Positions 1 to 56,425 of a DNA stretch of 56,425 nucleotides are shown in pieces. Under the pieces are notes generated by a model. That model saw nothing but the letters and a program-made list of their open reading frames with translations. It had not been told where the DNA came from and ran no database searches. The DNA lies in NCBI GenBank assembly GCA_035279405.1, contig DATEHU010000048.1, positions 1 to 56,425 of the forward strand. The letters are read 5' to 3'. Source of the DNA: Gammaproteobacteria bacterium. GTDB taxonomy: Bacteria > Pseudomonadota > Gammaproteobacteria > Natronospirales > REEB76. Position numbers and translations under genes: made by a program. Numbering within the stretch: position 1 is the stretch's first letter; every line of letters begins with the position of its first letter.

Positions 1-19
1 GTGCCTCTTGCTCTTCAGG

Positions 20-260
20 CCCCCGTGGATTGCGCCGAGCGCGCAGCGCCCGCAGGGAAGAGCCTGCGAAGCAGGTCGGGGCGAAGGAGCGCCCCGACCG
101 CGCGACCGGCACAGGGAGGTGCCGTGAGCGCGGCCCCGAGGGCGCGAGCCGCGAGGGCACGCGGCTGAAACCGAGTCGTTCCCGATTCGGTTTCAGCCAG
201 GCGCGGAATCCCCGGGGCGTGTTTCTTTGGTGACTTTCTTTGCACGAGCAAAGAAAGTTA
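20..260. repeat. Hairpin-rich intergenic repeat element
   Basis: This gene-free stretch is built from successive inverted repeats. Short stems are CCTGC/GCAGG (63-75) and TCGGGGCG/CGCCCCGA (76-97). A long stem at 163-198 pairs about 16 bp, including one G-T, around a TTCC loop. Another at 231-260 pairs 13 bp around an ACGA loop, with core ACTTTCTTTGC/GCAAAGAAAGT. The last motif resembles hairpins I associate with Xanthomonadales-type intergenic repeats, from memory only. Short open frames on both strands are by-products of the palindromes. The rest of 1-361 shows no gene. Confidence 0.6.
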
Positions 261-361
261 CGCAGCTGCGGGACGGAATCCCGCCCTCTTGATACACCTT
301 GCGGCGTAGCCGCTCAATGTCGTTTCCCTTCTTTTCAAACTTCTCCCGCATGGGCACGAAG

Positions 362-943
362 CTAGTCCCACCGCCACTTGCTGCTCAAAGCCCTGAGCAC
401 CCGGTCGGAGTAATCAATGCCGACGGTGGCGCCATTGTAGCGCTGCAGGGCTTCGCGAATGTCGCCATGTGAGCGTTGCAGGTAATACTTGAGGATGGTG
501 CAGCCGAGCCGCAGGTTAGTGTTTTCATGGAACAGGTTGCCGTTCGGCTGGCCGCTCAGTTTCAGCCAGAAGGGCATGATTTGCATGAGCCCCTGGGCCC
601 CGGCCTGGGACACCGCGAAACGGTTGAAATTGCTTTCCACGTTGATGATGGAGAGTACCAGTTCGGGCGATACGCCGGCGCGCGTGGCTTCCGCATGGAT
701 CAGTTCCAACATGGCCATGCGTTTTTTCACATCCGGCATGGTTGGCGCGAGGCGATTGGACATGGTCATGAGCCACACCTGGGCATCGTATCTGTCCTTG
801 AAGCTGGTCTGATCGGCCGCCGCCTTCTGCACCAGAGCAATCAGCTCCGGACTCGGCGGGATTAATTTCTGCGCGGCGGCGGGCCGGCCGGCTGCGAGAG
901 CCGTCGCGGACAATGCCAGAACAAGCCGCCAGCGCATCGGCAC
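362..943 (-). CDS. Lytic transglycosylase, SLT domain
   Basis: A periplasmic murein hydrolase that would cleave the MurNAc-GlcNAc bond to give 1,6-anhydro ends. The N-terminus is a signal peptide (hydrophobic stretch ending at the AAA-Q region near residue 25). The SLT core follows at about residues 80-180. The catalytic Glu lies in the ESNF motif near residue 102, followed by the family signature AGAQGLMQIMP and the late motif YNG. At 193 residues it is a short, single-domain member. The listed start is GTG (943); an ATG two codons inside (937) is equally plausible. It follows proS by 2 bases and is probably cotranscribed with it. Confidence 0.85.
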   Translation of the reverse strand: MPMRWRLVLALSATALAAGRPAAAQKLIPPSPELIALVQKAAADQTSFKDRYDAQVWLMTMSNRLAPTMPDVKKRMAMLELIHAEATRAGVSPELVLSIINVESNFNRFAVSQAGAQGLMQIMPFWLKLSGQPNGNLFHENTNLRLGCTILKYYLQRSHGDIREALQRYNGATVGIDYSDRVLRALSSKWRWD

Positions 944-945
944 GG

Positions 946-2664
946 TCAGTTGGAGGCCGGCAGGCGTGCTTTCAGGAACGCCAACAGATCCTTGCGCGCG
1001 ACGTCTTGCGGCTTTTCGTCGCGCCGGCCTTTGTATTCCACCGTGCCAGCATTGAGACTGCGATCCGAGAGCACCAGCCGGTGCGGGATGCCGATCAATT
1101 CCATGTCGGCGAACATCGGTCCGGGACGCAGCTCGCGATCGTCCATGAGCATGTCGTAGCCCGCGGCCGCGAGCTCGCGATACAGCGCCTCCGCCGCCGC
1201 GCGCAGTGGCGGAGATTTGTGCATGTTGAGCGGCAACAGGGCGATCTGGAATGGTGCCAGCGGTTCCGGCCAGATGATGCCGCGCTCGTCATGGTTCTGC
1301 TCGATGGCCGCGGCCACGATGCGTGAAACGCCGATGCCGTAACAGCCCATGAGCAATGTCACCTGCTGGCCCAGCTCGTCTAGCACCTGAGCGCCCATGG
1401 CTTTTGCGTATTTGTCGCCGAGCGAGAACACGTGACCTACTTCAATGCCGCGGGCGATTTTGAGCATGCCTTTGCCATCGGGCGAGGGGTCGCCATCCAC
1501 CACTTTGCGCAAGTCGGCGGTACGCGTGCTGCGCGCATCCCATTCCCAGTTGGCGCCACGGTAATGTTTGCCCTCCTGATTCGCACCACAGACAAAGTCC
1601 GCAAGCATTGAGGCCGCGCGGTCCACGATCACCGGGATGTTATCCGGCAGATGTACCGGGCCGATGAAACCCGGCCTGCAGCCGATAGCCTTATAGATTT
1701 CATCCTCGCCGGCCAACACGGATGCGCCCGGCAACTCCGGGAGCTTCGCAGCCTTAACTTCGTTGATCTCGTGATCGCCGCGCAGGCATAGGGCCACCAG
1801 TCCCTGGTTTCCGCGCACCACGAGTGTTTTGACGCACTGCTCGGGCTTGACCTTCAGAAAGGCAGTTACTGCTGCGATGGTTTTCTGAGTCGGCGTATCC
1901 ACCAGTTCGAGCTTCGCTGCGGGTACCGGGCGCGGAGTACGCGCGGGCACGGCTTCCGCCAGTTCCACGTTGGCGGCGTAATCCGATTCGGTGGAGAAAG
2001 CGATAGCATCTTCACCGGCGTCGGCCAGCACGTGGAATTCATGCGAGGCGTTGCCACCGATGGCGCCGGTATCCGCGCGCACGGATCGGAACTTAAGGCC
2101 GCAGCGTGTAAAGATACGCGTGTAGGTGTCGTACATGTTCTGGTATTCACGCACCAGATCCTGTTCAGTCAGGTGGAATGAATAGGCATCTTTCATGAGA
2201 AATTCACGTGCGCGCATCACGCCGAAGCGCGGCCGTATTTCGTCGCGGAACTTGGTCTGGATCTGATAAAGATTCAGTGGCAGTTGCTTGTAGCTTTTAA
2301 GTTCCGCGCGCGCCCAGTCGGTGACGACTTCCTCGTGGGTGGGGCCGAAGCAATATTCCTGCTCCTTGCGATCCTTGATCTTGAGCAGTTGCCCACCAAA
2401 TTTCTCCCAACGGCCGGTTTCCTCCCATAGCTCCTTTGGCTGTATACAGGGCATGAGCAATTCCATGGCGCCGGCACGATTCATTTCCTCGCGCACGATT
2501 GCTTCCACCTTGCGTAGCACGCGCAGGCCGAGCGGCAGCCAGGTATAAATCCCCGTCGCGAGCTTGCGGATCATTCCGGCGCGCAGCATCAGCCGGTGAC
2601 TGGCGGTATCGGCGTCCGCCGGGGTTTCCTTGATGGTGCACAACGGGAAGCGCGAGGTCAGCAT
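946..2664 (-). CDS. proS: Prolyl-tRNA synthetase
   Basis: Class II aminoacyl-tRNA synthetase that charges tRNA-Pro in the cytoplasm. The 572 residues match the bacterial (E. coli-type) ProRS length. They contain the N-terminal catalytic half (motif 2 [21 protein letters not shown] near 140-160), an INS editing domain in the middle (about 225-385), motif 3 (GCYGIGVSR near 440) and a C-terminal anticodon-binding domain. It is the first gene of a minus-strand pair with the lytic transglycosylase and is divergent from the KARI-like gene. The 139 bases between them must hold both promoters; I see no strong consensus for either. Confidence 0.97.
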
Positions 2665-2803
2665 CGGTGAGGGCTTTATGTGTAAAGTCGTATTCTAATG
2701 GCTGATCCGCGATGGCGTACAGCTTGCTGGGCATTTCGACGCCGATATCCGCCGCCTGTTCCAGCTGGGTACAATAACCGCGGTGCCGTCACTGGAAATG
2801 AGC

Positions 2804-3802
2804 ATGGCTACAGTTCTGTACGACACCGCACTCGATCGCGCGCTGATTCGCGCACGCCGCGTCGCCGTCCTGGGTTTCGGCGTTCAGGGGCGGGCGCAGG
2901 CACTCAACCTCAAGGATTCCGGCGTCAACGTGTGCGTCGGTTTGCGTGCGGGCTCGGCGTCGCGCGTCGCCGCCAGCGCGGCCGGGCTGAGCGTGGCGGA
3001 ACCAGCGGCGGCGGTCTCCGAGTCCGATGTCGTGGTGATGCTGGTTCCGGACGAAGTGCAGGCTGAAATCTACACCGGGATTGTGGCCCCTGGGCTGCGC
3101 AGGAACGGCGCGCTGATTTTTGCCCACGGTTTCAACATCCATTTCAAGCGCATCGTGCCACGCGCCGATCTCGACGTGATGCTCGTGGCGCCCAACGGTA
3201 TCGGCGAACAGGTACGCGCGCAATATCTTGAGCACCACGGCGTGCCGGCGCTGGTGGCGGTACACCAGGACGCCAGCGGTCAGGCGCATGCGCTGGCGCT
3301 CTCCTATGCCTGGGCCCAGGGCCACGGACGCGCTGGCATCATCGAATCAAGTTTCCGCGAAGAGACTGAGACCGACTTGTTCGCGGAGCAGGCGGTGCTG
3401 AGCGGCGGGTTGACGCACCTGATACAGGCCGCATTCGACACGCTGGTGCAGGCCGGTTACCAACCGGAGGTGGCCTACTTCGCGTGCCTGCACGAAGTGA
3501 AGCTCATGGCCGACATGATTTACCAGCGCGGCATCGCTGGCATGCGCGCATCCATTTCCACCACCGCCGAGTTCGGGGATTACACGCGCGGTGCGCGCGT
3601 CATCGGCGCGCCCACGCGTGCGGCGATGCAGCAGATCCTCGAGGAGATCCAGAACGGCCGGTTTGCCGCGGAGCTGGAGCGCGAACTGGATGCGGGGTTG
3701 CCCGCCATCAAGGCCGGGCGTGCGCGTGCACGTGCGCAGCTGATTGAAGACGTGGGCCAGCGTTTGCGCGCGCACATGCATGCCTGCGGCCGCACCGGCT
3801 GA
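2804..3802 (+). CDS. KARI (IlvC)-like protein with altered active site
   Basis: Clear homologue of class I ketol-acid reductoisomerase (332 residues; family about 338) over its whole length: Rossmann domain (GFGVQGRAQALNL, residues 24-36) plus the KARI C-terminal knotted domain. Using start 2804 (MATVLYD, which aligns best), H108 of AHGF, metal ligands D191 and E195 (DLFAE) and E231 are retained. Two key residues are lost. The catalytic Lys of the APKxPG motif is Asn131 (codon AAC), and the first Glu of the ECLHE metal motif is Ala227 (codon GCG). Normal KARI activity is therefore doubtful. GTG 2783 and ATG 2798 are alternative starts. It precedes pssA, a position where true ilvC often sits, but no ilvIH or leuA is nearby. 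Confidence 0.85.
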   Translation: MATVLYDTALDRALIRARRVAVLGFGVQGRAQALNLKDSGVNVCVGLRAGSASRVAASAAGLSVAEPAAAVSESDVVVMLVPDEVQAEIYTGIVAPGLRRNGALIFAHGFNIHFKRIVPRADLDVMLVAPNGIGEQVRAQYLEHHGVPALVAVHQDASGQAHALALSYAWAQGHGRAGIIESSFREETETDLFAEQAVLSGGLTHLIQAAFDTLVQAGYQPEVAYFACLHEVKLMADMIYQRGIAGMRASISTTAEFGDYTRGARVIGAPTRAAMQQILEEIQNGRFAAELERELDAGLPAIKAGRARARAQLIEDVGQRLRAHMHACGRTG

Positions 3803-3866
3803 CGGTCGGCGTGCGCACCCGATTGCCGCTCATGGCATGATAAGCCACTACATCCGAGGCCAGCCC

Positions 3867-4703
3867 ATGCACGTGCCTACGACCCCTGATCCCGACGTCG
3901 ATACCGAGGTGGGCATTGACGAGCAGGTGAATGAAGCCGCGGAAGCCGGCATCGAGGGGCCGCGCCGCCGCGGCATTTACCTGCTGCCCAACCTGATTAC
4001 CACCGCCGGCCTGTTCGCGGGGTTTTATGCCATCGTGGCCGCGATTGCCGGCCACTTCGAAGCGGCTGCGCTCGCGGTGTTCGTGGCCATGATCTTCGAC
4101 GGCCTGGATGGCCGCATCGCGCGACTCACGCACACCGAAAGCGCGTTCGGCAAGGAATACGACTCGCTTTCCGACATGGTGTCCTTCGGACTGGCTCCGG
4201 CGCTGGTGATGTACGAGTGGGCCTTCAAGGACATGATCAGTTTCGGCTGGGCCTGGGGCAAGATCGGCTGGTTGGGCGCGTTTTTTTACGCGATCACCGC
4301 GGCACTGCGTCTGGCGCGCTTCAACGTGCGCACCGGGGTGGTGGACAAGCGCTACTTTCAGGGCCTGCCGAGTCCGGCGGCCGCGGGCATCGTGGCGGGC
4401 GCAGTGTGGCTGGGCACCGATCTCGGTATTCCCGGCCCGGCGCTGGTGATCCCGGCGTACGTCATCACGGTCTTGGCCGGCGTGCTCATGGTCAGCAGCA
4501 TCGGCTTTTACAGTTTCAAGGACCTGCATCTGTACGGTCGCGTGCCCTTCACCATGCTGCTCATCGTACCCGTGGCCATCATCGTCATTTCCCTGAGCCC
4601 GCCGTGGGTACTGTTCATCTCGTTCTTCCTGTACGCCTGCTCCGGTCCGGTCATGGCGCTGTGGCGCCTGCGCCGTCGCTGGGCGCGCCGCGCCGCACAT
4701 TGA
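3867..4703 (+). CDS. pssA: CDP-diacylglycerol-serine O-phosphatidyltransferase
   Basis: Inner-membrane enzyme making phosphatidylserine from CDP-diacylglycerol and serine, the committed step to phosphatidylethanolamine. The CDP-alcohol phosphotransferase signature is intact: DG..AR........G...D...D, read as DGLDGRIAR then GKEYDSLSD at about residues 80-105. Several hydrophobic segments flank it. Length from the chosen ATG is 278 residues. The frame is open further upstream (ATG 3837), but that would add a poorly supported leader. It follows the KARI-like gene by 64 bases, the usual context of pssA beside branched-chain biosynthesis genes. The last residues are Arg/Ala-rich. Confidence 0.93.
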   Translation: MHVPTTPDPDVDTEVGIDEQVNEAAEAGIEGPRRRGIYLLPNLITTAGLFAGFYAIVAAIAGHFEAAALAVFVAMIFDGLDGRIARLTHTESAFGKEYDSLSDMVSFGLAPALVMYEWAFKDMISFGWAWGKIGWLGAFFYAITAALRLARFNVRTGVVDKRYFQGLPSPAAAGIVAGAVWLGTDLGIPGPALVIPAYVITVLAGVLMVSSIGFYSFKDLHLYGRVPFTMLLIVPVAIIVISLSPPWVLFISFFLYACSGPVMALWRLRRRWARRAAH

Positions 4704-4708
4704 ACATC

Positions 4709-5413
4709 ATGGACGCAGCGCGCGCCGGTTATTTGCACGATCTCGGCATCACCGTGTGGGAGCGGCGCGGGTTGGCGCAAATTCCCGCGGCTACCGACGC
4801 GGTGCGCGAGCCCGATGCAGCGGTGCCCGACGACGCACGCGCCGCCGCCATTGCGCAGATGGACTGGCCCGAACTCGAGGCAGCCGTCAAAGCCTGCACG
4901 GCCTGCCGCCTGCGCGCCGGCTGCACGCAGACGGTGTTCGGCGTGGGTAACCGTCAGGCCGAGTGGCTGGTGATCGGCGAGGGGCCGGGCGCCGAAGAAG
5001 ACCGTCAGGGCGAGCCGTTCGTGGGCCGTGCCGGCCAGTTGTTGAATTCCATGCTCGCGGCCATCGGCCTGCAGCGCGAGGCGGTGTACATCGCGAACAT
5101 CGTCAAATGCCGTCCGCCCGACAACCGCAATCCAGCACCTGACGAAGCCGCGTCCTGCCGGCCGTTTCTCGATCGGCAGATCGCGCTCATCCGGCCCAAG
5201 CTGATTCTTGCGGTGGGCCGGATCGCCGCCCAGAACCTGCTGCAAACCGCTGCGCCCCTCGGCCAACTGCGAGGTCGCGTGCATGAGCTGCACGGCATCC
5301 CTGTGGTGGTCACCTATCATCCGGCGTACCTGCTGCGCACTCCGGCAGACAAGCGCAAAGCCTGGGTGGATCTGCAATTCGCAGTACGCACGTTCAGGGA
5401 GCTCACGGCATGA
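4709..5413 (+). CDS. Type 4 uracil-DNA glycosylase
   Basis: DNA repair enzyme removing uracil from DNA. The 234-residue product has the family-4 motifs GEGPGAEED and FVGRAGQLL (active-site motif 1 region), NIVKCRPPDNRNP, and the C-terminal HPAYLLR motif. Four cysteines expected to hold a 4Fe-4S cluster are visible: CTAC (C-x2-C) near residue 55, then Cys in IVKC and in AASC. The reading frame runs open far upstream inside pssA, but the ATG at 4709, five bases after the pssA stop, is the realistic start. Its stop overlaps the rimI start by 4 bases, so pssA-udg-rimI look cotranscribed. Confidence 0.93.
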   Translation: MDAARAGYLHDLGITVWERRGLAQIPAATDAVREPDAAVPDDARAAAIAQMDWPELEAAVKACTACRLRAGCTQTVFGVGNRQAEWLVIGEGPGAEEDRQGEPFVGRAGQLLNSMLAAIGLQREAVYIANIVKCRPPDNRNPAPDEAASCRPFLDRQIALIRPKLILAVGRIAAQNLLQTAAPLGQLRGRVHELHGIPVVVTYHPAYLLRTPADKRKAWVDLQFAVRTFRELTA

Positions 5414-5877
5414 GCGCGGTGGTCGCGATTCCCGACTCGCCGGTCTACCGTCCGATGCGCGACCACGATGTGACGGCGGTGATGGCCATCGAGAAGCGTG
5501 CCTACCGTTTTCACTGGAGCGAAGGAATCTTTCGCGATTGCCTGCGTGTAGGCTACGGTTGCTGGATCATGGAATTGGGCGGCAGCATCGGTGGTTATGG
5601 CGTGCTGTCACTGGTAGTGGGCGAAGCGCATCTGCTCAACATCTGCGTGACACCCGAGTGGCAGGGTCAGGGTTACGGGCGCTTGCTGCTCGAGCATTTC
5701 ATCGAGCTGGCGCGCGAGCGCGGCGCCTACCAGATGCTGCTCGAGGTGCGGCCGTCCAACAAGGCCGCGCTGCGCCTCTATCACACGCGCGGCTTCGAGC
5801 AGGTCGGCATGCGCAAGAACTATTATCCCGGCGAGCACGGCCGCGAGGATGCCCTGATCCTGGGTTTGCCCTTGTAG
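5410..5877 (+). CDS. rimI: Ribosomal-protein S18-alanine N-acetyltransferase
   Basis: GNAT-fold enzyme that acetylates the N-terminal alanine of ribosomal protein S18. At 155 residues it has the family length. The acetyl-CoA loop is QGQGYGRLLL near residues 80-90 (Q/R-x-x-G-x-G). It is followed by LEVRPSNKAALRLYHTRGFEQVGMRKNYY, split by function into the beta5 region and the C-terminal recognition motif typical of RimI. The start overlaps the upstream UDG stop (ATGA). A rho-independent terminator follows 14 bases after the stop. Confidence 0.92.
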   Translation: MSAVVAIPDSPVYRPMRDHDVTAVMAIEKRAYRFHWSEGIFRDCLRVGYGCWIMELGGSIGGYGVLSLVVGEAHLLNICVTPEWQGQGYGRLLLEHFIELARERGAYQMLLEVRPSNKAALRLYHTRGFEQVGMRKNYYPGEHGREDALILGLPL

Positions 5878-5891
5878 CGCAGCCGTCGGCT

Positions 5892-5925
5892 AGCGCGCTT
5901 CGGGTAAAATGGCGCGCTTTTTTTT
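5892..5925 (+). terminator. Rho-independent terminator after rimI
   Basis: Perfect 7-bp stem AGCGCGC (5892-5898) / GCGCGCT (5912-5918) with a 13-base loop and a run of eight T at 5918-5925. It should end the pssA-udg-rimI transcript. The loop contains TAAAAT (5904-5909), a plausible -10 for prfC, so terminator and promoter may overlap. Confidence 0.75.
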
Positions 5926-5943
5926 CAACGAGTTCCCCAAACG

Positions 5944-7539
5944 ATGTTCGACCATGAAATCGGCCGGCGGCGCACCTTTGCCATCATCTCGCACCCGGAC
6001 GCCGGCAAGACCACGCTCACCGAGAAGCTGTTGCTCTTCGGCGGCGCCATCCAGATGGCGGGCGCGGTCAAGGGCCGCAAGGCCGCGCGCCACGCCACTT
6101 CCGACTGGATGAAGCTCGAGCAGCAGCGCGGCATCTCGGTGACGTCCTCGGTGATGCAGTTCCCCTACAACGGCCGCGTCATCAACCTGCTCGACACGCC
6201 CGGCCACGAGGACTTTTCTGAGGACACCTATCGCACGCTCACCGCGGTGGACTCGGCGCTCATGGTGATTGACTGCGCCAAGGGCGTGGAGGAGCGCACC
6301 ATCAAGCTCATGGAAGTCTGCCGGTTGCGCGACACACCCATCATGACTTTCATCAACAAGCTGGATCGTGACGGACGCGATCCCATGTCGCTGCTGGACG
6401 AGGTGGAGGCGGTGTTGAAAATCCGCTGTGCGCCCGTGACCTGGCCAATCGGCATGGGGCGCGATCTCAAGGGGATTTATCATCTCGCCGATGACCGCAT
6501 CTATATATATGCGGGTGACAAGACCGGCCGCCTGGGCGAAGTGCGCGTGATCGAGGGCCTGAACAGCGCCACTGCGGATGAGTTATTGGGCGGTGACGCA
6601 GAGACATTTCGCGCGGAAGTCGGACTGGTGCGCGGCGCGTCACATGCGTTCGACCGCCAGGAATATCTGGCCGGCCGGCTGACGCCGGTGTTTTTCGGCT
6701 CCGCCATCAGCAACTTCGGCGTGCGCGAACTGCTGGACGCGTTCGTGGAGCACGCGCCGCCGCCGCGTGCGCGCGCCACCACGACGCGCAGGGTCGAACC
6801 CTCGGAGGAAAAGCTCAGCGGCTTCGTGTTCAAGATTCAGGCCAACATGGACCCGCAGCACCACGACCGCATCGCATTCCTGCGCCTGTGCTCGGGACGC
6901 TACACGCCCGGCATGCGCATCCGGCATGTGCGTATCGGCCGCGAGGTGAAAATCGCCGATGCCTTGACGTTCATGGCCGCGGAACGCGAGCATGCCGTGG
7001 AAGCCTATGCCGGGGACATCATCGGCATCCACAACCACGGCACCGTGGCTATCGGCGATGCCTTCACCCAGGGCGAGGACCTGAGCTTCACCGGTATCCC
7101 GAATTTCGCTCCGGAAATTTTCCGGCGCGTGGTACTCAAGGATCCGCTCAAATCCAAGGCGCTCGCCAAGGGCCTGGCGCAGCTCTGCGAAGAGGGCGCC
7201 ACGCAGTTGTTCAAACCGCTGCGCAACAACGATTTGATACTGGGCGCCGTGGGCTTGCTGCAATTTGATGTCGTCGCTTATCGCCTGAAAGAGGAGTATG
7301 GCGTGGATTGCGTGTTCGACAACATAAATGTCGCCACGGCGCGCTGGGTGGAATGCGAGGACGCGAAACGCCTGGAAGAGTTCCGCAACAAGGCCTTCGA
7401 CAACCTGGCGCTGGATCACACCGATAGCCTGGTATACGTGGCGCCGACCTTGATCAATCTTCAACTCACCGAGGAACGCTGGCCCGACGTGCGCTTCCGC
7501 ACCACCCGCGAGCACGGCATCGAATCGCTCGCCGCCTGA
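5944..7539 (+). CDS. prfC: Peptide chain release factor 3
   Basis: Translational GTPase that recycles RF1/RF2 from the ribosome after termination. The 531 residues equal the usual RF3 length. The G domain shows G1 [11 protein letters not shown] (near 15-25), G2 and G3 regions with [14 protein letters not shown] (near 85-98) and G4 [10 protein letters not shown] (near 138). A beta-barrel domain II and C-terminal domain III follow, including the [15 protein letters not shown] segment. It is a stand-alone gene behind the rimI terminator. No Shine-Dalgarno sequence stands out before ATG 5944 (AGTTCCCC region). Confidence 0.96.
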
Positions 7540-7657
7540 AGAAAGAAACTATGTGCGTGGCGATCGTGACAGTCGCGCCGTTCAAGCGTGCGCGCGCCGG
7601 ATAGCGGCACCCCCACATTCCTGTTAGCCTTGAGCGGCCGCTCATGGGGAGTCGGAC

Positions 7658-8944
7658 ATGCCGTTGCTCAGGAACCGCAAGCTGTGGGGGTGGGCGTCGT
7701 ACTACTGGGGCAATCACGCCTATACGACTTCCATCATCACGGTATTCTTTCCGATTTTTTTTCTGAACTACTGGGACCACGGCAGCTCGGTGACGGTGAA
7801 CACCTTCCGCCTGGGGCTGGCGAATTCCATCGCCAGCCTCGTGGTGGCGCTGTCGGCGCCGGTGCTGGGTGCGATTGCCGACCGCGGTGGGCACAAGAAA
7901 CGCTTCTTGATTACCAGCGCGTTCCTGGGCGCGGTCATGGTTCTGGCGCTGCATTTCGTGAACATGGGGCAGTGGCAGTGGGCGTGGCTGTTCTACGTGA
8001 TCGCTTCCATGTGTTATTGGTGGGGCAACGTGTTCGGCGATTCCATGCTGGTGTCGGTCGCTCCGCCCGGCAAGTTGGACATGACCTCGGCAATCGGCTA
8101 TTTCGCCGGGTACCTTGGCGGCGGTGTATTTCTGGTCGTGGGCGTGGCCCTGAGCCTCAAGCCGCAGTGGTTTGGTCTGGCGGACGCCACCGCGGCGGTG
8201 AAGCTGATTCTGATTCTCACCGCCATCTGGTGGCTGATATTTTCATTGCCGCTGCTATTGTGGGTGCCGGAACCACGGAAGCCTCAGAAGAAAGAGAGTC
8301 TATTCAGGACGGCCAAGGCCGGCGTGACGCAACTGGCGGAAACCTTCCGCCACGTGCGCGCCTACAAGCCGGTGCTCATGTTCCTGATTGCCTATTGGGT
8401 ATATATAGATGGGGTTAACACCATCATCCAGATGGCGGTGGACTACGGCCAGGCGATTGGTTTCACCCGGACTGATTTAATTTTAGCGGTGCTTATGGTG
8501 CAGTTCATCGGCGCGCCCGCGGCGCTCCTGTTCGGGCGCCTGGGTGAACGCATCGGCCCGAAAATCGCGATCTTCATCGGCCTGGCGGTGTATGTATTTG
8601 TCACCGTGTTCGCGGCCTTCATGCAGCATTCCTGGCAGTTTTTCGTGCTCGCGGCGCTGGTCGGACTGGTGCAGGGCGGGGTGCAACTACTGAGCCGCTC
8701 GTACTACGCGCGACTGGTACCGCCCGAGCGCGCCGGGGAATTCTTCGGTTTCTACAACATGTTGGGTGAGTTCGCCGCCATCATCGGCCCTTTCCTGATC
8801 GGCCTGGTGAGTTACCTGAGCGGTAGCCCACGCCTGTCGATTCTGTCGGTAATCGTGTTGTTTGCGGTGGGGGCGGTGCTGCTGGCGCGGGTGGAAGGGC
8901 GCCCGGCCGGCACTGCGGCGCCCGCACCCCCTGCACAGCATTGA
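7658..8944 (+). CDS. MFS transporter, UMF1/Atg22-like
   Basis: Integral membrane protein of 428 residues with about twelve hydrophobic segments. The N-terminal region (WGWASYYWGNHAYTTSIITVFFPIFF) and the intracellular loop APVLGAIADRGGHKKRF are typical of the UMF1 (unknown major facilitator), Atg22-like family. A second half repeats the fold after a charged loop near residue 215. The substrate cannot be inferred. The gap after prfC is 118 bases and a GGGGAG ribosome-binding site lies 6 bases before ATG 7658, so it probably has its own promoter. Rare AT-rich codon patches occur (TATATA near 8400; TTA-ATT-TTA near 8476). Confidence 0.85.
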   Translation: MPLLRNRKLWGWASYYWGNHAYTTSIITVFFPIFFLNYWDHGSSVTVNTFRLGLANSIASLVVALSAPVLGAIADRGGHKKRFLITSAFLGAVMVLALHFVNMGQWQWAWLFYVIASMCYWWGNVFGDSMLVSVAPPGKLDMTSAIGYFAGYLGGGVFLVVGVALSLKPQWFGLADATAAVKLILILTAIWWLIFSLPLLLWVPEPRKPQKKESLFRTAKAGVTQLAETFRHVRAYKPVLMFLIAYWVYIDGVNTIIQMAVDYGQAIGFTRTDLILAVLMVQFIGAPAALLFGRLGERIGPKIAIFIGLAVYVFVTVFAAFMQHSWQFFVLAALVGLVQGGVQLLSRSYYARLVPPERAGEFFGFYNMLGEFAAIIGPFLIGLVSYLSGSPRLSILSVIVLFAVGAVLLARVEGRPAGTAAPAPPAQH

Positions 8945-9035
8945 ATCGGCAGACCTGCGAAATCGCTCCAGTCGTGGCAGAATTCGGTTCCGGGAAGCGG
9001 CCTGTTGCCGCCCTCAAAACCGTCGTGGAGGGTTT

Positions 9036-9752
9036 ATGAAGCGGATGTTAATGGGAGGGCTTTGCGCCTGCGGTGTCATGCTGCTCGCGGCTTGCGGTTC
9101 GTCCGGTTCGATGTTTGCGCTCATCGGGGTACCGGTCAAGGGCTCCTACACCGACAGCGCCAACTTCCTGATTAGCGGCCATACCTGCAATTACTACACC
9201 TATCGCGGGGACGGCACCAATCCGCCTGAAGTCGGCTTGGGCTGTGTGGTGCTGAAAGACAAGGACAACGCGCTGGGCGCACCACATGCCTATATGGAAA
9301 TCGGTTTCAACACTCCCAAGGGCCAGCAGGTCCTCACGCTCAGGCAATTCGGCAACAACACGCTGGCCGCGTCCAACGTCCCCGACATCGGCATGTATCT
9401 GCCCACGCACTTCACGATTTCAGCACCCGCCGCCGACATGATTCTCAATAGCAGCGTGGCGGGCGCGGTTTATTCCGGCCTGGCCGTGCACGTCAGCGGT
9501 GTGCGTTGCTCCCTGACGATCACGGCGGTGGCGGACAATACGCCGGTCAGCATGCCCTGCGGCCTGACGTTTTGGAGTGCGAATTCAATTTCCATCGCCA
9601 TCCCGGGTTCGCTGATCTCCACGGCCTATTCCCAGATCTCATGGACCTTGAATTTCATCCAGGATTCCAGCAAACCCGGCACCTGGAACCTGGCCAAGCC
9701 ACCGAGCGGGTTTCCGGCAACCTACACCCAGGCGGTCCCGAGCGGCAGTTGA
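9036..9752 (+). CDS. Putative lipoprotein, unknown function
   Basis: A 238-residue exported lipoprotein. The signal sequence ends in the lipobox LLAAC, so Cys near residue 20 would be lipidated. The mature part is Ser/Thr/Gly-rich, with beta-strand-like composition and several cysteines (HTCNYYTY, GLGCVVL, VRCSLTI, MPCGL) that could form disulfides. I recognise no domain. ATG 9036 is chosen because GGAGGG lies just upstream and a signal peptide begins there; the frame is open further upstream inside the transporter but without sense. It is convergent with the transglutaminase gene. Confidence 0.75.
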   Translation: MKRMLMGGLCACGVMLLAACGSSGSMFALIGVPVKGSYTDSANFLISGHTCNYYTYRGDGTNPPEVGLGCVVLKDKDNALGAPHAYMEIGFNTPKGQQVLTLRQFGNNTLAASNVPDIGMYLPTHFTISAPAADMILNSSVAGAVYSGLAVHVSGVRCSLTITAVADNTPVSMPCGLTFWSANSISIAIPGSLISTAYSQISWTLNFIQDSSKPGTWNLAKPPSGFPATYTQAVPSGS

Positions 9753-9815
9753 TGCGTTGCTGGCAACGCAGTTGAGCGCCGCTGCCGGCTGATTGCAAAT
9801 CCAGCGCGGCGTTTA

Positions 9816-9839
9816 CGCGCGGAGGAAAATCTCCGCGCG
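9816..9839. terminator. Stem-loop between convergent genes
   Basis: Perfect 9-bp stem CGCGCGGAG / CTCCGCGCG around a 6-base loop (GAAAAT), in the 143-base gap between the convergent lipoprotein and transglutaminase genes. CCAGC at 9801 and GCTGG further right can extend the pairing. There is no T-run, so a bidirectional or processing hairpin is likelier than a classical intrinsic terminator. Confidence 0.45.
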
Positions 9840-9895
9840 GGCGTGCTGGTTGATCTCAGTGCAGCCAATGAGCGGGCCGGCTGCGGGGTTTCAGC

Positions 9896-11860
9896 TCAAG
9901 GGCGGAAGGCCTGTACCAATCTGGCGAAAGCGCGGGCATCGCCGCTCCCTGCATATCGCAGGTTCACATAGAACCTGGCGATGACATTCACCGCAGACGC
10001 CAGATCCGGCCGCGCGCGGCTCACGCGCTGCGCGTAATCCAGCGGACCCTCATAGCCGGCACGCGTGAATCCACGATTTGCCAGCTTGCGGCAGAAGCGC
10101 AGGTAGTTGCGTTGCACGCCGGAAGGCCGCGGAGCGCGATGACGCCACCACAGCACCACCCACACCAGCAGCAGAATCGCGCCGATGGCCATCAGCAGAA
10201 CCAATACCAGCTGCAGCCAGTTGCCATACGCCAGCCCGATGTCGGCGAAAAAACGGCTCTGCAGTTCCGGACCGTAGGCCAATATCCATTGATTCCAGCC
10301 GTTGTTGAGTGCGTCCCAGCCATTGCGTAACTGCCCCACCCATGGGTGGGCGTGGAAAAAGTAGCCTGGCACCGCTTCGCCCGGCAGCGCGGCCGCCAAA
10401 CCCTGGTCCACGCGCGCCGGATCCACGGCCGCGGTCGGATCCACGCGCACCCAGCCGCGGCCTGCGAACCACACCTCCGCCCAGGCGTGCGCATCTTCCT
10501 GGCGCACGACGTAATATCCGTCCACGGGATTGCGCGTACCGCCTTGATAGCCGATGACCACGTGTGCCGGAATGCCGGCGGCGCGCATCAGAAACACAAA
10601 CGCACTGGCAAAGTGTTCACAGAAACCGCGGCGCGTGTTGAACAGGAAATCGTCAATGCGATTCGGGCCGTTCAGCACCCCGGGTTGCAGCGTGTAATGG
10701 AAATCCTGCTGGTGAAACATGCGCAGCGCGTCCGTGACAATCTGCTCCGGAGCTGAGGTTGCAGCACGCCAGCTTTGCGCCAGTTGGCGCGCGCGCGGAT
10801 CAATCCCGGGAGACAGGCGCATGTCGCGGCGCAGCTCCCAGGCAGGGATATCCAGACCGTAGCGGTAATCGGTGTAGGAACTGGCGTCGTACAACCTGAG
10901 TTCCGTAACCGGGCGCGGCGCGAGTATTTCGTAGTCCGCGGTCAGGCGCGTGCTCGCCGGCACCTGGGCCGGCAAGTCGAGCGCGTACAGCACCCGCAGT
11001 TGATTGGGCTGCAAGGTGATTTGATAGTTCACCGGCGCTCCGCGCGCGGACAGTGTGCTGCTGCCGTCCCACATGATGTTGCCGGCAGTCCAGGTTTGAC
11101 CGTCGTAGTCGTGCAGCACCAGGGCGCGCCAGTAAAGCTGAGCGCGCGGCGGCGCGGCATTCAGGAACTTGACACGGAACGCGATGGCGTCCGATTGCGC
11201 GAGGCGGCTCAAGCTGCCTGGCGACATGCTGGTGGACAAACCGGTGACCGCCGAGTGTTGCGGCAACGCCAGACTCCACAAGGGGCCGGGAATGCGCGGA
11301 AACAGCAGGAACAGCACCAGCGCCACCGGCAGCGCCGACAGCAGCATGCGTGCGCTGGTTCTTGCGGATGCCAGCAGTGTGTGTCCAGTGTCCGGATGGG
11401 CGACATTGAGCATCGCGGCAGCTGCGAGCCACACGGCCGGAATCATGTAGATTGCGAGCGGAATCGTCTGGTCGTACAGGAAGTTGGTCAAGCCTATGAC
11501 CAGGGTGATCACCAGCAGCAGGAAATAGTCGCGCAGTCCGCGCGCTTCCATGAGCTTGAGCCCGGCGAGCAGGATCAGCAAGGCGGTACCGGCTTGCGGG
11601 CCGTTGAAGGTCCGATAGGTCGCGTACACGCCGATGAACGCAAGCACGCCGAAGGCGATGCGCGTGTAGCGGCTGAACAACGGCCAGCCGAAATACACCA
11701 CGCCCAGGCGCCACAAGGCGACGAGCGTGGCGGTGAGTACTATCCAGGGCGCGAGGTGCAGCGCGTGCGGCAGCGTCATGACGGCGAGTGCCGCCAGCGT
11801 CCACAACAGGCGCGTGCGTTCCAGGCGCGGCTCGGAGTTGGTCGCCAATATCGCGTTCAA
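9896..11860 (-). CDS. TgpA-like transmembrane transglutaminase (DUF3488)
   Basis: Inner-membrane protein of 654 residues. Five or six hydrophobic segments occupy the first ~200 residues, then a periplasmic transglutaminase-like domain, one more membrane segment near residue 550 and a cytoplasmic tail. The papain-like triad is visible: Cys in RRGFCEHFASAF, His in DAHAWAEVWF and Asp in VRVDPTA. P. aeruginosa TgpA is an essential member of this family with peptidoglycan-linked phenotypes. The start overlaps the DUF58 stop by 4 bases, giving the conserved order moxR-DUF58-tgpA. Confidence 0.9.
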   Translation of the reverse strand: MNAILATNSEPRLERTRLLWTLAALAVMTLPHALHLAPWIVLTATLVALWRLGVVYFGWPLFSRYTRIAFGVLAFIGVYATYRTFNGPQAGTALLILLAGLKLMEARGLRDYFLLLVITLVIGLTNFLYDQTIPLAIYMIPAVWLAAAAMLNVAHPDTGHTLLASARTSARMLLSALPVALVLFLLFPRIPGPLWSLALPQHSAVTGLSTSMSPGSLSRLAQSDAIAFRVKFLNAAPPRAQLYWRALVLHDYDGQTWTAGNIMWDGSSTLSARGAPVNYQITLQPNQLRVLYALDLPAQVPASTRLTADYEILAPRPVTELRLYDASSYTDYRYGLDIPAWELRRDMRLSPGIDPRARQLAQSWRAATSAPEQIVTDALRMFHQQDFHYTLQPGVLNGPNRIDDFLFNTRRGFCEHFASAFVFLMRAAGIPAHVVIGYQGGTRNPVDGYYVVRQEDAHAWAEVWFAGRGWVRVDPTAAVDPARVDQGLAAALPGEAVPGYFFHAHPWVGQLRNGWDALNNGWNQWILAYGPELQSRFFADIGLAYGNWLQLVLVLLMAIGAILLLVWVVLWWRHRAPRPSGVQRNYLRFCRKLANRGFTRAGYEGPLDYAQRVSRARPDLASAVNVIARFYVNLRYAGSGDARAFARLVQAFRP

Positions 11861-12840
11861 GGAGCGTGCGCTCCCGGCAACTGGAACAGCGCCAGTTCTT
11901 CCAGGCAGTGGTCGCGGTGCGTCGCACCGCCGGCGATGGCGATAGTTTTGCCCGGCAAGCGCAGGCCGTAATTCAGGTTTTCAGCGTGTGCGGTCAATAC
12001 CCAGCGGCACAGGATGGACAGGCGCTTTTCCGGGTCGCGCTCCGCCAGCTGATCCCATGCGAGCCAGCGCTGTTCCTCACCACCGCCGGCAAACTGTTTG
12101 GTGAGCAGCCGCTGCATCTGTGCCGATGCCTTCCAGGCGATGTGCCGCGGTGAATCGCCGGGCCGATAACTGCGCAAGTTGCTGAAATCCTCATCGCCGC
12201 GCGTCGCACGCTCGCCGCCGCCGTGTCCGCCTTCGGGCTGGGGCAGCGGGGGCGCATGTTCCGCGGGTTGGGGATACACCAGCACTTTCAGCTCCATGTA
12301 CACCCAGCTCCAAGCGTGGAACAGGGCGAACGGATAATCGGTTTCCACCACCAAGCGCTCGACACTCAGCCAGCCGCGGTGCTCGGCGCGCAATGGCACG
12401 GCCCCATTGCCGTGACCGCCGCCGGCGATATCGCCGGTGACCGTGGAGTCACCGTGCGCCGCGCTCAGGCTGATGGCGCTGCGCGTGCTGCGACCCGGAT
12501 TGTCAAGGTGCAGGACAAAGCGTGCGGTGTCACCGGCGAACACCGCGGGATGTTTGCCGGCGGTGATTTCCAACCCGGCGAGATTGGCGTGGCATGCGTA
12601 CATGGCGGTGAAGCCCAGCCCGGCGAGCACGAACACCAGCATGAAGCCCATGCTGTTGGAGTAGTTCATGGAAGCGAGCAGCATGAACAGCAGCGCCAAC
12701 GCGTAAATCCAGCCCTGACGCGTGGGCAGGATGTAGATGCGCCGGTGGTCCAGGCGCAGACTGTCGCCATCCTGGCCCTGACGGCGGCGCGCCCATTCGT
12801 ATATGTGCTGGCTCAGGAATTTGCGCGTGGCAGCGAACAT
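11857..12840 (-). CDS. DUF58 domain protein
   Basis: A 327-residue protein with two hydrophobic segments near residues 38-80 and a DUF58 region after residue 200. The family motif YRPGDSPRHIAWKASA is intact near 230-245. DUF58 proteins partner MoxR ATPases and carry a von Willebrand A-like fold; the biochemical role is unknown. Position between moxR and tgpA supports a membrane-linked chaperone or activation module. The C-terminus (LPGKTIAIAGGATHRDHCLEELALFQLPG, in two parts) is also typical. The downstream gene overlaps its stop. Confidence 0.88.
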   Translation of the reverse strand: MFAATRKFLSQHIYEWARRRQGQDGDSLRLDHRRIYILPTRQGWIYALALLFMLLASMNYSNSMGFMLVFVLAGLGFTAMYACHANLAGLEITAGKHPAVFAGDTARFVLHLDNPGRSTRSAISLSAAHGDSTVTGDIAGGGHGNGAVPLRAEHRGWLSVERLVVETDYPFALFHAWSWVYMELKVLVYPQPAEHAPPLPQPEGGHGGGERATRGDEDFSNLRSYRPGDSPRHIAWKASAQMQRLLTKQFAGGGEEQRWLAWDQLAERDPEKRLSILCRWVLTAHAENLNYGLRLPGKTIAIAGGATHRDHCLEELALFQLPGAHAP

Positions 12841-12850
12841 TCAGGATCCG

Positions 12851-12931
12851 GTGCTGGGTACTGCGTGCTGCGTGACGAGTACCGTGTGACGACTTTTTTG
12901 GACGCAGCACTCAGCACGCAGGACGCAGCAC
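12851..12931. repeat. Imperfect inverted repeat between moxR and DUF58 gene
   Basis: GTGCTGGGTACTGCGTGCTG at 12851-12870 is repeated inverted at about 12905-12931, where the reverse complement reads GTGCTGCGTCCTGCGTGCTG. Two T-runs (12893-12899 and 12934-12939) flank the right arm. The element interrupts an otherwise tightly packed operon (98-base gap). It may fold as a hairpin that tunes moxR against downstream expression, or it may be an inserted repeat. Confidence 0.5.
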
Positions 12932-12938
12932 GATTTTT

Positions 12939-13904
12939 TCAGGGGATCGGCACGGCTTCCAGCAGCTCTTTGGCGACCGTCGCCGGTGTGCCGCTTTCAT
13001 GCGTGGCTTGCATGCGCAGGCGGTGACCGACCACGCCCGGCAGCACTGCCTGCAGATCTTCCGGGATCACGCCGGCACGGCCCATGAGCAGCGCCCAGGC
13101 CTGCGCGGCGTGCTTGAGCGCAATGGCGGCGCGCGGTGACAGGCCGTTTTCGTAGCGCGGGGATTCGCGCGTGTGACGCACCAGGGCCTGCAGGTAATCC
13201 AGCAAAGCGTCGGATACATGCAGGTCAAAGGCCGCGCTGCGCAGGCTCATCAGCTCGGGCGCATTCAATACCGGCTTCAGGTCGCGCAGCAGTTCGCGGC
13301 GATCGCGCCCACGCAGCAGCTCACGCTCGGCGTGCTCGCCGGGATAACCAAGGCCAATGCACATGAGGAAGCGGTCGAGTTGCGATTCCGGCAACGGAAA
13401 CGTGCCCACCTGATGCAGCGGATTCTGGGTGGCGATCACGAAGAACGGCTGCGGCAGCGGCCGGGTGACGCCGTCCACGGTCACCTGGCGTTCTTCCATG
13501 GCTTCGAGCAGCGCGCTCTGCGCCTTGGGCGTGGCGCGGTTGACCTCGTCGGCCAGCACCAGGTGCGCGAAGATCGGGCCGGGGTGGAAACGGAACTCGC
13601 CGCTCTGGCGCTCGTAAATGGACGCGCCGATGATGTCCGCCGGCAGCAGGTCGCTCGTGAACTGGATGCGCTGGTACGACAGGCCCAGCAGGTGCGCGAG
13701 ACTCTGCGCCAGCATGGTCTTGCCGACGCCGGGAATGTCCTCGATCAACAGGTGGCCGCCGGTGATCAGGCACACCAGCGCCAGGCGGATCTGGGTTTCC
13801 TTGCCGAGAATGATGCGGTTGGCCGCGGTGATGGCCATGGCGACCTTGTCCACCAGGTTGCGCGCCGGCAATTCGCGGATGGGAATGGGCTGATCGTTAG
13901 GCAT
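12939..13904 (-). CDS. MoxR-family AAA+ ATPase
   Basis: Cytoplasmic AAA+ ATPase of 321 residues, probably acting as a chaperone-like partner of the DUF58 and TgpA proteins. Walker A GVGKTML (near residue 60), Walker B LVLADEVNRA (near 117-126), sensor 1 FVIATQNP and the arginine finger region are present, then the helical lid domain. It is the first gene of the minus-strand moxR-DUF58-tgpA set. GGAGG lies on the coding strand 6 bases before ATG 13904. It is divergent from a small lipoprotein gene. Confidence 0.92.
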   Translation of the reverse strand: MPNDQPIPIRELPARNLVDKVAMAITAANRIILGKETQIRLALVCLITGGHLLIEDIPGVGKTMLAQSLAHLLGLSYQRIQFTSDLLPADIIGASIYERQSGEFRFHPGPIFAHLVLADEVNRATPKAQSALLEAMEERQVTVDGVTRPLPQPFFVIATQNPLHQVGTFPLPESQLDRFLMCIGLGYPGEHAERELLRGRDRRELLRDLKPVLNAPELMSLRSAAFDLHVSDALLDYLQALVRHTRESPRYENGLSPRAAIALKHAAQAWALLMGRAGVIPEDLQAVLPGVVGHRLRMQATHESGTPATVAKELLEAVPIP

Positions 13905-13985
13905 GCAATTCCTCCCTGCAATTTACACTATGCTAAAACCCGCGGGGCGTCCACAATACACAGGTCCATTCGTCGGGAGATAAAC

Positions 13986-14447
13986 GTGAATACCTTGCGT
14001 GCCGCCGGTGTGGGTGTGGTTGCTTGCCTGTTGCTTGCCGCCTGCGGGAACGGCGGCGTTGCGGCGGCGACCCAGGCGTTGGCGCGTACCGACGATGCGT
14101 TTTCCACGTTGTCCGCACAGCAGGGATTTGCCACCGCATTCCGGCGTTATGCACTGGATAACGCCGTGTTGCTGCCGGAGCAACGTGCGCCGTTGCAGAA
14201 CCGCAAGGTCATTGAACAGAGCCTGCAGGCCCTGCCTGCCGGCACGCAGCTGAGCTGGACACTTCAGGGCGCGGGTGCCTCCGGTGATCTCGGCTATACG
14301 TGGGGAATCTACACGCTCACCGGTCGCGATGCAGGCGGCCAGGCCACGGCCGGGTACGGCAAATATCTTTCGGTCTGGCAACGGCAGTCCGGCGACTGGA
14401 AACTCGCGGTCATGATGCTCAACACCTCGCCCGGCCCGGCGGGTTGA
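13986..14447 (+). CDS. Small lipoprotein, SnoaL/DUF4440-like
   Basis: A 153-residue exported lipoprotein. It starts with GTG at 13986 (GGGAGA seven bases before) and has a lipobox LLAAC near residue 18. The mature region resembles NTF2/SnoaL-like DUF4440 proteins: an N-terminal helix with the pattern FATAFRRYALDNAVLLP and a C-terminal GKYLSVWQRQSGDWKLAVMML strand pair, quoted here as two neighbouring pieces. Members often bind small ligands, but the function is not known. The open frame continues upstream antisense to moxR and that part is spurious. Confidence 0.75.
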   Translation: MNTLRAAGVGVVACLLLAACGNGGVAAATQALARTDDAFSTLSAQQGFATAFRRYALDNAVLLPEQRAPLQNRKVIEQSLQALPAGTQLSWTLQGAGASGDLGYTWGIYTLTGRDAGGQATAGYGKYLSVWQRQSGDWKLAVMMLNTSPGPAG

Positions 14448-14522
14448 TTTGTCTGTGAGCGCAAAGCTGCTGCACGGGTCAGCGATGTAACCGCAGCCCG
14501 GAGTGAAGGTTCAAGCTGCGGG

Positions 14523-15968
14523 CTAGAGGATCGGCGCGAACAGGCGTGCCGCGCCCATGATCACGCGCCGTATCACCGGGCTGTCGGTGTATTCCTCGGA
14601 CGTGATCCGCCGCGCCTGCGCAAAATCCGTTGCCAGCATCGCGGCAACCGCCGCCGCAAAATTCTGATCCACGGTCAGCAGCGTAATTTCGAAATTGAGC
14701 CGGAAGGAGCGATTGTCGAGATTGGTGCTGCCAATCGCAGCCGCTTCGTCATCTATCAATACGACTTTCTGATGCAGAAAACCGGGCTGGTAACGGTACA
14801 CTCGGATGCCGGCGCGTACCGCCTCGTGGGCGTACAGGCTGGAAGCGTTGAACACGATAAAGTGATCCGCGCGGCTCGGTATCAGGATGCGTACCTCCAC
14901 ACCGCGTAATACCGCGAGCTTGAGCGCGGTGAATACCGCTTCATCCGGCACGAAATACGGCGTGGTGATCCACAGACGCGTGCGGGCCGAGTTGATGGCT
15001 TGCACAAAGAACAACGCGCAGGTCTCCAGTTCGTCCGCCGGGCCGCTCGGCACCACTTGGCAGTGCATGTTGGCGGCTTGTGAAGCGGGGCGCCAACGCA
15101 GGTCCGGCAACTGACCGGTGACCCAGTACCAGTCCTCCACAAAGGCGAGCTGGATCCCCGCTACTGCTGGACCCGTTACCTCGATATGCGTATCGCGCCA
15201 GGGACTGAGCGGGGGTTGCAACCCCAGATATTCGTTGCTGACGTTGTGTCCGCCGACAAACGCGTGTTCGCCGTCCACGACCACGATTTTGCGATGATTG
15301 CGGAAATTGAGCTGGTAGCGGGTGATAAGCCGGCGCCGGCGGGTGAGAAACTCCTGCGCCTGCACACCCGCGTGGCGCAGGCTGCTAACGTAGCTTGCCG
15401 GCAACGCATGGCTGCCGATGCCGTCGTACAGAAAATATACCGTCACTCCCGAGCGCACCTTGGCGATGAGCGCGTCGCGCAATTGCCGGCCGAGTTCATC
15501 ATCCGCCACCACGAAAAACTGCACGATGACGTAGTGTTTAGCTGTTGCGATGGCTGCAAGGATGGCTGCAAACGTCGGTCCGCCGTTGATCAGCAGGCGC
15601 ACCTCGTTGCCACGTGTGAATGGCAGTTGCGTGAGCTTGGATAAGGCCACGATGCCGCCGAGCCCGCGACCCAACAGCGCTTCGGTTTCGGAGAGTGCGC
15701 GGCCGTCCCGGCGCAAACCGTGCGCACGCTCACTGAATTGGCGGTTCCGCGTGCGCCGCGCTTCCACGTAGCCGGCAAACTTACTGCGGCCGAAGATCAG
15801 ATACGGGATCAGCGCCAGATACGGCATGAAAACCAGCGATACCGCCCAGGCGACGGCGCCCTGGGAAGTGCGCGCCGTAAGCGCGGCATGCGCGGCCGCG
15901 ATCAGGCCCAGGACATGAATGGCTGCGATGACGGGCCCGATCCAGACATGCCAGAAATAACTATCCAT
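14523..15968 (-). CDS. cls: Cardiolipin synthase (PLD family)
   Basis: Membrane enzyme joining two phosphatidylglycerols into cardiolipin. Two N-terminal membrane segments precede two phospholipase D HKD motifs: HRKIVVVD with GG following (near residue 225) and HQKVVLID with GSTN (near 405). The 481 residues fit ClsA-type enzymes. ATG 15968 is chosen; the frame also allows TTG at 15986, which is less likely. It lies downstream of valS with a 39-base gap and may be cotranscribed. The 75 bases after its stop hold a weak hairpin (CCGCAGC/GCTGCGG, 14491-14521) facing the convergent lipoprotein gene. Confidence 0.93.
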   Translation of the reverse strand: MDSYFWHVWIGPVIAAIHVLGLIAAAHAALTARTSQGAVAWAVSLVFMPYLALIPYLIFGRSKFAGYVEARRTRNRQFSERAHGLRRDGRALSETEALLGRGLGGIVALSKLTQLPFTRGNEVRLLINGGPTFAAILAAIATAKHYVIVQFFVVADDELGRQLRDALIAKVRSGVTVYFLYDGIGSHALPASYVSSLRHAGVQAQEFLTRRRRLITRYQLNFRNHRKIVVVDGEHAFVGGHNVSNEYLGLQPPLSPWRDTHIEVTGPAVAGIQLAFVEDWYWVTGQLPDLRWRPASQAANMHCQVVPSGPADELETCALFFVQAINSARTRLWITTPYFVPDEAVFTALKLAVLRGVEVRILIPSRADHFIVFNASSLYAHEAVRAGIRVYRYQPGFLHQKVVLIDDEAAAIGSTNLDNRSFRLNFEITLLTVDQNFAAAVAAMLATDFAQARRITSEEYTDSPVIRRVIMGAARLFAPIL

Positions 15969-16007
15969 GCTCTCGGGTTCCCGCAAAAAAATGCGGACAG
16001 GGTATTG

Positions 16008-18821
16008 TTATTCCAGAGTCCGCAGGCGATTCAGTTGTTCCTGGAGACGGGCGAGCTCATCGTCGAGTTCGCGCACCCGCGCCTGCGTAGCGCTGACCAC
16101 TTCGGCGGGTGCGCCGTTCATGAACGCCGCATTGCCGAGTTTGGCTTGGGTGCGTGCGCGCTCCTGCCGCAGTTTGTCCAGTTGTTTTCCGAGGCGCACA
16201 ATTTCCGCGGGCACGTCAATCAATCCCTGGAGCGGAATCATGAATGTCGCCTGGTCCAGCACGGCGGTGGCTGCGGGCGGCGACGTCTCTCCGGGCTGCA
16301 ATACGCGCAGCGATTCCAGTCTTGCCAGGGCCTTGAGCATGGCCCCCACGCGTTGCCAGATATGTGGATCGGTGCCCTTGTCTTCCACCAGCAGCGGCAC
16401 ATTCAGGGACGGCGAAAGATTCATCTGGCTGCGGATGCTGCGGATTTGGATAATGGCCCCGATCAGACGTTCGATATCGCCGGTGGCAACGCTCGGGTTC
16501 GCAAGTCGCCTTTTGAACTGTGGATAAGATTCCAGTGAAACAGATTGGCCGGTTTTGCCAAGTTTGGGTGCTACCTGCTGCCAGAGTTCTTCGGTGATAA
16601 AGGGAATAATCGGGTGCAGTGCTCGCAGCAGAGTTTCCAACACGTACAAAAGTGTGTGGCGGGTGGAATCCGCGGCCGCGCAATCATCTCCGTTCAGCGC
16701 CGGCTTGGACAGCTCGATGAACCAGTCGCAATAATCATTCCAGGTGAATTCGTACAAATCCTGTGCTAGTAGATCGAAACGGTAGGCTTTGATACGCCCT
16801 TCTATATTTATCAATAAGTGTTCGAGCTTGTTGACTATCCAGTGTTCGGCGGGAGTTTTGAGCGGCAGTTCACCGTGGGCGCTGTATCCCTCGCTATTCA
16901 TCAAAACAAAGCGCGTCGCATTCCAAAGCTTGGTGCAGAAGTTGCGGTAGCCCTCGCAGCGCTTGAGGTCGAAGTTGATGGTGCGGCCGTAGGTGGCGAG
17001 CGCCGCGAAGGTGAAGCGCAGCGCATCTGCGCCCACCGCCGGGATACCCTGCGGGTAGTCGCGACGAATGCGCTTTTCCACCTTTTGTCGCACCTGCGGG
17101 ATGAGCAAGGTTTCAGTGGATTTTTTCACCAGCGCGTCGAGGCCAATGCCGTCCATCAGGTCCAGCGGGTCAATGGTATTGCCCTTGGATTTGGACATCT
17201 TCTGGCCTTCGGCGTCGCGCACGATGGCGTTGATATAGACCTCGCGGAACGGTACGCGCTTGGTAAAGTATTTGGTCGCCATGACCATACGCGCCACCCA
17301 GAAAAAGATGATGTCAAAGGCGGTGATCAGCACCGCGGACGGTAGGAACTGCTGGTCCTTCGACCAGTCCGCAACGATGAGGCCGCGCTCGTTCTTTACC
17401 GGCCCATTTGCCGGCCAGCCAAGTGTGGAAAACGGCCACAGTGCTGAGCTGAACCAGGTGTCCAGCACGTCTTCATCTTGTGTCAGTCTGCCCACGGGCT
17501 TTTTGTTGCCGTGCTTGATTGCATCAGCCTGATCTTCACCGACAAAAATGTTGCCGGCTTCGTCATACCACGCGGGAATACGGTGGCCCCACCAGAGCTG
17601 ACGGCTTACACACCAGTCCTGGATGTTTTCCAGCCATTGCGTGTAAGTCGTCGCCCAGTTCTCCGGGACGAATTTGATATCGCCGTTTTGAACCGCGTTC
17701 AACGCCGGTTCGGTGATGGCCTTGCGGCCTTTTTTGCTCGTCAAATCCAAGAACCACTGGTCCGTGAGCATCGGCTCGATCACCGCATCGGAGCGTTGGC
17801 TCACAGGTATGGTGAGTTTGTGTTTACGGGTTTCGACCAGCCATCCTTGCGATTCCAGATCGGCCAGCACGCGCTTGCGCGCCGCAAAGCGGTCCAGCTC
17901 GCGGTAAGCGGCCGGTACGTTCTCATTGAGCCTGGCATCCAGCGTGAAAATATTGAGCGGCTCGAGGCTGTGCCGTTCGCCGAGTTTGTAATCGTTGAAA
18001 TCATGAGCCGGTGTGATCTTGACCGCGCCAGTGCCGAATTCCTTATCCACGGATTCATCGGCAATGACCGGGATCTCGCGGCCGGTGAGCGGCAGCTTTA
18101 GTTTCTTGCCGATCAGCTTTTTGTAACGCGCATCTTCGGGATGCGCGGCCACGGCCACATCGCCCAGCATGGTTTCCGGCCGCGTGGTGGCAACCACCAC
18201 GCCTTCACTTCCATCGGCTCCCGGATAACGGATGAACCACAGATGGCCGTCGCGTTCCTCGTTGTTGACTTCGAGGTCGGAGACCGCAGTTTGCAGCACG
18301 GGATCCCAGTGCACCAGCCGCTTGCCGCGGTACAGAAGTCCTGCGCGGTACCACTCGACGAAAACCTTGCACACCGCAGCGGACAGTCCCGCGTCCATGG
18401 TGAAGCGCTCGCGCGACCAGTCAAGCGAGACGCCGATACGCCGCATCTGGCGGCCGATGACCGAGCCGGATTCCTGTTTCCATTGCCACACGCGCGCAAT
18501 GAACTTCTCGCGGCCGAGGTCATGGCGGGTCTTGCCTTCGACCGCTAACTGGTTCTCGACGATTTTCTGGGTAGCGATGCCCGCATGATCCATGCCGCCC
18601 TGCCACAGCACGCGCTCGCCGCGCATGCGGTGGTAGCGGATGAGCGTGTCCATGAGCGTTTGCTGGAAGGCATGGCCCATGTGCAATGTGCCGGTGACGT
18701 TGGGCGGCGGCAGCAGGATGCAGTACGGCGTGCCCGCGCCGCGCGAGGCGAAGCCGCCGGTCTGTTCCCAATGCTGATACCAGCGGCGCTCGATGGCCTG
18801 CGGGTCGTAGTTCTTTTCCAT
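16008..18821 (-). CDS. valS: Valyl-tRNA synthetase
   Basis: Class I aminoacyl-tRNA synthetase charging tRNA-Val, with an editing domain against threonine. The 937 residues fit bacterial ValRS. HIGH-type motif PPNVTGTLHMGHA is near residue 38-50 and KMSKSKGN near 555. The C-terminal coiled-coil arm (Leu/Arg-rich, residues 875-935) is intact. It is downstream of pepA-holC-small gene, the standard gammaproteobacterial order. One internal patch near 16800 uses rare AT-rich codons (TTA, ATA, ATA). Confidence 0.97.
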   Translation of the reverse strand: MEKNYDPQAIERRWYQHWEQTGGFASRGAGTPYCILLPPPNVTGTLHMGHAFQQTLMDTLIRYHRMRGERVLWQGGMDHAGIATQKIVENQLAVEGKTRHDLGREKFIARVWQWKQESGSVIGRQMRRIGVSLDWSRERFTMDAGLSAAVCKVFVEWYRAGLLYRGKRLVHWDPVLQTAVSDLEVNNEERDGHLWFIRYPGADGSEGVVVATTRPETMLGDVAVAAHPEDARYKKLIGKKLKLPLTGREIPVIADESVDKEFGTGAVKITPAHDFNDYKLGERHSLEPLNIFTLDARLNENVPAAYRELDRFAARKRVLADLESQGWLVETRKHKLTIPVSQRSDAVIEPMLTDQWFLDLTSKKGRKAITEPALNAVQNGDIKFVPENWATTYTQWLENIQDWCVSRQLWWGHRIPAWYDEAGNIFVGEDQADAIKHGNKKPVGRLTQDEDVLDTWFSSALWPFSTLGWPANGPVKNERGLIVADWSKDQQFLPSAVLITAFDIIFFWVARMVMATKYFTKRVPFREVYINAIVRDAEGQKMSKSKGNTIDPLDLMDGIGLDALVKKSTETLLIPQVRQKVEKRIRRDYPQGIPAVGADALRFTFAALATYGRTINFDLKRCEGYRNFCTKLWNATRFVLMNSEGYSAHGELPLKTPAEHWIVNKLEHLLINIEGRIKAYRFDLLAQDLYEFTWNDYCDWFIELSKPALNGDDCAAADSTRHTLLYVLETLLRALHPIIPFITEELWQQVAPKLGKTGQSVSLESYPQFKRRLANPSVATGDIERLIGAIIQIRSIRSQMNLSPSLNVPLLVEDKGTDPHIWQRVGAMLKALARLESLRVLQPGETSPPAATAVLDQATFMIPLQGLIDVPAEIVRLGKQLDKLRQERARTQAKLGNAAFMNGAPAEVVSATQARVRELDDELARLQEQLNRLRTLE

Positions 18822-18858
18822 TTAGGAGATGGGGAGCTGCCGCCGGGCGGAGCGGGGA

Positions 18859-18898
18859 ATTATAACAGCGGGTGAGCGGCGCAAGCCGCACTCACCCG
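18859..18898 (-). promoter_or_regulatory. Possible valS promoter with upstream stem-loop
   Basis: On the minus strand TATAAT occupies 18864-18859, placing a transcription start about 30 bases before valS ATG. No good -35 is present. Instead a stem-loop, CGGGTGAG (18869-18876) pairing CTCACCCG (18891-18898) with inner CGGC/GCCG and a GCAA loop, overlaps the -35 region. It may be the terminator of the holC-linked operon or a regulatory structure. Confidence 0.4.
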
Positions 18899-18997
18899 TC
18901 GTGGGCGGCGGGCCGGATGCATCCACATGCGAGTGCGGCGCGTGAGTGCCTGAACGGTGCAAGCGCGTAACACCACGGATGGCGTTACGTGGAGATG

Positions 18998-19336
18998 TCA
19001 GCGGTCGTGACCGTTTTTCCCGAGTGCTTCGGCGACTATGGCGGGGATTTCCACGCGCAGTTTTTCCCAGATCTTGTCCATGAGCAGATCCTGGATGTCG
19101 TTCGAGGCATCGCGCAGCAGCCGATCGGTGAGCGCGGCGATGCGCTCGGTCAGCATGTCAATCAGCAGGTCCTGACGGACTTCGGGCCGCACGGGAGCGG
19201 CAGGCGCGGCCGACGGTGTACCGTTTTTCGGCGCCACCGGCTTGCCGTCGCCCGGCGTGACGACGTCGTCCAGTACCGGGATGTCCGGCATGGCTGGGGT
19301 ATCCAACGGATTGACGGGCGGCATGGACGTACTCAC
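18998..19336 (-). CDS. Small conserved holC-linked protein
   Basis: A 112-residue protein starting at GTG 19336, which overlaps the holC stop (GTGA); ATG 19324 is an alternative. The N-terminal ~55 residues are Pro/Ala-rich and probably disordered. The C-terminal half (DLLIDMLTERIAALTDRLLR then DIQDLLMDKIWEKLRVEIP, separated by a short linker) is amphipathic helix. Small genes of unknown function between holC and valS are common in gammaproteobacteria. The translational overlap suggests a link with HolC, but no function can be assigned. The frame extends upstream through holC only as a shadow. Confidence 0.65.
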   Translation of the reverse strand: MSTSMPPVNPLDTPAMPDIPVLDDVVTPGDGKPVAPKNGTPSAAPAAPVRPEVRQDLLIDMLTERIAALTDRLLRDASNDIQDLLMDKIWEKLRVEIPAIVAEALGKNGHDR

Positions 19337-19752
19337 AGCTGATGGGTCTCCACAGCATACCCGCGATCTTTGTAAAAGCGGAAGCGTTCGCGCCCCTGGG
19401 CGCGGATTTGCGGGTCGGCGTCCACCACCTCCGCAACGCGTTCGAAGCGGCTGAAGAACCCGGGTACCGCGGAGGTCATGTTGATGAGCAACTGGCAATC
19501 CGCGGCCGGCTCCGCGCCGCAGCCGAGCAGCACCGGTACATCGTCGCCGGCGGCGGCGAGCGCGTGCGGCAGGAAGCTGCGGTCGCGGTATGTCCACAGG
19601 AGCTCATCCAGCTCGCGTGCATCGCGCTCCGATGCGAGATGGATGAAGCTGCGCTGGCCGAGGTGGAAGACTTTTTCCGCAAGCCGGCACACGAACAACG
19701 CGCGCCCGCGCGGGGTGGTATCCGGCAGCACATAGAAGTCCACTTGAGTCAT
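19333..19752 (-). CDS. holC: DNA polymerase III chi subunit
   Basis: Clamp-loader accessory subunit linking the polymerase III holoenzyme to SSB. The 139 residues match HolC: N-terminal VDFYVLPD, the middle WTYRDRSFLPHALA with downstream VPVLLGCG, and the C-terminal FYKDRGYAVETHQL. It lies 6 bases downstream of pepA and overlaps the next small gene by one stop/start unit, within the pepA-holC-small gene-valS order. Confidence 0.93.
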   Translation of the reverse strand: MTQVDFYVLPDTTPRGRALFVCRLAEKVFHLGQRSFIHLASERDARELDELLWTYRDRSFLPHALAAAGDDVPVLLGCGAEPAADCQLLINMTSAVPGFFSRFERVAEVVDADPQIRAQGRERFRFYKDRGYAVETHQL

Positions 19753-19758
19753 GCTGCG

Positions 19759-21243
19759 CTATGCACGGTCCAGTAAATATTGCACCAATAACGGCACCGG
19801 CCGCCCGGTGGCGCCTTTTTCAGCGCCGCTTTTCCAGGCGGTGCCGGCGATGTCGAGATGCGCCCAGCGCATGCCCTTGGTAAAGCGCGACAGATAGCAG
19901 GCCGCGGTAATGGCGCCGCCCTCGCGCCCGCCCACGTTGGCAAAATCCGCGAAGTTGCTTTTCAGGCCGTCCTGATAATCATCGTAGAGCGGCAGGTGCC
20001 AGGCGCGGTCGTCGGCCTGTTCGCCCGCATTCCACAGTTCCTTCACCAGCGTCGCGTCGTTGCCGAACAGGCCGGACACGACGTTGCCGAGTGCAATCAC
20101 GCACGCACCGGTGAGCGTGGCCATGTCCACGATCGCCGCGGGCTTGAAACGTTGCGCGTAGGTGAGTGCATCGCACAGGATCAACCGGCCCTCGGCGTCG
20201 GTATTCAGGATTTCCACGGTCTGGCCGGACATCGTCTTGACGATGTCCGCGGGTTTGACCGCCTTGCCGTCCGGCAGATTCTCGGAGGTCGGCACGATGC
20301 CCACGAGATTGAGCTTGAGTTGCATGCGCATCGCGGCCTTGAGAGTGCCGAATACGCTGGCCGCGCCGCACATGTCGAATTTCATCTCGTCCATGGCGGC
20401 GCTGGGCTTGATGGAGATACCGCCGGAATCGAAGGTGATGCCTTTGCCCACGAGCACCTGCGGCTTGGCGTTTTTCGACCCGCCACGATATTCCATGATG
20501 ATGAGCTTGGCCGGCTGGCTGCTACCGCTCGACACCGCCAGCAGCGCGCCCATGCCGAGCTTTTTCATCTGCGCTTCTTCCAGCACCGTAACCTTGAGCC
20601 TGGTGCCGCGACCGAGCTTGCGCGCCTCATTGGCGAGATAGGCGGGCGTGCAGATGTTGGGCGGGAGGTTGCCGAGATCCTTGGCAAGCGCCACGCCTTC
20701 GGCAATCGCGCTGCCGTGCTGGATGCCGCGCTCGGCGGCGCGCAATTCATCGCGGCCGGATACCAGGACGTTTATCTTTTGCAGCACGGACTTGGGCTTC
20801 TCCGGCTGGCTTTTGCACTGTTCAAACCGGTACGCTGCGTCGGCGACGCATTCCACCGCGTGGCGGGCACGCGCATAGGTATCGGTATCCGGCACGCTCA
20901 GCATGGCGAGAGTCAGCGCTGCATCCTTTACGCCGCCATCGAGCAGCGCCTGCACGCATCTGTGCACCGCCTTGCGGTAGGTGCGCAGGGTGAACTCCTC
21001 TTCCTTTCCGAGCCCGACGAGCAGCAGGCGTTCCGCGGCCACGCCGGAGAACTGAAACAGCATCAGGCTTTGGCCGAGGCGACCGGAGAACGCCCCGCTC
21101 TTCACCAGTCTGGCGAGCTGCCCGCGACTGGCCTGATCCAGCACCCGGGCGGGCTGCGTGAGTTTGCCGCCGTCGAATACGCCGACCACCACACAGGCGG
21201 AATCCAGGCTTGGAAGCTCGGCAAATTTGCTGGAAAATTCCAT
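19759..21243 (-). CDS. pepA: Cytosol (leucyl) aminopeptidase
   Basis: M17 dizinc aminopeptidase of 494 residues that removes N-terminal residues from peptides. E. coli PepA is also a DNA-binding accessory factor for Xer recombination and carAB control. The metal/catalytic motifs are GKGITFDSGGISIKPS (near 265-280) and NTDAEGRLIL (near 342-351). AAGGAA lies 8 bases before ATG 21243. It is divergent from lptF, and 129 bases between them hold both promoters. It is first in the operon with holC. Confidence 0.96.
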   Translation of the reverse strand: MEFSSKFAELPSLDSACVVVGVFDGGKLTQPARVLDQASRGQLARLVKSGAFSGRLGQSLMLFQFSGVAAERLLLVGLGKEEEFTLRTYRKAVHRCVQALLDGGVKDAALTLAMLSVPDTDTYARARHAVECVADAAYRFEQCKSQPEKPKSVLQKINVLVSGRDELRAAERGIQHGSAIAEGVALAKDLGNLPPNICTPAYLANEARKLGRGTRLKVTVLEEAQMKKLGMGALLAVSSGSSQPAKLIIMEYRGGSKNAKPQVLVGKGITFDSGGISIKPSAAMDEMKFDMCGAASVFGTLKAAMRMQLKLNLVGIVPTSENLPDGKAVKPADIVKTMSGQTVEILNTDAEGRLILCDALTYAQRFKPAAIVDMATLTGACVIALGNVVSGLFGNDATLVKELWNAGEQADDRAWHLPLYDDYQDGLKSNFADFANVGGREGGAITAACYLSRFTKGMRWAHLDIAGTAWKSGAEKGATGRPVPLLVQYLLDRA

Positions 21244-21372
21244 GCCAGATTCCTTGTGCCAGCGCCCGGACGGGCCGTGCGGCTGGCGTATTATGCGGTT
21301 CGTGGTTATCGCGGCCGGGCGTGGCTTGAGACCGCGTCATTCTAACCCAACCCGGCATCAGCGGAGGCGCGA

Positions 21373-22482
21373 GTGCTACGCATTGTTGACCGCTATCTGG
21401 CGCGTGAAGCCGTGCTCACCTGGGTTGCGGTCACCGTGATACTCATGCTGATCATGCTCAGTAACCGTTTTGCGTTGCTGCTCGGTGATGCGGCCGCTGG
21501 CCGGCTGCCGCGCGACACGGTGTTCGCGCTGCTCGGCCTGGCCTCGGTAAGTTATTTCATCGTCGTGGTGCCGGTCGCGCTGTTTTTGGCGGTGATGCTG
21601 GCGCTCGGGCGTTTGTATCGCGACAGCGAAATGACCACGTTCATGGCCTGCGGTGTCGGACCCGTGGGGATTTACCGTCCGCTGCTGGTCATCGCCGCGG
21701 TGCTGGCCGTGGTGATGGCGCTGCTGTCGCTGCAAGTTGCGCCGTGGGCGTCACGCACCAGCGACATCATCCGCAGTTACGCCCAGCACAACGCACAGGT
21801 CGGCAGCTTCGAATCCGGCAGCTTCAAGCAGGACCAGGAGGGCCGCGGTGTGCTGTATGCCGCCGGCGTCAGCAACGGCGGGCGTGAGCTGCGCGATGTA
21901 TTCATGACCGGCCCCAATGGGGCACGCCAGGACGTGGTCACCGCCGCCAGCGGTACGCGCGAGATTACCGGCCCGCAGGGCGAAGGTACGCTGGTATTGC
22001 ACAATGGTTACCGCTACGACGGCGAGCCGGGTAAAGCGGATTTCCGCATCGTGCAGTTCGCGCAATACAGCATCCGTTTGTCGCCGAATGCGCCCGCCGC
22101 CGGGCCGCCGAGCTATTCAGCCATGCCGACCTATGCGCTGCTGCGCGAGGCCTCACCCGGAGCGCTCTCGGAATTCCAGTGGCGCGTGTCGGTGCCACTC
22201 TCGACCCTGTTGCTGGTATTTCTGGCCGTACCGCTGGCACGCACGTCACCGCGCCAGGGCCGCTATGGGCGATTGTTCATCGCGATTCTGGCCTACGTGA
22301 TTTACAGCAATTTGCTGGGCGTGGCGCGTGCCTGGCTGCAGAAGGATCTGGTGCCGGCGGCCGTCGGCGTCTGGTGGGTACTGGCGTTGCTGCTGATCGC
22401 GGCGCTGGTGTTGTTGTACCGCCAATACGGCTGGCGAGGCCTGTGGTTCAGGGCGGCAGGGGATGCGCATGCGGGTCATTGA
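21373..22482 (+). CDS. lptF: LPS export permease LptF
   Basis: Inner-membrane subunit of the LptB2FG ABC extractor that moves lipopolysaccharide from the inner membrane to the periplasmic bridge. The 369 residues show three N-terminal membrane segments, a periplasmic beta-jellyroll region (residues ~130-260) and three C-terminal membrane segments (YjgP/YjgQ family). It starts at GTG 21373 with GGAGG seven bases upstream. It overlaps lptG, as usual, and is divergent from pepA. Confidence 0.95.
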   Translation: MLRIVDRYLAREAVLTWVAVTVILMLIMLSNRFALLLGDAAAGRLPRDTVFALLGLASVSYFIVVVPVALFLAVMLALGRLYRDSEMTTFMACGVGPVGIYRPLLVIAAVLAVVMALLSLQVAPWASRTSDIIRSYAQHNAQVGSFESGSFKQDQEGRGVLYAAGVSNGGRELRDVFMTGPNGARQDVVTAASGTREITGPQGEGTLVLHNGYRYDGEPGKADFRIVQFAQYSIRLSPNAPAAGPPSYSAMPTYALLREASPGALSEFQWRVSVPLSTLLLVFLAVPLARTSPRQGRYGRLFIAILAYVIYSNLLGVARAWLQKDLVPAAVGVWWVLALLLIAALVLLYRQYGWRGLWFRAAGDAHAGH

Positions 22483-23530
22483 TCGGCATCTCGCCTGGCA
22501 AGTCATCCTCAACAGCCTGCTGGTGCTGCTGGTGCTGACGGCGCTCGCCAGCATCATCACTTTCGTCGGAGAACTCAAGAGCGTAGGCGAGGGGCAATAC
22601 CGGCTGGGAGATGCCGCGCTCTACACGCTGCTGTATGTGCCGACGCAGGCCTATCAGATGTGCGTGATCGCAGCCCTGATCGGTACCGTGCTGGGACTGG
22701 GAGAACTCGCCAGTCACAATGAACTGATGGTGATGCGCACCGCCGGCGTGTCGGTGGCGCGCCTTGGCGGGTCGGCGCTCGTGGGTGGCGTGCTGCTGCT
22801 GGCGCTGTGCCTGGCGTTGGGTGAGTGGCTGGCACCACCGGCACAGCGCTACGCCGACGCGCGGCGTGCTGAACTCACCGGCTACAACCCCAACAGCACG
22901 GCAGGCGGCATCTGGGCCCGGGACGGCAGCGTATTTCTCAATATCCGGGAAATGAGCGGACGCAATTCGGCCCAGGGGATTTTCATTTACCGCGTGGACG
23001 ATGCGCATCACCTGCTGGCGATGAGCAGCGCCACCTCGGCCGCATTTCGGAACGGCAGCTGGATACTCGAGAACGTGCGTAGTACCGAACTCGGCGCCGC
23101 GGGCGCGATCACGGTGAATGCCGCGAGTCGCGAGTGGCACACCTTTCTGAGCCCGGGTCTGCTGAGTCTGTTTACCGTGGACAGCGGCAGCCTGTCGGCA
23201 CACGGGCTTTACCAATATATAAGGTATCTGCGCAGCAACGACATCAATGCCGATCGCTACGTGGCTGCGTTCTGGAGCCGCATTGCCCAGCCGTTTTCCC
23301 TGCTGGTGATGGTAGTGCTGGCGCTGCCGTTTGTGTTTGGCCCGATGCGTTCCGCCACCACCGGTCAGCGTCTGGTCACCGGCATGCTCATCGGCATCGG
23401 CTTCTACGTCTTTGACAGCATCTTCATGCAGAGCGGTGTGGTCTTCGGGCTGAATCCGGTACTCACGGCGTGGTTGCCCACCGCCGTGCTGGCCGGCATC
23501 AGCGTCATTGCAGTCAGTCGCATCCGCTGA
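22469..23530 (+). CDS. lptG: LPS export permease LptG
   Basis: Partner of LptF in the LPS extractor, with the same six-segment layout and a periplasmic domain (about residues 125-255). ATG 22469 is preferred over ATG 22463 because AGGGG sits at a better distance and the product (MRVIDRHLAW) aligns with the LptF start. That gives 353 residues. It overlaps the end of lptF by 14 bases, implying translational coupling. Rare codons ATA and AGG sit together near 23217. It is convergent with a small periplasmic gene, 18 bases away. Confidence 0.95.
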   Translation: MRVIDRHLAWQVILNSLLVLLVLTALASIITFVGELKSVGEGQYRLGDAALYTLLYVPTQAYQMCVIAALIGTVLGLGELASHNELMVMRTAGVSVARLGGSALVGGVLLLALCLALGEWLAPPAQRYADARRAELTGYNPNSTAGGIWARDGSVFLNIREMSGRNSAQGIFIYRVDDAHHLLAMSSATSAAFRNGSWILENVRSTELGAAGAITVNAASREWHTFLSPGLLSLFTVDSGSLSAHGLYQYIRYLRSNDINADRYVAAFWSRIAQPFSLLVMVVLALPFVFGPMRSATTGQRLVTGMLIGIGFYVFDSIFMQSGVVFGLNPVLTAWLPTAVLAGISVIAVSRIR

Positions 23531-23548
23531 CCGCCGGCGGCTGCGCAA

Positions 23549-23959
23549 TCAATCGTCGTTTGAACCGGGGGCCTTGAGCGCTTCGGTGGCGAGTTTTGCC
23601 GCCGTGTGAGTGGCGTCCAGACTGTCGGCATGCAGGCCGCGTTCCGCCTGCGTGAGAGCCCGCTGCAGCCGCACATGCTCGGCGGGCGCGTGCCCGAGAT
23701 CATGCATCGCGCCGTTGCCCATGCCTTTGCAGGGATCGCCGGCTTGGGCGTCGTAGCGCCGGTCGCCCGGTCCCACCAGGCAGTTAATCACGTGATGCAG
23801 GTGCATATCTGCCGTTGATTTGTCGGCGGCGGCCGCCGCCATTTGCGCATGCGCGGCCGCGGTGGCGATTTCCTGACTCGCATTCCCGGCTGCGAAACTG
23901 CAGGGGACTGCGAGCATCAGGCCGATGGCGAAAGCAAAAGAGAATGTGAGTTTGTTCAT
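23549..23959 (-). CDS. Small periplasmic protein, unknown function
   Basis: A 136-residue secreted protein with a clear signal peptide (hydrophobic core, cleavage near SFA-A at residue 23). The mature part is helical and Ala-rich with a central segment containing HLHHVINCLVG and later DPCKGMGNGAMHD, i.e. clustered His and two Cys. A metal- or haem-related role is possible, but no known motif such as CxxCH is present. ATG 23959 is chosen from the signal peptide and GAGG upstream. The frame is open to 24109 without sense. Confidence 0.7.
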   Translation of the reverse strand: MNKLTFSFAFAIGLMLAVPCSFAAGNASQEIATAAAHAQMAAAAADKSTADMHLHHVINCLVGPGDRRYDAQAGDPCKGMGNGAMHDLGHAPAEHVRLQRALTQAERGLHADSLDATHTAAKLATEALKAPGSNDD

Positions 23960-24105
23960 GGTAAGCCTCGGGGAAGTAGCTGCGGGCCTCTGGTATGCGG
24001 ATGCCGGATTACGAGCGGTACGGGATACCAAGTGAAGGTGCACAGATGATAAGCAATTTGCGGGGAGACCCCCAAATGCGGGCTCGCGTAATGCGGGTGG
24101 AAGCG

Positions 24106-24693
24106 TCAAACGGGAGGGACGTTTCCGGTGATTCCCGACCGTACCAGACGCGTGCCGGACAGGCGGTCATGCCAGGCGAGGCGCCGCCGGTCGAAGGCCG
24201 GCCAGAGGAAGGCCGCGAGCGCGGCCAGCAAGGCGAGTGCGCCGGCCACGAGCCACGCCAGTGTCTGCGCGGCCTGCTGCGCACTCATCAACAATTCGGC
24301 GCCGAGCAGCAACAGCAACCAGGGAATCAGCATGCCGAGATAGCGCAGCAGTGCGCGGTACCAGTCGAGGCGTGCACCATCGAGACGCACCACCCGCAGT
24401 TTCCAGGTGCGCATGCCGATGGTCTGGCCGCCGTGCGTCCAGAACCCGCCGAAGAATGCATAACCCAGTATCAGCAGTCCCGACTGGTACAGCATTTTCA
24501 ACCCGGAACTGTGTGCGTAGAGCGATTCGAGCGCTGCACTGTGCGTGAAGGGCATGATCAGGAAGGTGGCGAGGATGCAGATCGCCAAAACAATAAGCGC
24601 GTCATACAAGCCGGAGGCCCAGCGCCGCAGCAATCCGGGCGCGGCGAGCGCCGCGTTTTCCGTGATGGCCCGAGAGCTGTGCAACGTATTCAT
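24106..24693 (-). CDS. RDD family membrane protein
   Basis: A 195-residue integral membrane protein. The RDD-type opening RRWASGLYDALIVLAI is followed by three or four hydrophobic helices, and the motif GGQTIGMRTWKLRVV (near 95-110) is typical of the family. Members are often linked with transport or Na+/H+ stress, but the function is not established here. It reads away from the tRNA-Glu gene 190 bases upstream. The stop lies 147 bases above the start of the downstream small periplasmic gene, so the two may or may not be cotranscribed. Confidence 0.85.
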   Translation of the reverse strand: MNTLHSSRAITENAALAAPGLLRRWASGLYDALIVLAICILATFLIMPFTHSAALESLYAHSSGLKMLYQSGLLILGYAFFGGFWTHGGQTIGMRTWKLRVVRLDGARLDWYRALLRYLGMLIPWLLLLLGAELLMSAQQAAQTLAWLVAGALALLAALAAFLWPAFDRRRLAWHDRLSGTRLVRSGITGNVPPV

Positions 24694-24794
24694 GCAGGGG
24701 ATCTATACATGGCGTTCCCTACCGGGCGAGGGCGGTGTATTTAATCGGATTGCCGGTGGCAGTCCGATCCGCCCGCGCGCCCAGACATGGGCTT

Positions 24795-24857
24795 GAAGCA
24801 CAGCTTCGAGCGAGCTGCCATGGATGGCAGCTCCGGGCTGCGCACCAAGGATGGTAC
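24795..24857 (-). repeat. Dispersed NGGA-loop hairpin element, copy A
   Basis: On the plus strand GAGCTGCCA (24812-24820), loop TGGA, TGGCAGCTC (24825-24833) form a perfect 9-bp hairpin. A tail ending ACCAAGGATGGTAC (24844-24857) follows. A second hairpin CTTGAAGC/GCTTCGAG (one G-T) adjoins on the left. The element lies 25 bases beyond the 3' end of tRNA-Glu. It aligns without gaps over about 51 bases with copy B (56340-56390), and the stem sequences differ but still pair. Confidence 0.65.
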
Positions 24858-24882
24858 GTTGCGAATTATTCTTTAAATTCAT

Positions 24883-24958
24883 TGGCGCTCCCTACCGGAT
24901 TCGAACCGGTGTTTAAGCCTTGAGAGGGCTCCGTCCTAGGCCTCTAGACGAAGGGAGC
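24883..24958 (-). tRNA. tRNA-Glu (anticodon CTC)
   Basis: A 76-base tRNA on the minus strand with CCA encoded (24885-24883). The acceptor GCTCCCT pairs AGGGAGC with discriminator G. The D region GTCTAGAGGCCTAGGAC matches bacterial tRNA-Glu. The anticodon stem GAGCC/GGCTT (outer G-T) carries the loop CTCTCAA, giving anticodon CTC for GAG codons. The T arm is ACCGG-TTCGAAT-CCGGT. A promoter lies just upstream and a palindromic element just downstream. Confidence 0.95.
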
Positions 24959-24978
24959 GGGGATGCAAGGGGAGTGGT

Positions 24979-25006
24979 ATTATACGGGCCGCCCGGATTT
25001 GCTCAA
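24979..25006 (-). promoter_or_regulatory. Promoter of tRNA-Glu
   Basis: On the minus strand TTGAGC (25006-25001), a 16-base spacer and a perfect TATAAT (24984-24979). Transcription would start about 14 bases before the mature tRNA 5' end. It is divergent from pcnB, which starts at 25042. Confidence 0.65.
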
Positions 25007-25041
25007 GTTCAATTCCAATACCAGGCAAGCTTCCGGATTGC

Positions 25042-26364
25042 ATGCACACACAGGAACCCTCCGTTATTTCCCCCGTCATCGTTCCGCGCGCCGAGCACAA
25101 TATCTCGCGCTCCAAAATTTCCGAAAGTGCACTCAAGGTGCTGTACCGGCTGAAAAGTGCCGGCTATGAATCCTACCTGGTGGGCGGTGGAGTGCGCGAC
25201 CTGCTGCTGGGACGCGAGCCCAAGGATTTTGACGTGGCCACCAACGCGCGACCGGAAGAAGTGCGCGCACTGTTCCGCAACTGCCGCATCATCGGCCGGC
25301 GCTTCCGCCTCGCACACGTGCAGTTTGGACGCGAAATCATCGAAGTTGCCACCTTCCGTGCCAATCGTCCGGTGGCACAGACGGCCGGCAGCGCCAGTGA
25401 AAACGGGCGCATCCTGCGCGACAACACCTACGGCACGCTGGAAGAAGACGCCTTGCGCCGCGATTTCAGCGTCAACGCGCTGTATTACGACATCCGCGAT
25501 TTTTCAGTGCGCGATTACGTGGACGGGCTTGCGGACCTGCATGCCGGCGTGCTGCGCCTGATCGGCGATCCCGCGACCCGCTTTCGCGAAGACCCGGTGC
25601 GCATGCTACGCGCCGCGCGCTTTGCGGCCAAGCTCGGTTTCCGCGTGCACCCGGATACCGCGGCGCCGATTGCGGAACTTGCGCCGCTGCTGGCGGACAT
25701 TCCGCCCGCCCGGCTGTTCGAGGAAATCCTTAAGCTGTTCCTGTATGGGTTTGGCGCGCAGGCGTTCGAGCATCTGCGCCGTTATGGCCTGTTCGCCCGC
25801 CTGTTCCCGCGCACCGACCCGCTGCTGGATACCGAGGAGCAGGGTTTCCCGCATACCTTCATCAGCCGTGCGCTTGCCAGCACCGACACGCGCGTGCGCG
25901 AAGACAAACCGGTTACCCCGGCGTTTCTGTTCGCCGCGCTCATGTGGGAGCCGGTGCGCCAGCGGGCCGCTGAACTGGAAACCGCGGGTACGCGTCCGGC
26001 TGAAGCACTGCACCAGGCCGCGGATGAGCTGGTGTTCGAACAGATTGCGCATGTGGCGCTGCCGCGCCGCTTCGCCACGCCCATGATCGAGATCTATCAG
26101 ATGCAGCCGCGCTTTCTGCAGCGCGAGGGCAAGCGGCCGTCGCGGTTCCTGGCGCATCCGCGCTTCCGCGCCGCCTACGATTTCCTGATGTTGCGTGCCG
26201 AAGCCGGTGAAGTGGATGCGGAACTGGCCGGCTGGTGGACGCGCCTGCAGGCGGCCGGCACCGATGCCGAGCGCGAGCTGTTGGTGCCGGTCGCCGCCGC
26301 ACCGGCCGGCCGGCGACGGCGTTCGCGGCGCCGCCGGCGCCACAAAGTGTCCGCACCGGCTTGA
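25042..26364 (+). CDS. pcnB: Poly(A) polymerase I
   Basis: Adds poly(A) tails to RNA 3' ends, promoting decay. It belongs to the class II nucleotidyltransferase fold. The active-site motif GGGVRDLLLGREPKDFDVATNA is seen in pieces: the G[GS] pair near residue 50 and the DxD (DFD) near 63-65. A downstream RRDFSVNALYYD neck-helix motif and RAARFAAKLGF domain motif separate PcnB-type proteins. The basic C-terminal tail (RRRRSRRRRRH) is typical of PAP I rather than CCA-adding enzymes. It is first of a plus-strand set with folK, overlapping nothing and separated from it by 2 bases. Confidence 0.93.
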   Translation: MHTQEPSVISPVIVPRAEHNISRSKISESALKVLYRLKSAGYESYLVGGGVRDLLLGREPKDFDVATNARPEEVRALFRNCRIIGRRFRLAHVQFGREIIEVATFRANRPVAQTAGSASENGRILRDNTYGTLEEDALRRDFSVNALYYDIRDFSVRDYVDGLADLHAGVLRLIGDPATRFREDPVRMLRAARFAAKLGFRVHPDTAAPIAELAPLLADIPPARLFEEILKLFLYGFGAQAFEHLRRYGLFARLFPRTDPLLDTEEQGFPHTFISRALASTDTRVREDKPVTPAFLFAALMWEPVRQRAAELETAGTRPAEALHQAADELVFEQIAHVALPRRFATPMIEIYQMQPRFLQREGKRPSRFLAHPRFRAAYDFLMLRAEAGEVDAELAGWWTRLQAAGTDAERELLVPVAAAPAGRRRRSRRRRRHKVSAPA

Positions 26365-26366
26365 GC

Positions 26367-26876
26367 ATGCGTGCGCCGGTCAGCGCATATATCGGCCTCG
26401 GCGCCAATCTGAACGATCCCGCCGCACAGCTGCGTGGCGCGCTTGCCGAACTCGCGCAGTTACCGGATACGCGCATGCTGTCGCAATCGCGCTTCTATCG
26501 GAGCAAACCCTTGGGACCCCAGGACCAGCCGGATTACCTGAATGCCGTGGCTGCGCTTGGAACGCGACTCGAAGCGCTGGAGCTAATGCGGCATTTGCAG
26601 GCCATCGAACTGCGTCACGGCCGTCGGCGCAGTCCCGACAGCCGCTGGGGTCCGCGCAACCTGGATCTGGATCTGCTTGTGTACGGCGACCTCGCGTTGC
26701 AGACGCCGGAACTGACGCTGCCGCATCCGGAGCTGCATAAGCGCAGCTTCGTCCTGTATCCTCTGGCCGAACTGGCACCGGATCTGGTGATTCCCGGCCG
26801 CGGTCTGGTGCGCGTGCTGCGCGAGCATTGCCGCTCGCCGGCTATCCGGCTTTACGAGGAGGGCGCGCATGCCTGA
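26367..26876 (+). CDS. folK: HPPK, folate biosynthesis
   Basis: Transfers pyrophosphate from ATP to 6-hydroxymethyl-7,8-dihydropterin in folate synthesis. The 169-residue product from ATG 26367 has the family motifs YIGLGANL (near 8-15), FYRSKPLGPQDQPDYLNAVAAL split over the substrate loop (near 44-65), and RWGPRNLDLDLLVYGD with the catalytic/metal Asp pair (DLDLD region). The frame is open upstream inside pcnB, but that part is spurious. The stop overlaps the next gene by 8 bases. Confidence 0.94.
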   Translation: MRAPVSAYIGLGANLNDPAAQLRGALAELAQLPDTRMLSQSRFYRSKPLGPQDQPDYLNAVAALGTRLEALELMRHLQAIELRHGRRRSPDSRWGPRNLDLDLLVYGDLALQTPELTLPHPELHKRSFVLYPLAELAPDLVIPGRGLVRVLREHCRSPAIRLYEEGAHA

Positions 26877-27519
26877 AGCCCGGTCCCGCTATCTGGTGGT
26901 TGAGGGTCCCATTGGCGTGGGCAAGACCAGCTTGGCGCAACTGCTGGCGGAAACGCTCGGTGCGGAACTGCTGCTCGAGCATGCCGAGGAAAATCCGTTC
27001 CTGGACCGCTTTTACCGCGATCCCAAACACGCCGCGCTGCCCACGCAGCTGTCATTCCTGTTTCAGCGCGCCCGCCAACTGCAGCAGCTGCGCCAAGGCG
27101 ACATTTTTACGCCCGCGCGCGTCGCGGATTTCATGCTGGAGAAGGACCGGCTGTTCGCCCAGCTCAATCTGGACGACGATGAATTCGCCCTGTATGAACA
27201 GGTCTACCAGCATCTCACCGTGGATGCGCCCGCGCCGGATCTGGTGGTGTATCTGCAGGCGCCGGTCGAGGTGCTCATGCGGCGCATCGCGCGCCGCGGC
27301 GCGGATTACGAGCGCTTTATCCGGCGCGATTATCTCGAGCGCGTGGTCAGCGCGTACGCCTATTTCTTTCACCATTACGACCGTTCGCCGCTGCTGATCG
27401 TGAACGCGAGCGACATCAACGTCGTGGACAGCGAGGCGGATTACGCGCAGCTGGTCGGCGAAATCCAGCGTGTGCGCAGCGGCCGGCATTATTTCAACCC
27501 GGTAGCGCGTCGGGCTTGA
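26869..27519 (+). CDS. Deoxynucleoside kinase-family protein
   Basis: A 216-residue P-loop kinase of the dNK/dGK family, predicted to phosphorylate a deoxynucleoside. Walker A EGPIGVGKTSLA is near residues 13-24. The substrate motif ENPFLDRFY and the LID-type arginines (RRIARRGADYERFI) are present. It overlaps folK by 8 bases and precedes panB. A dNK-like gene in this folK-panB slot is common in gammaproteobacteria, though its physiological substrate is usually untested. Confidence 0.85.
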   Translation: MPEARSRYLVVEGPIGVGKTSLAQLLAETLGAELLLEHAEENPFLDRFYRDPKHAALPTQLSFLFQRARQLQQLRQGDIFTPARVADFMLEKDRLFAQLNLDDDEFALYEQVYQHLTVDAPAPDLVVYLQAPVEVLMRRIARRGADYERFIRRDYLERVVSAYAYFFHHYDRSPLLIVNASDINVVDSEADYAQLVGEIQRVRSGRHYFNPVARRA

Positions 27520-27569
27520 TGTTTGCGCTTCGGCCCGTCATGCTGGAGCCGGACTGAACAGGAGTTCCC

Positions 27570-28397
27570 GTGTACACTCAGCCGGAAAAGCGTGACGGCG
27601 TTGAAAAACTGACACTGGCATCGCTCGCCAAGATGAAAACCGCGGGCGAGAAAATTGCCTGCCTCACGGCCTACGATGCGAGCTTTGCCGCGCTGCTTGA
27701 CCACAGTGGCGTGGATGTGGTGCTGGTGGGCGACACGCTCGGCATGGTCGTGCAGGGACACGCGAGCACTGTGCCGGTGACGGTGGACGACGTGGTTTAT
27801 CACTTGCGCATGGTGGCGCGCGGCCTCACGCGCGCGTATCTGATTGGCGACATGCCGTTTCTGAGCTATGTGGACGTGTCGACGGCGTTGCGCAATGCCG
27901 GGCGGATGATGCAGGAGGGCGGGGCGCGCATGGTCAAGCTCGAGGGAACCGGCGCGCAGGCCGAGATTGTCGCTGCCCTGGCGGCCAATGGCATGCCGGT
28001 GTGTGCGCACCTGGGTCTGCGGCCGCAGGCGGTGGAAAAGCTCAGTGGATTCAAGGTGCAGGGGCGCGGCGAAGCGGCTGCACGCCAGATGCTCAAGGAC
28101 GCACTCGCGCTGGAGCAGGCCGGCGCCGACATCATTTTGCTGGAACTGATTCCGCAGACGCTGGCTGCCAAAATCACCGCGAAGGTGAAGGTCCCGGTGA
28201 TCGGCATAGGCGCCGGACCCGGGGTGGACGGTCAGATCCTGGTGCTCTACGACATGCTCGACATCACGCCCGGCCGGCGCCCGAAATTTGCGCGCAATTT
28301 CATGGCCGGAGCCGGCAGCCCGCGTGCCGCGGTCGAAGCCTACGTGAAGGCAGTGAAAGACAAGAGTTACCCGGCGCCCGAACATTGTTTTGATTAG
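27570..28397 (+). CDS. panB: 3-methyl-2-oxobutanoate hydroxymethyltransferase
   Basis: First committed enzyme of pantothenate synthesis: it adds a hydroxymethyl group from methylene-THF to ketoisovalerate. The 275-residue (beta/alpha)8 protein has LTAYDASFA (near 32), VLVGDTLGMVVQGH (near 50-63), KLEGTG and the metal/catalytic segment HLGLRPQ. The GTG start at 27570 has AGGAG upstream. It is followed by panC (33-base gap) and panD, so the whole pantothenate branch to beta-alanine is clustered. Confidence 0.96.
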   Translation: MYTQPEKRDGVEKLTLASLAKMKTAGEKIACLTAYDASFAALLDHSGVDVVLVGDTLGMVVQGHASTVPVTVDDVVYHLRMVARGLTRAYLIGDMPFLSYVDVSTALRNAGRMMQEGGARMVKLEGTGAQAEIVAALAANGMPVCAHLGLRPQAVEKLSGFKVQGRGEAAARQMLKDALALEQAGADIILLELIPQTLAAKITAKVKVPVIGIGAGPGVDGQILVLYDMLDITPGRRPKFARNFMAGAGSPRAAVEAYVKAVKDKSYPAPEHCFD

Positions 28398-28430
28398 TCA
28401 GCACTACACTCAACATTCTCAAGGCTTTGC

Positions 28431-29297
28431 ATGCTTGCTGTTCACGGCGTAGTCGAGCTCCGCGATCAGGTGCAGCGCTGGCGCCGTGACGGCGAGCGCA
28501 TTGCGCTGGTCCCCACTATGGGTAATCTGCATGCGGGCCATGTGAAGCTCGTGGAGGAGGCGCACGCGCGAGCCAAACGCGTGGTGGCGAGCATTTTTGT
28601 CAATCCGCTGCAATTCGGCCCCGGCGAGGACTATCAGAGCTATCCACGCACGCTGGAAGCGGACCAGGCCAAGTTGCAGGCAGTGCGGGCCGATCTGCTG
28701 TTCGCGCCGGCCGTGGAAGAAATGTATCCGGGCGGCCGCGACCGGGTCACGCGCGTGGACGTGCCGGGTCTGTCAGCGATTCTGGACGGGGAATTCCGCC
28801 CCGGCCATTTCAGCGGCGTCGCCACCGTGGTGCTCAAGCTGCTCAACATCGTGCAGCCGGACGTGGCTCTGTTCGGCGAGAAGGATTACCAGCAGTTGCT
28901 GATTGTGCGGCGGCTGGTGGCCGACCTGTCCGTGCCGGTGGAGATCGTCGGTGTACCGATCGTGCGCGAGGCGGATGGCCTGGCCATGAGTTCGCGCAAC
29001 CAGTACCTCACGCCTGTGGAGCGCCAACAGGCGCCGCTGCTTTTCCGCACGCTCGGCGAAACCGCGGCCGCGCTGCGCAATGGCCGGCGTGATTTCTCCC
29101 GGCTGGAAGCCGAGACCGTGCAGAAACTGTCAGCGCAACTGCGGCCTGACTATGTTTCCATCCGCGCGGCGCACACGCTCGCTGCTGCGGATGCCGATAC
29201 CCGGGATTTTGTGGTGCTGGCCGCGGTCCGGCTCGGCAAGGCACGGCTCATAGATAACATTCAGGTTAGTGTAGAAGCGGCCTCCCGGCCGCGATGA
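28431..29297 (+). CDS. panC: Pantothenate synthetase
   Basis: ATP-dependent ligase joining pantoate and beta-alanine. The 288-residue product has PTMGNLHAGHVKLVEEA (HIGH-like nucleotide motif near 28-37), FVNPLQFGPGEDY, GEKDYQQLLIVRRL and the KMSKS-like AMSSRNQYL. It sits between panB and panD. A GCGGCC/GGCCGC palindrome (29277-29292) overlaps its last codons. Confidence 0.96.
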   Translation: MLAVHGVVELRDQVQRWRRDGERIALVPTMGNLHAGHVKLVEEAHARAKRVVASIFVNPLQFGPGEDYQSYPRTLEADQAKLQAVRADLLFAPAVEEMYPGGRDRVTRVDVPGLSAILDGEFRPGHFSGVATVVLKLLNIVQPDVALFGEKDYQQLLIVRRLVADLSVPVEIVGVPIVREADGLAMSSRNQYLTPVERQQAPLLFRTLGETAAALRNGRRDFSRLEAETVQKLSAQLRPDYVSIRAAHTLAAADADTRDFVVLAAVRLGKARLIDNIQVSVEAASRPR

Positions 29298-29417
29298 TTT
29301 TTGAAATCGTGAGGGTGAGCGTCGCCCCCGGAAAATCTTTGGTCCCCAACATGGTTGAGCCGGGTCTGCAGCCGGCAGTACAATGCGCCCCTCACCCGTC
29401 GGGTTTTATTGATTCCC

Positions 29418-29798
29418 ATGCAACTCACCCTGCTCAAAGCCAAGCTGCACCGCGCGCGCGTCACCCATGCGGAACTGGATTACGAGGGTTCCTGCGCGAT
29501 CGACGCTAATCTGCTGGAGACCGCCGGCATCCTGCCGTATGAGCAGATCCAGATCTACAACGTCAGCAACGGCGAGCGCTTCACCACCTACGCGATCCGC
29601 GCGGCGGCGGGTTCCGGGACCATTTCCATGAACGGCTCGGCCGCGCACCGCGCCCATCCGGGCGACATCGTAATCATCTGCGCCTATGCGCAGATGAACG
29701 CCGCCGAGGCCGTGAATCACAAGCCGCGGCTCGTGTATCTCGACGAGCACAACAGGATTAACCGCACTGCTAACGCCATTCCCGTCCAGGCCGCCTGA
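29418..29798 (+). CDS. panD: Aspartate 1-decarboxylase
   Basis: Pyruvoyl-dependent enzyme making beta-alanine for pantothenate. The 126-residue precursor from ATG 29418 carries the self-cleavage site Gly24-Ser25 in YEGSC, giving the pyruvoyl group on the larger chain. Tyr58 region ([13 protein letters not shown]) and NGSAAHR are conserved. The frame is open 21 codons upstream without an initiation context. The 120-base gap after panC may hold a separate promoter. An extended inverted repeat begins at its stop codon. Confidence 0.95.
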
Positions 29799-29920
29799 AA
29801 GCGGATCTTTTGGCCGAATAACTGCGTTGCGGCGCTTTCTGCGGTACTCATTTACTGGCTTGTAAACTCCGTTCCTCGAAAGCGCCGCGCCTTGTTCTCG
29901 GCCAAAATCTCGCGCTTTCA
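29796..29920. repeat. Nested inverted repeat after panD
   Basis: Three matched arm pairs are nested in order: TGAAAGCG (29796) with CGCTTTCA (29913-29920), TTTTGGCCGA (29808-29817) with TCGGCCAAAA (29898-29907), and GGCGCTTTC (29831-29839) with GAAAGCGCC (29878-29886). The outermost arm starts at the panD stop. The 125-base structure looks like an inserted palindromic repeat or a long transcript-end hairpin. There is no open frame of note. Confidence 0.6.
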
Positions 29921-29977
29921 GGTTGACTGCCAAAACCAAAAGATTAAGCTGAGCCGCAGCTAAACACCGGACTTTCC

Positions 29978-30712
29978 ATGAGCGTTCCCGCATCCCAGGC
30001 GCCGGCTGCGCCCGACTCCGCGCACCAGTTCCGCGAGAGCGGCTACACCGTGCTGCGCGCCGTCATCAGCGCCGACAGCGCCGCACTCGGCACGCGTTAC
30101 GCACTCCTGCAACAGCATTGGCCCGCTTACTACGAGCGCGAGGACATGTTCCGCGCGGCCATTGGCCGTTACGCGGACGCGCTCAGCGAAAGCCTGCTGC
30201 TGAAACTCAAGCCGGTGGTGGAAAAGGCCACCGGGCTGGAATTGCTGCCGTGCTATTCGTATCTGCGCATCTACGGCCGCGGCGCGGTGTTGCCCAAGCA
30301 TCTGGACCGGCCCTCTTGCGAGATCAGCACTTCATTGGCGCTCGGTTTCCAGTCCGACACGCTCTGGCCGCTGTGCGTTGAGTCCGGCAAAGTGCAAAAA
30401 GCCCTGGAGCTGGCGCCCGGCGATATGCTGATTTACCGCGGCGCCGACGTGCCCCATTGGCGCGACACCTTCGAAGGCGAATGGTGGGTGCAGACCTTCC
30501 TGCACTACGTGGATGCCCACGGTGAGTACACGGATTTCAAATTCGACGGCCGCGAGCGCATCGGGCCCTTCGACAAGCTCAGCATGCAGCGCCATTTCCA
30601 GCGGCCCGCGAGCGCCGGCTTGCACGACCAGATGGTGGTACCCGAGCCGGACGGCCCCTGTCCCTGCGGCAGCGGTCTGCGTTTCCGCGACTGCCACGGG
30701 AAGAACGGCTAG
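29978..30712 (+). CDS. Putative 2OG/Fe(II) oxygenase with SEC-C motif
   Basis: A 244-residue protein. The middle resembles a double-stranded beta-helix 2-oxoglutarate/Fe(II) oxygenase: HLD (H-x-D) near residue 109 and a distal His in VPHWRD near 163, with a GDMLIYRG strand before it. The last ~20 residues form a SEC-C type zinc motif (CPCGSGLRFRDCHG). SEC-C tails occur on SecA and on diverse enzymes that contact ribosomes or proteins, so a macromolecular substrate is conceivable. It is convergent with queG, 25 bases away. The fold assignment is by pattern only. Confidence 0.6.
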   Translation: MSVPASQAPAAPDSAHQFRESGYTVLRAVISADSAALGTRYALLQQHWPAYYEREDMFRAAIGRYADALSESLLLKLKPVVEKATGLELLPCYSYLRIYGRGAVLPKHLDRPSCEISTSLALGFQSDTLWPLCVESGKVQKALELAPGDMLIYRGADVPHWRDTFEGEWWVQTFLHYVDAHGEYTDFKFDGRERIGPFDKLSMQRHFQRPASAGLHDQMVVPEPDGPCPCGSGLRFRDCHGKNG

Positions 30713-30737
30713 AGCGCATTCAATCAGGTAAACACTT

Positions 30738-31802
30738 TCAAACAGTTGCTTCCGCGTGCTGCGCGAGCGCCCACGCCACGTGCTCGCGTACCAGCGCCGC
30801 AGGATGATTGCCGCGGGCTTTAAGGGCCGCGATGACCTCGGTCGATGAGGGCGCGTTGCCCAGACCCACAGCGAGGTTCCTGAGCCAGCATTCGTAACCG
30901 GCGCGGCGGAGGGCGCTGCCTTCGGTGCGTGCGAGATATTCCTCTTCGGTCCAGTTGAACAGGTCCACCAGGCGCGCGTCGTCGAGGCCGTGGCGCGGTT
31001 TGAAGTCCTTTTCCTGCGTCGCTTGTGCAAACTTGTTCCACGGACAGAACAACTGGCAGTCGTCGCAGCCGAACACGCGGTTGCCCATGGGTTTGCGCAG
31101 CTCGAGCGGAATTGAGCCCTTGTACTCGATGGTGAGGTAGGAGATACAGCGGCGCGCGTCCACCTCGTAGGGCGCAACGATGGCCTGCGTCGGGCACACG
31201 TCCATACAGGCGCGACAACTGCCGCAGTGATTCTCCGCGGGTTCGTCTGCCGGCAGCGGTAGGTCGGTGAACAGCTCGCCGAGGAAAAACCAGGAACCCG
31301 CCTGTTTGTTGATGAGCACGCTGTGCTTGCCGATCCAGCCGAGACCGGCGTTGCGCGCCAGCGCTTTCTCCAGCACCGGTGCACTGTCCGCAAACGCGCG
31401 GTAGCCGAACGGTCCGATCTCATTCTGGATGCGTGCGGCCAGTTGCTGCAGGCGCTTGCGCATGAGCTTGTGATAATCGCGGCCGAGTGCGTAACGCGAA
31501 ATATACGCGTGGTCTTTTTCTTCAAGCAGCGCCTGGGCACTGCCAACATCCCTGGACCCGTAATCCATGCGCACCGAGATCACTCGCAGCGTACCCGGCA
31601 CCAGTTCCGCCGGTCGGCTGCGGCGCGTGCCGTGGACGCGCATGTAATCCATTTCGCCGTGGCGCTCCTGCTGCAACCAACCCAGCAGATGGCGCTCATC
31701 TTCGGCGAGGTCAACGCCGGTGATACCGGTTTGCTGAAAGCCGAGTTCATGGGCCCAAGCGCGTATCCTTTCCGCAAGAGCAGCAAAATCCGGCATGTCC
31801 AT
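30738..31802 (-). CDS. queG: Epoxyqueuosine reductase
   Basis: Cobalamin- and Fe-S-dependent enzyme reducing epoxyqueuosine to queuosine at the tRNA wobble base. The 354-residue product has an N-terminal DUF1730 domain, CGSCRACMDVCPTQAI (near 190-205), YLTIEYKGSIP, a second cluster CDDCQLFCPWN (near 240-250) and a C-terminal HEAT-like tail. ATGs at 31802 and 31796 are both possible. It is downstream of pruA by 18 bases on the same strand. Confidence 0.94.
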   Translation of the reverse strand: MDMPDFAALAERIRAWAHELGFQQTGITGVDLAEDERHLLGWLQQERHGEMDYMRVHGTRRSRPAELVPGTLRVISVRMDYGSRDVGSAQALLEEKDHAYISRYALGRDYHKLMRKRLQQLAARIQNEIGPFGYRAFADSAPVLEKALARNAGLGWIGKHSVLINKQAGSWFFLGELFTDLPLPADEPAENHCGSCRACMDVCPTQAIVAPYEVDARRCISYLTIEYKGSIPLELRKPMGNRVFGCDDCQLFCPWNKFAQATQEKDFKPRHGLDDARLVDLFNWTEEEYLARTEGSALRRAGYECWLRNLAVGLGNAPSSTEVIAALKARGNHPAALVREHVAWALAQHAEATV

Positions 31803-31820
31803 GTGGAGGTTGCGCCGCCC

Positions 31821-33458
31821 CTATTCGGCTCCCTGATAGGGATAGCCGACTTGGGTGGGTGGCGTGAAGTTTTCCTTGATGGTGCGCGGCGAGGTCCAGC
31901 GTACCAAATTCAGGAATGAGCCTGCCTTGTCGTTGGTGCCCGAGGCACGGCTGCCGCCAAAGGGCTGCTGGCCGACGACCGCGCCCGTGGGTTTGTCATT
32001 GATGTAGAAATTTCCCGCTGTGTGGCGCAGCAGCCGTGATGCCGTGGCGACCGCATTGCGGTCGCGTGCGAAGATCGAGCCGGTGAGCGCATAGGGAGTG
32101 GATTGATCGCAAAGGCGCAGCGTGTCCTCGTAGGCCGAATCCAGGTACACGTGCACGGTGATCACGGGGCCGAAGATTTCTTCGCACATCAGGCGGTCCT
32201 GCGGATTGTCGCTCTGAATCACGGTCGGCTCGATGAACCAGCCGCGCGTGCTGTCGGCCTTGCCGCCCGCGAGGATCTTCACGCCCGGCGCCTTGCGTGC
32301 ATAGTCGAAGTAGCCGGATATTTTATTGAAGGAAGCCGCGTGGATCACGGCACCCATGAAATTGCGGAAATCGCACACGTCGCCCATCTTGATTTCACCG
32401 GTCAGCGCCACCAGCCGCTCGCGCAGCTTGGGCCAGATGGACGCCGGGATGAACGCGCGTGCGGCCGCCGAGCATTTCTGCCCCTGGAATTCGAAGGCGC
32501 CGCGCACCATGCCGACGGCGAGCGCTTCAAGGTCCTCGCCCGCGGAGGCGTGCGCAAAGATGAAATCCTTGCCGCCGGTTTCGCCCACGAGGCGCGGATA
32601 CTGGCGATAGCTCTGCATGTTTTCCCCGACCGTGCGCCAGATGGACTTGAACACCGCGGTGGAGCCGGTGAAGTGCACGCCGCCGAGATCCGGATGCGCG
32701 AGCACCTGCGCGGTGATCATCGCGGGATCGCCCTGCACCAGGTTGATCACGCCGGGAGGCAGGCCGGCCGCGCGCAGCAGTTCCATGATGTACCAGGCGC
32801 TCAACATCGCGGAGGGTGAGGGCTTGAAGACCACGGTGTTGCCCATCAGTGCCGGCGCAGTCGGCAAATTGCCGGCGATGGAAGTGAAATTGAACGGCGT
32901 TATCGCGAACACGAAGCCCTCGAGCGCGCGGTAGTCGAGCCGGTTCCAGGTCTGCGGCGCGCTGTTCGGTTGCTCGGCCAACAGCTGTTGCGCGAAGCGC
33001 ACGTTGAAGCGGAAAAAATCGATGAGTTCGCAGGCGGCATCGATTTCCGCCTGATGCGCGGTCTTCGACTGCCCAAGCATGGTGGAGGCGTTGAGGATCG
33101 GGCGGAAGCGCGTGGCGAGGAGATCGGCGGCGCGCAGGAACACGGCAGCGCGTTCGACGAAGGGCAGCGCCTCCCAAGCCGGTTTCGCGGCAAGTGCCGC
33201 GTCAATGGCCGCCTGTACCTGCGGGGCCTCGGCCTGATGGACGGTCGCGAGCACGTGCCGGTGATCATGCGGCATGTTTACCTCGGCGAGCTTGCCGGTG
33301 TGCACCGCCGCGCCGCCGATAACCAGGGGGATCTCGAGGCGCTCCGATGCCATGCGTACCAGCGTCTCTTTCAGCTCCGCACGCTCGGGACTACCCGGCG
33401 CATAGGACAGCACGGGTTCGTTGACGGGTATGGGGACGCGAATGCTGGCCTGGCTCAT
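31821..33458 (-). CDS. L-glutamate gamma-semialdehyde dehydrogenase
   Basis: Aldehyde dehydrogenase oxidising pyrroline-5-carboxylate/glutamate semialdehyde to glutamate, the second step of proline breakdown. At 545 residues it is the stand-alone ALDH4A1-like type (opening NEPVLSYAPGSPER), not the PutA-fused form. Motifs are ITPFNFTSIAGNL (near 190), the NAD-binding FTGSTAVF, and the catalytic Cys in FQGQKCSAAARA (near 340). No proline dehydrogenase is in the window. It is divergent from nnr across 57 bases. Confidence 0.92.
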   Translation of the reverse strand: MSQASIRVPIPVNEPVLSYAPGSPERAELKETLVRMASERLEIPLVIGGAAVHTGKLAEVNMPHDHRHVLATVHQAEAPQVQAAIDAALAAKPAWEALPFVERAAVFLRAADLLATRFRPILNASTMLGQSKTAHQAEIDAACELIDFFRFNVRFAQQLLAEQPNSAPQTWNRLDYRALEGFVFAITPFNFTSIAGNLPTAPALMGNTVVFKPSPSAMLSAWYIMELLRAAGLPPGVINLVQGDPAMITAQVLAHPDLGGVHFTGSTAVFKSIWRTVGENMQSYRQYPRLVGETGGKDFIFAHASAGEDLEALAVGMVRGAFEFQGQKCSAAARAFIPASIWPKLRERLVALTGEIKMGDVCDFRNFMGAVIHAASFNKISGYFDYARKAPGVKILAGGKADSTRGWFIEPTVIQSDNPQDRLMCEEIFGPVITVHVYLDSAYEDTLRLCDQSTPYALTGSIFARDRNAVATASRLLRHTAGNFYINDKPTGAVVGQQPFGGSRASGTNDKAGSFLNLVRWTSPRTIKENFTPPTQVGYPYQGAE

Positions 33459-33479
33459 GACGGTGCCTCTGACGGGGAA

Positions 33480-33506
33480 TTGCGGAATGAACGGACTCTA
33501 TATAAT
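33480..33506 (+). promoter_or_regulatory. Putative nnr promoter
   Basis: A perfect TATAAT at 33501-33506 with a weak TTGCGG at 33480 (15-base spacer). The start of transcription would fall at about 33512-33514, only a few bases before the nnr ATG at 33516, implying a nearly leaderless message. Confidence 0.4.
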
Positions 33507-33515
33507 GATGCTTCC

Positions 33516-34985
33516 ATGCTCCAACTTCCAGCCGCGCTTTACTCCGCTGCGCAGATGCGCGAACTCGACCGGCGCGCCATCGAGGATCAGCATGTGCCCG
33601 CGCTGACGTTGATGACGCGTGCCGGCACCGCGGCGTGGCAAACGTTGCTGCAAAGCTGGCCGAAAGCGCGCGACATCGTGGTGTTCGCCGGCACAGGCAA
33701 CAACGCGGGCGACGGCTACGTGCTTGCAACGCAGGCGCTGCGTGCGAAGCGACAAGTGACGGTAGTGAATGTCGGCGATCCCGCGAAGCTTGCGGGCGCG
33801 GCGGCGACGGTGCGCAGTCGGTTTCTGGCCGCGCAAGGCCGCGAGCAGCCCTTCACCAGCGAGTTGCCGGCCAAGGCGGATGTGATCGTGGACGCGCTTT
33901 TCGGCATCGGCCTGGATCGGCCGTTACGCGAGCGCTGGGCGCAGGCGGTTGAACGGATTAACACAGCGGGCAAGCCGGTGCTGGCGGTGGACATTCCCTC
34001 GGGTCTGAGCGCGGATAGCGGCGCAATCCTCGGCGCTGCGGTGCACGCCAGCGTGACACAGACCTTCATTGGCCTGAAACCCGGCTTGTTCACAGGTGCA
34101 GGGCCGTCCTGCACCGGCAGGCTTGAATTCAACGCGCTCGGGATCCCCGCGCAGACATTCAAAGATCTGCCGCCGCGCGCGCGCTTGCTTGACACGCGCG
34201 TGTCTTTGCCGCGGCGCGCGCGCGCTGCGCACAAGGGAGATTTCGGCCATGTGCTCGTCATCGGTGGCGATCACGGCATGGGCGGCGCTCCGCGACTGAG
34301 CGCGGAAGCCGCGCTGCGCAGCGGTGCGGGTCTGGTGAGCGTCATCACGCGCCCAGAACATGTCGCCGGTTTTCTCGCCGGCCTGCCGGAAGCCATGGTG
34401 CGCGGCGTGGACGACGCGGCGGAGACCACGGCGCTATTCGAGCGCGCCAGCGTGATCGCCGTGGGACCAGGGTTGGGTCAAGAGGCGTGGGGCCGGCGAT
34501 TGCTCACGCGTGCGCTGACCACGCCGCTGCCGCTGGTAGTGGACGCGGATGCGCTCAATCTTCTGGCCGCGCGGCCGCTTACGCATGGTCAGTGGATTCT
34601 GACGCCGCACCCGGGCGAAGCCGCACGCCTGCTCAAGCAATCCGTGGCGGAAATCCAGCTGGACCGGCTAAAAGCGGCGGCGCGCATCGCAGAAAAATAT
34701 CGGGCGGTCGTAGTGCTCAAGGGCGCGGGCACGATCGTCGCGGCGGAAGGCGGGACGCCGGCCGTTTGCCGGCATGGCAATCCCGGCATGGCGGCGCCCG
34801 GGATGGGCGATGCGCTCACCGGCATCATTGCAGCCCTGGTGGCGCAGGGATTGACGCTGCCCGAGGCCGCACGCACCGGCGTGCAGGCGCACGCGCTCGC
34901 GGGTGATCGTGCCGCCGAGGCAGGAGAACGCGGGCTGCTGGCGCGTGATCTGATTGCCGACCTGCGTCCGGTGCTCAACGCGTGA
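33516..34985 (+). CDS. nnr: Bifunctional NAD(P)H-hydrate repair enzyme
   Basis: Repairs hydrated NAD(P)H. The N-terminal YjeF_N epimerase domain (residues ~1-215; GTGNNAGDGYV near 69, DIPSGLSADSG) is fused to the C-terminal ADP/ATP-dependent dehydratase (residues ~225-489; KGDFGHVLVIGGD, LTPHPGEAARL, GNPGMAAPGMGDALTG with the catalytic Asp). The 489-residue length fits fused bacterial Nnr. The N-terminal LPAALYSAAQMRELDRRA is the usual start of the family, which supports ATG 33516. It overlaps tsaE by 4 bases. Confidence 0.94.
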   Translation: MLQLPAALYSAAQMRELDRRAIEDQHVPALTLMTRAGTAAWQTLLQSWPKARDIVVFAGTGNNAGDGYVLATQALRAKRQVTVVNVGDPAKLAGAAATVRSRFLAAQGREQPFTSELPAKADVIVDALFGIGLDRPLRERWAQAVERINTAGKPVLAVDIPSGLSADSGAILGAAVHASVTQTFIGLKPGLFTGAGPSCTGRLEFNALGIPAQTFKDLPPRARLLDTRVSLPRRARAAHKGDFGHVLVIGGDHGMGGAPRLSAEAALRSGAGLVSVITRPEHVAGFLAGLPEAMVRGVDDAAETTALFERASVIAVGPGLGQEAWGRRLLTRALTTPLPLVVDADALNLLAARPLTHGQWILTPHPGEAARLLKQSVAEIQLDRLKAAARIAEKYRAVVVLKGAGTIVAAEGGTPAVCRHGNPGMAAPGMGDALTGIIAALVAQGLTLPEAARTGVQAHALAGDRAAEAGERGLLARDLIADLRPVLNA

Positions 34986-35488
34986 CTAGCCTGAATGCGG
35001 CGTCCGCCGCTGACATGGATGCCCTGGGGCAGGCGCTGGGACGCTCCTTGCAAGACGGTGCGGTCGTGTATCTGCACGGCCAGTTGGGTGCGGGCAAGAC
35101 CACGCTGGTGCGAGGCGTGCTCAAAGGTCTGGGGTTCGAAGGGCGCGTACGCAGCCCAACCTACACCCTGGTCGAAGGCTATGAAATCAGCGCGCACCAG
35201 TTGTATCACCTGGATCTTTACCGCATCCGTGGCCCGGAGGAGATGGAATACCTCGGAGCGCGCGACCTGGATGACGCGAATCTTTGGGTGTTTGCGGAAT
35301 GGCCGGAGCATGGCGCGGGGCGGCTGCCCGAGCCCGACCTCGTGTTGAATTTCGAGATGCGCGATCCCGGCCGGTTGATTCGGGTCGAGCCCTGCAGCGG
35401 GCGCGGAGAGCAACTGACCCGGGCCTGGCTGGCCCGCATGTGCACAATTCCGGGCGACGGAGGCGAGCCCAAGTCAGCCAAACTCTAA
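34982..35488 (+). CDS. tsaE: tRNA t6A biosynthesis ATPase TsaE
   Basis: ATPase of the TsaBDE complex that makes N6-threonylcarbamoyladenosine at tRNA position 37. The 168-residue product has Walker A GQLGAGKTTLVRG (near 36-48), SPTYTLVEGYE, YHLDLYRI and a conserved Trp-rich FAEWPEHG. The GTG start overlaps the nnr stop (GTGA), so it is translationally coupled. It leads into amiC and mutL as in most gammaproteobacteria. Confidence 0.94.
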   Translation: MTSLNAASAADMDALGQALGRSLQDGAVVYLHGQLGAGKTTLVRGVLKGLGFEGRVRSPTYTLVEGYEISAHQLYHLDLYRIRGPEEMEYLGARDLDDANLWVFAEWPEHGAGRLPEPDLVLNFEMRDPGRLIRVEPCSGRGEQLTRAWLARMCTIPGDGGEPKSAKL

Positions 35489-35539
35489 GGTCAAACTCTA
35501 AGATACAAACGTATCCCCATAAATCCATTACAAAAATAC

Positions 35540-35567
35540 TTGAAATCTGTACGGGATTGTGTATAAC
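35540..35567 (+). promoter_or_regulatory. Sigma70-type promoter before amiC
   Basis: TTGAAA (35540-35545), 16-base spacer, TATAAC (35562-35567). Transcription would begin near 35574. That makes ATG 35575 leaderless and supports ATG 35599 as the amidase start. Confidence 0.5.
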
Positions 35568-35598
35568 TTAGCCCATGTCCCCATACAGACGTCAGGGC

Positions 35599-36813
35599 AT
35601 GCGGGTATTACTGACTTTTTTTCTGCTGCTGCCGGCGGCGGTGCTGGCCGCGCCGGTAGAGGTGTTGGGGCTGCATATTGCGCCTGCCGGCGACCACGCC
35701 AGCCTGGTTTTTGACCTGTCGGCACCGGCGGAATACCGGATTTTCACCCTCGGCCACCCCGACCGGGTGGTGATAGACATGGACAACACTGCGCTCCAGG
35801 CTGCTTTGCCTGCGGGACAGGGCGTGATCAAGGATTTGCGCAGCGGCATCCGTAGCCAGTCGGGCTTGCGGGTGGTGCTGGATACCACGGTGCAGACCAC
35901 GCCACGCAGTCTGCTGCGCAACACCAGCGCAGGCACGCAGTTGGTCGTGGACCTCTACCCGCAAAAGTCCGTGGCTGCGCGCGCACCGGTGCTCACCGCG
36001 CGCAAAGCCGTGCCGCAAACCGGACGCGACATCGTGGTGGCGATTGACGCCGGCCACGGCGGCATTGATTCCGGGGCGCACAGTCCGCGCGGCGTGATGG
36101 AGAAGACCATTACCTTGCAGATTGCCCGCCGCCTGGCGGCGCAGGTCGCCGGACTGCCGGGGTTCAAGCCGTTCCTGACGCGCAACGGCGATTACTACCT
36201 GACGCTGCGCCAGCGCATCGAGCGCGCACGCGCCGCGCACGCCGATATCTTCGTCTCTATCCATTGCGACGCGGCTCATGACCATTACGCTGATGGCGCC
36301 ACGGTGTATGCGCTCTCGCTGCACGGCGCCACCAGCGAGCACGCGCGTCTGCTGGCGCAGCGCGAAAACGACTCGGATCTGCTCGGCGGCGTGGACCTCT
36401 CCGACAAGAGCCCGATGCTGGCTTCGGTCCTGCTGGACCTGTCGCAGACCGCGACCATCAAGGCCAGCCTGGAAGTAGGCGGGCGCGTGGCCCAGCAGTT
36501 GGCGCGCATGGGTTCCATGCACCGCTCTCAGGTGCAGCAAGCGGCCTTCGTGGTGCTCAAGTCGCCGGACATTCCCTCGATCCTGGTGGAGACCGACTAC
36601 ATCAGCAATCCACGCGAAGCGCGCCAGCTGCAAAATCCCGCGTATCAGCACAAGGTCGCGAGTGCGATCCTCACCGGCGTGCATAACTACTTCGACCAGT
36701 ATCCGCCACCCGGCACGGAACTGGCCATGGAAAAGGCCCAGCGCCGGCAGCACAATGCGCCGGCGATCGCGGCTGACGGCTACGAAGTCGCCAGCCGCAA
36801 CCGCGGTCAGTAA
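35599..36813 (+). CDS. amiC: N-acetylmuramoyl-L-alanine amidase
   Basis: Periplasmic zinc amidase that cuts septal peptidoglycan during daughter-cell separation. A signal peptide (MRVLLTFFLLLPAAVLAAP) precedes an AMIN domain (residues ~20-125), which targets the septum, and an Amidase_3 domain (~145-370). Zinc/catalytic residues lie in IDAGHGGIDSGA, EKTITL, IHCDAAHD and the final ETDYISNPREA. There is no LysM repeat. ATG 35575 is also in frame, but the promoter position and the signal peptide favour 35599. It is followed by mutL after 52 bases. Confidence 0.92.
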   Translation: MRVLLTFFLLLPAAVLAAPVEVLGLHIAPAGDHASLVFDLSAPAEYRIFTLGHPDRVVIDMDNTALQAALPAGQGVIKDLRSGIRSQSGLRVVLDTTVQTTPRSLLRNTSAGTQLVVDLYPQKSVAARAPVLTARKAVPQTGRDIVVAIDAGHGGIDSGAHSPRGVMEKTITLQIARRLAAQVAGLPGFKPFLTRNGDYYLTLRQRIERARAAHADIFVSIHCDAAHDHYADGATVYALSLHGATSEHARLLAQRENDSDLLGGVDLSDKSPMLASVLLDLSQTATIKASLEVGGRVAQQLARMGSMHRSQVQQAAFVVLKSPDIPSILVETDYISNPREARQLQNPAYQHKVASAILTGVHNYFDQYPPPGTELAMEKAQRRQHNAPAIAADGYEVASRNRGQ

Positions 36814-36865
36814 TTCCGTCCTTTCTCCCGCGCGGGTGAGCCGGTAAGCTAGGCGGCGGTGCCGC

Positions 36866-38617
36866 ATGCCGATCCGCTCACTGCCCACGCAACTCGTCAA
36901 CCAGATCGCCGCTGGCGAGGTCGTCGAACGGCCGGCGTCGGTGGTCAAGGAATTGGTGGAGAACAGTCTGGATGCCGGCGCCACGCGCATTGACGTGGAA
37001 CTGGAAGCCGGCGGCGCGCGCCTGATCCGGGTGCGCGACAACGGCCAGGGCATACCGCGCGAGGAACTCGCCTTGGCGCTGGCGCGTCACGCCACCAGCA
37101 AGATTGCGAGCCTCGAAGATCTCGAACGCGTGGCCACTCTGGGATTCCGCGGCGAAGCGCTGCCGAGCATCGGTGCGGTCGCGCGCCTCAGCCTCGCTTC
37201 ACGCACCGCCGATGAGGAACACGGCTGGCGCATCGAAGGCGACGGTCACGGCCATTACAACGCGCCAGCGCCGCTGCCGCATCCGGTCGGCACCAGCGTG
37301 GACGTGCATGACCTGTTTTTCAACACGCCGGCGCGGCGCAAATTCCTGCGCAGCGAAGCTACCGAATTCGGGCATGTGGACACGGTGCTGCGGCGTCTGG
37401 CGCTGGCGCGCATGGACGTGGCGCTGCACGCGCGTCACAACGGGCGCGGCGTGTATGCGCTCAATGCGGCCGGCGAACCGCGGGAACACGAGCAGCGCGT
37501 GGCGGCGCTGCTGGGACCGGAGTTCGTGCGCCAGTCGCTGCACCTGCGGCAGGCTATGACCGGCCTGATCCTGCGCGGCTGGATCGCGCGCCCGACGTTT
37601 TCCCGCAGTCAGCCGGATTTGCAGTATTTCTACGTCAATGGCCGCATGGTGCGCGACAAGCTGCTGGCGCACGCGGTGCGACTCGCGTATCACGACGTGC
37701 TGTTCCACGGCCGCCATCCCGCCTACGTGCTGTATCTGGAACTCGATCCCGCGCGCGTGGACGTGAACGCGCATCCCGCCAAGTACGAAGTGCGTTTCCG
37801 CGATGGACGGCTGGTGCACGACTATGTATTCCGTACCGTGGAGGCCGCACTCAAGAACACCACGCCGCAGACGGCAGTGCCCGCGACTGCGGGCGCGCGC
37901 GACACGCCGCAGTCCGCGCCTGGCGCGCACACGCAACAGCCCATGCCGCTGCACGTGGCGGAAGACGTGGCGGCGTATGCGCGACTGCATGAGACGCCGG
38001 CGGTACAAACTGAAAACGCAGCGACCTCGGGGGTGCCGCCGCTCGGTTACGCGCTCGCGCAACTGCACGGCGTATATATCCTGGCCGCCGCGGCCGACGG
38101 TCTGGTACTCGTGGACATGCACGCCGCACATGAGCGCATCACCTACGAACGCATGAAAGCCGCGTTGGAAACCGGGCAGGTAATATCGCAACCGCTGCTC
38201 GTGCCGCAAAGCCTCGCGGTGTCCCGCGCCGAAGCGGACTGCGCGGAAACGCACGCACCGGAACTGGCGCGCAGCGGATTCGTGATTGAGCGCCGCAGCC
38301 CGGAATCGTTGGCGATCCGCGAAATTCCCGCGCTGCTCAAGGACGAGGATGCGGCGCAGTTGTTGCGCGACGTGCTCGCGGACCTGGTCGAGCACGGTAA
38401 AAGCCGGCGCATACAGGCGGCACTCGAGCATGTGCTCGCGACGCGCGCCTGTCACACCTCAGTGCGTGCGCACCGGCGGCTGGAAATCGCCGAGATGAAT
38501 GCGCTGTTGCGCGAGATGGAGCGCACGCCGCGCGCCGACCAGTGCAATCATGGCCGGCCCACCTGGACGCGCCTGGGCATGGCCGATCTGGACAAATTGT
38601 TTTTGCGTGGCCGGTAA
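36866..38617 (+). CDS. mutL: DNA mismatch repair protein MutL
   Basis: Couples mismatch recognition by MutS to strand removal. The 583 residues have the GHKL ATPase motifs: [14 protein letters not shown] (near 32), DNGQGI (near 58) and [12 protein letters not shown] (near 90). The C-terminal domain carries [12 protein letters not shown], which fits the endonuclease motif D-x-H-A-x2-E-x4-E, plus ACHTSVRAH and CNHGRPT. It should therefore nick DNA itself, as in bacteria without MutH. It is part of the amiC-mutL-miaA-hfq series. Confidence 0.95.
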
Positions 38618-38639
38618 ACCCGGTTCGCAATCCGACACG

Positions 38640-38892
38640 CCCTCTCCCCTTGGGAGAGGGCTCGTCGCGGAGCGACGAGCGAGCGGTCATGGGCGCATTG
38701 CGATGCAAATGCGCGGGTTGCCAGGGATGGCAACCCCGGACAGGAATACGAAGCACGGATTGCGCAGTATTCATGCCGCCCTGGACTTTCCGGCGCAGCA
38801 GGGTGCGCGGCAAAGCTGCGCACGCGCGTACAGGATGTACGGGCTGGAATGTCGGCGAAGCAGGATTGCGAAGCCGACAGGCGAAGCCGGAA
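38640..38892. repeat. Composite hairpin repeat between mutL and miaA (contains copy C)
   Basis: The 362-base gap holds no gene. It contains CCCTCTCCC/GGGAGAGGG (38640-38660, loop CTT), GCTCGTCGC/GCGACGAGC (38660-38680, loop GGA), and GGGTTGCCA-GGGA-TGGCAACCC (38715-38736). The last is followed by CCGGACAGG...TACGAAGCACGG, which aligns with the tail of the hairpin elements at 24795 and 56311. The GGGGTGAGGG ending near 38892 is typical of such G-rich intergenic repeats. The remaining bases to 38979 must contain the miaA promoter. Confidence 0.6.
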
Positions 38893-38979
38893 AGGGGTGA
38901 GGGTGAAATGCTGCGCGGGACAAGAGATTCTTCTCGGCCGGACTGGTATCTTTTACTCCGCCCATAAAATTGTCGGATT

Positions 38980-39930
38980 ATGGCAGCGCAACCTTTACCA
39001 CTGGCGATTCTCCTCATGGGTCCAACCGCGTCGGGCAAGACCGCCTTGGCGGTGGAGCTGGTGCGGCGCTTCCCTTGCGACATCATCAGCGTGGATTCCG
39101 CGATGGTGTATCGCGGCATGGACATCGGCACCGCCAAGCCGGGGCCGGAAATTCTTGCGGTTGCGCCGCACTGCCTGCTGGACATTCTCGATCCGGCGGA
39201 GAGCTATTCCGCCGGGCGTTTTCGCCGCGACGCGCGCGCCGCCATGGCCGAAATCACCGCACGCGGCCGCATCCCGCTGCTGGTGGGCGGCACCATGCTG
39301 TATTTCCGCGCGCTGCAGCACGGGCTCGCGGACCTGCCGACTGCGGACACGCATGTACGCGCGGAACTGGATGCGCGCGCGGCACGCCTGGGCTGGCCGG
39401 CGCTGCACCAGGAGCTGGCGCACGTGGATCCGGCCGCCGCCGCGCGTATCCACGCCAACGATGCGCAGCGTGTCCAGCGGGCCCTGGAAGTTTTTTATCT
39501 CACCGGCCGCCCGATGTCGGAACTGCACGCCGCCGCACCGGTCCAAGATCGCATGTACCGCTTTGTCAAATTGGCCGTGAGCCCCTCTAGTCGCGCGCAG
39601 CTGCACACGCGCATCGAACAGCGTTTCCAGGCCATGATGGCCGCGGGTCTGCTGGCGGAAGTCGCGGCGTTGCACCGGCGCGGGGATCTGACCCGCGCGC
39701 ATGCCTCGATGCGTTCGGTGGGTTATCGCCAGCTTTGGGAACATTTGGATGGCGTATGCGATCTGCCGACCGCGGTGCAACGCGGGATTGTAGCCACGCG
39801 TCGTTATGCCAAACGGCAAATGACATGGCTGCACACGGAATCCGGGGTGCAGTGGTTCGACAGCGATGCGCCCCACATGGCGCCGGATGTGTGTGCCCAC
39901 GTTGCCACCGCATTGAGTGCGCGGGTGTAA
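38980..39930 (+). CDS. miaA: tRNA dimethylallyltransferase
   Basis: Transfers dimethylallyl to A37 of tRNAs reading UNN codons. The 316-residue product has the P-loop [11 protein letters not shown] (near 13-23), [31 protein letters not shown] and a C-terminal YAKRQMTWL. It directly precedes hfq, the usual coupling with the hfq-hflX superoperon. The ATG at 38980 has no clear Shine-Dalgarno sequence. Confidence 0.95.
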
Positions 39931-40027
39931 AATCTGCTGTGCTACAATGCCGCAGTATTTGACAGAGCCGCATAGTCAAATGGACAGACGTACAGCGGCC
40001 GACATAATTACAACGAGGAGGCGAGTC

Positions 40028-40285
40028 ATGACCAAAGGTCAGTCTCTGCAAGAACCCTTTCTCAACACCTTGCGCCGGGACAAGATTCCGGTATCCATCT
40101 ATCTGATCAACGGCATCAAATTGCAAGGCCAGATCGAGTCCTTCGATCAATTCGTGATTTTGCTCAAGAACAGCGTGAGTCAGATGGTGTACAAGCATGC
40201 GGTGTCCACCGTGGTGCCCAGCCGGCATGTCAGCATGACATCCGAGGCCAGCGGCGGAGAAACCAGCGGCGATATCGCTGCCTGA
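40028..40285 (+). CDS. hfq: RNA chaperone Hfq
   Basis: Hexameric Sm-like protein that pairs small RNAs with mRNAs. The 85 residues contain Sm1 ([21 protein letters not shown] in two strands, near 21-42) and Sm2 ([12 protein letters not shown], near 55-66), with a short C-terminal tail. GAGGAG (40015-40020) lies 7 bases before the ATG. Upstream is an ATTTGAC/GTCAAAT inverted repeat (39957-39981) of unknown role. The frame is open to 39917 but the Hfq start is unambiguous. Confidence 0.98.
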
Positions 40286-40304
40286 CACATGCCGGGGCGG
40301 CGCA

Positions 40305-41588
<1,284 letters not shown>

Positions 41589-41611
41589 ACAGCGACGGGG
41601 AGCACGCGGTT

Positions 41612-42754
41612 ATGGTCTGGAAAGAACCGGGGAACGACAAGGATCCCTGGAACACGCAGCAGCGTCCGCCGGATCTGGAGCGCACGCTGAAGAACCTGCA
41701 ACAGCGGCTGGGTCGTCTGTTCGGAGGCAAACGCGGCGGGCGCCCGCGTCAATTCCACGTGGCCGTTCTGTGGTGGCTGGTGCCCGCGATCATCATCGCC
41801 TGGCTGCTGTCCGGATTTTATCGCGTGGCGCCCGGTGACCGCGGCGTGAATTTCATCTTTGGACGTTTCGAGAACAGCGTCGAACCCGGCTTGCACTGGC
41901 AGATCTCCTGGCCGGTGGGCCGCGTGCTGCTGGTGCACGGCGCGGAAGGCAGCAATTACACCCACACCTATACACGCCTGCTCACGTCCGACGGCAACGT
42001 GGTGGTGGTGGACGCGCTGGTGCGCTACCACGTGGTCAATCTGTCCGATTTTCTCTTCGGCAGCGCTTCGCTGGCGACCACGCCGCAGGAACCGGGCGCC
42101 GGCGCCAAGGCGCTGCTGGGTGATCTGACCGACGCCGCGGTGCGCACCGCCGTGGCGCGCACCACGCTCGCCGGCCTGCTCGGTGACCAGCGCGACGCGG
42201 CGGAGTCGGATGCGCGTACGCACCTGAACCAGGCGTTGCAGGCCTATACGCCCGGCATCGCCGTGACGCAGCTCGATTTCCAGCGTGTCAGTCTGCCCGA
42301 AGCCGCGGGCAGCGCGGATGCCGACGTGCAAACCGCGCGCCAGGACGCAAGCCAGGCGCAAACCGCCGCGCGCACCTATGCCGACAATCTCCTGCCGCAG
42401 GCACAGGCCGCGGCCGACGCCAGGATCAAGGAAGCCGAGGCTTATCGCACCACGCTGGTCGGTGAGGCGCAGGCGATTACCGCGGGCTTTGACGCGGTGC
42501 TCGCGGCCTATCGCAAAGCGCCGGCGCTGACGCGCGAAGAACTCTACATGAACACCATGGAAGACATTCTCGCGAATGCCAACAAGGTGATCGTGGACAC
42601 GCGCAACGGCAACGTGACCGTACAGCTTGGCCAGCCGTTCCGGCCGGCGCCGGCCGCGGGCACCGCGTCCGGCGCAGCGGCCCGGAGTCCGGCCGCCAGT
42701 GCCACCACGCTGACCAGTCCGCCCGCTGCGAGCACCGGCAAGGGAGGTGCGTGA
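41612..42754 (+). CDS. hflK: FtsH regulator HflK
   Basis: SPFH/band-7 protein that forms the HflKC cage around the FtsH protease. From ATG 41612 (380 residues) the N-terminus reads MVWKEPGNDKDPW, matching the family, with GGGGAG nine bases before; ATG 41585 inside the hflX stop is an alternative. A membrane segment (about residues 50-70) is followed by the band-7 domain (APGDRGVNFIFGRF onward) and a helical region. It ends in an Ala/Ser/Pro tail. It is translationally coupled to hflC. Confidence 0.94.
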   Translation: MVWKEPGNDKDPWNTQQRPPDLERTLKNLQQRLGRLFGGKRGGRPRQFHVAVLWWLVPAIIIAWLLSGFYRVAPGDRGVNFIFGRFENSVEPGLHWQISWPVGRVLLVHGAEGSNYTHTYTRLLTSDGNVVVVDALVRYHVVNLSDFLFGSASLATTPQEPGAGAKALLGDLTDAAVRTAVARTTLAGLLGDQRDAAESDARTHLNQALQAYTPGIAVTQLDFQRVSLPEAAGSADADVQTARQDASQAQTAARTYADNLLPQAQAAADARIKEAEAYRTTLVGEAQAITAGFDAVLAAYRKAPALTREELYMNTMEDILANANKVIVDTRNGNVTVQLGQPFRPAPAAGTASGAAARSPAASATTLTSPPAASTGKGGA

Positions 42755-43656
42755 TGCAACTGCACCGTTCCCTCATCAGCCTCATCATCGCGGTGATCGT
42801 GCTGATTCTCATCAGCCAGAGCGTGGGCGTGGTGATTCAGGGCCAGAGCGGCGTGCGCATGAACACGGGTCAGGTCGCGGCCACCGGATTGGCGCCGGGA
42901 TTGCACCTGCGGGTGCCGTTTCTCGGCCGCATCGTCGGGCTCGACAGCGGCGCAATCATTCTCGACAGCGAGCAGTTGAACGGCGGCCGCGTGAAGCTCA
43001 CCACTGCGGACGGCAAGATACTGGAAGCGGCGTACCTGGCGGTGTGGCGCATCAACGATGCCGGCGCATTCTGTCGCGCCACCGGTTGTGACGAGAGCGC
43101 CGGCGCCCGGCGCATCAACGATGCGCTCACGCCGCTGCTGCAAAAGACATTTGGCGCGCACAAATCCGCGGAGCTGCTGGCGGCGAACGATCCCGCGCTG
43201 CTCGCGGACTTGCCCGGCAAACTCGATGCGACGCTGCGGAGTCTGGGCGTGACGGTGCAATCCGTGCATCTGACGCAGTTGGCTCTGCCGTCGGACCAGT
43301 TGGACGTGGTGTACGCGCGCATGCGCAATGCGCAATCCGCCCAGGCCGCGCAAGTAAAGGCCCAGGGTGTCGCGAGCGCCGACCAAATTCGTGCACAGGC
43401 GGATCAGCAGAAGGCCGCGATCCTCGCCAAGGCCGAGGTTCAGGCGCAGACCATCCGCGGGCAGGCGCAAGCCGAGGCGGCGGCGATCTACGCGCGCGCC
43501 TACAACCAGGATCCGGAGTTCTTCCGTTTTTACCGCAGCCTGCAGGCCTACAAGCGCACCATCCAGAATCACAACAGCGTCATCGTGCTCGGCCCGGACA
43601 GCGGGTTTCTGAAATATTTTGACGGCCTCAAGGCTCCGGCCGCAAAACAGCCGTAA
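42754..43656 (+). CDS. hflC: FtsH regulator HflC
   Basis: Band-7 partner of HflK in the membrane complex modulating FtsH. The 300-residue product from ATG 42754 shares one base with the hflK stop, and GGAGGT lies 5 bases upstream. One N-terminal membrane segment is followed by the SPFH domain and a long Ala/Gln-rich coiled coil (residues ~190-255). The end RTIQNHNSVIVLGPDSGFLKYF, read in two pieces, is typical of HflC. Confidence 0.94.
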   Translation: MQLHRSLISLIIAVIVLILISQSVGVVIQGQSGVRMNTGQVAATGLAPGLHLRVPFLGRIVGLDSGAIILDSEQLNGGRVKLTTADGKILEAAYLAVWRINDAGAFCRATGCDESAGARRINDALTPLLQKTFGAHKSAELLAANDPALLADLPGKLDATLRSLGVTVQSVHLTQLALPSDQLDVVYARMRNAQSAQAAQVKAQGVASADQIRAQADQQKAAILAKAEVQAQTIRGQAQAEAAAIYARAYNQDPEFFRFYRSLQAYKRTIQNHNSVIVLGPDSGFLKYFDGLKAPAAKQP

Positions 43657-43735
43657 TGAAACATGTGCGGTCACCGGTTTTATCCCTTTCCTCGTTGAGG
43701 GGAGAGAGGAGGGTGAGGGGTGATCAGATTGTCCA

Positions 43736-43759
43736 CCCTCTCCCGCCGGCTGGAGAGGG
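43736..43759. repeat. CCCTCTCC palindrome between hflC and DUF2065 gene
   Basis: CCCTCTCC (43736-43743) pairs GGAGAGGG (43752-43759) around an 8-base loop. It is preceded by a G-rich stretch (GGGGAGAG...GGTGAGGGG, 43698-43720). The motifs match those in the mutL-miaA gap, so this looks like a shortened copy of the same kind of intergenic repeat. Confidence 0.45.
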
Positions 43760-43794
43760 GTCAGAAAATCGTGCATGACACGGGGGGATTGAAC

Positions 43795-43989
43795 ATGTGG
43801 GTGGCATTGGTGACAGCCGTGGGTTTGATGCTGGTGATTGAAGGCATCATGCCGTTCATCAATCCGCGCGGCTTCAAACGCACTTTGAGCGCGGTCACCC
43901 AGGCCCATGACCGCGTGCTGCGCATTGCCGGCATAGCCAGCATGATTGTGGGGGTCATTCTCCTGTATCTGGCGCGGATGTTCCTGTGA
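43795..43989 (+). CDS. DUF2065 small membrane protein
   Basis: A 64-residue protein with two membrane segments (residues ~2-20 and ~43-62) and the family pattern EGIMPFINPRGFKR between them. DUF2065 genes regularly sit between hflC and purA; the function is unknown. ATG 43795 is chosen because the family begins MWVALVTAVGLMLV and GGGGG lies upstream. An earlier in-frame GTG at 43720 would start in the repeat. Confidence 0.85.
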   Translation: MWVALVTAVGLMLVIEGIMPFINPRGFKRTLSAVTQAHDRVLRIAGIASMIVGVILLYLARMFL

Positions 43990-44009
43990 CCCGCTCCATT
44001 CAGGGATAA

Positions 44010-45308
<1,299 letters not shown>

Positions 45309-45486
45309 AGTGCCCGGCCACGATCGCCAGTACGACCGGGGCAGCATCAAGACTGGTTGCGAAATCGGCTTCGCCCGCTGCTTCTGGAAGACGAATCGGA
45401 TGCCGGCCCTGGAGAGAAATCTGCGCTGGCTTCATGAGGCTCAAATAGATATCGGAGAGCCTACTGGATGAGGTTATCGGCGCCCC

Positions 45487-45588
45487 GCTAAAGCCAACCT
45501 TTAGCACTGGCGCAAACCTTGCTCTTAGTAAAGCTAGTCTTTACTATGGATCTAACCTGGGGATCATAGTAAAGGCACTGTTTACATG
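45487..45588 (+). promoter_or_regulatory. Triple operator-like array before fic
   Basis: Three inverted repeats share TAAAG half-sites and 5-base spacers: GCTAAAG-N5-CTTTAGC (45487-45505), TAGTAAAG-N5-CTTTACTA (45526-45546) and TAGTAAAG-N5-GTTTACAT (45567-45587, right half degenerate). Their centres (45496, 45536, 45577) are 40 and 41 bases apart, close to four helical turns. The third overlaps the fic start codon, suggesting repression of fic, perhaps by its own C-terminal winged-helix. Confidence 0.6.
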
Positions 45589-46752
45589 TCCGGAACCGCC
45601 TCACTAAACCGTGCCGGTCGCTATTTGCGCCAACCTTCGGGTTATCAGGCGTTCATTCCGGCACCGTTACCGCCGATTCCACCGGTGCGACTCGAAGGCA
45701 AACTTCAAGACCAATTGTCGCAGGCCGACCGGGCGCTCGGTCGGCTGGACGGATCCATCCAGACGCTGCCCAACCCTGATCTTTTCGTGTTCATGTACGT
45801 GCGCAAGGAAGCGGTGCTATCCAGCCAGATCGAAGGCACCCAGAGTTCCTTGCAGGATGTGCTGGCCGCCGAGGCCCGCATCCTGTCGTCGGAGCGACCG
45901 CAGGACGTGGACGAAGTCATCAACTACGTAAGCGCAATGAACCATGGTTTGAAACGCCTCGCCGAGCTGCCGGTGTCCGTGCGCCTGTTCCGCGAGATTC
46001 ACGCCAAACTCCTCCACGGCGTGCGCGGCTCGCGTCTTGCGCCCGGTGAGCTGCGCACCACCCAGAATTGGATCGGGCCGGGCGGTTGCACCCTTAAAGA
46101 GGCTGCCTTTGTGCCGCCACCACCAGCGGATGTGCCGCAGGCTTTGAGCGATCTGGAACAGTTCCTGCACCGGAACGCGGATTTGCCGTTGCTCATCAAG
46201 ATCGGCCTGGTGCATGCCCAGTTCGAAACCATCCATCCGTTTCTGGACGGCAACGGCCGCATCGGGCGGCTGCTCATCACCTTCCTGCTTTGCGATCGTA
46301 AGGTACTGGGCAAGCCGGTGTTGTACCTGTCTCATTACTTCAAACGCTATCGTCAGCAATATTACGACCTGCTGCAAGCGATTCGCGACACCGGCGACTG
46401 GGAAAGTTGGCTCGCGTTTTTCCTGCGTGGCATCACCGACGTAAGCCACCAGGCCACCGAAACCGCGCGTCGCATCCTCGCCCTGCGTGAGGAACACCGC
46501 GCACGCATCACTCATCATTTGGGGCGTGCCTCCGGCAACGGCCACAAGGTGCTCGAGCGTTTGTACCAAATGCCTATCATGTCCGTGGCCGATGTGCGTA
46601 AAATCACCGGTACCACCAATCCCGCCGCCAATGAATTGGTGCGCAAGTTTGTCGAGCAAGGAATTCTTGCGGAATATACCGGCCAGAGACGTAATCGGAA
46701 ATTCCGCTATCAGACCTACATCGAGCTATTCAGCGGGGACGCGGACCGGTGA
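45586..46752 (+). CDS. Fic family protein (class II) with C-terminal wHTH
   Basis: Fic enzymes usually transfer AMP from ATP to a target hydroxyl. The 388-residue protein has the full active motif HPFLDGNGRIGR (residues 207-218) and an N-terminal inhibitory helix SSQIEG (79-84) whose Glu blocks ATP binding, the class II arrangement. A Fic_N-type region precedes it and a winged-helix-like C-terminus (~330-380; SVADVRKITGTTNPAANELV) follows. Stand-alone proteins of this form occur in mobile regions; targets are mostly unknown. It is first in the island after purA, with an operator-like array overlapping its ATG. Confidence 0.9.
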   Translation: MSGTASLNRAGRYLRQPSGYQAFIPAPLPPIPPVRLEGKLQDQLSQADRALGRLDGSIQTLPNPDLFVFMYVRKEAVLSSQIEGTQSSLQDVLAAEARILSSERPQDVDEVINYVSAMNHGLKRLAELPVSVRLFREIHAKLLHGVRGSRLAPGELRTTQNWIGPGGCTLKEAAFVPPPPADVPQALSDLEQFLHRNADLPLLIKIGLVHAQFETIHPFLDGNGRIGRLLITFLLCDRKVLGKPVLYLSHYFKRYRQQYYDLLQAIRDTGDWESWLAFFLRGITDVSHQATETARRILALREEHRARITHHLGRASGNGHKVLERLYQMPIMSVADVRKITGTTNPAANELVRKFVEQGILAEYTGQRRNRKFRYQTYIELFSGDADR

Positions 46753-46834
46753 TCAGTGGGCCAAAATCATGGGGGATGCCAGTGTGCCGTGATTTGGCGA
46801 TACGCGACGTGACGCCACCGGTGGGGCAGACTAG

Positions 46835-47155
46835 GTGACTACGTTCAACGAAGATTCCCGGGTCAAGACCCCCGCTCTGTTGCATCTTACGCGGCTGGGA
46901 TATCCGTGTCTGTCGCTGAAAGGGGCTTGCCGGGATTTGCGCAACGACATTTTCCTGGAAATTTTTGAATCCGCCCTGTTACGCGTCAATTCAGACTTGC
47001 GCCGCCTCAACAATGAGCACAACGAAGAAACAGGCGAGTACTGCAGGTCGGGCGACGGCACCGCGCTCGGCAACCGCATTACCGAGGTGCACAACGGCAG
47101 CACGCTCTTCGCCGGCAACGCCGGTCGCGACAAAAAACAACATTGGGTGGCTTAA
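46835..47155 (+). pseudogene. Truncated N-terminus of a second type I HsdR
   Basis: A 106-residue frame starting at GTG 46835. The first ~50 residues (TTFNEDSRVKTPALLHLTRLGY onward, cited in part) resemble the conserved opening of a different HsdR subfamily than the intact hsdR next door. The similarity fades near codon 55 (about 47000). The rest is Arg/Asn/Gly-rich and looks non-coding. No other part of that R subunit remains. Probably a scar of replacement or deletion of an earlier restriction gene. The subfamily resemblance is from memory. Confidence 0.55.
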
Positions 47156-47185
47156 TCACTTGAGCGACTGCAGGGGAGGGGTGTG

Positions 47186-50100
47186 ATGGAAATTCGCGAA
47201 GCTACCATCGAGCAGGAACTGATCGAAAAGCTCGGTGAGTTCAAGTACACGCTGCGCCCGGACATCCGCGACCGCGCGGCCATGGAGCGCAACTTCCGTG
47301 AGCACTTCGAAGCGCTGAATCGCGTCACCCTGACCGATGCCGAGTTCCAGCGGCTGCTGGAAGAGATCGTCACCCCCGACGTGTTCAAGGCCGCGCATAC
47401 GCTGCGCAACCGCAACGCCTTCACCCGCGACGACGGCACGCCGCTCAACTACACGCTGGTGAATATCAACGATTGGTGCAAGAACAGCTTCGAGGTCGCC
47501 CACCAGTTGCGCATCAACACCGACTACAGCTATCACCAGTACGATGTCGTGCTGCTGATCAACGGCGTGCCCGTGGTGCAGATCGAGCTCAAGACGCTAG
47601 GCATCAACCCGCGCCGCGCCATCGAGCAGGTCGTCGAATACAAGAACGACCCCGGCAATGGCTACACGCGCACGCTGCTGTGCTTCATCCAGTTGTTCAT
47701 CGTGAGCAATCGCGATTCCACTTTCTACTTCGCCAACAACAACGCGCGGCATTTCGCCTTCAATGCCGAGGAGCGCTACCTGCCGGTCTACCAGTACGCC
47801 CGGCCGGACAACAGCAAGATCAACGGCATGCATGCCTTCGCCGAGGCCTTTCTCGCCAAGTGCACGCTGGGCCAGATGATCAGCCGCTACATGGTGCTGG
47901 TGCAAAGCGAGCAGAAGCTCCTGATGATGCGGCCGTACCAGATCTATGCCGTAGAGTACATCGTCAAATGCATCGACGAGAACCGCGGCAACGGCTACAT
48001 CTGGCATACCACCGGCAGCGGCAAGACGCTCACGAGTTTCAAGGCTTCCTCCCTGCTCAAGGCCAACCCGGCCATCGAGAAGTGTCTGTTCGTGGTGGAC
48101 CGCAAGGACCTGGATCGCCAGACCCGCGAGGAGTTCAACCGCTTCCAGGAAGGCTGCGTGGAGGAGAACACCAACACCGGCGCGCTGGTGCGCCGCATGC
48201 TGTCCGATGACGCCGCCGACAAGGTCATCGTCTGCACCATCCAGAAGCTCGGCCTCGCGCTCGATGAAAACAGCAAGCGCAACCAGAGCCGCGGAAAGCG
48301 CGGCCTCGCCACCTACACCGACCAGCTCGCGCCGCTGCGTGATAAGCGCATCGTCTTTATCTTCGACGAATGCCACCGCTCGCAGTTCGGCGACAATCAC
48401 CGGGCCATAAAGGAGTTCTTTCCCAAGGCCCAGCTCTTCGGCTTCACCGGCACGCCGATCTTCGAGCAGAACGCCAGCTACAAGCGCATCGAGGGCGACA
48501 CGCAGACGCTCAGGACCACCGAAGATCTCTTTCAGAAGTCGTTACACGAATACACCATCACCCACGCCATCGAAGACCGGAACGTCCTGCGCTTCCACGT
48601 CGAGTACTACAAGCCCGACGGCAAGCACCCGCCGAAGCCCGGCGAGCCGCTGGCCAAGCGCGCCGTGGTCGAGGCCATCCTCGCCAAGCACGACGCCGCC
48701 ACCGGCGGGCGCCGCTTCAACGCCCTGCTCGCCACCGCGTCCATCAACGACGCCATCGAGTACTACCGGATTTTCGAGAAAGCGCAGGCCGAGAAGCAGC
48801 AGGCCGACCCGCACTACCTGCCGCTCAACGTCGGTGCCGTGTTCTCCCCGCCGGCCGACATCAGCGCTGATGTGAAGCAACTGCAGGAAGACCTGCCGCA
48901 GGAGCAGGAAGACAACCGGCACGACCCGGAAGCCAAGAAGGCCGCCCTCAAGGCCATCATCGCCGACTACAACGCGCGCTTCGGCACCAACCACCGCATC
49001 GAAGACTTTGATCTCTACTATCAGGACGTGCAGGATCGCATCAAGAAGCAGCAATTCCCCAATGCCGATCTGCCGATGAAAGGCCGCGAGAAGCTCGACA
49101 TCGTGATCGTGGTGGACATGCTGCTCACCGGCTTCGACAGCCAATACCTGAACACCCTGTACGTGGACAAGAACCTCAAACACCACGGGCTGATCCAGGC
49201 CTTCAGCCGCACCAACCGCGTGCTCAACGACACCAAGCCCTACGGCAACATCCTCGACTTCCGCGGCCAGCAAAAGGAGGTGGATGCCGCCATCGCGTTG
49301 TTCTCCGGCGCCAGGGCCGATCGGGCGCGCGAGATCTGGCTGGTGGACACCGCGCCGGTGGTGATCGACAAGCTCAAGACGGCGCGCGAGAACCTCGACA
49401 GCTTCATGCAGTCGCAGGGCCTCACCGGGAAACCCGAAGATATCGCCAACCTCAAGGGCGACGACGCCCGCGCCGCCTTCGTGAAGTGTTTCAAGGACGT
49501 GCAGAAGCTCAAGGTCCAGCTCGACCAGTACACCGACCTCACGCCTAAGCAGGCCCAGGCCATTGACAGCATCGTGCCCAGGGACGAGCTCAACGCCTTT
49601 CGCGGCGCGTATCTGGAAACCGCTCAGCGCCTGCGTACGCAGCAGAGCAGGCCCGGCGAGGCCAAGAACGAGAACCTGGACCAGCTCGATTTCGAGTTCG
49701 TGCTGTTCGCCTCCGCCACCATTGATTACGACTACATTATGAAGCTCATCGCCGACTTCTCGGCAATGAAGCCCGGCAAGGCCACGATGAGTCGCGAGCA
49801 GCTGATCGGCTTGATCGCGGCCGATTCCAAGTTCATGGACGAACGCGAGGACATCACCGAATACGTGCGTGGCCTGAAGGTCGGCGAGGGTCTGGGCGAA
49901 GACGCCATCCGTGCCGGTTACCTGCGGTTCAAGCAGGCCAAGGCCGCGCGCGAGCTAGTTGCCGTTTCGGAAAAGCACGGCCTGTCGATCAAAGCGTTGC
50001 AGGCTTTAGTCGATGCGGTCCTCGCCCGCCGCATATTCGATGGCGAACAGCTCACAGAACTGCTTGCGCCACTCGATCTGGGCTGGAAAGCGCGCACGCA

Positions 50101-50194
50101 GAAGGAGCTCGCATTGATGGGCGATCTGCTGCCGCTGCTCAAGAAGCGCGCTGGTGGGCGCGAGATCGCCGGGCTCAAGGCGTACGAGGATTGA
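47186..50194 (+). CDS. hsdR: Type I restriction enzyme R subunit
   Basis: Motor-nuclease subunit that translocates and cuts unmodified DNA. Of 1002 residues, the N-terminal part has a PD-(D/E)xK nuclease (YDVVLLINGVPVVQIELKTLG in pieces: Asp near 114 and ELK near 128). The SF2 motor follows with WHTTGSGKT (near 273), DECHRSQFG (near 393) and GFTGTP, then a helical C-terminus that contacts the methylase. ATG 47186 follows GGGGAGGG by 5 bases. The stop overlaps hsdS (TGATG). The R-first order is unusual. Confidence 0.95.
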   Translation: MEIREATIEQELIEKLGEFKYTLRPDIRDRAAMERNFREHFEALNRVTLTDAEFQRLLEEIVTPDVFKAAHTLRNRNAFTRDDGTPLNYTLVNINDWCKNSFEVAHQLRINTDYSYHQYDVVLLINGVPVVQIELKTLGINPRRAIEQVVEYKNDPGNGYTRTLLCFIQLFIVSNRDSTFYFANNNARHFAFNAEERYLPVYQYARPDNSKINGMHAFAEAFLAKCTLGQMISRYMVLVQSEQKLLMMRPYQIYAVEYIVKCIDENRGNGYIWHTTGSGKTLTSFKASSLLKANPAIEKCLFVVDRKDLDRQTREEFNRFQEGCVEENTNTGALVRRMLSDDAADKVIVCTIQKLGLALDENSKRNQSRGKRGLATYTDQLAPLRDKRIVFIFDECHRSQFGDNHRAIKEFFPKAQLFGFTGTPIFEQNASYKRIEGDTQTLRTTEDLFQKSLHEYTITHAIEDRNVLRFHVEYYKPDGKHPPKPGEPLAKRAVVEAILAKHDAATGGRRFNALLATASINDAIEYYRIFEKAQAEKQQADPHYLPLNVGAVFSPPADISADVKQLQEDLPQEQEDNRHDPEAKKAALKAIIADYNARFGTNHRIEDFDLYYQDVQDRIKKQQFPNADLPMKGREKLDIVIVVDMLLTGFDSQYLNTLYVDKNLKHHGLIQAFSRTNRVLNDTKPYGNILDFRGQQKEVDAAIALFSGARADRAREIWLVDTAPVVIDKLKTARENLDSFMQSQGLTGKPEDIANLKGDDARAAFVKCFKDVQKLKVQLDQYTDLTPKQAQAIDSIVPRDELNAFRGAYLETAQRLRTQQSRPGEAKNENLDQLDFEFVLFASATIDYDYIMKLIADFSAMKPGKATMSREQLIGLIAADSKFMDEREDITEYVRGLKVGEGLGEDAIRAGYLRFKQAKAARELVAVSEKHGLSIKALQALVDAVLARRIFDGEQLTELLAPLDLGWKARTQKELALMGDLLPLLKKRAGGREIAGLKAYED

Positions 50195-51375
50195 TGATGG
50201 CGAAGCGGAGCACAACGACGGCGACGCCGAGGTTGCGGTTTCCGGAGTTTCGGAATCAAGCTGGTTTCGAACCTACTCCGCTTGGTCGCGCCTTTCGCCG
50301 GATAACGAATGGAAAGGCTAACGCACAAGACCACGAGGAGGGCGGCGCTTTCCCGCTCTTCGATCGTTCTGAAGTCATAAAGGCATCAAGCAAGTTTGCT
50401 TTTGATGCCGTGGCCGTGATTCTGCCCGGTGAAGGGATGTCGTTTAGGCCTCGCTACTTTGAGGGGAAGTTCGATCTTCATCAGCGTGCGTACGCACTGA
50501 TGCAATGCCAAGGTCAAGGGAAGTATTTCTACTACGCGCTGGATAGGATGAAGGCCGATCTCGCGCTCAAGGCTGTCAAGTCGACTGTCCTTTCTCTGCG
50601 CTTGCCGATCATCGAGAAGTTCGTCGTATTCGCGCCGTCCAACAACGCCGAGCAACAAAAAATCGCCGACTGCCTGACGTCGCTGGACGAGGTGATTGAC
50701 GCGCAGGGGCGGAAGGTGGAGGCGTTGAAGGCGCACAAACGCGGCCTGATGCAGCAGCTTTTCCCCCGCGAAGGCGAAACCCGCCCCCGCCTCCGCTTCC
50801 CCGAGTTCCGCGATGCGCCGGATTGGTCTAACAGGCTTCTCGGAGAGGCGGCGACGTTCTACAACGGACGCGCGTACGCAAAGGAAGAGCTTCTTGAGCG
50901 CGGAAAGTATCGAGTCCTACGAGTAGGAAATTTCTTCACTAATGATCACTGGTATTACTCCGACCTAGAGCTAGAAGATTCGAAATATTGTGATGATGGA
51001 GATCTTCTTTACGCATGGTCGGCATCGTTTGGGCCGCGCATGTGGCACGGTGGCAAGACGATCTATCACTATCACATCTGGAAGGTCGTCGAGAATAAAA
51101 AGATTGACAGGGCGTTTCTCTTCTATCGCCTGAGTTCGGAAACTGAGCAAATGAGGGCGAAGGCCGCTAATGGAATAGGCATGTTCCATATCACTAAGGG
51201 AACAATCGAAAATTGGGCGAGCAGTTTTCCAGAAATTGGTGAACAACAACGCATCGCCGACTGCCTCTCCTCCCTCGACACCCAGATCACCGCCGAAACC
51301 AACCAACTCGCCGCCCTCAAGACCCACAAGCAAGGCCTGATGCAGCAGCTGTTCCCCGCACCGGAGAGCGACTGA
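50194..51375 (+). CDS. hsdS: Type I restriction specificity subunit S
   Basis: Determines the bipartite DNA target of the R-M complex. The 393-residue protein has two target-recognition domains (about residues 20-150 and 205-345). Each is followed by a conserved helical spacer ending in KAHKRGLMQQLFP (near 190) and KTHKQGLMQQLFP (near 385), the internal repeat expected of HsdS. The second recognition domain (about 50830-51230) is visibly AT-richer than its flanks, a sign of exchange. Its start overlaps the hsdR stop. It is followed 2 bases later by prrC. Confidence 0.93.
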   Translation: MMAKRSTTTATPRLRFPEFRNQAGFEPTPLGRAFRRITNGKANAQDHEEGGAFPLFDRSEVIKASSKFAFDAVAVILPGEGMSFRPRYFEGKFDLHQRAYALMQCQGQGKYFYYALDRMKADLALKAVKSTVLSLRLPIIEKFVVFAPSNNAEQQKIADCLTSLDEVIDAQGRKVEALKAHKRGLMQQLFPREGETRPRLRFPEFRDAPDWSNRLLGEAATFYNGRAYAKEELLERGKYRVLRVGNFFTNDHWYYSDLELEDSKYCDDGDLLYAWSASFGPRMWHGGKTIYHYHIWKVVENKKIDRAFLFYRLSSETEQMRAKAANGIGMFHITKGTIENWASSFPEIGEQQRIADCLSSLDTQITAETNQLAALKTHKQGLMQQLFPAPESD

Positions 51376-51377
51376 GT

Positions 51378-52505
51378 ATGGACGCCTTGCCATTCTCTGA
51401 TCTCCCTTCGCTCGCGCAGCGTTTTCGCGAGGAACTGGAGAAAAAGAGGTTCGTCCTGCTATACGCCTACAACGGCACGGGCAAGACGCGGCTGTCTACC
51501 GCGTTCAAGGACCTGGGCAAGAAGGTCGATGAGAACGGCGAGGTAACCGAGCGCGACACACTCTACTTCAACGCGTTCACCGAAGATTTGTTTCAGTGGG
51601 ACAATGATCTCGCCAACGACCGCGAGCGCGTGCTGAAAATCAACCAGGATTCCCGTTTCTTCGCCGGACTGGCTGAACTGGAGATGGATAATCGTATCCG
51701 CCCGTTACTTAATCGCTATGCCGACTTCGACTTCCGCATAGACACCTCTGAGTGGAAAGTGCGCTTCTCGCGTGAGGTTGTAAGAGGCGATAGCATGACG
51801 ATGGTTGAAGGTATCAAGGTTTCACGTGGTGAGGAGAACATCTTCATCTGGTGTTTCTTCCTCGCCATCGTGCAACTGGTGCTCGACGGCGCCGAGGCCT
51901 ACAAGTGGGTGAAGTACGTCTACATCGACGATCCGGTCTCATCGCTGGACGAGCACAACGCTATCACTGTCGCGAACCACATTGCGCAGATGCTGCTCAA
52001 GGCGGGCGGCAGCGCGCCGCCGACTGTGATCTCGTCGCATCACACGCTTTTTTTCAATGTGCTGGGCAACGAGTTCAGGAAGAAAGCGAAGAAGCACCTG
52101 TTGTGTCGGAACATGGTCGGTGGCGGTTATCTGCTCCACGACACGGGCAACACGCCGTTCTTTCAGCACGTTTCCAACCTCGCCGAGCTGGAAGAGGCGC
52201 AGAAGAGCGGCAAGCTCTACACGCATCACTTCAACATGCTGCGCTCGATCATGGAAAAGACGGCCAGCTTTCACGGCTATGCGAATTTCGGCGACTGCGT
52301 GCGCTCGAGCGACGAGGATGCGGACAAGACGCTGCACACACGCGTGGTCAACATCATGAGCCACGGCAATTACTCGCTCTATGAGCCGATCGAGATGCTC
52401 GACGAGAACAAGGCCCTGTTTCGCGCGATTCTCGAAGACTTCCGAAAGACTTTCCCGTTCAACCGCAACCCGTTCAATCAGGACCAGAAGGCGGATACCG
52501 AATGA
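51378..52505 (+). CDS. prrC: PrrC-type anticodon nuclease
   Basis: Homologue of E. coli PrrC, a latent tRNA-Lys anticodon nuclease kept silent by its type I R-M partner and released when phage inhibits restriction. The N-domain is an ABC-type NTPase: Walker A YNGTGKT (31-37), the PrrC hallmark FNAFTEDLFQWDNDL (64-78), signature KVSRGEE (147-153), Walker B YIDDPVSSLDE (182-192) and H-loop His221. The C-domain keeps the catalytic triad: Arg289 and Glu293 (R-x3-E within LRSIMEKTASF) and His329 (NIMSH), matching E. coli Arg320, Glu324 and His356. At 375 residues it is slightly shorter than E. coli PrrC (396). It overlaps hsdM by 4 bases. Confidence 0.92.
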   Translation: MDALPFSDLPSLAQRFREELEKKRFVLLYAYNGTGKTRLSTAFKDLGKKVDENGEVTERDTLYFNAFTEDLFQWDNDLANDRERVLKINQDSRFFAGLAELEMDNRIRPLLNRYADFDFRIDTSEWKVRFSREVVRGDSMTMVEGIKVSRGEENIFIWCFFLAIVQLVLDGAEAYKWVKYVYIDDPVSSLDEHNAITVANHIAQMLLKAGGSAPPTVISSHHTLFFNVLGNEFRKKAKKHLLCRNMVGGGYLLHDTGNTPFFQHVSNLAELEEAQKSGKLYTHHFNMLRSIMEKTASFHGYANFGDCVRSSDEDADKTLHTRVVNIMSHGNYSLYEPIEMLDENKALFRAILEDFRKTFPFNRNPFNQDQKADTE

Positions 52506-54136
52506 CCGAAAACGACCAGAAACAACTCGGCAAGACGCTCTGGAACATCGCCGACCAGTTGCGTGGCGCAATGAATGCCGACGACTTCCGCGACTACATG
52601 CTGTCGTTCCTGTTCCTGCGCTACCTCTCGGACAACTACGAGGCGGCGGCGAAGAAGGAACTGGGGCCGGATTATCCCGACGCCGATGCGATCGGCAACG
52701 GCGGCAAGACGCCGCTATCGGTCTGGTACGCGAAAAACTCCGGCGACGTGGCGCAGTTCGAGCAGCAGATGCGGCGCAAGGCGCACTACGTCATCAAGCC
52801 GGACTTCCTCTGGAACCACATCGTGCATCTGGCAAAGACGCAGCACGACGAGCTGTTGAACACCTTGCAGAAAGGTTTCAAGTACATCGAGGAAGAATCC
52901 TTCCAGAGCAAGTTCCAGGGGCTGTTCTCGGAGATCAACCTCGCTTCGGACAAGTTGGGCAAGAAATACGCCGACCGCAACGCCAAGCTCTGCGCCATCA
53001 TCAGCGAGATCGCGCGCGGCATGGCGCTGTTTTCCACCGACAGCGACACGCTGGGCGATGCTTACGAATACCTGATCGGCCAGTTCGCGGCCGGTTCCGG
53101 CAAGAAGGCGGGCGAGTTCTACACGCCGCAACAGATTTCCAACATCCTCTCGGCGCTCGTCACGCTGGACAGCCAGGAGCCGAAGGAGGGTTTGCGCCGG
53201 TCGCTTGCCAGCGTCTTCGATTTCGCCTGCGGTTCAGGCTCATTGCTGCTAAACGTGCGCCACCGCATGATCGAAGCGGGCGGCACCATCGGCCGCATCT
53301 ACGGCCAGGAATCGAACATCACCACCTACAACCTGGCGCGCATGAACATGCTGCTGCACGGGGTCAAGGACACCGAGTTCGAGATCTGGCACGGCGACAC
53401 ACTCAAGAACGACTGGGACTGGTTGCGCGAGACCAACCCGGCGAAGAAGCCGCAGTTCGACGCGGTGGTGGCCAATCCGCCTTTCAGCTACCGCTGGGAG
53501 CCGAATGATGCGATGGCTGAGGACATGCGTTTCAAGAATCACGGTATGGCGCCAAAAAGCGCGGCCGATTTTGCCTTCCTGCTGCACGGCCTGCATTACC
53601 TGAAGGACGATGGCGTGATGGCCATCATCCTGCCGCACGGCGTGCTGTTCCGTGGCGGCAAGGAGGCGGACATCCGCATCAAGCTGCTGAAGGACGGCCA
53701 CATAGACACGGTGATTGGGCTACCGCCGAACCTGTTTTATTCGACTGGCATTCCGGTCTGCATCCTGGTGCTGAAGAAGTGTAAGAAGCCTGACGATGTG
53801 CTGTTCATCAACGCCGCCGAGCATTTTGTGAAGGGCAAGCGCCAGAACCACCTGTCCGATGAGGACATCGAGCGGATCGTTTCGACCTACCGGGAGCGCA
53901 CGGAGCGGGAGCGTTTTTCGCGCCGTGTGCCGCTCAGGGACATCATCGCCAACGACTACAACCTCAACATCTCGCGCTACGTGAGCACGGCCGAGGCCGA
54001 GAAGGAGATTGATCTCGCGGCCACCCATGCCGAGCTCGTCAGAATTGAAGACGAAATCCGCACAGCAACGAAAAGACACAATGAATTTCTGAAAGAGCTT
54101 GGGCTGGCGCCATTGCCACCGGGTGAGCGTGACTAG
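52502..54136 (+). CDS. hsdM: Type I restriction methylase M subunit
   Basis: Adenine-N6 methyltransferase protecting host target sites and forming the core of the R-M complex. The 544 residues include the N-terminal HsdM_N helical domain (FLFLRYLSDNYE near 38), S-adenosylmethionine motif I DFACGSGSLL (near 240), catalytic NPPF (near 325) and a C-terminal helix pair (AEKEIDLAATHAELVRIEDE). ATG 52502 overlaps the prrC stop (ATGA), so nuclease and methylase are translationally coupled. Confidence 0.95.
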   Translation: MTENDQKQLGKTLWNIADQLRGAMNADDFRDYMLSFLFLRYLSDNYEAAAKKELGPDYPDADAIGNGGKTPLSVWYAKNSGDVAQFEQQMRRKAHYVIKPDFLWNHIVHLAKTQHDELLNTLQKGFKYIEEESFQSKFQGLFSEINLASDKLGKKYADRNAKLCAIISEIARGMALFSTDSDTLGDAYEYLIGQFAAGSGKKAGEFYTPQQISNILSALVTLDSQEPKEGLRRSLASVFDFACGSGSLLLNVRHRMIEAGGTIGRIYGQESNITTYNLARMNMLLHGVKDTEFEIWHGDTLKNDWDWLRETNPAKKPQFDAVVANPPFSYRWEPNDAMAEDMRFKNHGMAPKSAADFAFLLHGLHYLKDDGVMAIILPHGVLFRGGKEADIRIKLLKDGHIDTVIGLPPNLFYSTGIPVCILVLKKCKKPDDVLFINAAEHFVKGKRQNHLSDEDIERIVSTYRERTERERFSRRVPLRDIIANDYNLNISRYVSTAEAEKEIDLAATHAELVRIEDEIRTATKRHNEFLKELGLAPLPPGERD

Positions 54137-54429
54137 GCGAGGAGTTGTCGTAAGTCTGCGTGCTCGCAGGGATGCAGGCAGAGGCGCTGGCTCGGGAATG
54201 GGAAGGGTTGTTCCGGCATCCGGCGTTGGGACGCGACACGCGTTTCAACTCGCCCTACCACCGCCCGCTGGATCTCGCGCGGCAACGGTTGATGCCTTCA
54301 ACAAACATCGCTCCTTTCCGCAGCCGTCGGCACGCGGCGTGCATTGAACAGTCTGCTTGCCTCTCAAACGCCGAGGATTCTTCGTTCCGCCGGAGACCTG
54401 TGCGACAAGCCCATCCGCGGCGTCTCCTT
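54137..54429. other. Gene-free spacer downstream of hsdM
   Basis: About 290 bases with no recognisable gene. A frame from 54160 runs into the neighbouring MITE-like element and resembles no family I know, so it is not called. No terminator with a T-run is visible after hsdM. Confidence 0.4.
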
Positions 54430-54568
54430 CTAAGAGCACCTAACAAAATGAACCCCGTGACAAATCCCCCCGCGCGCAGAGCGCTCCGCCCCCCTTTGCA
54501 AAGGGGGGTGAGGGGGGGATTTCGGTTTGCCGGAGGCCATCACCGCACATTTTGTTAGACACTCTAAG
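54430..54568. mobile_element. MITE-like palindromic element
   Basis: Terminal inverted repeats CTAACAAAATG (54440-54450) and CATTTTGTTAG (54548-54558) are perfect over 11 bases. They continue imperfectly outward to about 21 bases (CTAAGAGCAC versus CTTAGAGTGT). The interior holds AAATCCCCCC/GGGGGGATTT and a central CCCCCCTTTGCAAAGGGGGG palindrome. There is no coding capacity. Non-autonomous elements of this kind are moved by transposases elsewhere in the genome. Confidence 0.6.
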
Positions 54569-54585
54569 GTTCTGATACGACCGAA

Positions 54586-54645
54586 CGTATAAAGTTAAAA
54601 TATACGACGTAACGTATATTGTATTTATATACGCTGTAGCGTATA
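54586..54645 (+). promoter_or_regulatory. HipB operator array
   Basis: Five half-sites alternate in orientation: CGTATA (54586), TATACG (54601), CGTATA (54613), TATACG (54628), CGTATA (54640). Gaps are 9, 6, 9 and 6 bases. Read as operators, TATAC-N8-GTATA occurs twice (54601-54618 and 54628-54645), with centres 27 bases apart. E. coli HipB binds TATCC-N8-GGATA, the same geometry with two changed positions, so HipB autorepression is likely. Confidence 0.75.
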
Positions 54646-54670
54646 AGTACCTGACACTTGGAGTTGTCCC

Positions 54671-54925
54671 ATGGCCGAGCAAATCGCCCGAACGCCTAAA
54701 CAGATCGGTGATGCTGTACGCCGCCACCGCCGCGCGCTGGGAATAAACCAAAACGATGTGGGCACAAAGACACACCTGCGGCAAGCCACGATTTCCGAAC
54801 TGGAAGCCGGGGAGGCGGGCACTCAGCTCCGTACACTCTTCGGGGTGCTCACGGCGCTTAACCTGGAACTGGTCGTCCGGCCGCGGACTAAAGCCTCGAC
54901 GGACAAGATCGAGGAAATGTTCTGA
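54671..54925 (+). CDS. hipB: Antitoxin and repressor HipB
   Basis: Cro/CI-type helix-turn-helix protein that binds HipA and represses the operon. The 84 residues include the HTH (DAVRRHRRALGINQNDVG then LRQATISELEAGE, residues ~14-48) and the C-terminal beta-strand LNLELVVRPR that dimerises HipB. GGAG lies 7 bases before ATG. The stop shares a base with the hipA start, so the pair is coupled. Confidence 0.93.
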   Translation: MAEQIARTPKQIGDAVRRHRRALGINQNDVGTKTHLRQATISELEAGEAGTQLRTLFGVLTALNLELVVRPRTKASTDKIEEMF

Positions 54926-56259
54926 TGGCACGGCAGCGCACACGCGTCCCGCTGAATGTTTTCCTGAACAGTCGCCTGGTCGGTCGCCTGCAACGTCAAT
55001 CGAGCGGGGCCATTGATTTCCAGTATGACCGCAACTGGCTCGACTGGGAGCATGCTTCTCCGGTTTCCCTCTCCCTGCCGCTGCGTGAGGACCGGTTCAT
55101 CGGCGATCCGGTCATTGCGGTGTTCGACAACCTGCTGCCGGACAACGATCAAATCCGCCGCCGCCTGGCCGAGCGGGTGGGAGCCGCCGGCAAGGATGCT
55201 TATAGCCTGCTTGCTGCCGTCGGCCGTGATTGCGTCGGCGCACTTCAGTTCCTACCCGATGGCGAAGAACCGGATCCGGCGGGCGGTATCTCGGCGCGTC
55301 CCCTGAGCGACACGGAAATCGCCGGTATCCTTGGCGACCTGAAACGCACCCCCTTGGGTGTGGATGAAAGCGGGGAATTCCGCATTTCTCTGGCCGGAGC
55401 GCAGGAAAAGACCGCACTGCTCTACTGGCAGGACAAATGGCAAATGCCTCACGGCACCACCGCGACGACGCACATCCTCAAGCCGGAGATCGGCAAACTG
55501 CCGAACGGAATTGATCTCACACAGAGTATCGAGAATGAACATCTGTGCATGCGTTTGATGACCGCATTCGGCTTGCCGGCGGCCAAGACGCAGATGCTGG
55601 AATTCAGTGGCAAACGCGCGCTGGTGGTCGAGCGGTTTGATCGGCACTGGGCGTTAGACGGCCGGCTGCTGCGGCTTCCGCAGGAGGATTGCTGCCAGGC
55701 GCTCTCTGTGCCGCCAACGCGTAAATATGAGTCCGAGGGTGGGCCCGGTATCCGCCAAGTGCTTGATCTGCTGAAAGCAAGTGATGAGCCTGACAAAGAT
55801 CAAAGACTGTTTCTCAAGGCTCAAATTGTATTTTGGTTGTTGGGAGCAACCGACGGTCACGCCAAGAATTTCAGTATTTATCTTTTTTCTGGCGGCAGAT
55901 TCCACCTCACGCCGCTCTACGATGTCATGTCCGCGCAACCCAATGTGGACGCAGGGCAGATTCAGCACAATCGCATGAAGTTTGCGATGGCGGTCGGCGA
56001 CAGGCGCTATTACACGGTGAACTCAATTATGCCGCGTCACTTCCTACAGACGGTGGTACGGTGCGGCCTCTCGGGTGAATTCGCCCAGGGCATTCTGGAT
56101 GAAATTCTTGCGGGCGTGGATAGCGCGATTGACGCTGCTCTCGCTGGCTTGCCCGCGGGATTTCCGGAGAGCGTCAGCGCATCCATAACCGACGGCATTC
56201 GCGCGCGTCTTCAGTTGATTGCCCAAGAAAAGACCATTGGGCGAGGCGCGGCTCAATGA
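54925..56259 (+). CDS. hipA: Serine/threonine kinase toxin HipA
   Basis: HipA of E. coli phosphorylates glutamyl-tRNA synthetase, causing growth arrest and persistence. The 444 residues closely follow E. coli HipA (440). The autophosphorylated serine is Ser155 in FRISLAGAQEKT, the catalytic Asp is D310 in GATDGHAKNFSI, and the metal-binding Asp is D333 in LYDVMSA. VVERFDRHW and the LPQEDCCQ...KYESEGGPG stretch are conserved. All key residues are present, so it is probably active. Confidence 0.95.
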   Translation: MARQRTRVPLNVFLNSRLVGRLQRQSSGAIDFQYDRNWLDWEHASPVSLSLPLREDRFIGDPVIAVFDNLLPDNDQIRRRLAERVGAAGKDAYSLLAAVGRDCVGALQFLPDGEEPDPAGGISARPLSDTEIAGILGDLKRTPLGVDESGEFRISLAGAQEKTALLYWQDKWQMPHGTTATTHILKPEIGKLPNGIDLTQSIENEHLCMRLMTAFGLPAAKTQMLEFSGKRALVVERFDRHWALDGRLLRLPQEDCCQALSVPPTRKYESEGGPGIRQVLDLLKASDEPDKDQRLFLKAQIVFWLLGATDGHAKNFSIYLFSGGRFHLTPLYDVMSAQPNVDAGQIQHNRMKFAMAVGDRRYYTVNSIMPRHFLQTVVRCGLSGEFAQGILDEILAGVDSAIDAALAGLPAGFPESVSASITDGIRARLQLIAQEKTIGRGAAQ

Positions 56260-56263
56260 GTAT

Positions 56264-56294
56264 GAAGTGTTTGAGCTGGTGCCTAGGAGAGGGT
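56264..56294. repeat. Duplicated tRNA-Leu 3' end (att-like), copy 1
   Basis: The 26 bases at 56264-56289, starting GAAGTGTTTGAG and ending GGTGCCTAGGAG, recur with two mismatches at 56400-56425. The right part is the 3' end of a tRNA (CCA complement TGG followed by acceptor bases). Copy 1 continues AGAGGG, then departs from tRNA sequence. It begins 5 bases after the hipA stop. This is the signature of an attachment-site duplication left by integration at a tRNA gene. Confidence 0.6.
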
Positions 56295-56310
56295 GAGAGC
56301 GGTGTCTTTA

Positions 56311-56390
56311 TTGCCATGCCAGTGGCATGGCAATCCGCTCGAACGGGTGAACATGGATGTTCACCCTGGACAGCCTACCAAGGACGGTAC
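56311..56390 (-). repeat. Dispersed NGGA-loop hairpin element, copy B
   Basis: Two adjacent perfect hairpins: TTGCCATGCC/GGCATGGCAA (56311-56333, loop AGT) and GGGTGAACA-TGGA-TGTTCACCC (56345-56366). A tail ending ACCAAGGACGGTAC (56377-56390) follows. The second hairpin plus tail aligns without gaps with the element at 24795-24857. It lies 22 bases beyond the 3' end of the tRNA at the window edge. Confidence 0.65.
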
Positions 56391-56412
56391 TGCGAGCGAG
56401 AAGTGTTTGAGT

Positions 56413-56425
56413 TGGTGCCCAGGAG
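56413..56425 (-). tRNA. tRNA 3' end, probably tRNA-Leu (partial)
   Basis: The last 13 bases read, on the minus strand, CTCCTGGGCACCA: acceptor strand CCTGGGC, discriminator A and encoded CCA. This matches the 3' end of gammaproteobacterial tRNA-Leu genes beginning GCCCAGG. The rest lies beyond the window, so the isotype is inferred. Confidence 0.6.

Follow-up and report, generated by a model that had tools for sequence, protein, structure and literature searches.

PrrC anticodon nucleases have been characterized in a few bacteria. PrrC170 from Klebsiella quasipneumoniae, which was cloned as HsdR, HsdS, PrrC and HsdM, blocks T1 and T7, causes growth arrest when overexpressed, targets and depletes tRNA-Lys and is overcome by phage tRNA-Lys; it is ~35% identical to EcoPrrC (PMC11555353). 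In Escherichia coli PrrC, Asp287 contacts the modified wobble base, and the substitutions D287N/Q/H lessen the cleavage of normally modified tRNA-Lys and reverse the penalty for hypomodification (PMC3014915). The PrrCs of Haemophilus influenzae and Streptococcus mutans have also been reported to be active, and the substrates of PrrCs are expected to vary (PMC3014915). RloC, by comparison, is a protein of 658–897 aa that is rarely embedded in an hsd operon (PMC2610378).

In the window, the whole stretch of 56,425 nt that was analyzed, the genes hsdR-hsdS-prrC-hsdM follow one another in this order, all neighbors overlapping or nearly abutting (Table 1). The start of hsdS overlaps the end of hsdR, only 2 nt separate the hsdS stop from the prrC ATG, and an ATGA overlap is common to prrC and hsdM. 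The prrC reading frame starts with ATG, contains no internal stop and is full length, with GGAGAG ~10 nt upstream of its start. The restriction-modification (R-M) operon around prrC is intact, as the R, S and M subunits all carry their motifs: HsdR retains the nuclease ExK of HSDR_N in IELK (residue 134), GSGKT (278) and DECH (395) of the SF2 motor and the EcoR124-type C-terminus, and HsdM retains FACGSGS (241) and NPPF (325). A sequence-only reading had proposed that a PrrC anticodon nuclease is embedded here in a type I R-M operon, and the gene order together with the EcoR124_C domain of HsdR bears out the embedding.

Table 1. Features of the hsd-prrC operon and of the PrrC protein, with positions in the window
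Feature	Position	Strand	Evidence
hsdR, type I restriction subunit, 1003 aa	47183..50194	+	Pfam EcoR124_C, T1R_D3-like, SWI2_SNF2, HSDR_N; PADLOC REase_I, 1087 bits
hsdS, specificity subunit, 394 aa, two target-recognition domains	50191..51375	+	Pfam Methylase_S, 2 stretches; PADLOC Specificity_I
prrC, ABC-ATPase/HEPN anticodon nuclease, 375 aa	51378..52505	+	PADLOC PrrC; alignment with E. coli PrrC; AlphaFold2 model
PrrC box FNAFTEDLFQWDNDL, residues 64-78	51567..51611	+	Conservation in 62-sequence alignment
N258 codon, aligned with E. coli Asp287	52149..52151	+	Alignment; Asp287 function from PMC3014915
C-terminal ACNase (HEPN-type) domain, residues 259-366, with R289, E293, R322, H329 (Rx6H)	52152..52475	+	Invariant residues; four-helix model; weak HEPN structural neighbors
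hsdM, N6-adenine methyltransferase subunit, 544 aa	52502..54136	+	Pfam N6_Mtase, HsdM_N; TIGR00497 hsdM over cut-off

The PADLOC PrrC model PDLC02360 matches the prrC product with 446 bits (E = 2.1e-134, profile positions 20–357 of 372), and tblastn matches between it and plasmid PrrCs reach ~450 bits; Pfam yields only a weak AAA_13 match, and no NCBIfam model matches. As the E. coli reference we used a 396-aa plasmid protein annotated as 'anticodon nuclease' and encoded in an hsdM-hsdS-prrC-hsdR operon, which stands in for the original CTr5X entry and in which K46, D287, H295, R320, E324 and H356 fall at their published numbers. In the MAFFT alignment, R289, E293 and H329 share columns with Arg320, Glu324 and His356, and all 114 homologues keep these three residues as well as H264, the equivalent of His295. 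The triad is thus intact at exactly the residues named beforehand, and the R-x3-E and His, whose failure to superimpose on the PrrC ACNase domain had been named as grounds for refutation, do superimpose. R322 of the HEPN-type Rx6H motif (R322-x6-H329) is kept in all but two of the 114 homologues. The full ABC-type NTPase core that had been claimed was recovered as well, with Walker A (K36), the signature, Walker B and D-loop (D184 D185..D191) and the H-switch (H221) all conserved; the sole exception to their invariance over the 114 homologues is Walker K36, present in 91 of the 92 members of clade I, the clade of the window. The motif singled out as PrrC-specific, FNAFTEDLFQWDNDL, 15 residues long and located in the N-domain, aligns gap-free with YNAFTEDLFYWDNDL of E. 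coli PrrC, and N65, A66, T68–F72, W74, N76 and D77 are invariant in a 62-sequence alignment.

The profile score and the tblastn matches show a similarity beyond chance, and the gene encodes a genuine and apparently intact PrrC. RloC shares the triad and the ABC motifs with PrrC (PMC2610378), and the weak AAA_13 match would suit it too. However, the window's protein has only 375 aa and lacks a coiled-coil/zinc-hook insert, and its length, PrrC box, R-M linkage and PrrC profile score led us to reject RloC or a generic AAA_13 protein; that the gene encodes RloC or some other ABC-HEPN defence protein is exceedingly improbable.

The fold predicted for the ATPase part agrees with a PrrC. The AlphaFold2 model (pLDDT 87.8, pTM 0.77) was built on the 62-sequence alignment, which was assembled from homologue loci only. 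Its residues 5–269 resemble the ATPase heads of Rad50/SMC proteins, with a best Z of 13.1 over 220 residues (rmsd 3.4), and no coiled coil interrupts the head. The C-terminal ACNase domain, modelled alone, is predicted to be a four-helix bundle (pLDDT 81.8) in which one helix bears R289 and E293 and H329 lies just past the next long helix. HEPN chains are among the structural neighbors of this domain at Z 4–6 only (2hsb, 5.8 over 100 residues, rmsd 4.3), and a Foldseek search with it returned no match with E under 0.001. For helical bundles such scores are low, so it is published work (PMC3710099) and the Rx6H motif that carry the HEPN assignment, and what the structure search says of a HEPN fold is suggestive only. 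No solved PrrC structure was found in the PDB by sequence or profile search.

The system is an ordinary rather than a new one, belonging to a widespread anti-phage defence family that has already been experimentally tested in relatives. Across 84,980 species genomes, at least 519 relatives of the protein were found in many phyla, among them Proteobacteria, Bacillota, Verrucomicrobia, Elusimicrobia, Planctomycetes and others, with a best identity of 67% among the matches listed. A further 113 relatives are on plasmids; no PrrC was found in annotated phages at E 1e-5, although 34 homologues do occur on IMG/VR contigs. The sequence-only reading had also placed the operon in a lineage far from E. 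coli, one of its weaker points: the host PurA is 63% identical to that of E. coli, and no 16S gene was found in the 2.46-Mb host genome. Members outside E. coli are in any event usual for the family.

Wherever a neighbor is visible in the homologue loci examined, the locus is an hsd operon in which prrC adjoins hsdS, hsdM or hsdR. Exactly two gene orders occur, the R-S-C-M of the window and the canonical M-S-C-R; a seeming exception in Rhodocyclaceae UBA5602 (L018) consists of two tandem R-S-C-M operons. A FastTree tree splits the sequences in the same way (100% local support) and requires a single change of gene order, compared with a mean of 20.5 changes when orders were shuffled. Identity between the two groups is 34% for PrrC, 37% for HsdM and 34% for HsdR, and inside the window's group it is 58%, 74% and 70%, respectively. 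In the latter group the distances of HsdM and HsdR are closely correlated (Mantel r = 0.91), whereas those of PrrC track HsdM (0.51) and HsdR (0.46) only moderately, which argues that the partner can be exchanged; PrrC seems to have been swapped with greater ease than R and M. Homologous operons can hold further genes: a single hsd operon in a Halomonas MAG (L084:7190-11086) contains two different PrrC-like genes with a HEPN_LA2681/TPR gene between them, and RhuM, Schlafen AlbA_2, a TrlF-like AAA ATPase, YhcG nuclease, a DEAD helicase and Bro-N are encoded inside other hsd-prrC operons (L004, L015, L020, L026, L028, L089).

In the window, positions 45308–56425 after purA hold fic, the hsdR-hsdS-prrC-hsdM operon and hipBA, and the contig ends inside this slot. 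None of the 10 congeneric genomes contains PrrC (two other genomes were positive in a search of 95 relatives), and the operon is absent after purA in all five congeners read. In four of these, an rnr-like ORF, read as RNase R from its N-terminal sequence, lies after purA, immediately in G008 and behind intervening ORFs in G001, G005 and G006; in G007, hipBA stands at the same place with 84% DNA identity to that of the window and no R-M/PrrC operon. The block therefore fills a variable slot, most simply through horizontal gain of the operon, and the slot is likely a hotspot for defence and toxin-antitoxin genes. Directly upstream of hsdR, a SoFic-type Fic adenylyltransferase gene (45586–46752) has an intact HPFLDGNGR; Fic-like matches occur near prrC at only 4 of about 113 homologue loci, and Fic was rejected as a conserved PrrC partner.

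Since absence from 10 of 10 congeneric genomes means that the gain was recent, the operon might not be maintained, and no promoter was assigned; both would suit a decayed or silenced remnant whose nuclease is no longer active. The catalytic, Walker and HEPN residues, however, are all intact, as are the full-length reading frame and the partner subunits, and a remnant is very unlikely. We consider it highly probable instead that prrC encodes a latent anticodon nuclease of the PrrC type that is made from its own type IC-like R-M enzyme and presumably kept inactive by it. Family membership, the intact motifs, the operon, the clade and the fold of the ATPase part are the basis for this, and the mechanism is taken from characterized relatives. 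In the first layer, HsdR, HsdS and HsdM would restrict unmodified incoming DNA while PrrC rides on the Hsd complex with its ABC ATPase off. A phage product that disables the R-M enzyme would then allow NTP binding or hydrolysis to unlock the C-terminal HEPN-type domain, whose R289, E293 and H329 would cleave within the anticodon loop of a tRNA, most probably tRNA-Lys. The ensuing arrest of translation would form a second, abortive layer. The earlier suggestion of a two-layer anti-phage system is supported, as are the identity of PrrC, the operon and the intact triad. On the other side, HsdM and HsdR are only 37% and 34% identical to those of the E. coli system, so silencing through the same contacts is something that we infer, and the moderate correlation of PrrC distances with those of HsdM and HsdR also weighs against the reading.

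As PrrC170, with the same gene order, depletes tRNA-Lys, tRNA-Lys is the default expectation for the target of the window's PrrC. The host has tRNA-Lys genes with UUU and CUU anticodons, the UUU anticodon stem-loop being GCTGGCTTTTAACCAGT. That tRNA target and trigger differ from those of E. coli PrrC, as the sequence-only reading had it, is possible, and the point has been raised for PrrC orthologues generally (PMC3014915). Counting against the latent nuclease, Asn258 corresponds to a substitution that lowers the cleavage of fully modified tRNA-Lys in E. coli PrrC (PMC3014915); an altered preference for the wobble base is conceivable. Asp occupies this position in 21 of 22 sequences of the canonical clade versus 50 of 92 in the window's clade, and the 9-member subclade of the window (among 115 sequences; 94% local support) is limited to N, G, S or A there.

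It could therefore be speculated that the same enzyme prefers tRNA-Lys with a hypomodified or cmnm5-type U34, or another tRNA. Besides the D287N/Q/H behavior of E. coli PrrC (PMC3014915) and the residues of the subclade, the host would fit this idea, as it has MnmA and no MnmC oxidase domain above the cut-off (best 37 vs 174 bits). Over 75 host genomes, K, N or Q at the Asp287 position was found only in hosts without MnmC (16 of 50 vs 0 of 25; Fisher p = 7e-4, for a class picked after seeing the data). However, the tree traces these residues to about three origins, so that the events are not independent and the association is not significant once relatedness is counted; the restriction is a lead, not a result. 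Moreover, for Asp no association with MnmC in the host was seen (13 of 25 with MnmC vs 23 of 50 without, p = 0.63), and we rejected the idea that the identity of this residue tracks MnmC. The column of N258 also adjoins a 2-residue gap, and bacteria without MnmC can form mnm5 through other enzymes. A shifted preference of the window's enzyme is thus doubtful though conceivable, and it seems unlikely that the window's PrrC, as a member of the Asp-less subclade in a host without recognizable MnmC, has re-tuned its target to another tRNA or to a tRNA-Lys whose U34 is modified in a different way (cmnm5s2U or hypomodified). A separate subclade (L052, L054, L064, L071, L075, L076, L080, L083 and L085), whose hosts include Bacillota and spirochaetes, has Lys at the position; this reverses the charge and might favor a wobble base with a carboxymethylaminomethyl group.

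The locus represents one more restriction system with a backup that stops translation, and its value is comparative, as two PrrC clades have strictly different operon orders. Because the residue that reads the target hardly changes in one clade but varies freely in the other, the tRNA specificity of PrrC can be tested by a one-residue swap. What the locus adds is the change of Asp287 to Asn, with its Asp-less 9-member subclade, and an operon in the purA-rnr slot that is absent in congeners.

Among known systems, the closest is PrrC170, which shares with the window the gene order and the ABC ATPase joined to an ACNase, and whose identity to EcoPrrC is as in the window's clade; we group it with this clade on gene order and identity. 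A K. quasipneumoniae plasmid homologue is 63% identical to the window's PrrC but has Asp in place of Asn258, and in the plasmid homologues, unlike in the window, two further genes separate hsdR from hsdS. EcoprrI/PrrC (PMC3014915, PMC2610378) resembles the window in its ABC motifs, PrrC box, Arg-Glu-His triad and His295, equivalent to H264, and in the position of prrC, which follows hsdS immediately within a type I R-M operon; it differs in its M-S-C-R order, its separate clade, an identity of only 34% and Asp287. RloC has the ABC ATPase and an Arg-x3-Glu...His ACNase triad in common with the window's PrrC, which is half its size, has neither coiled coil nor zinc hook, and is linked to an R-M system.
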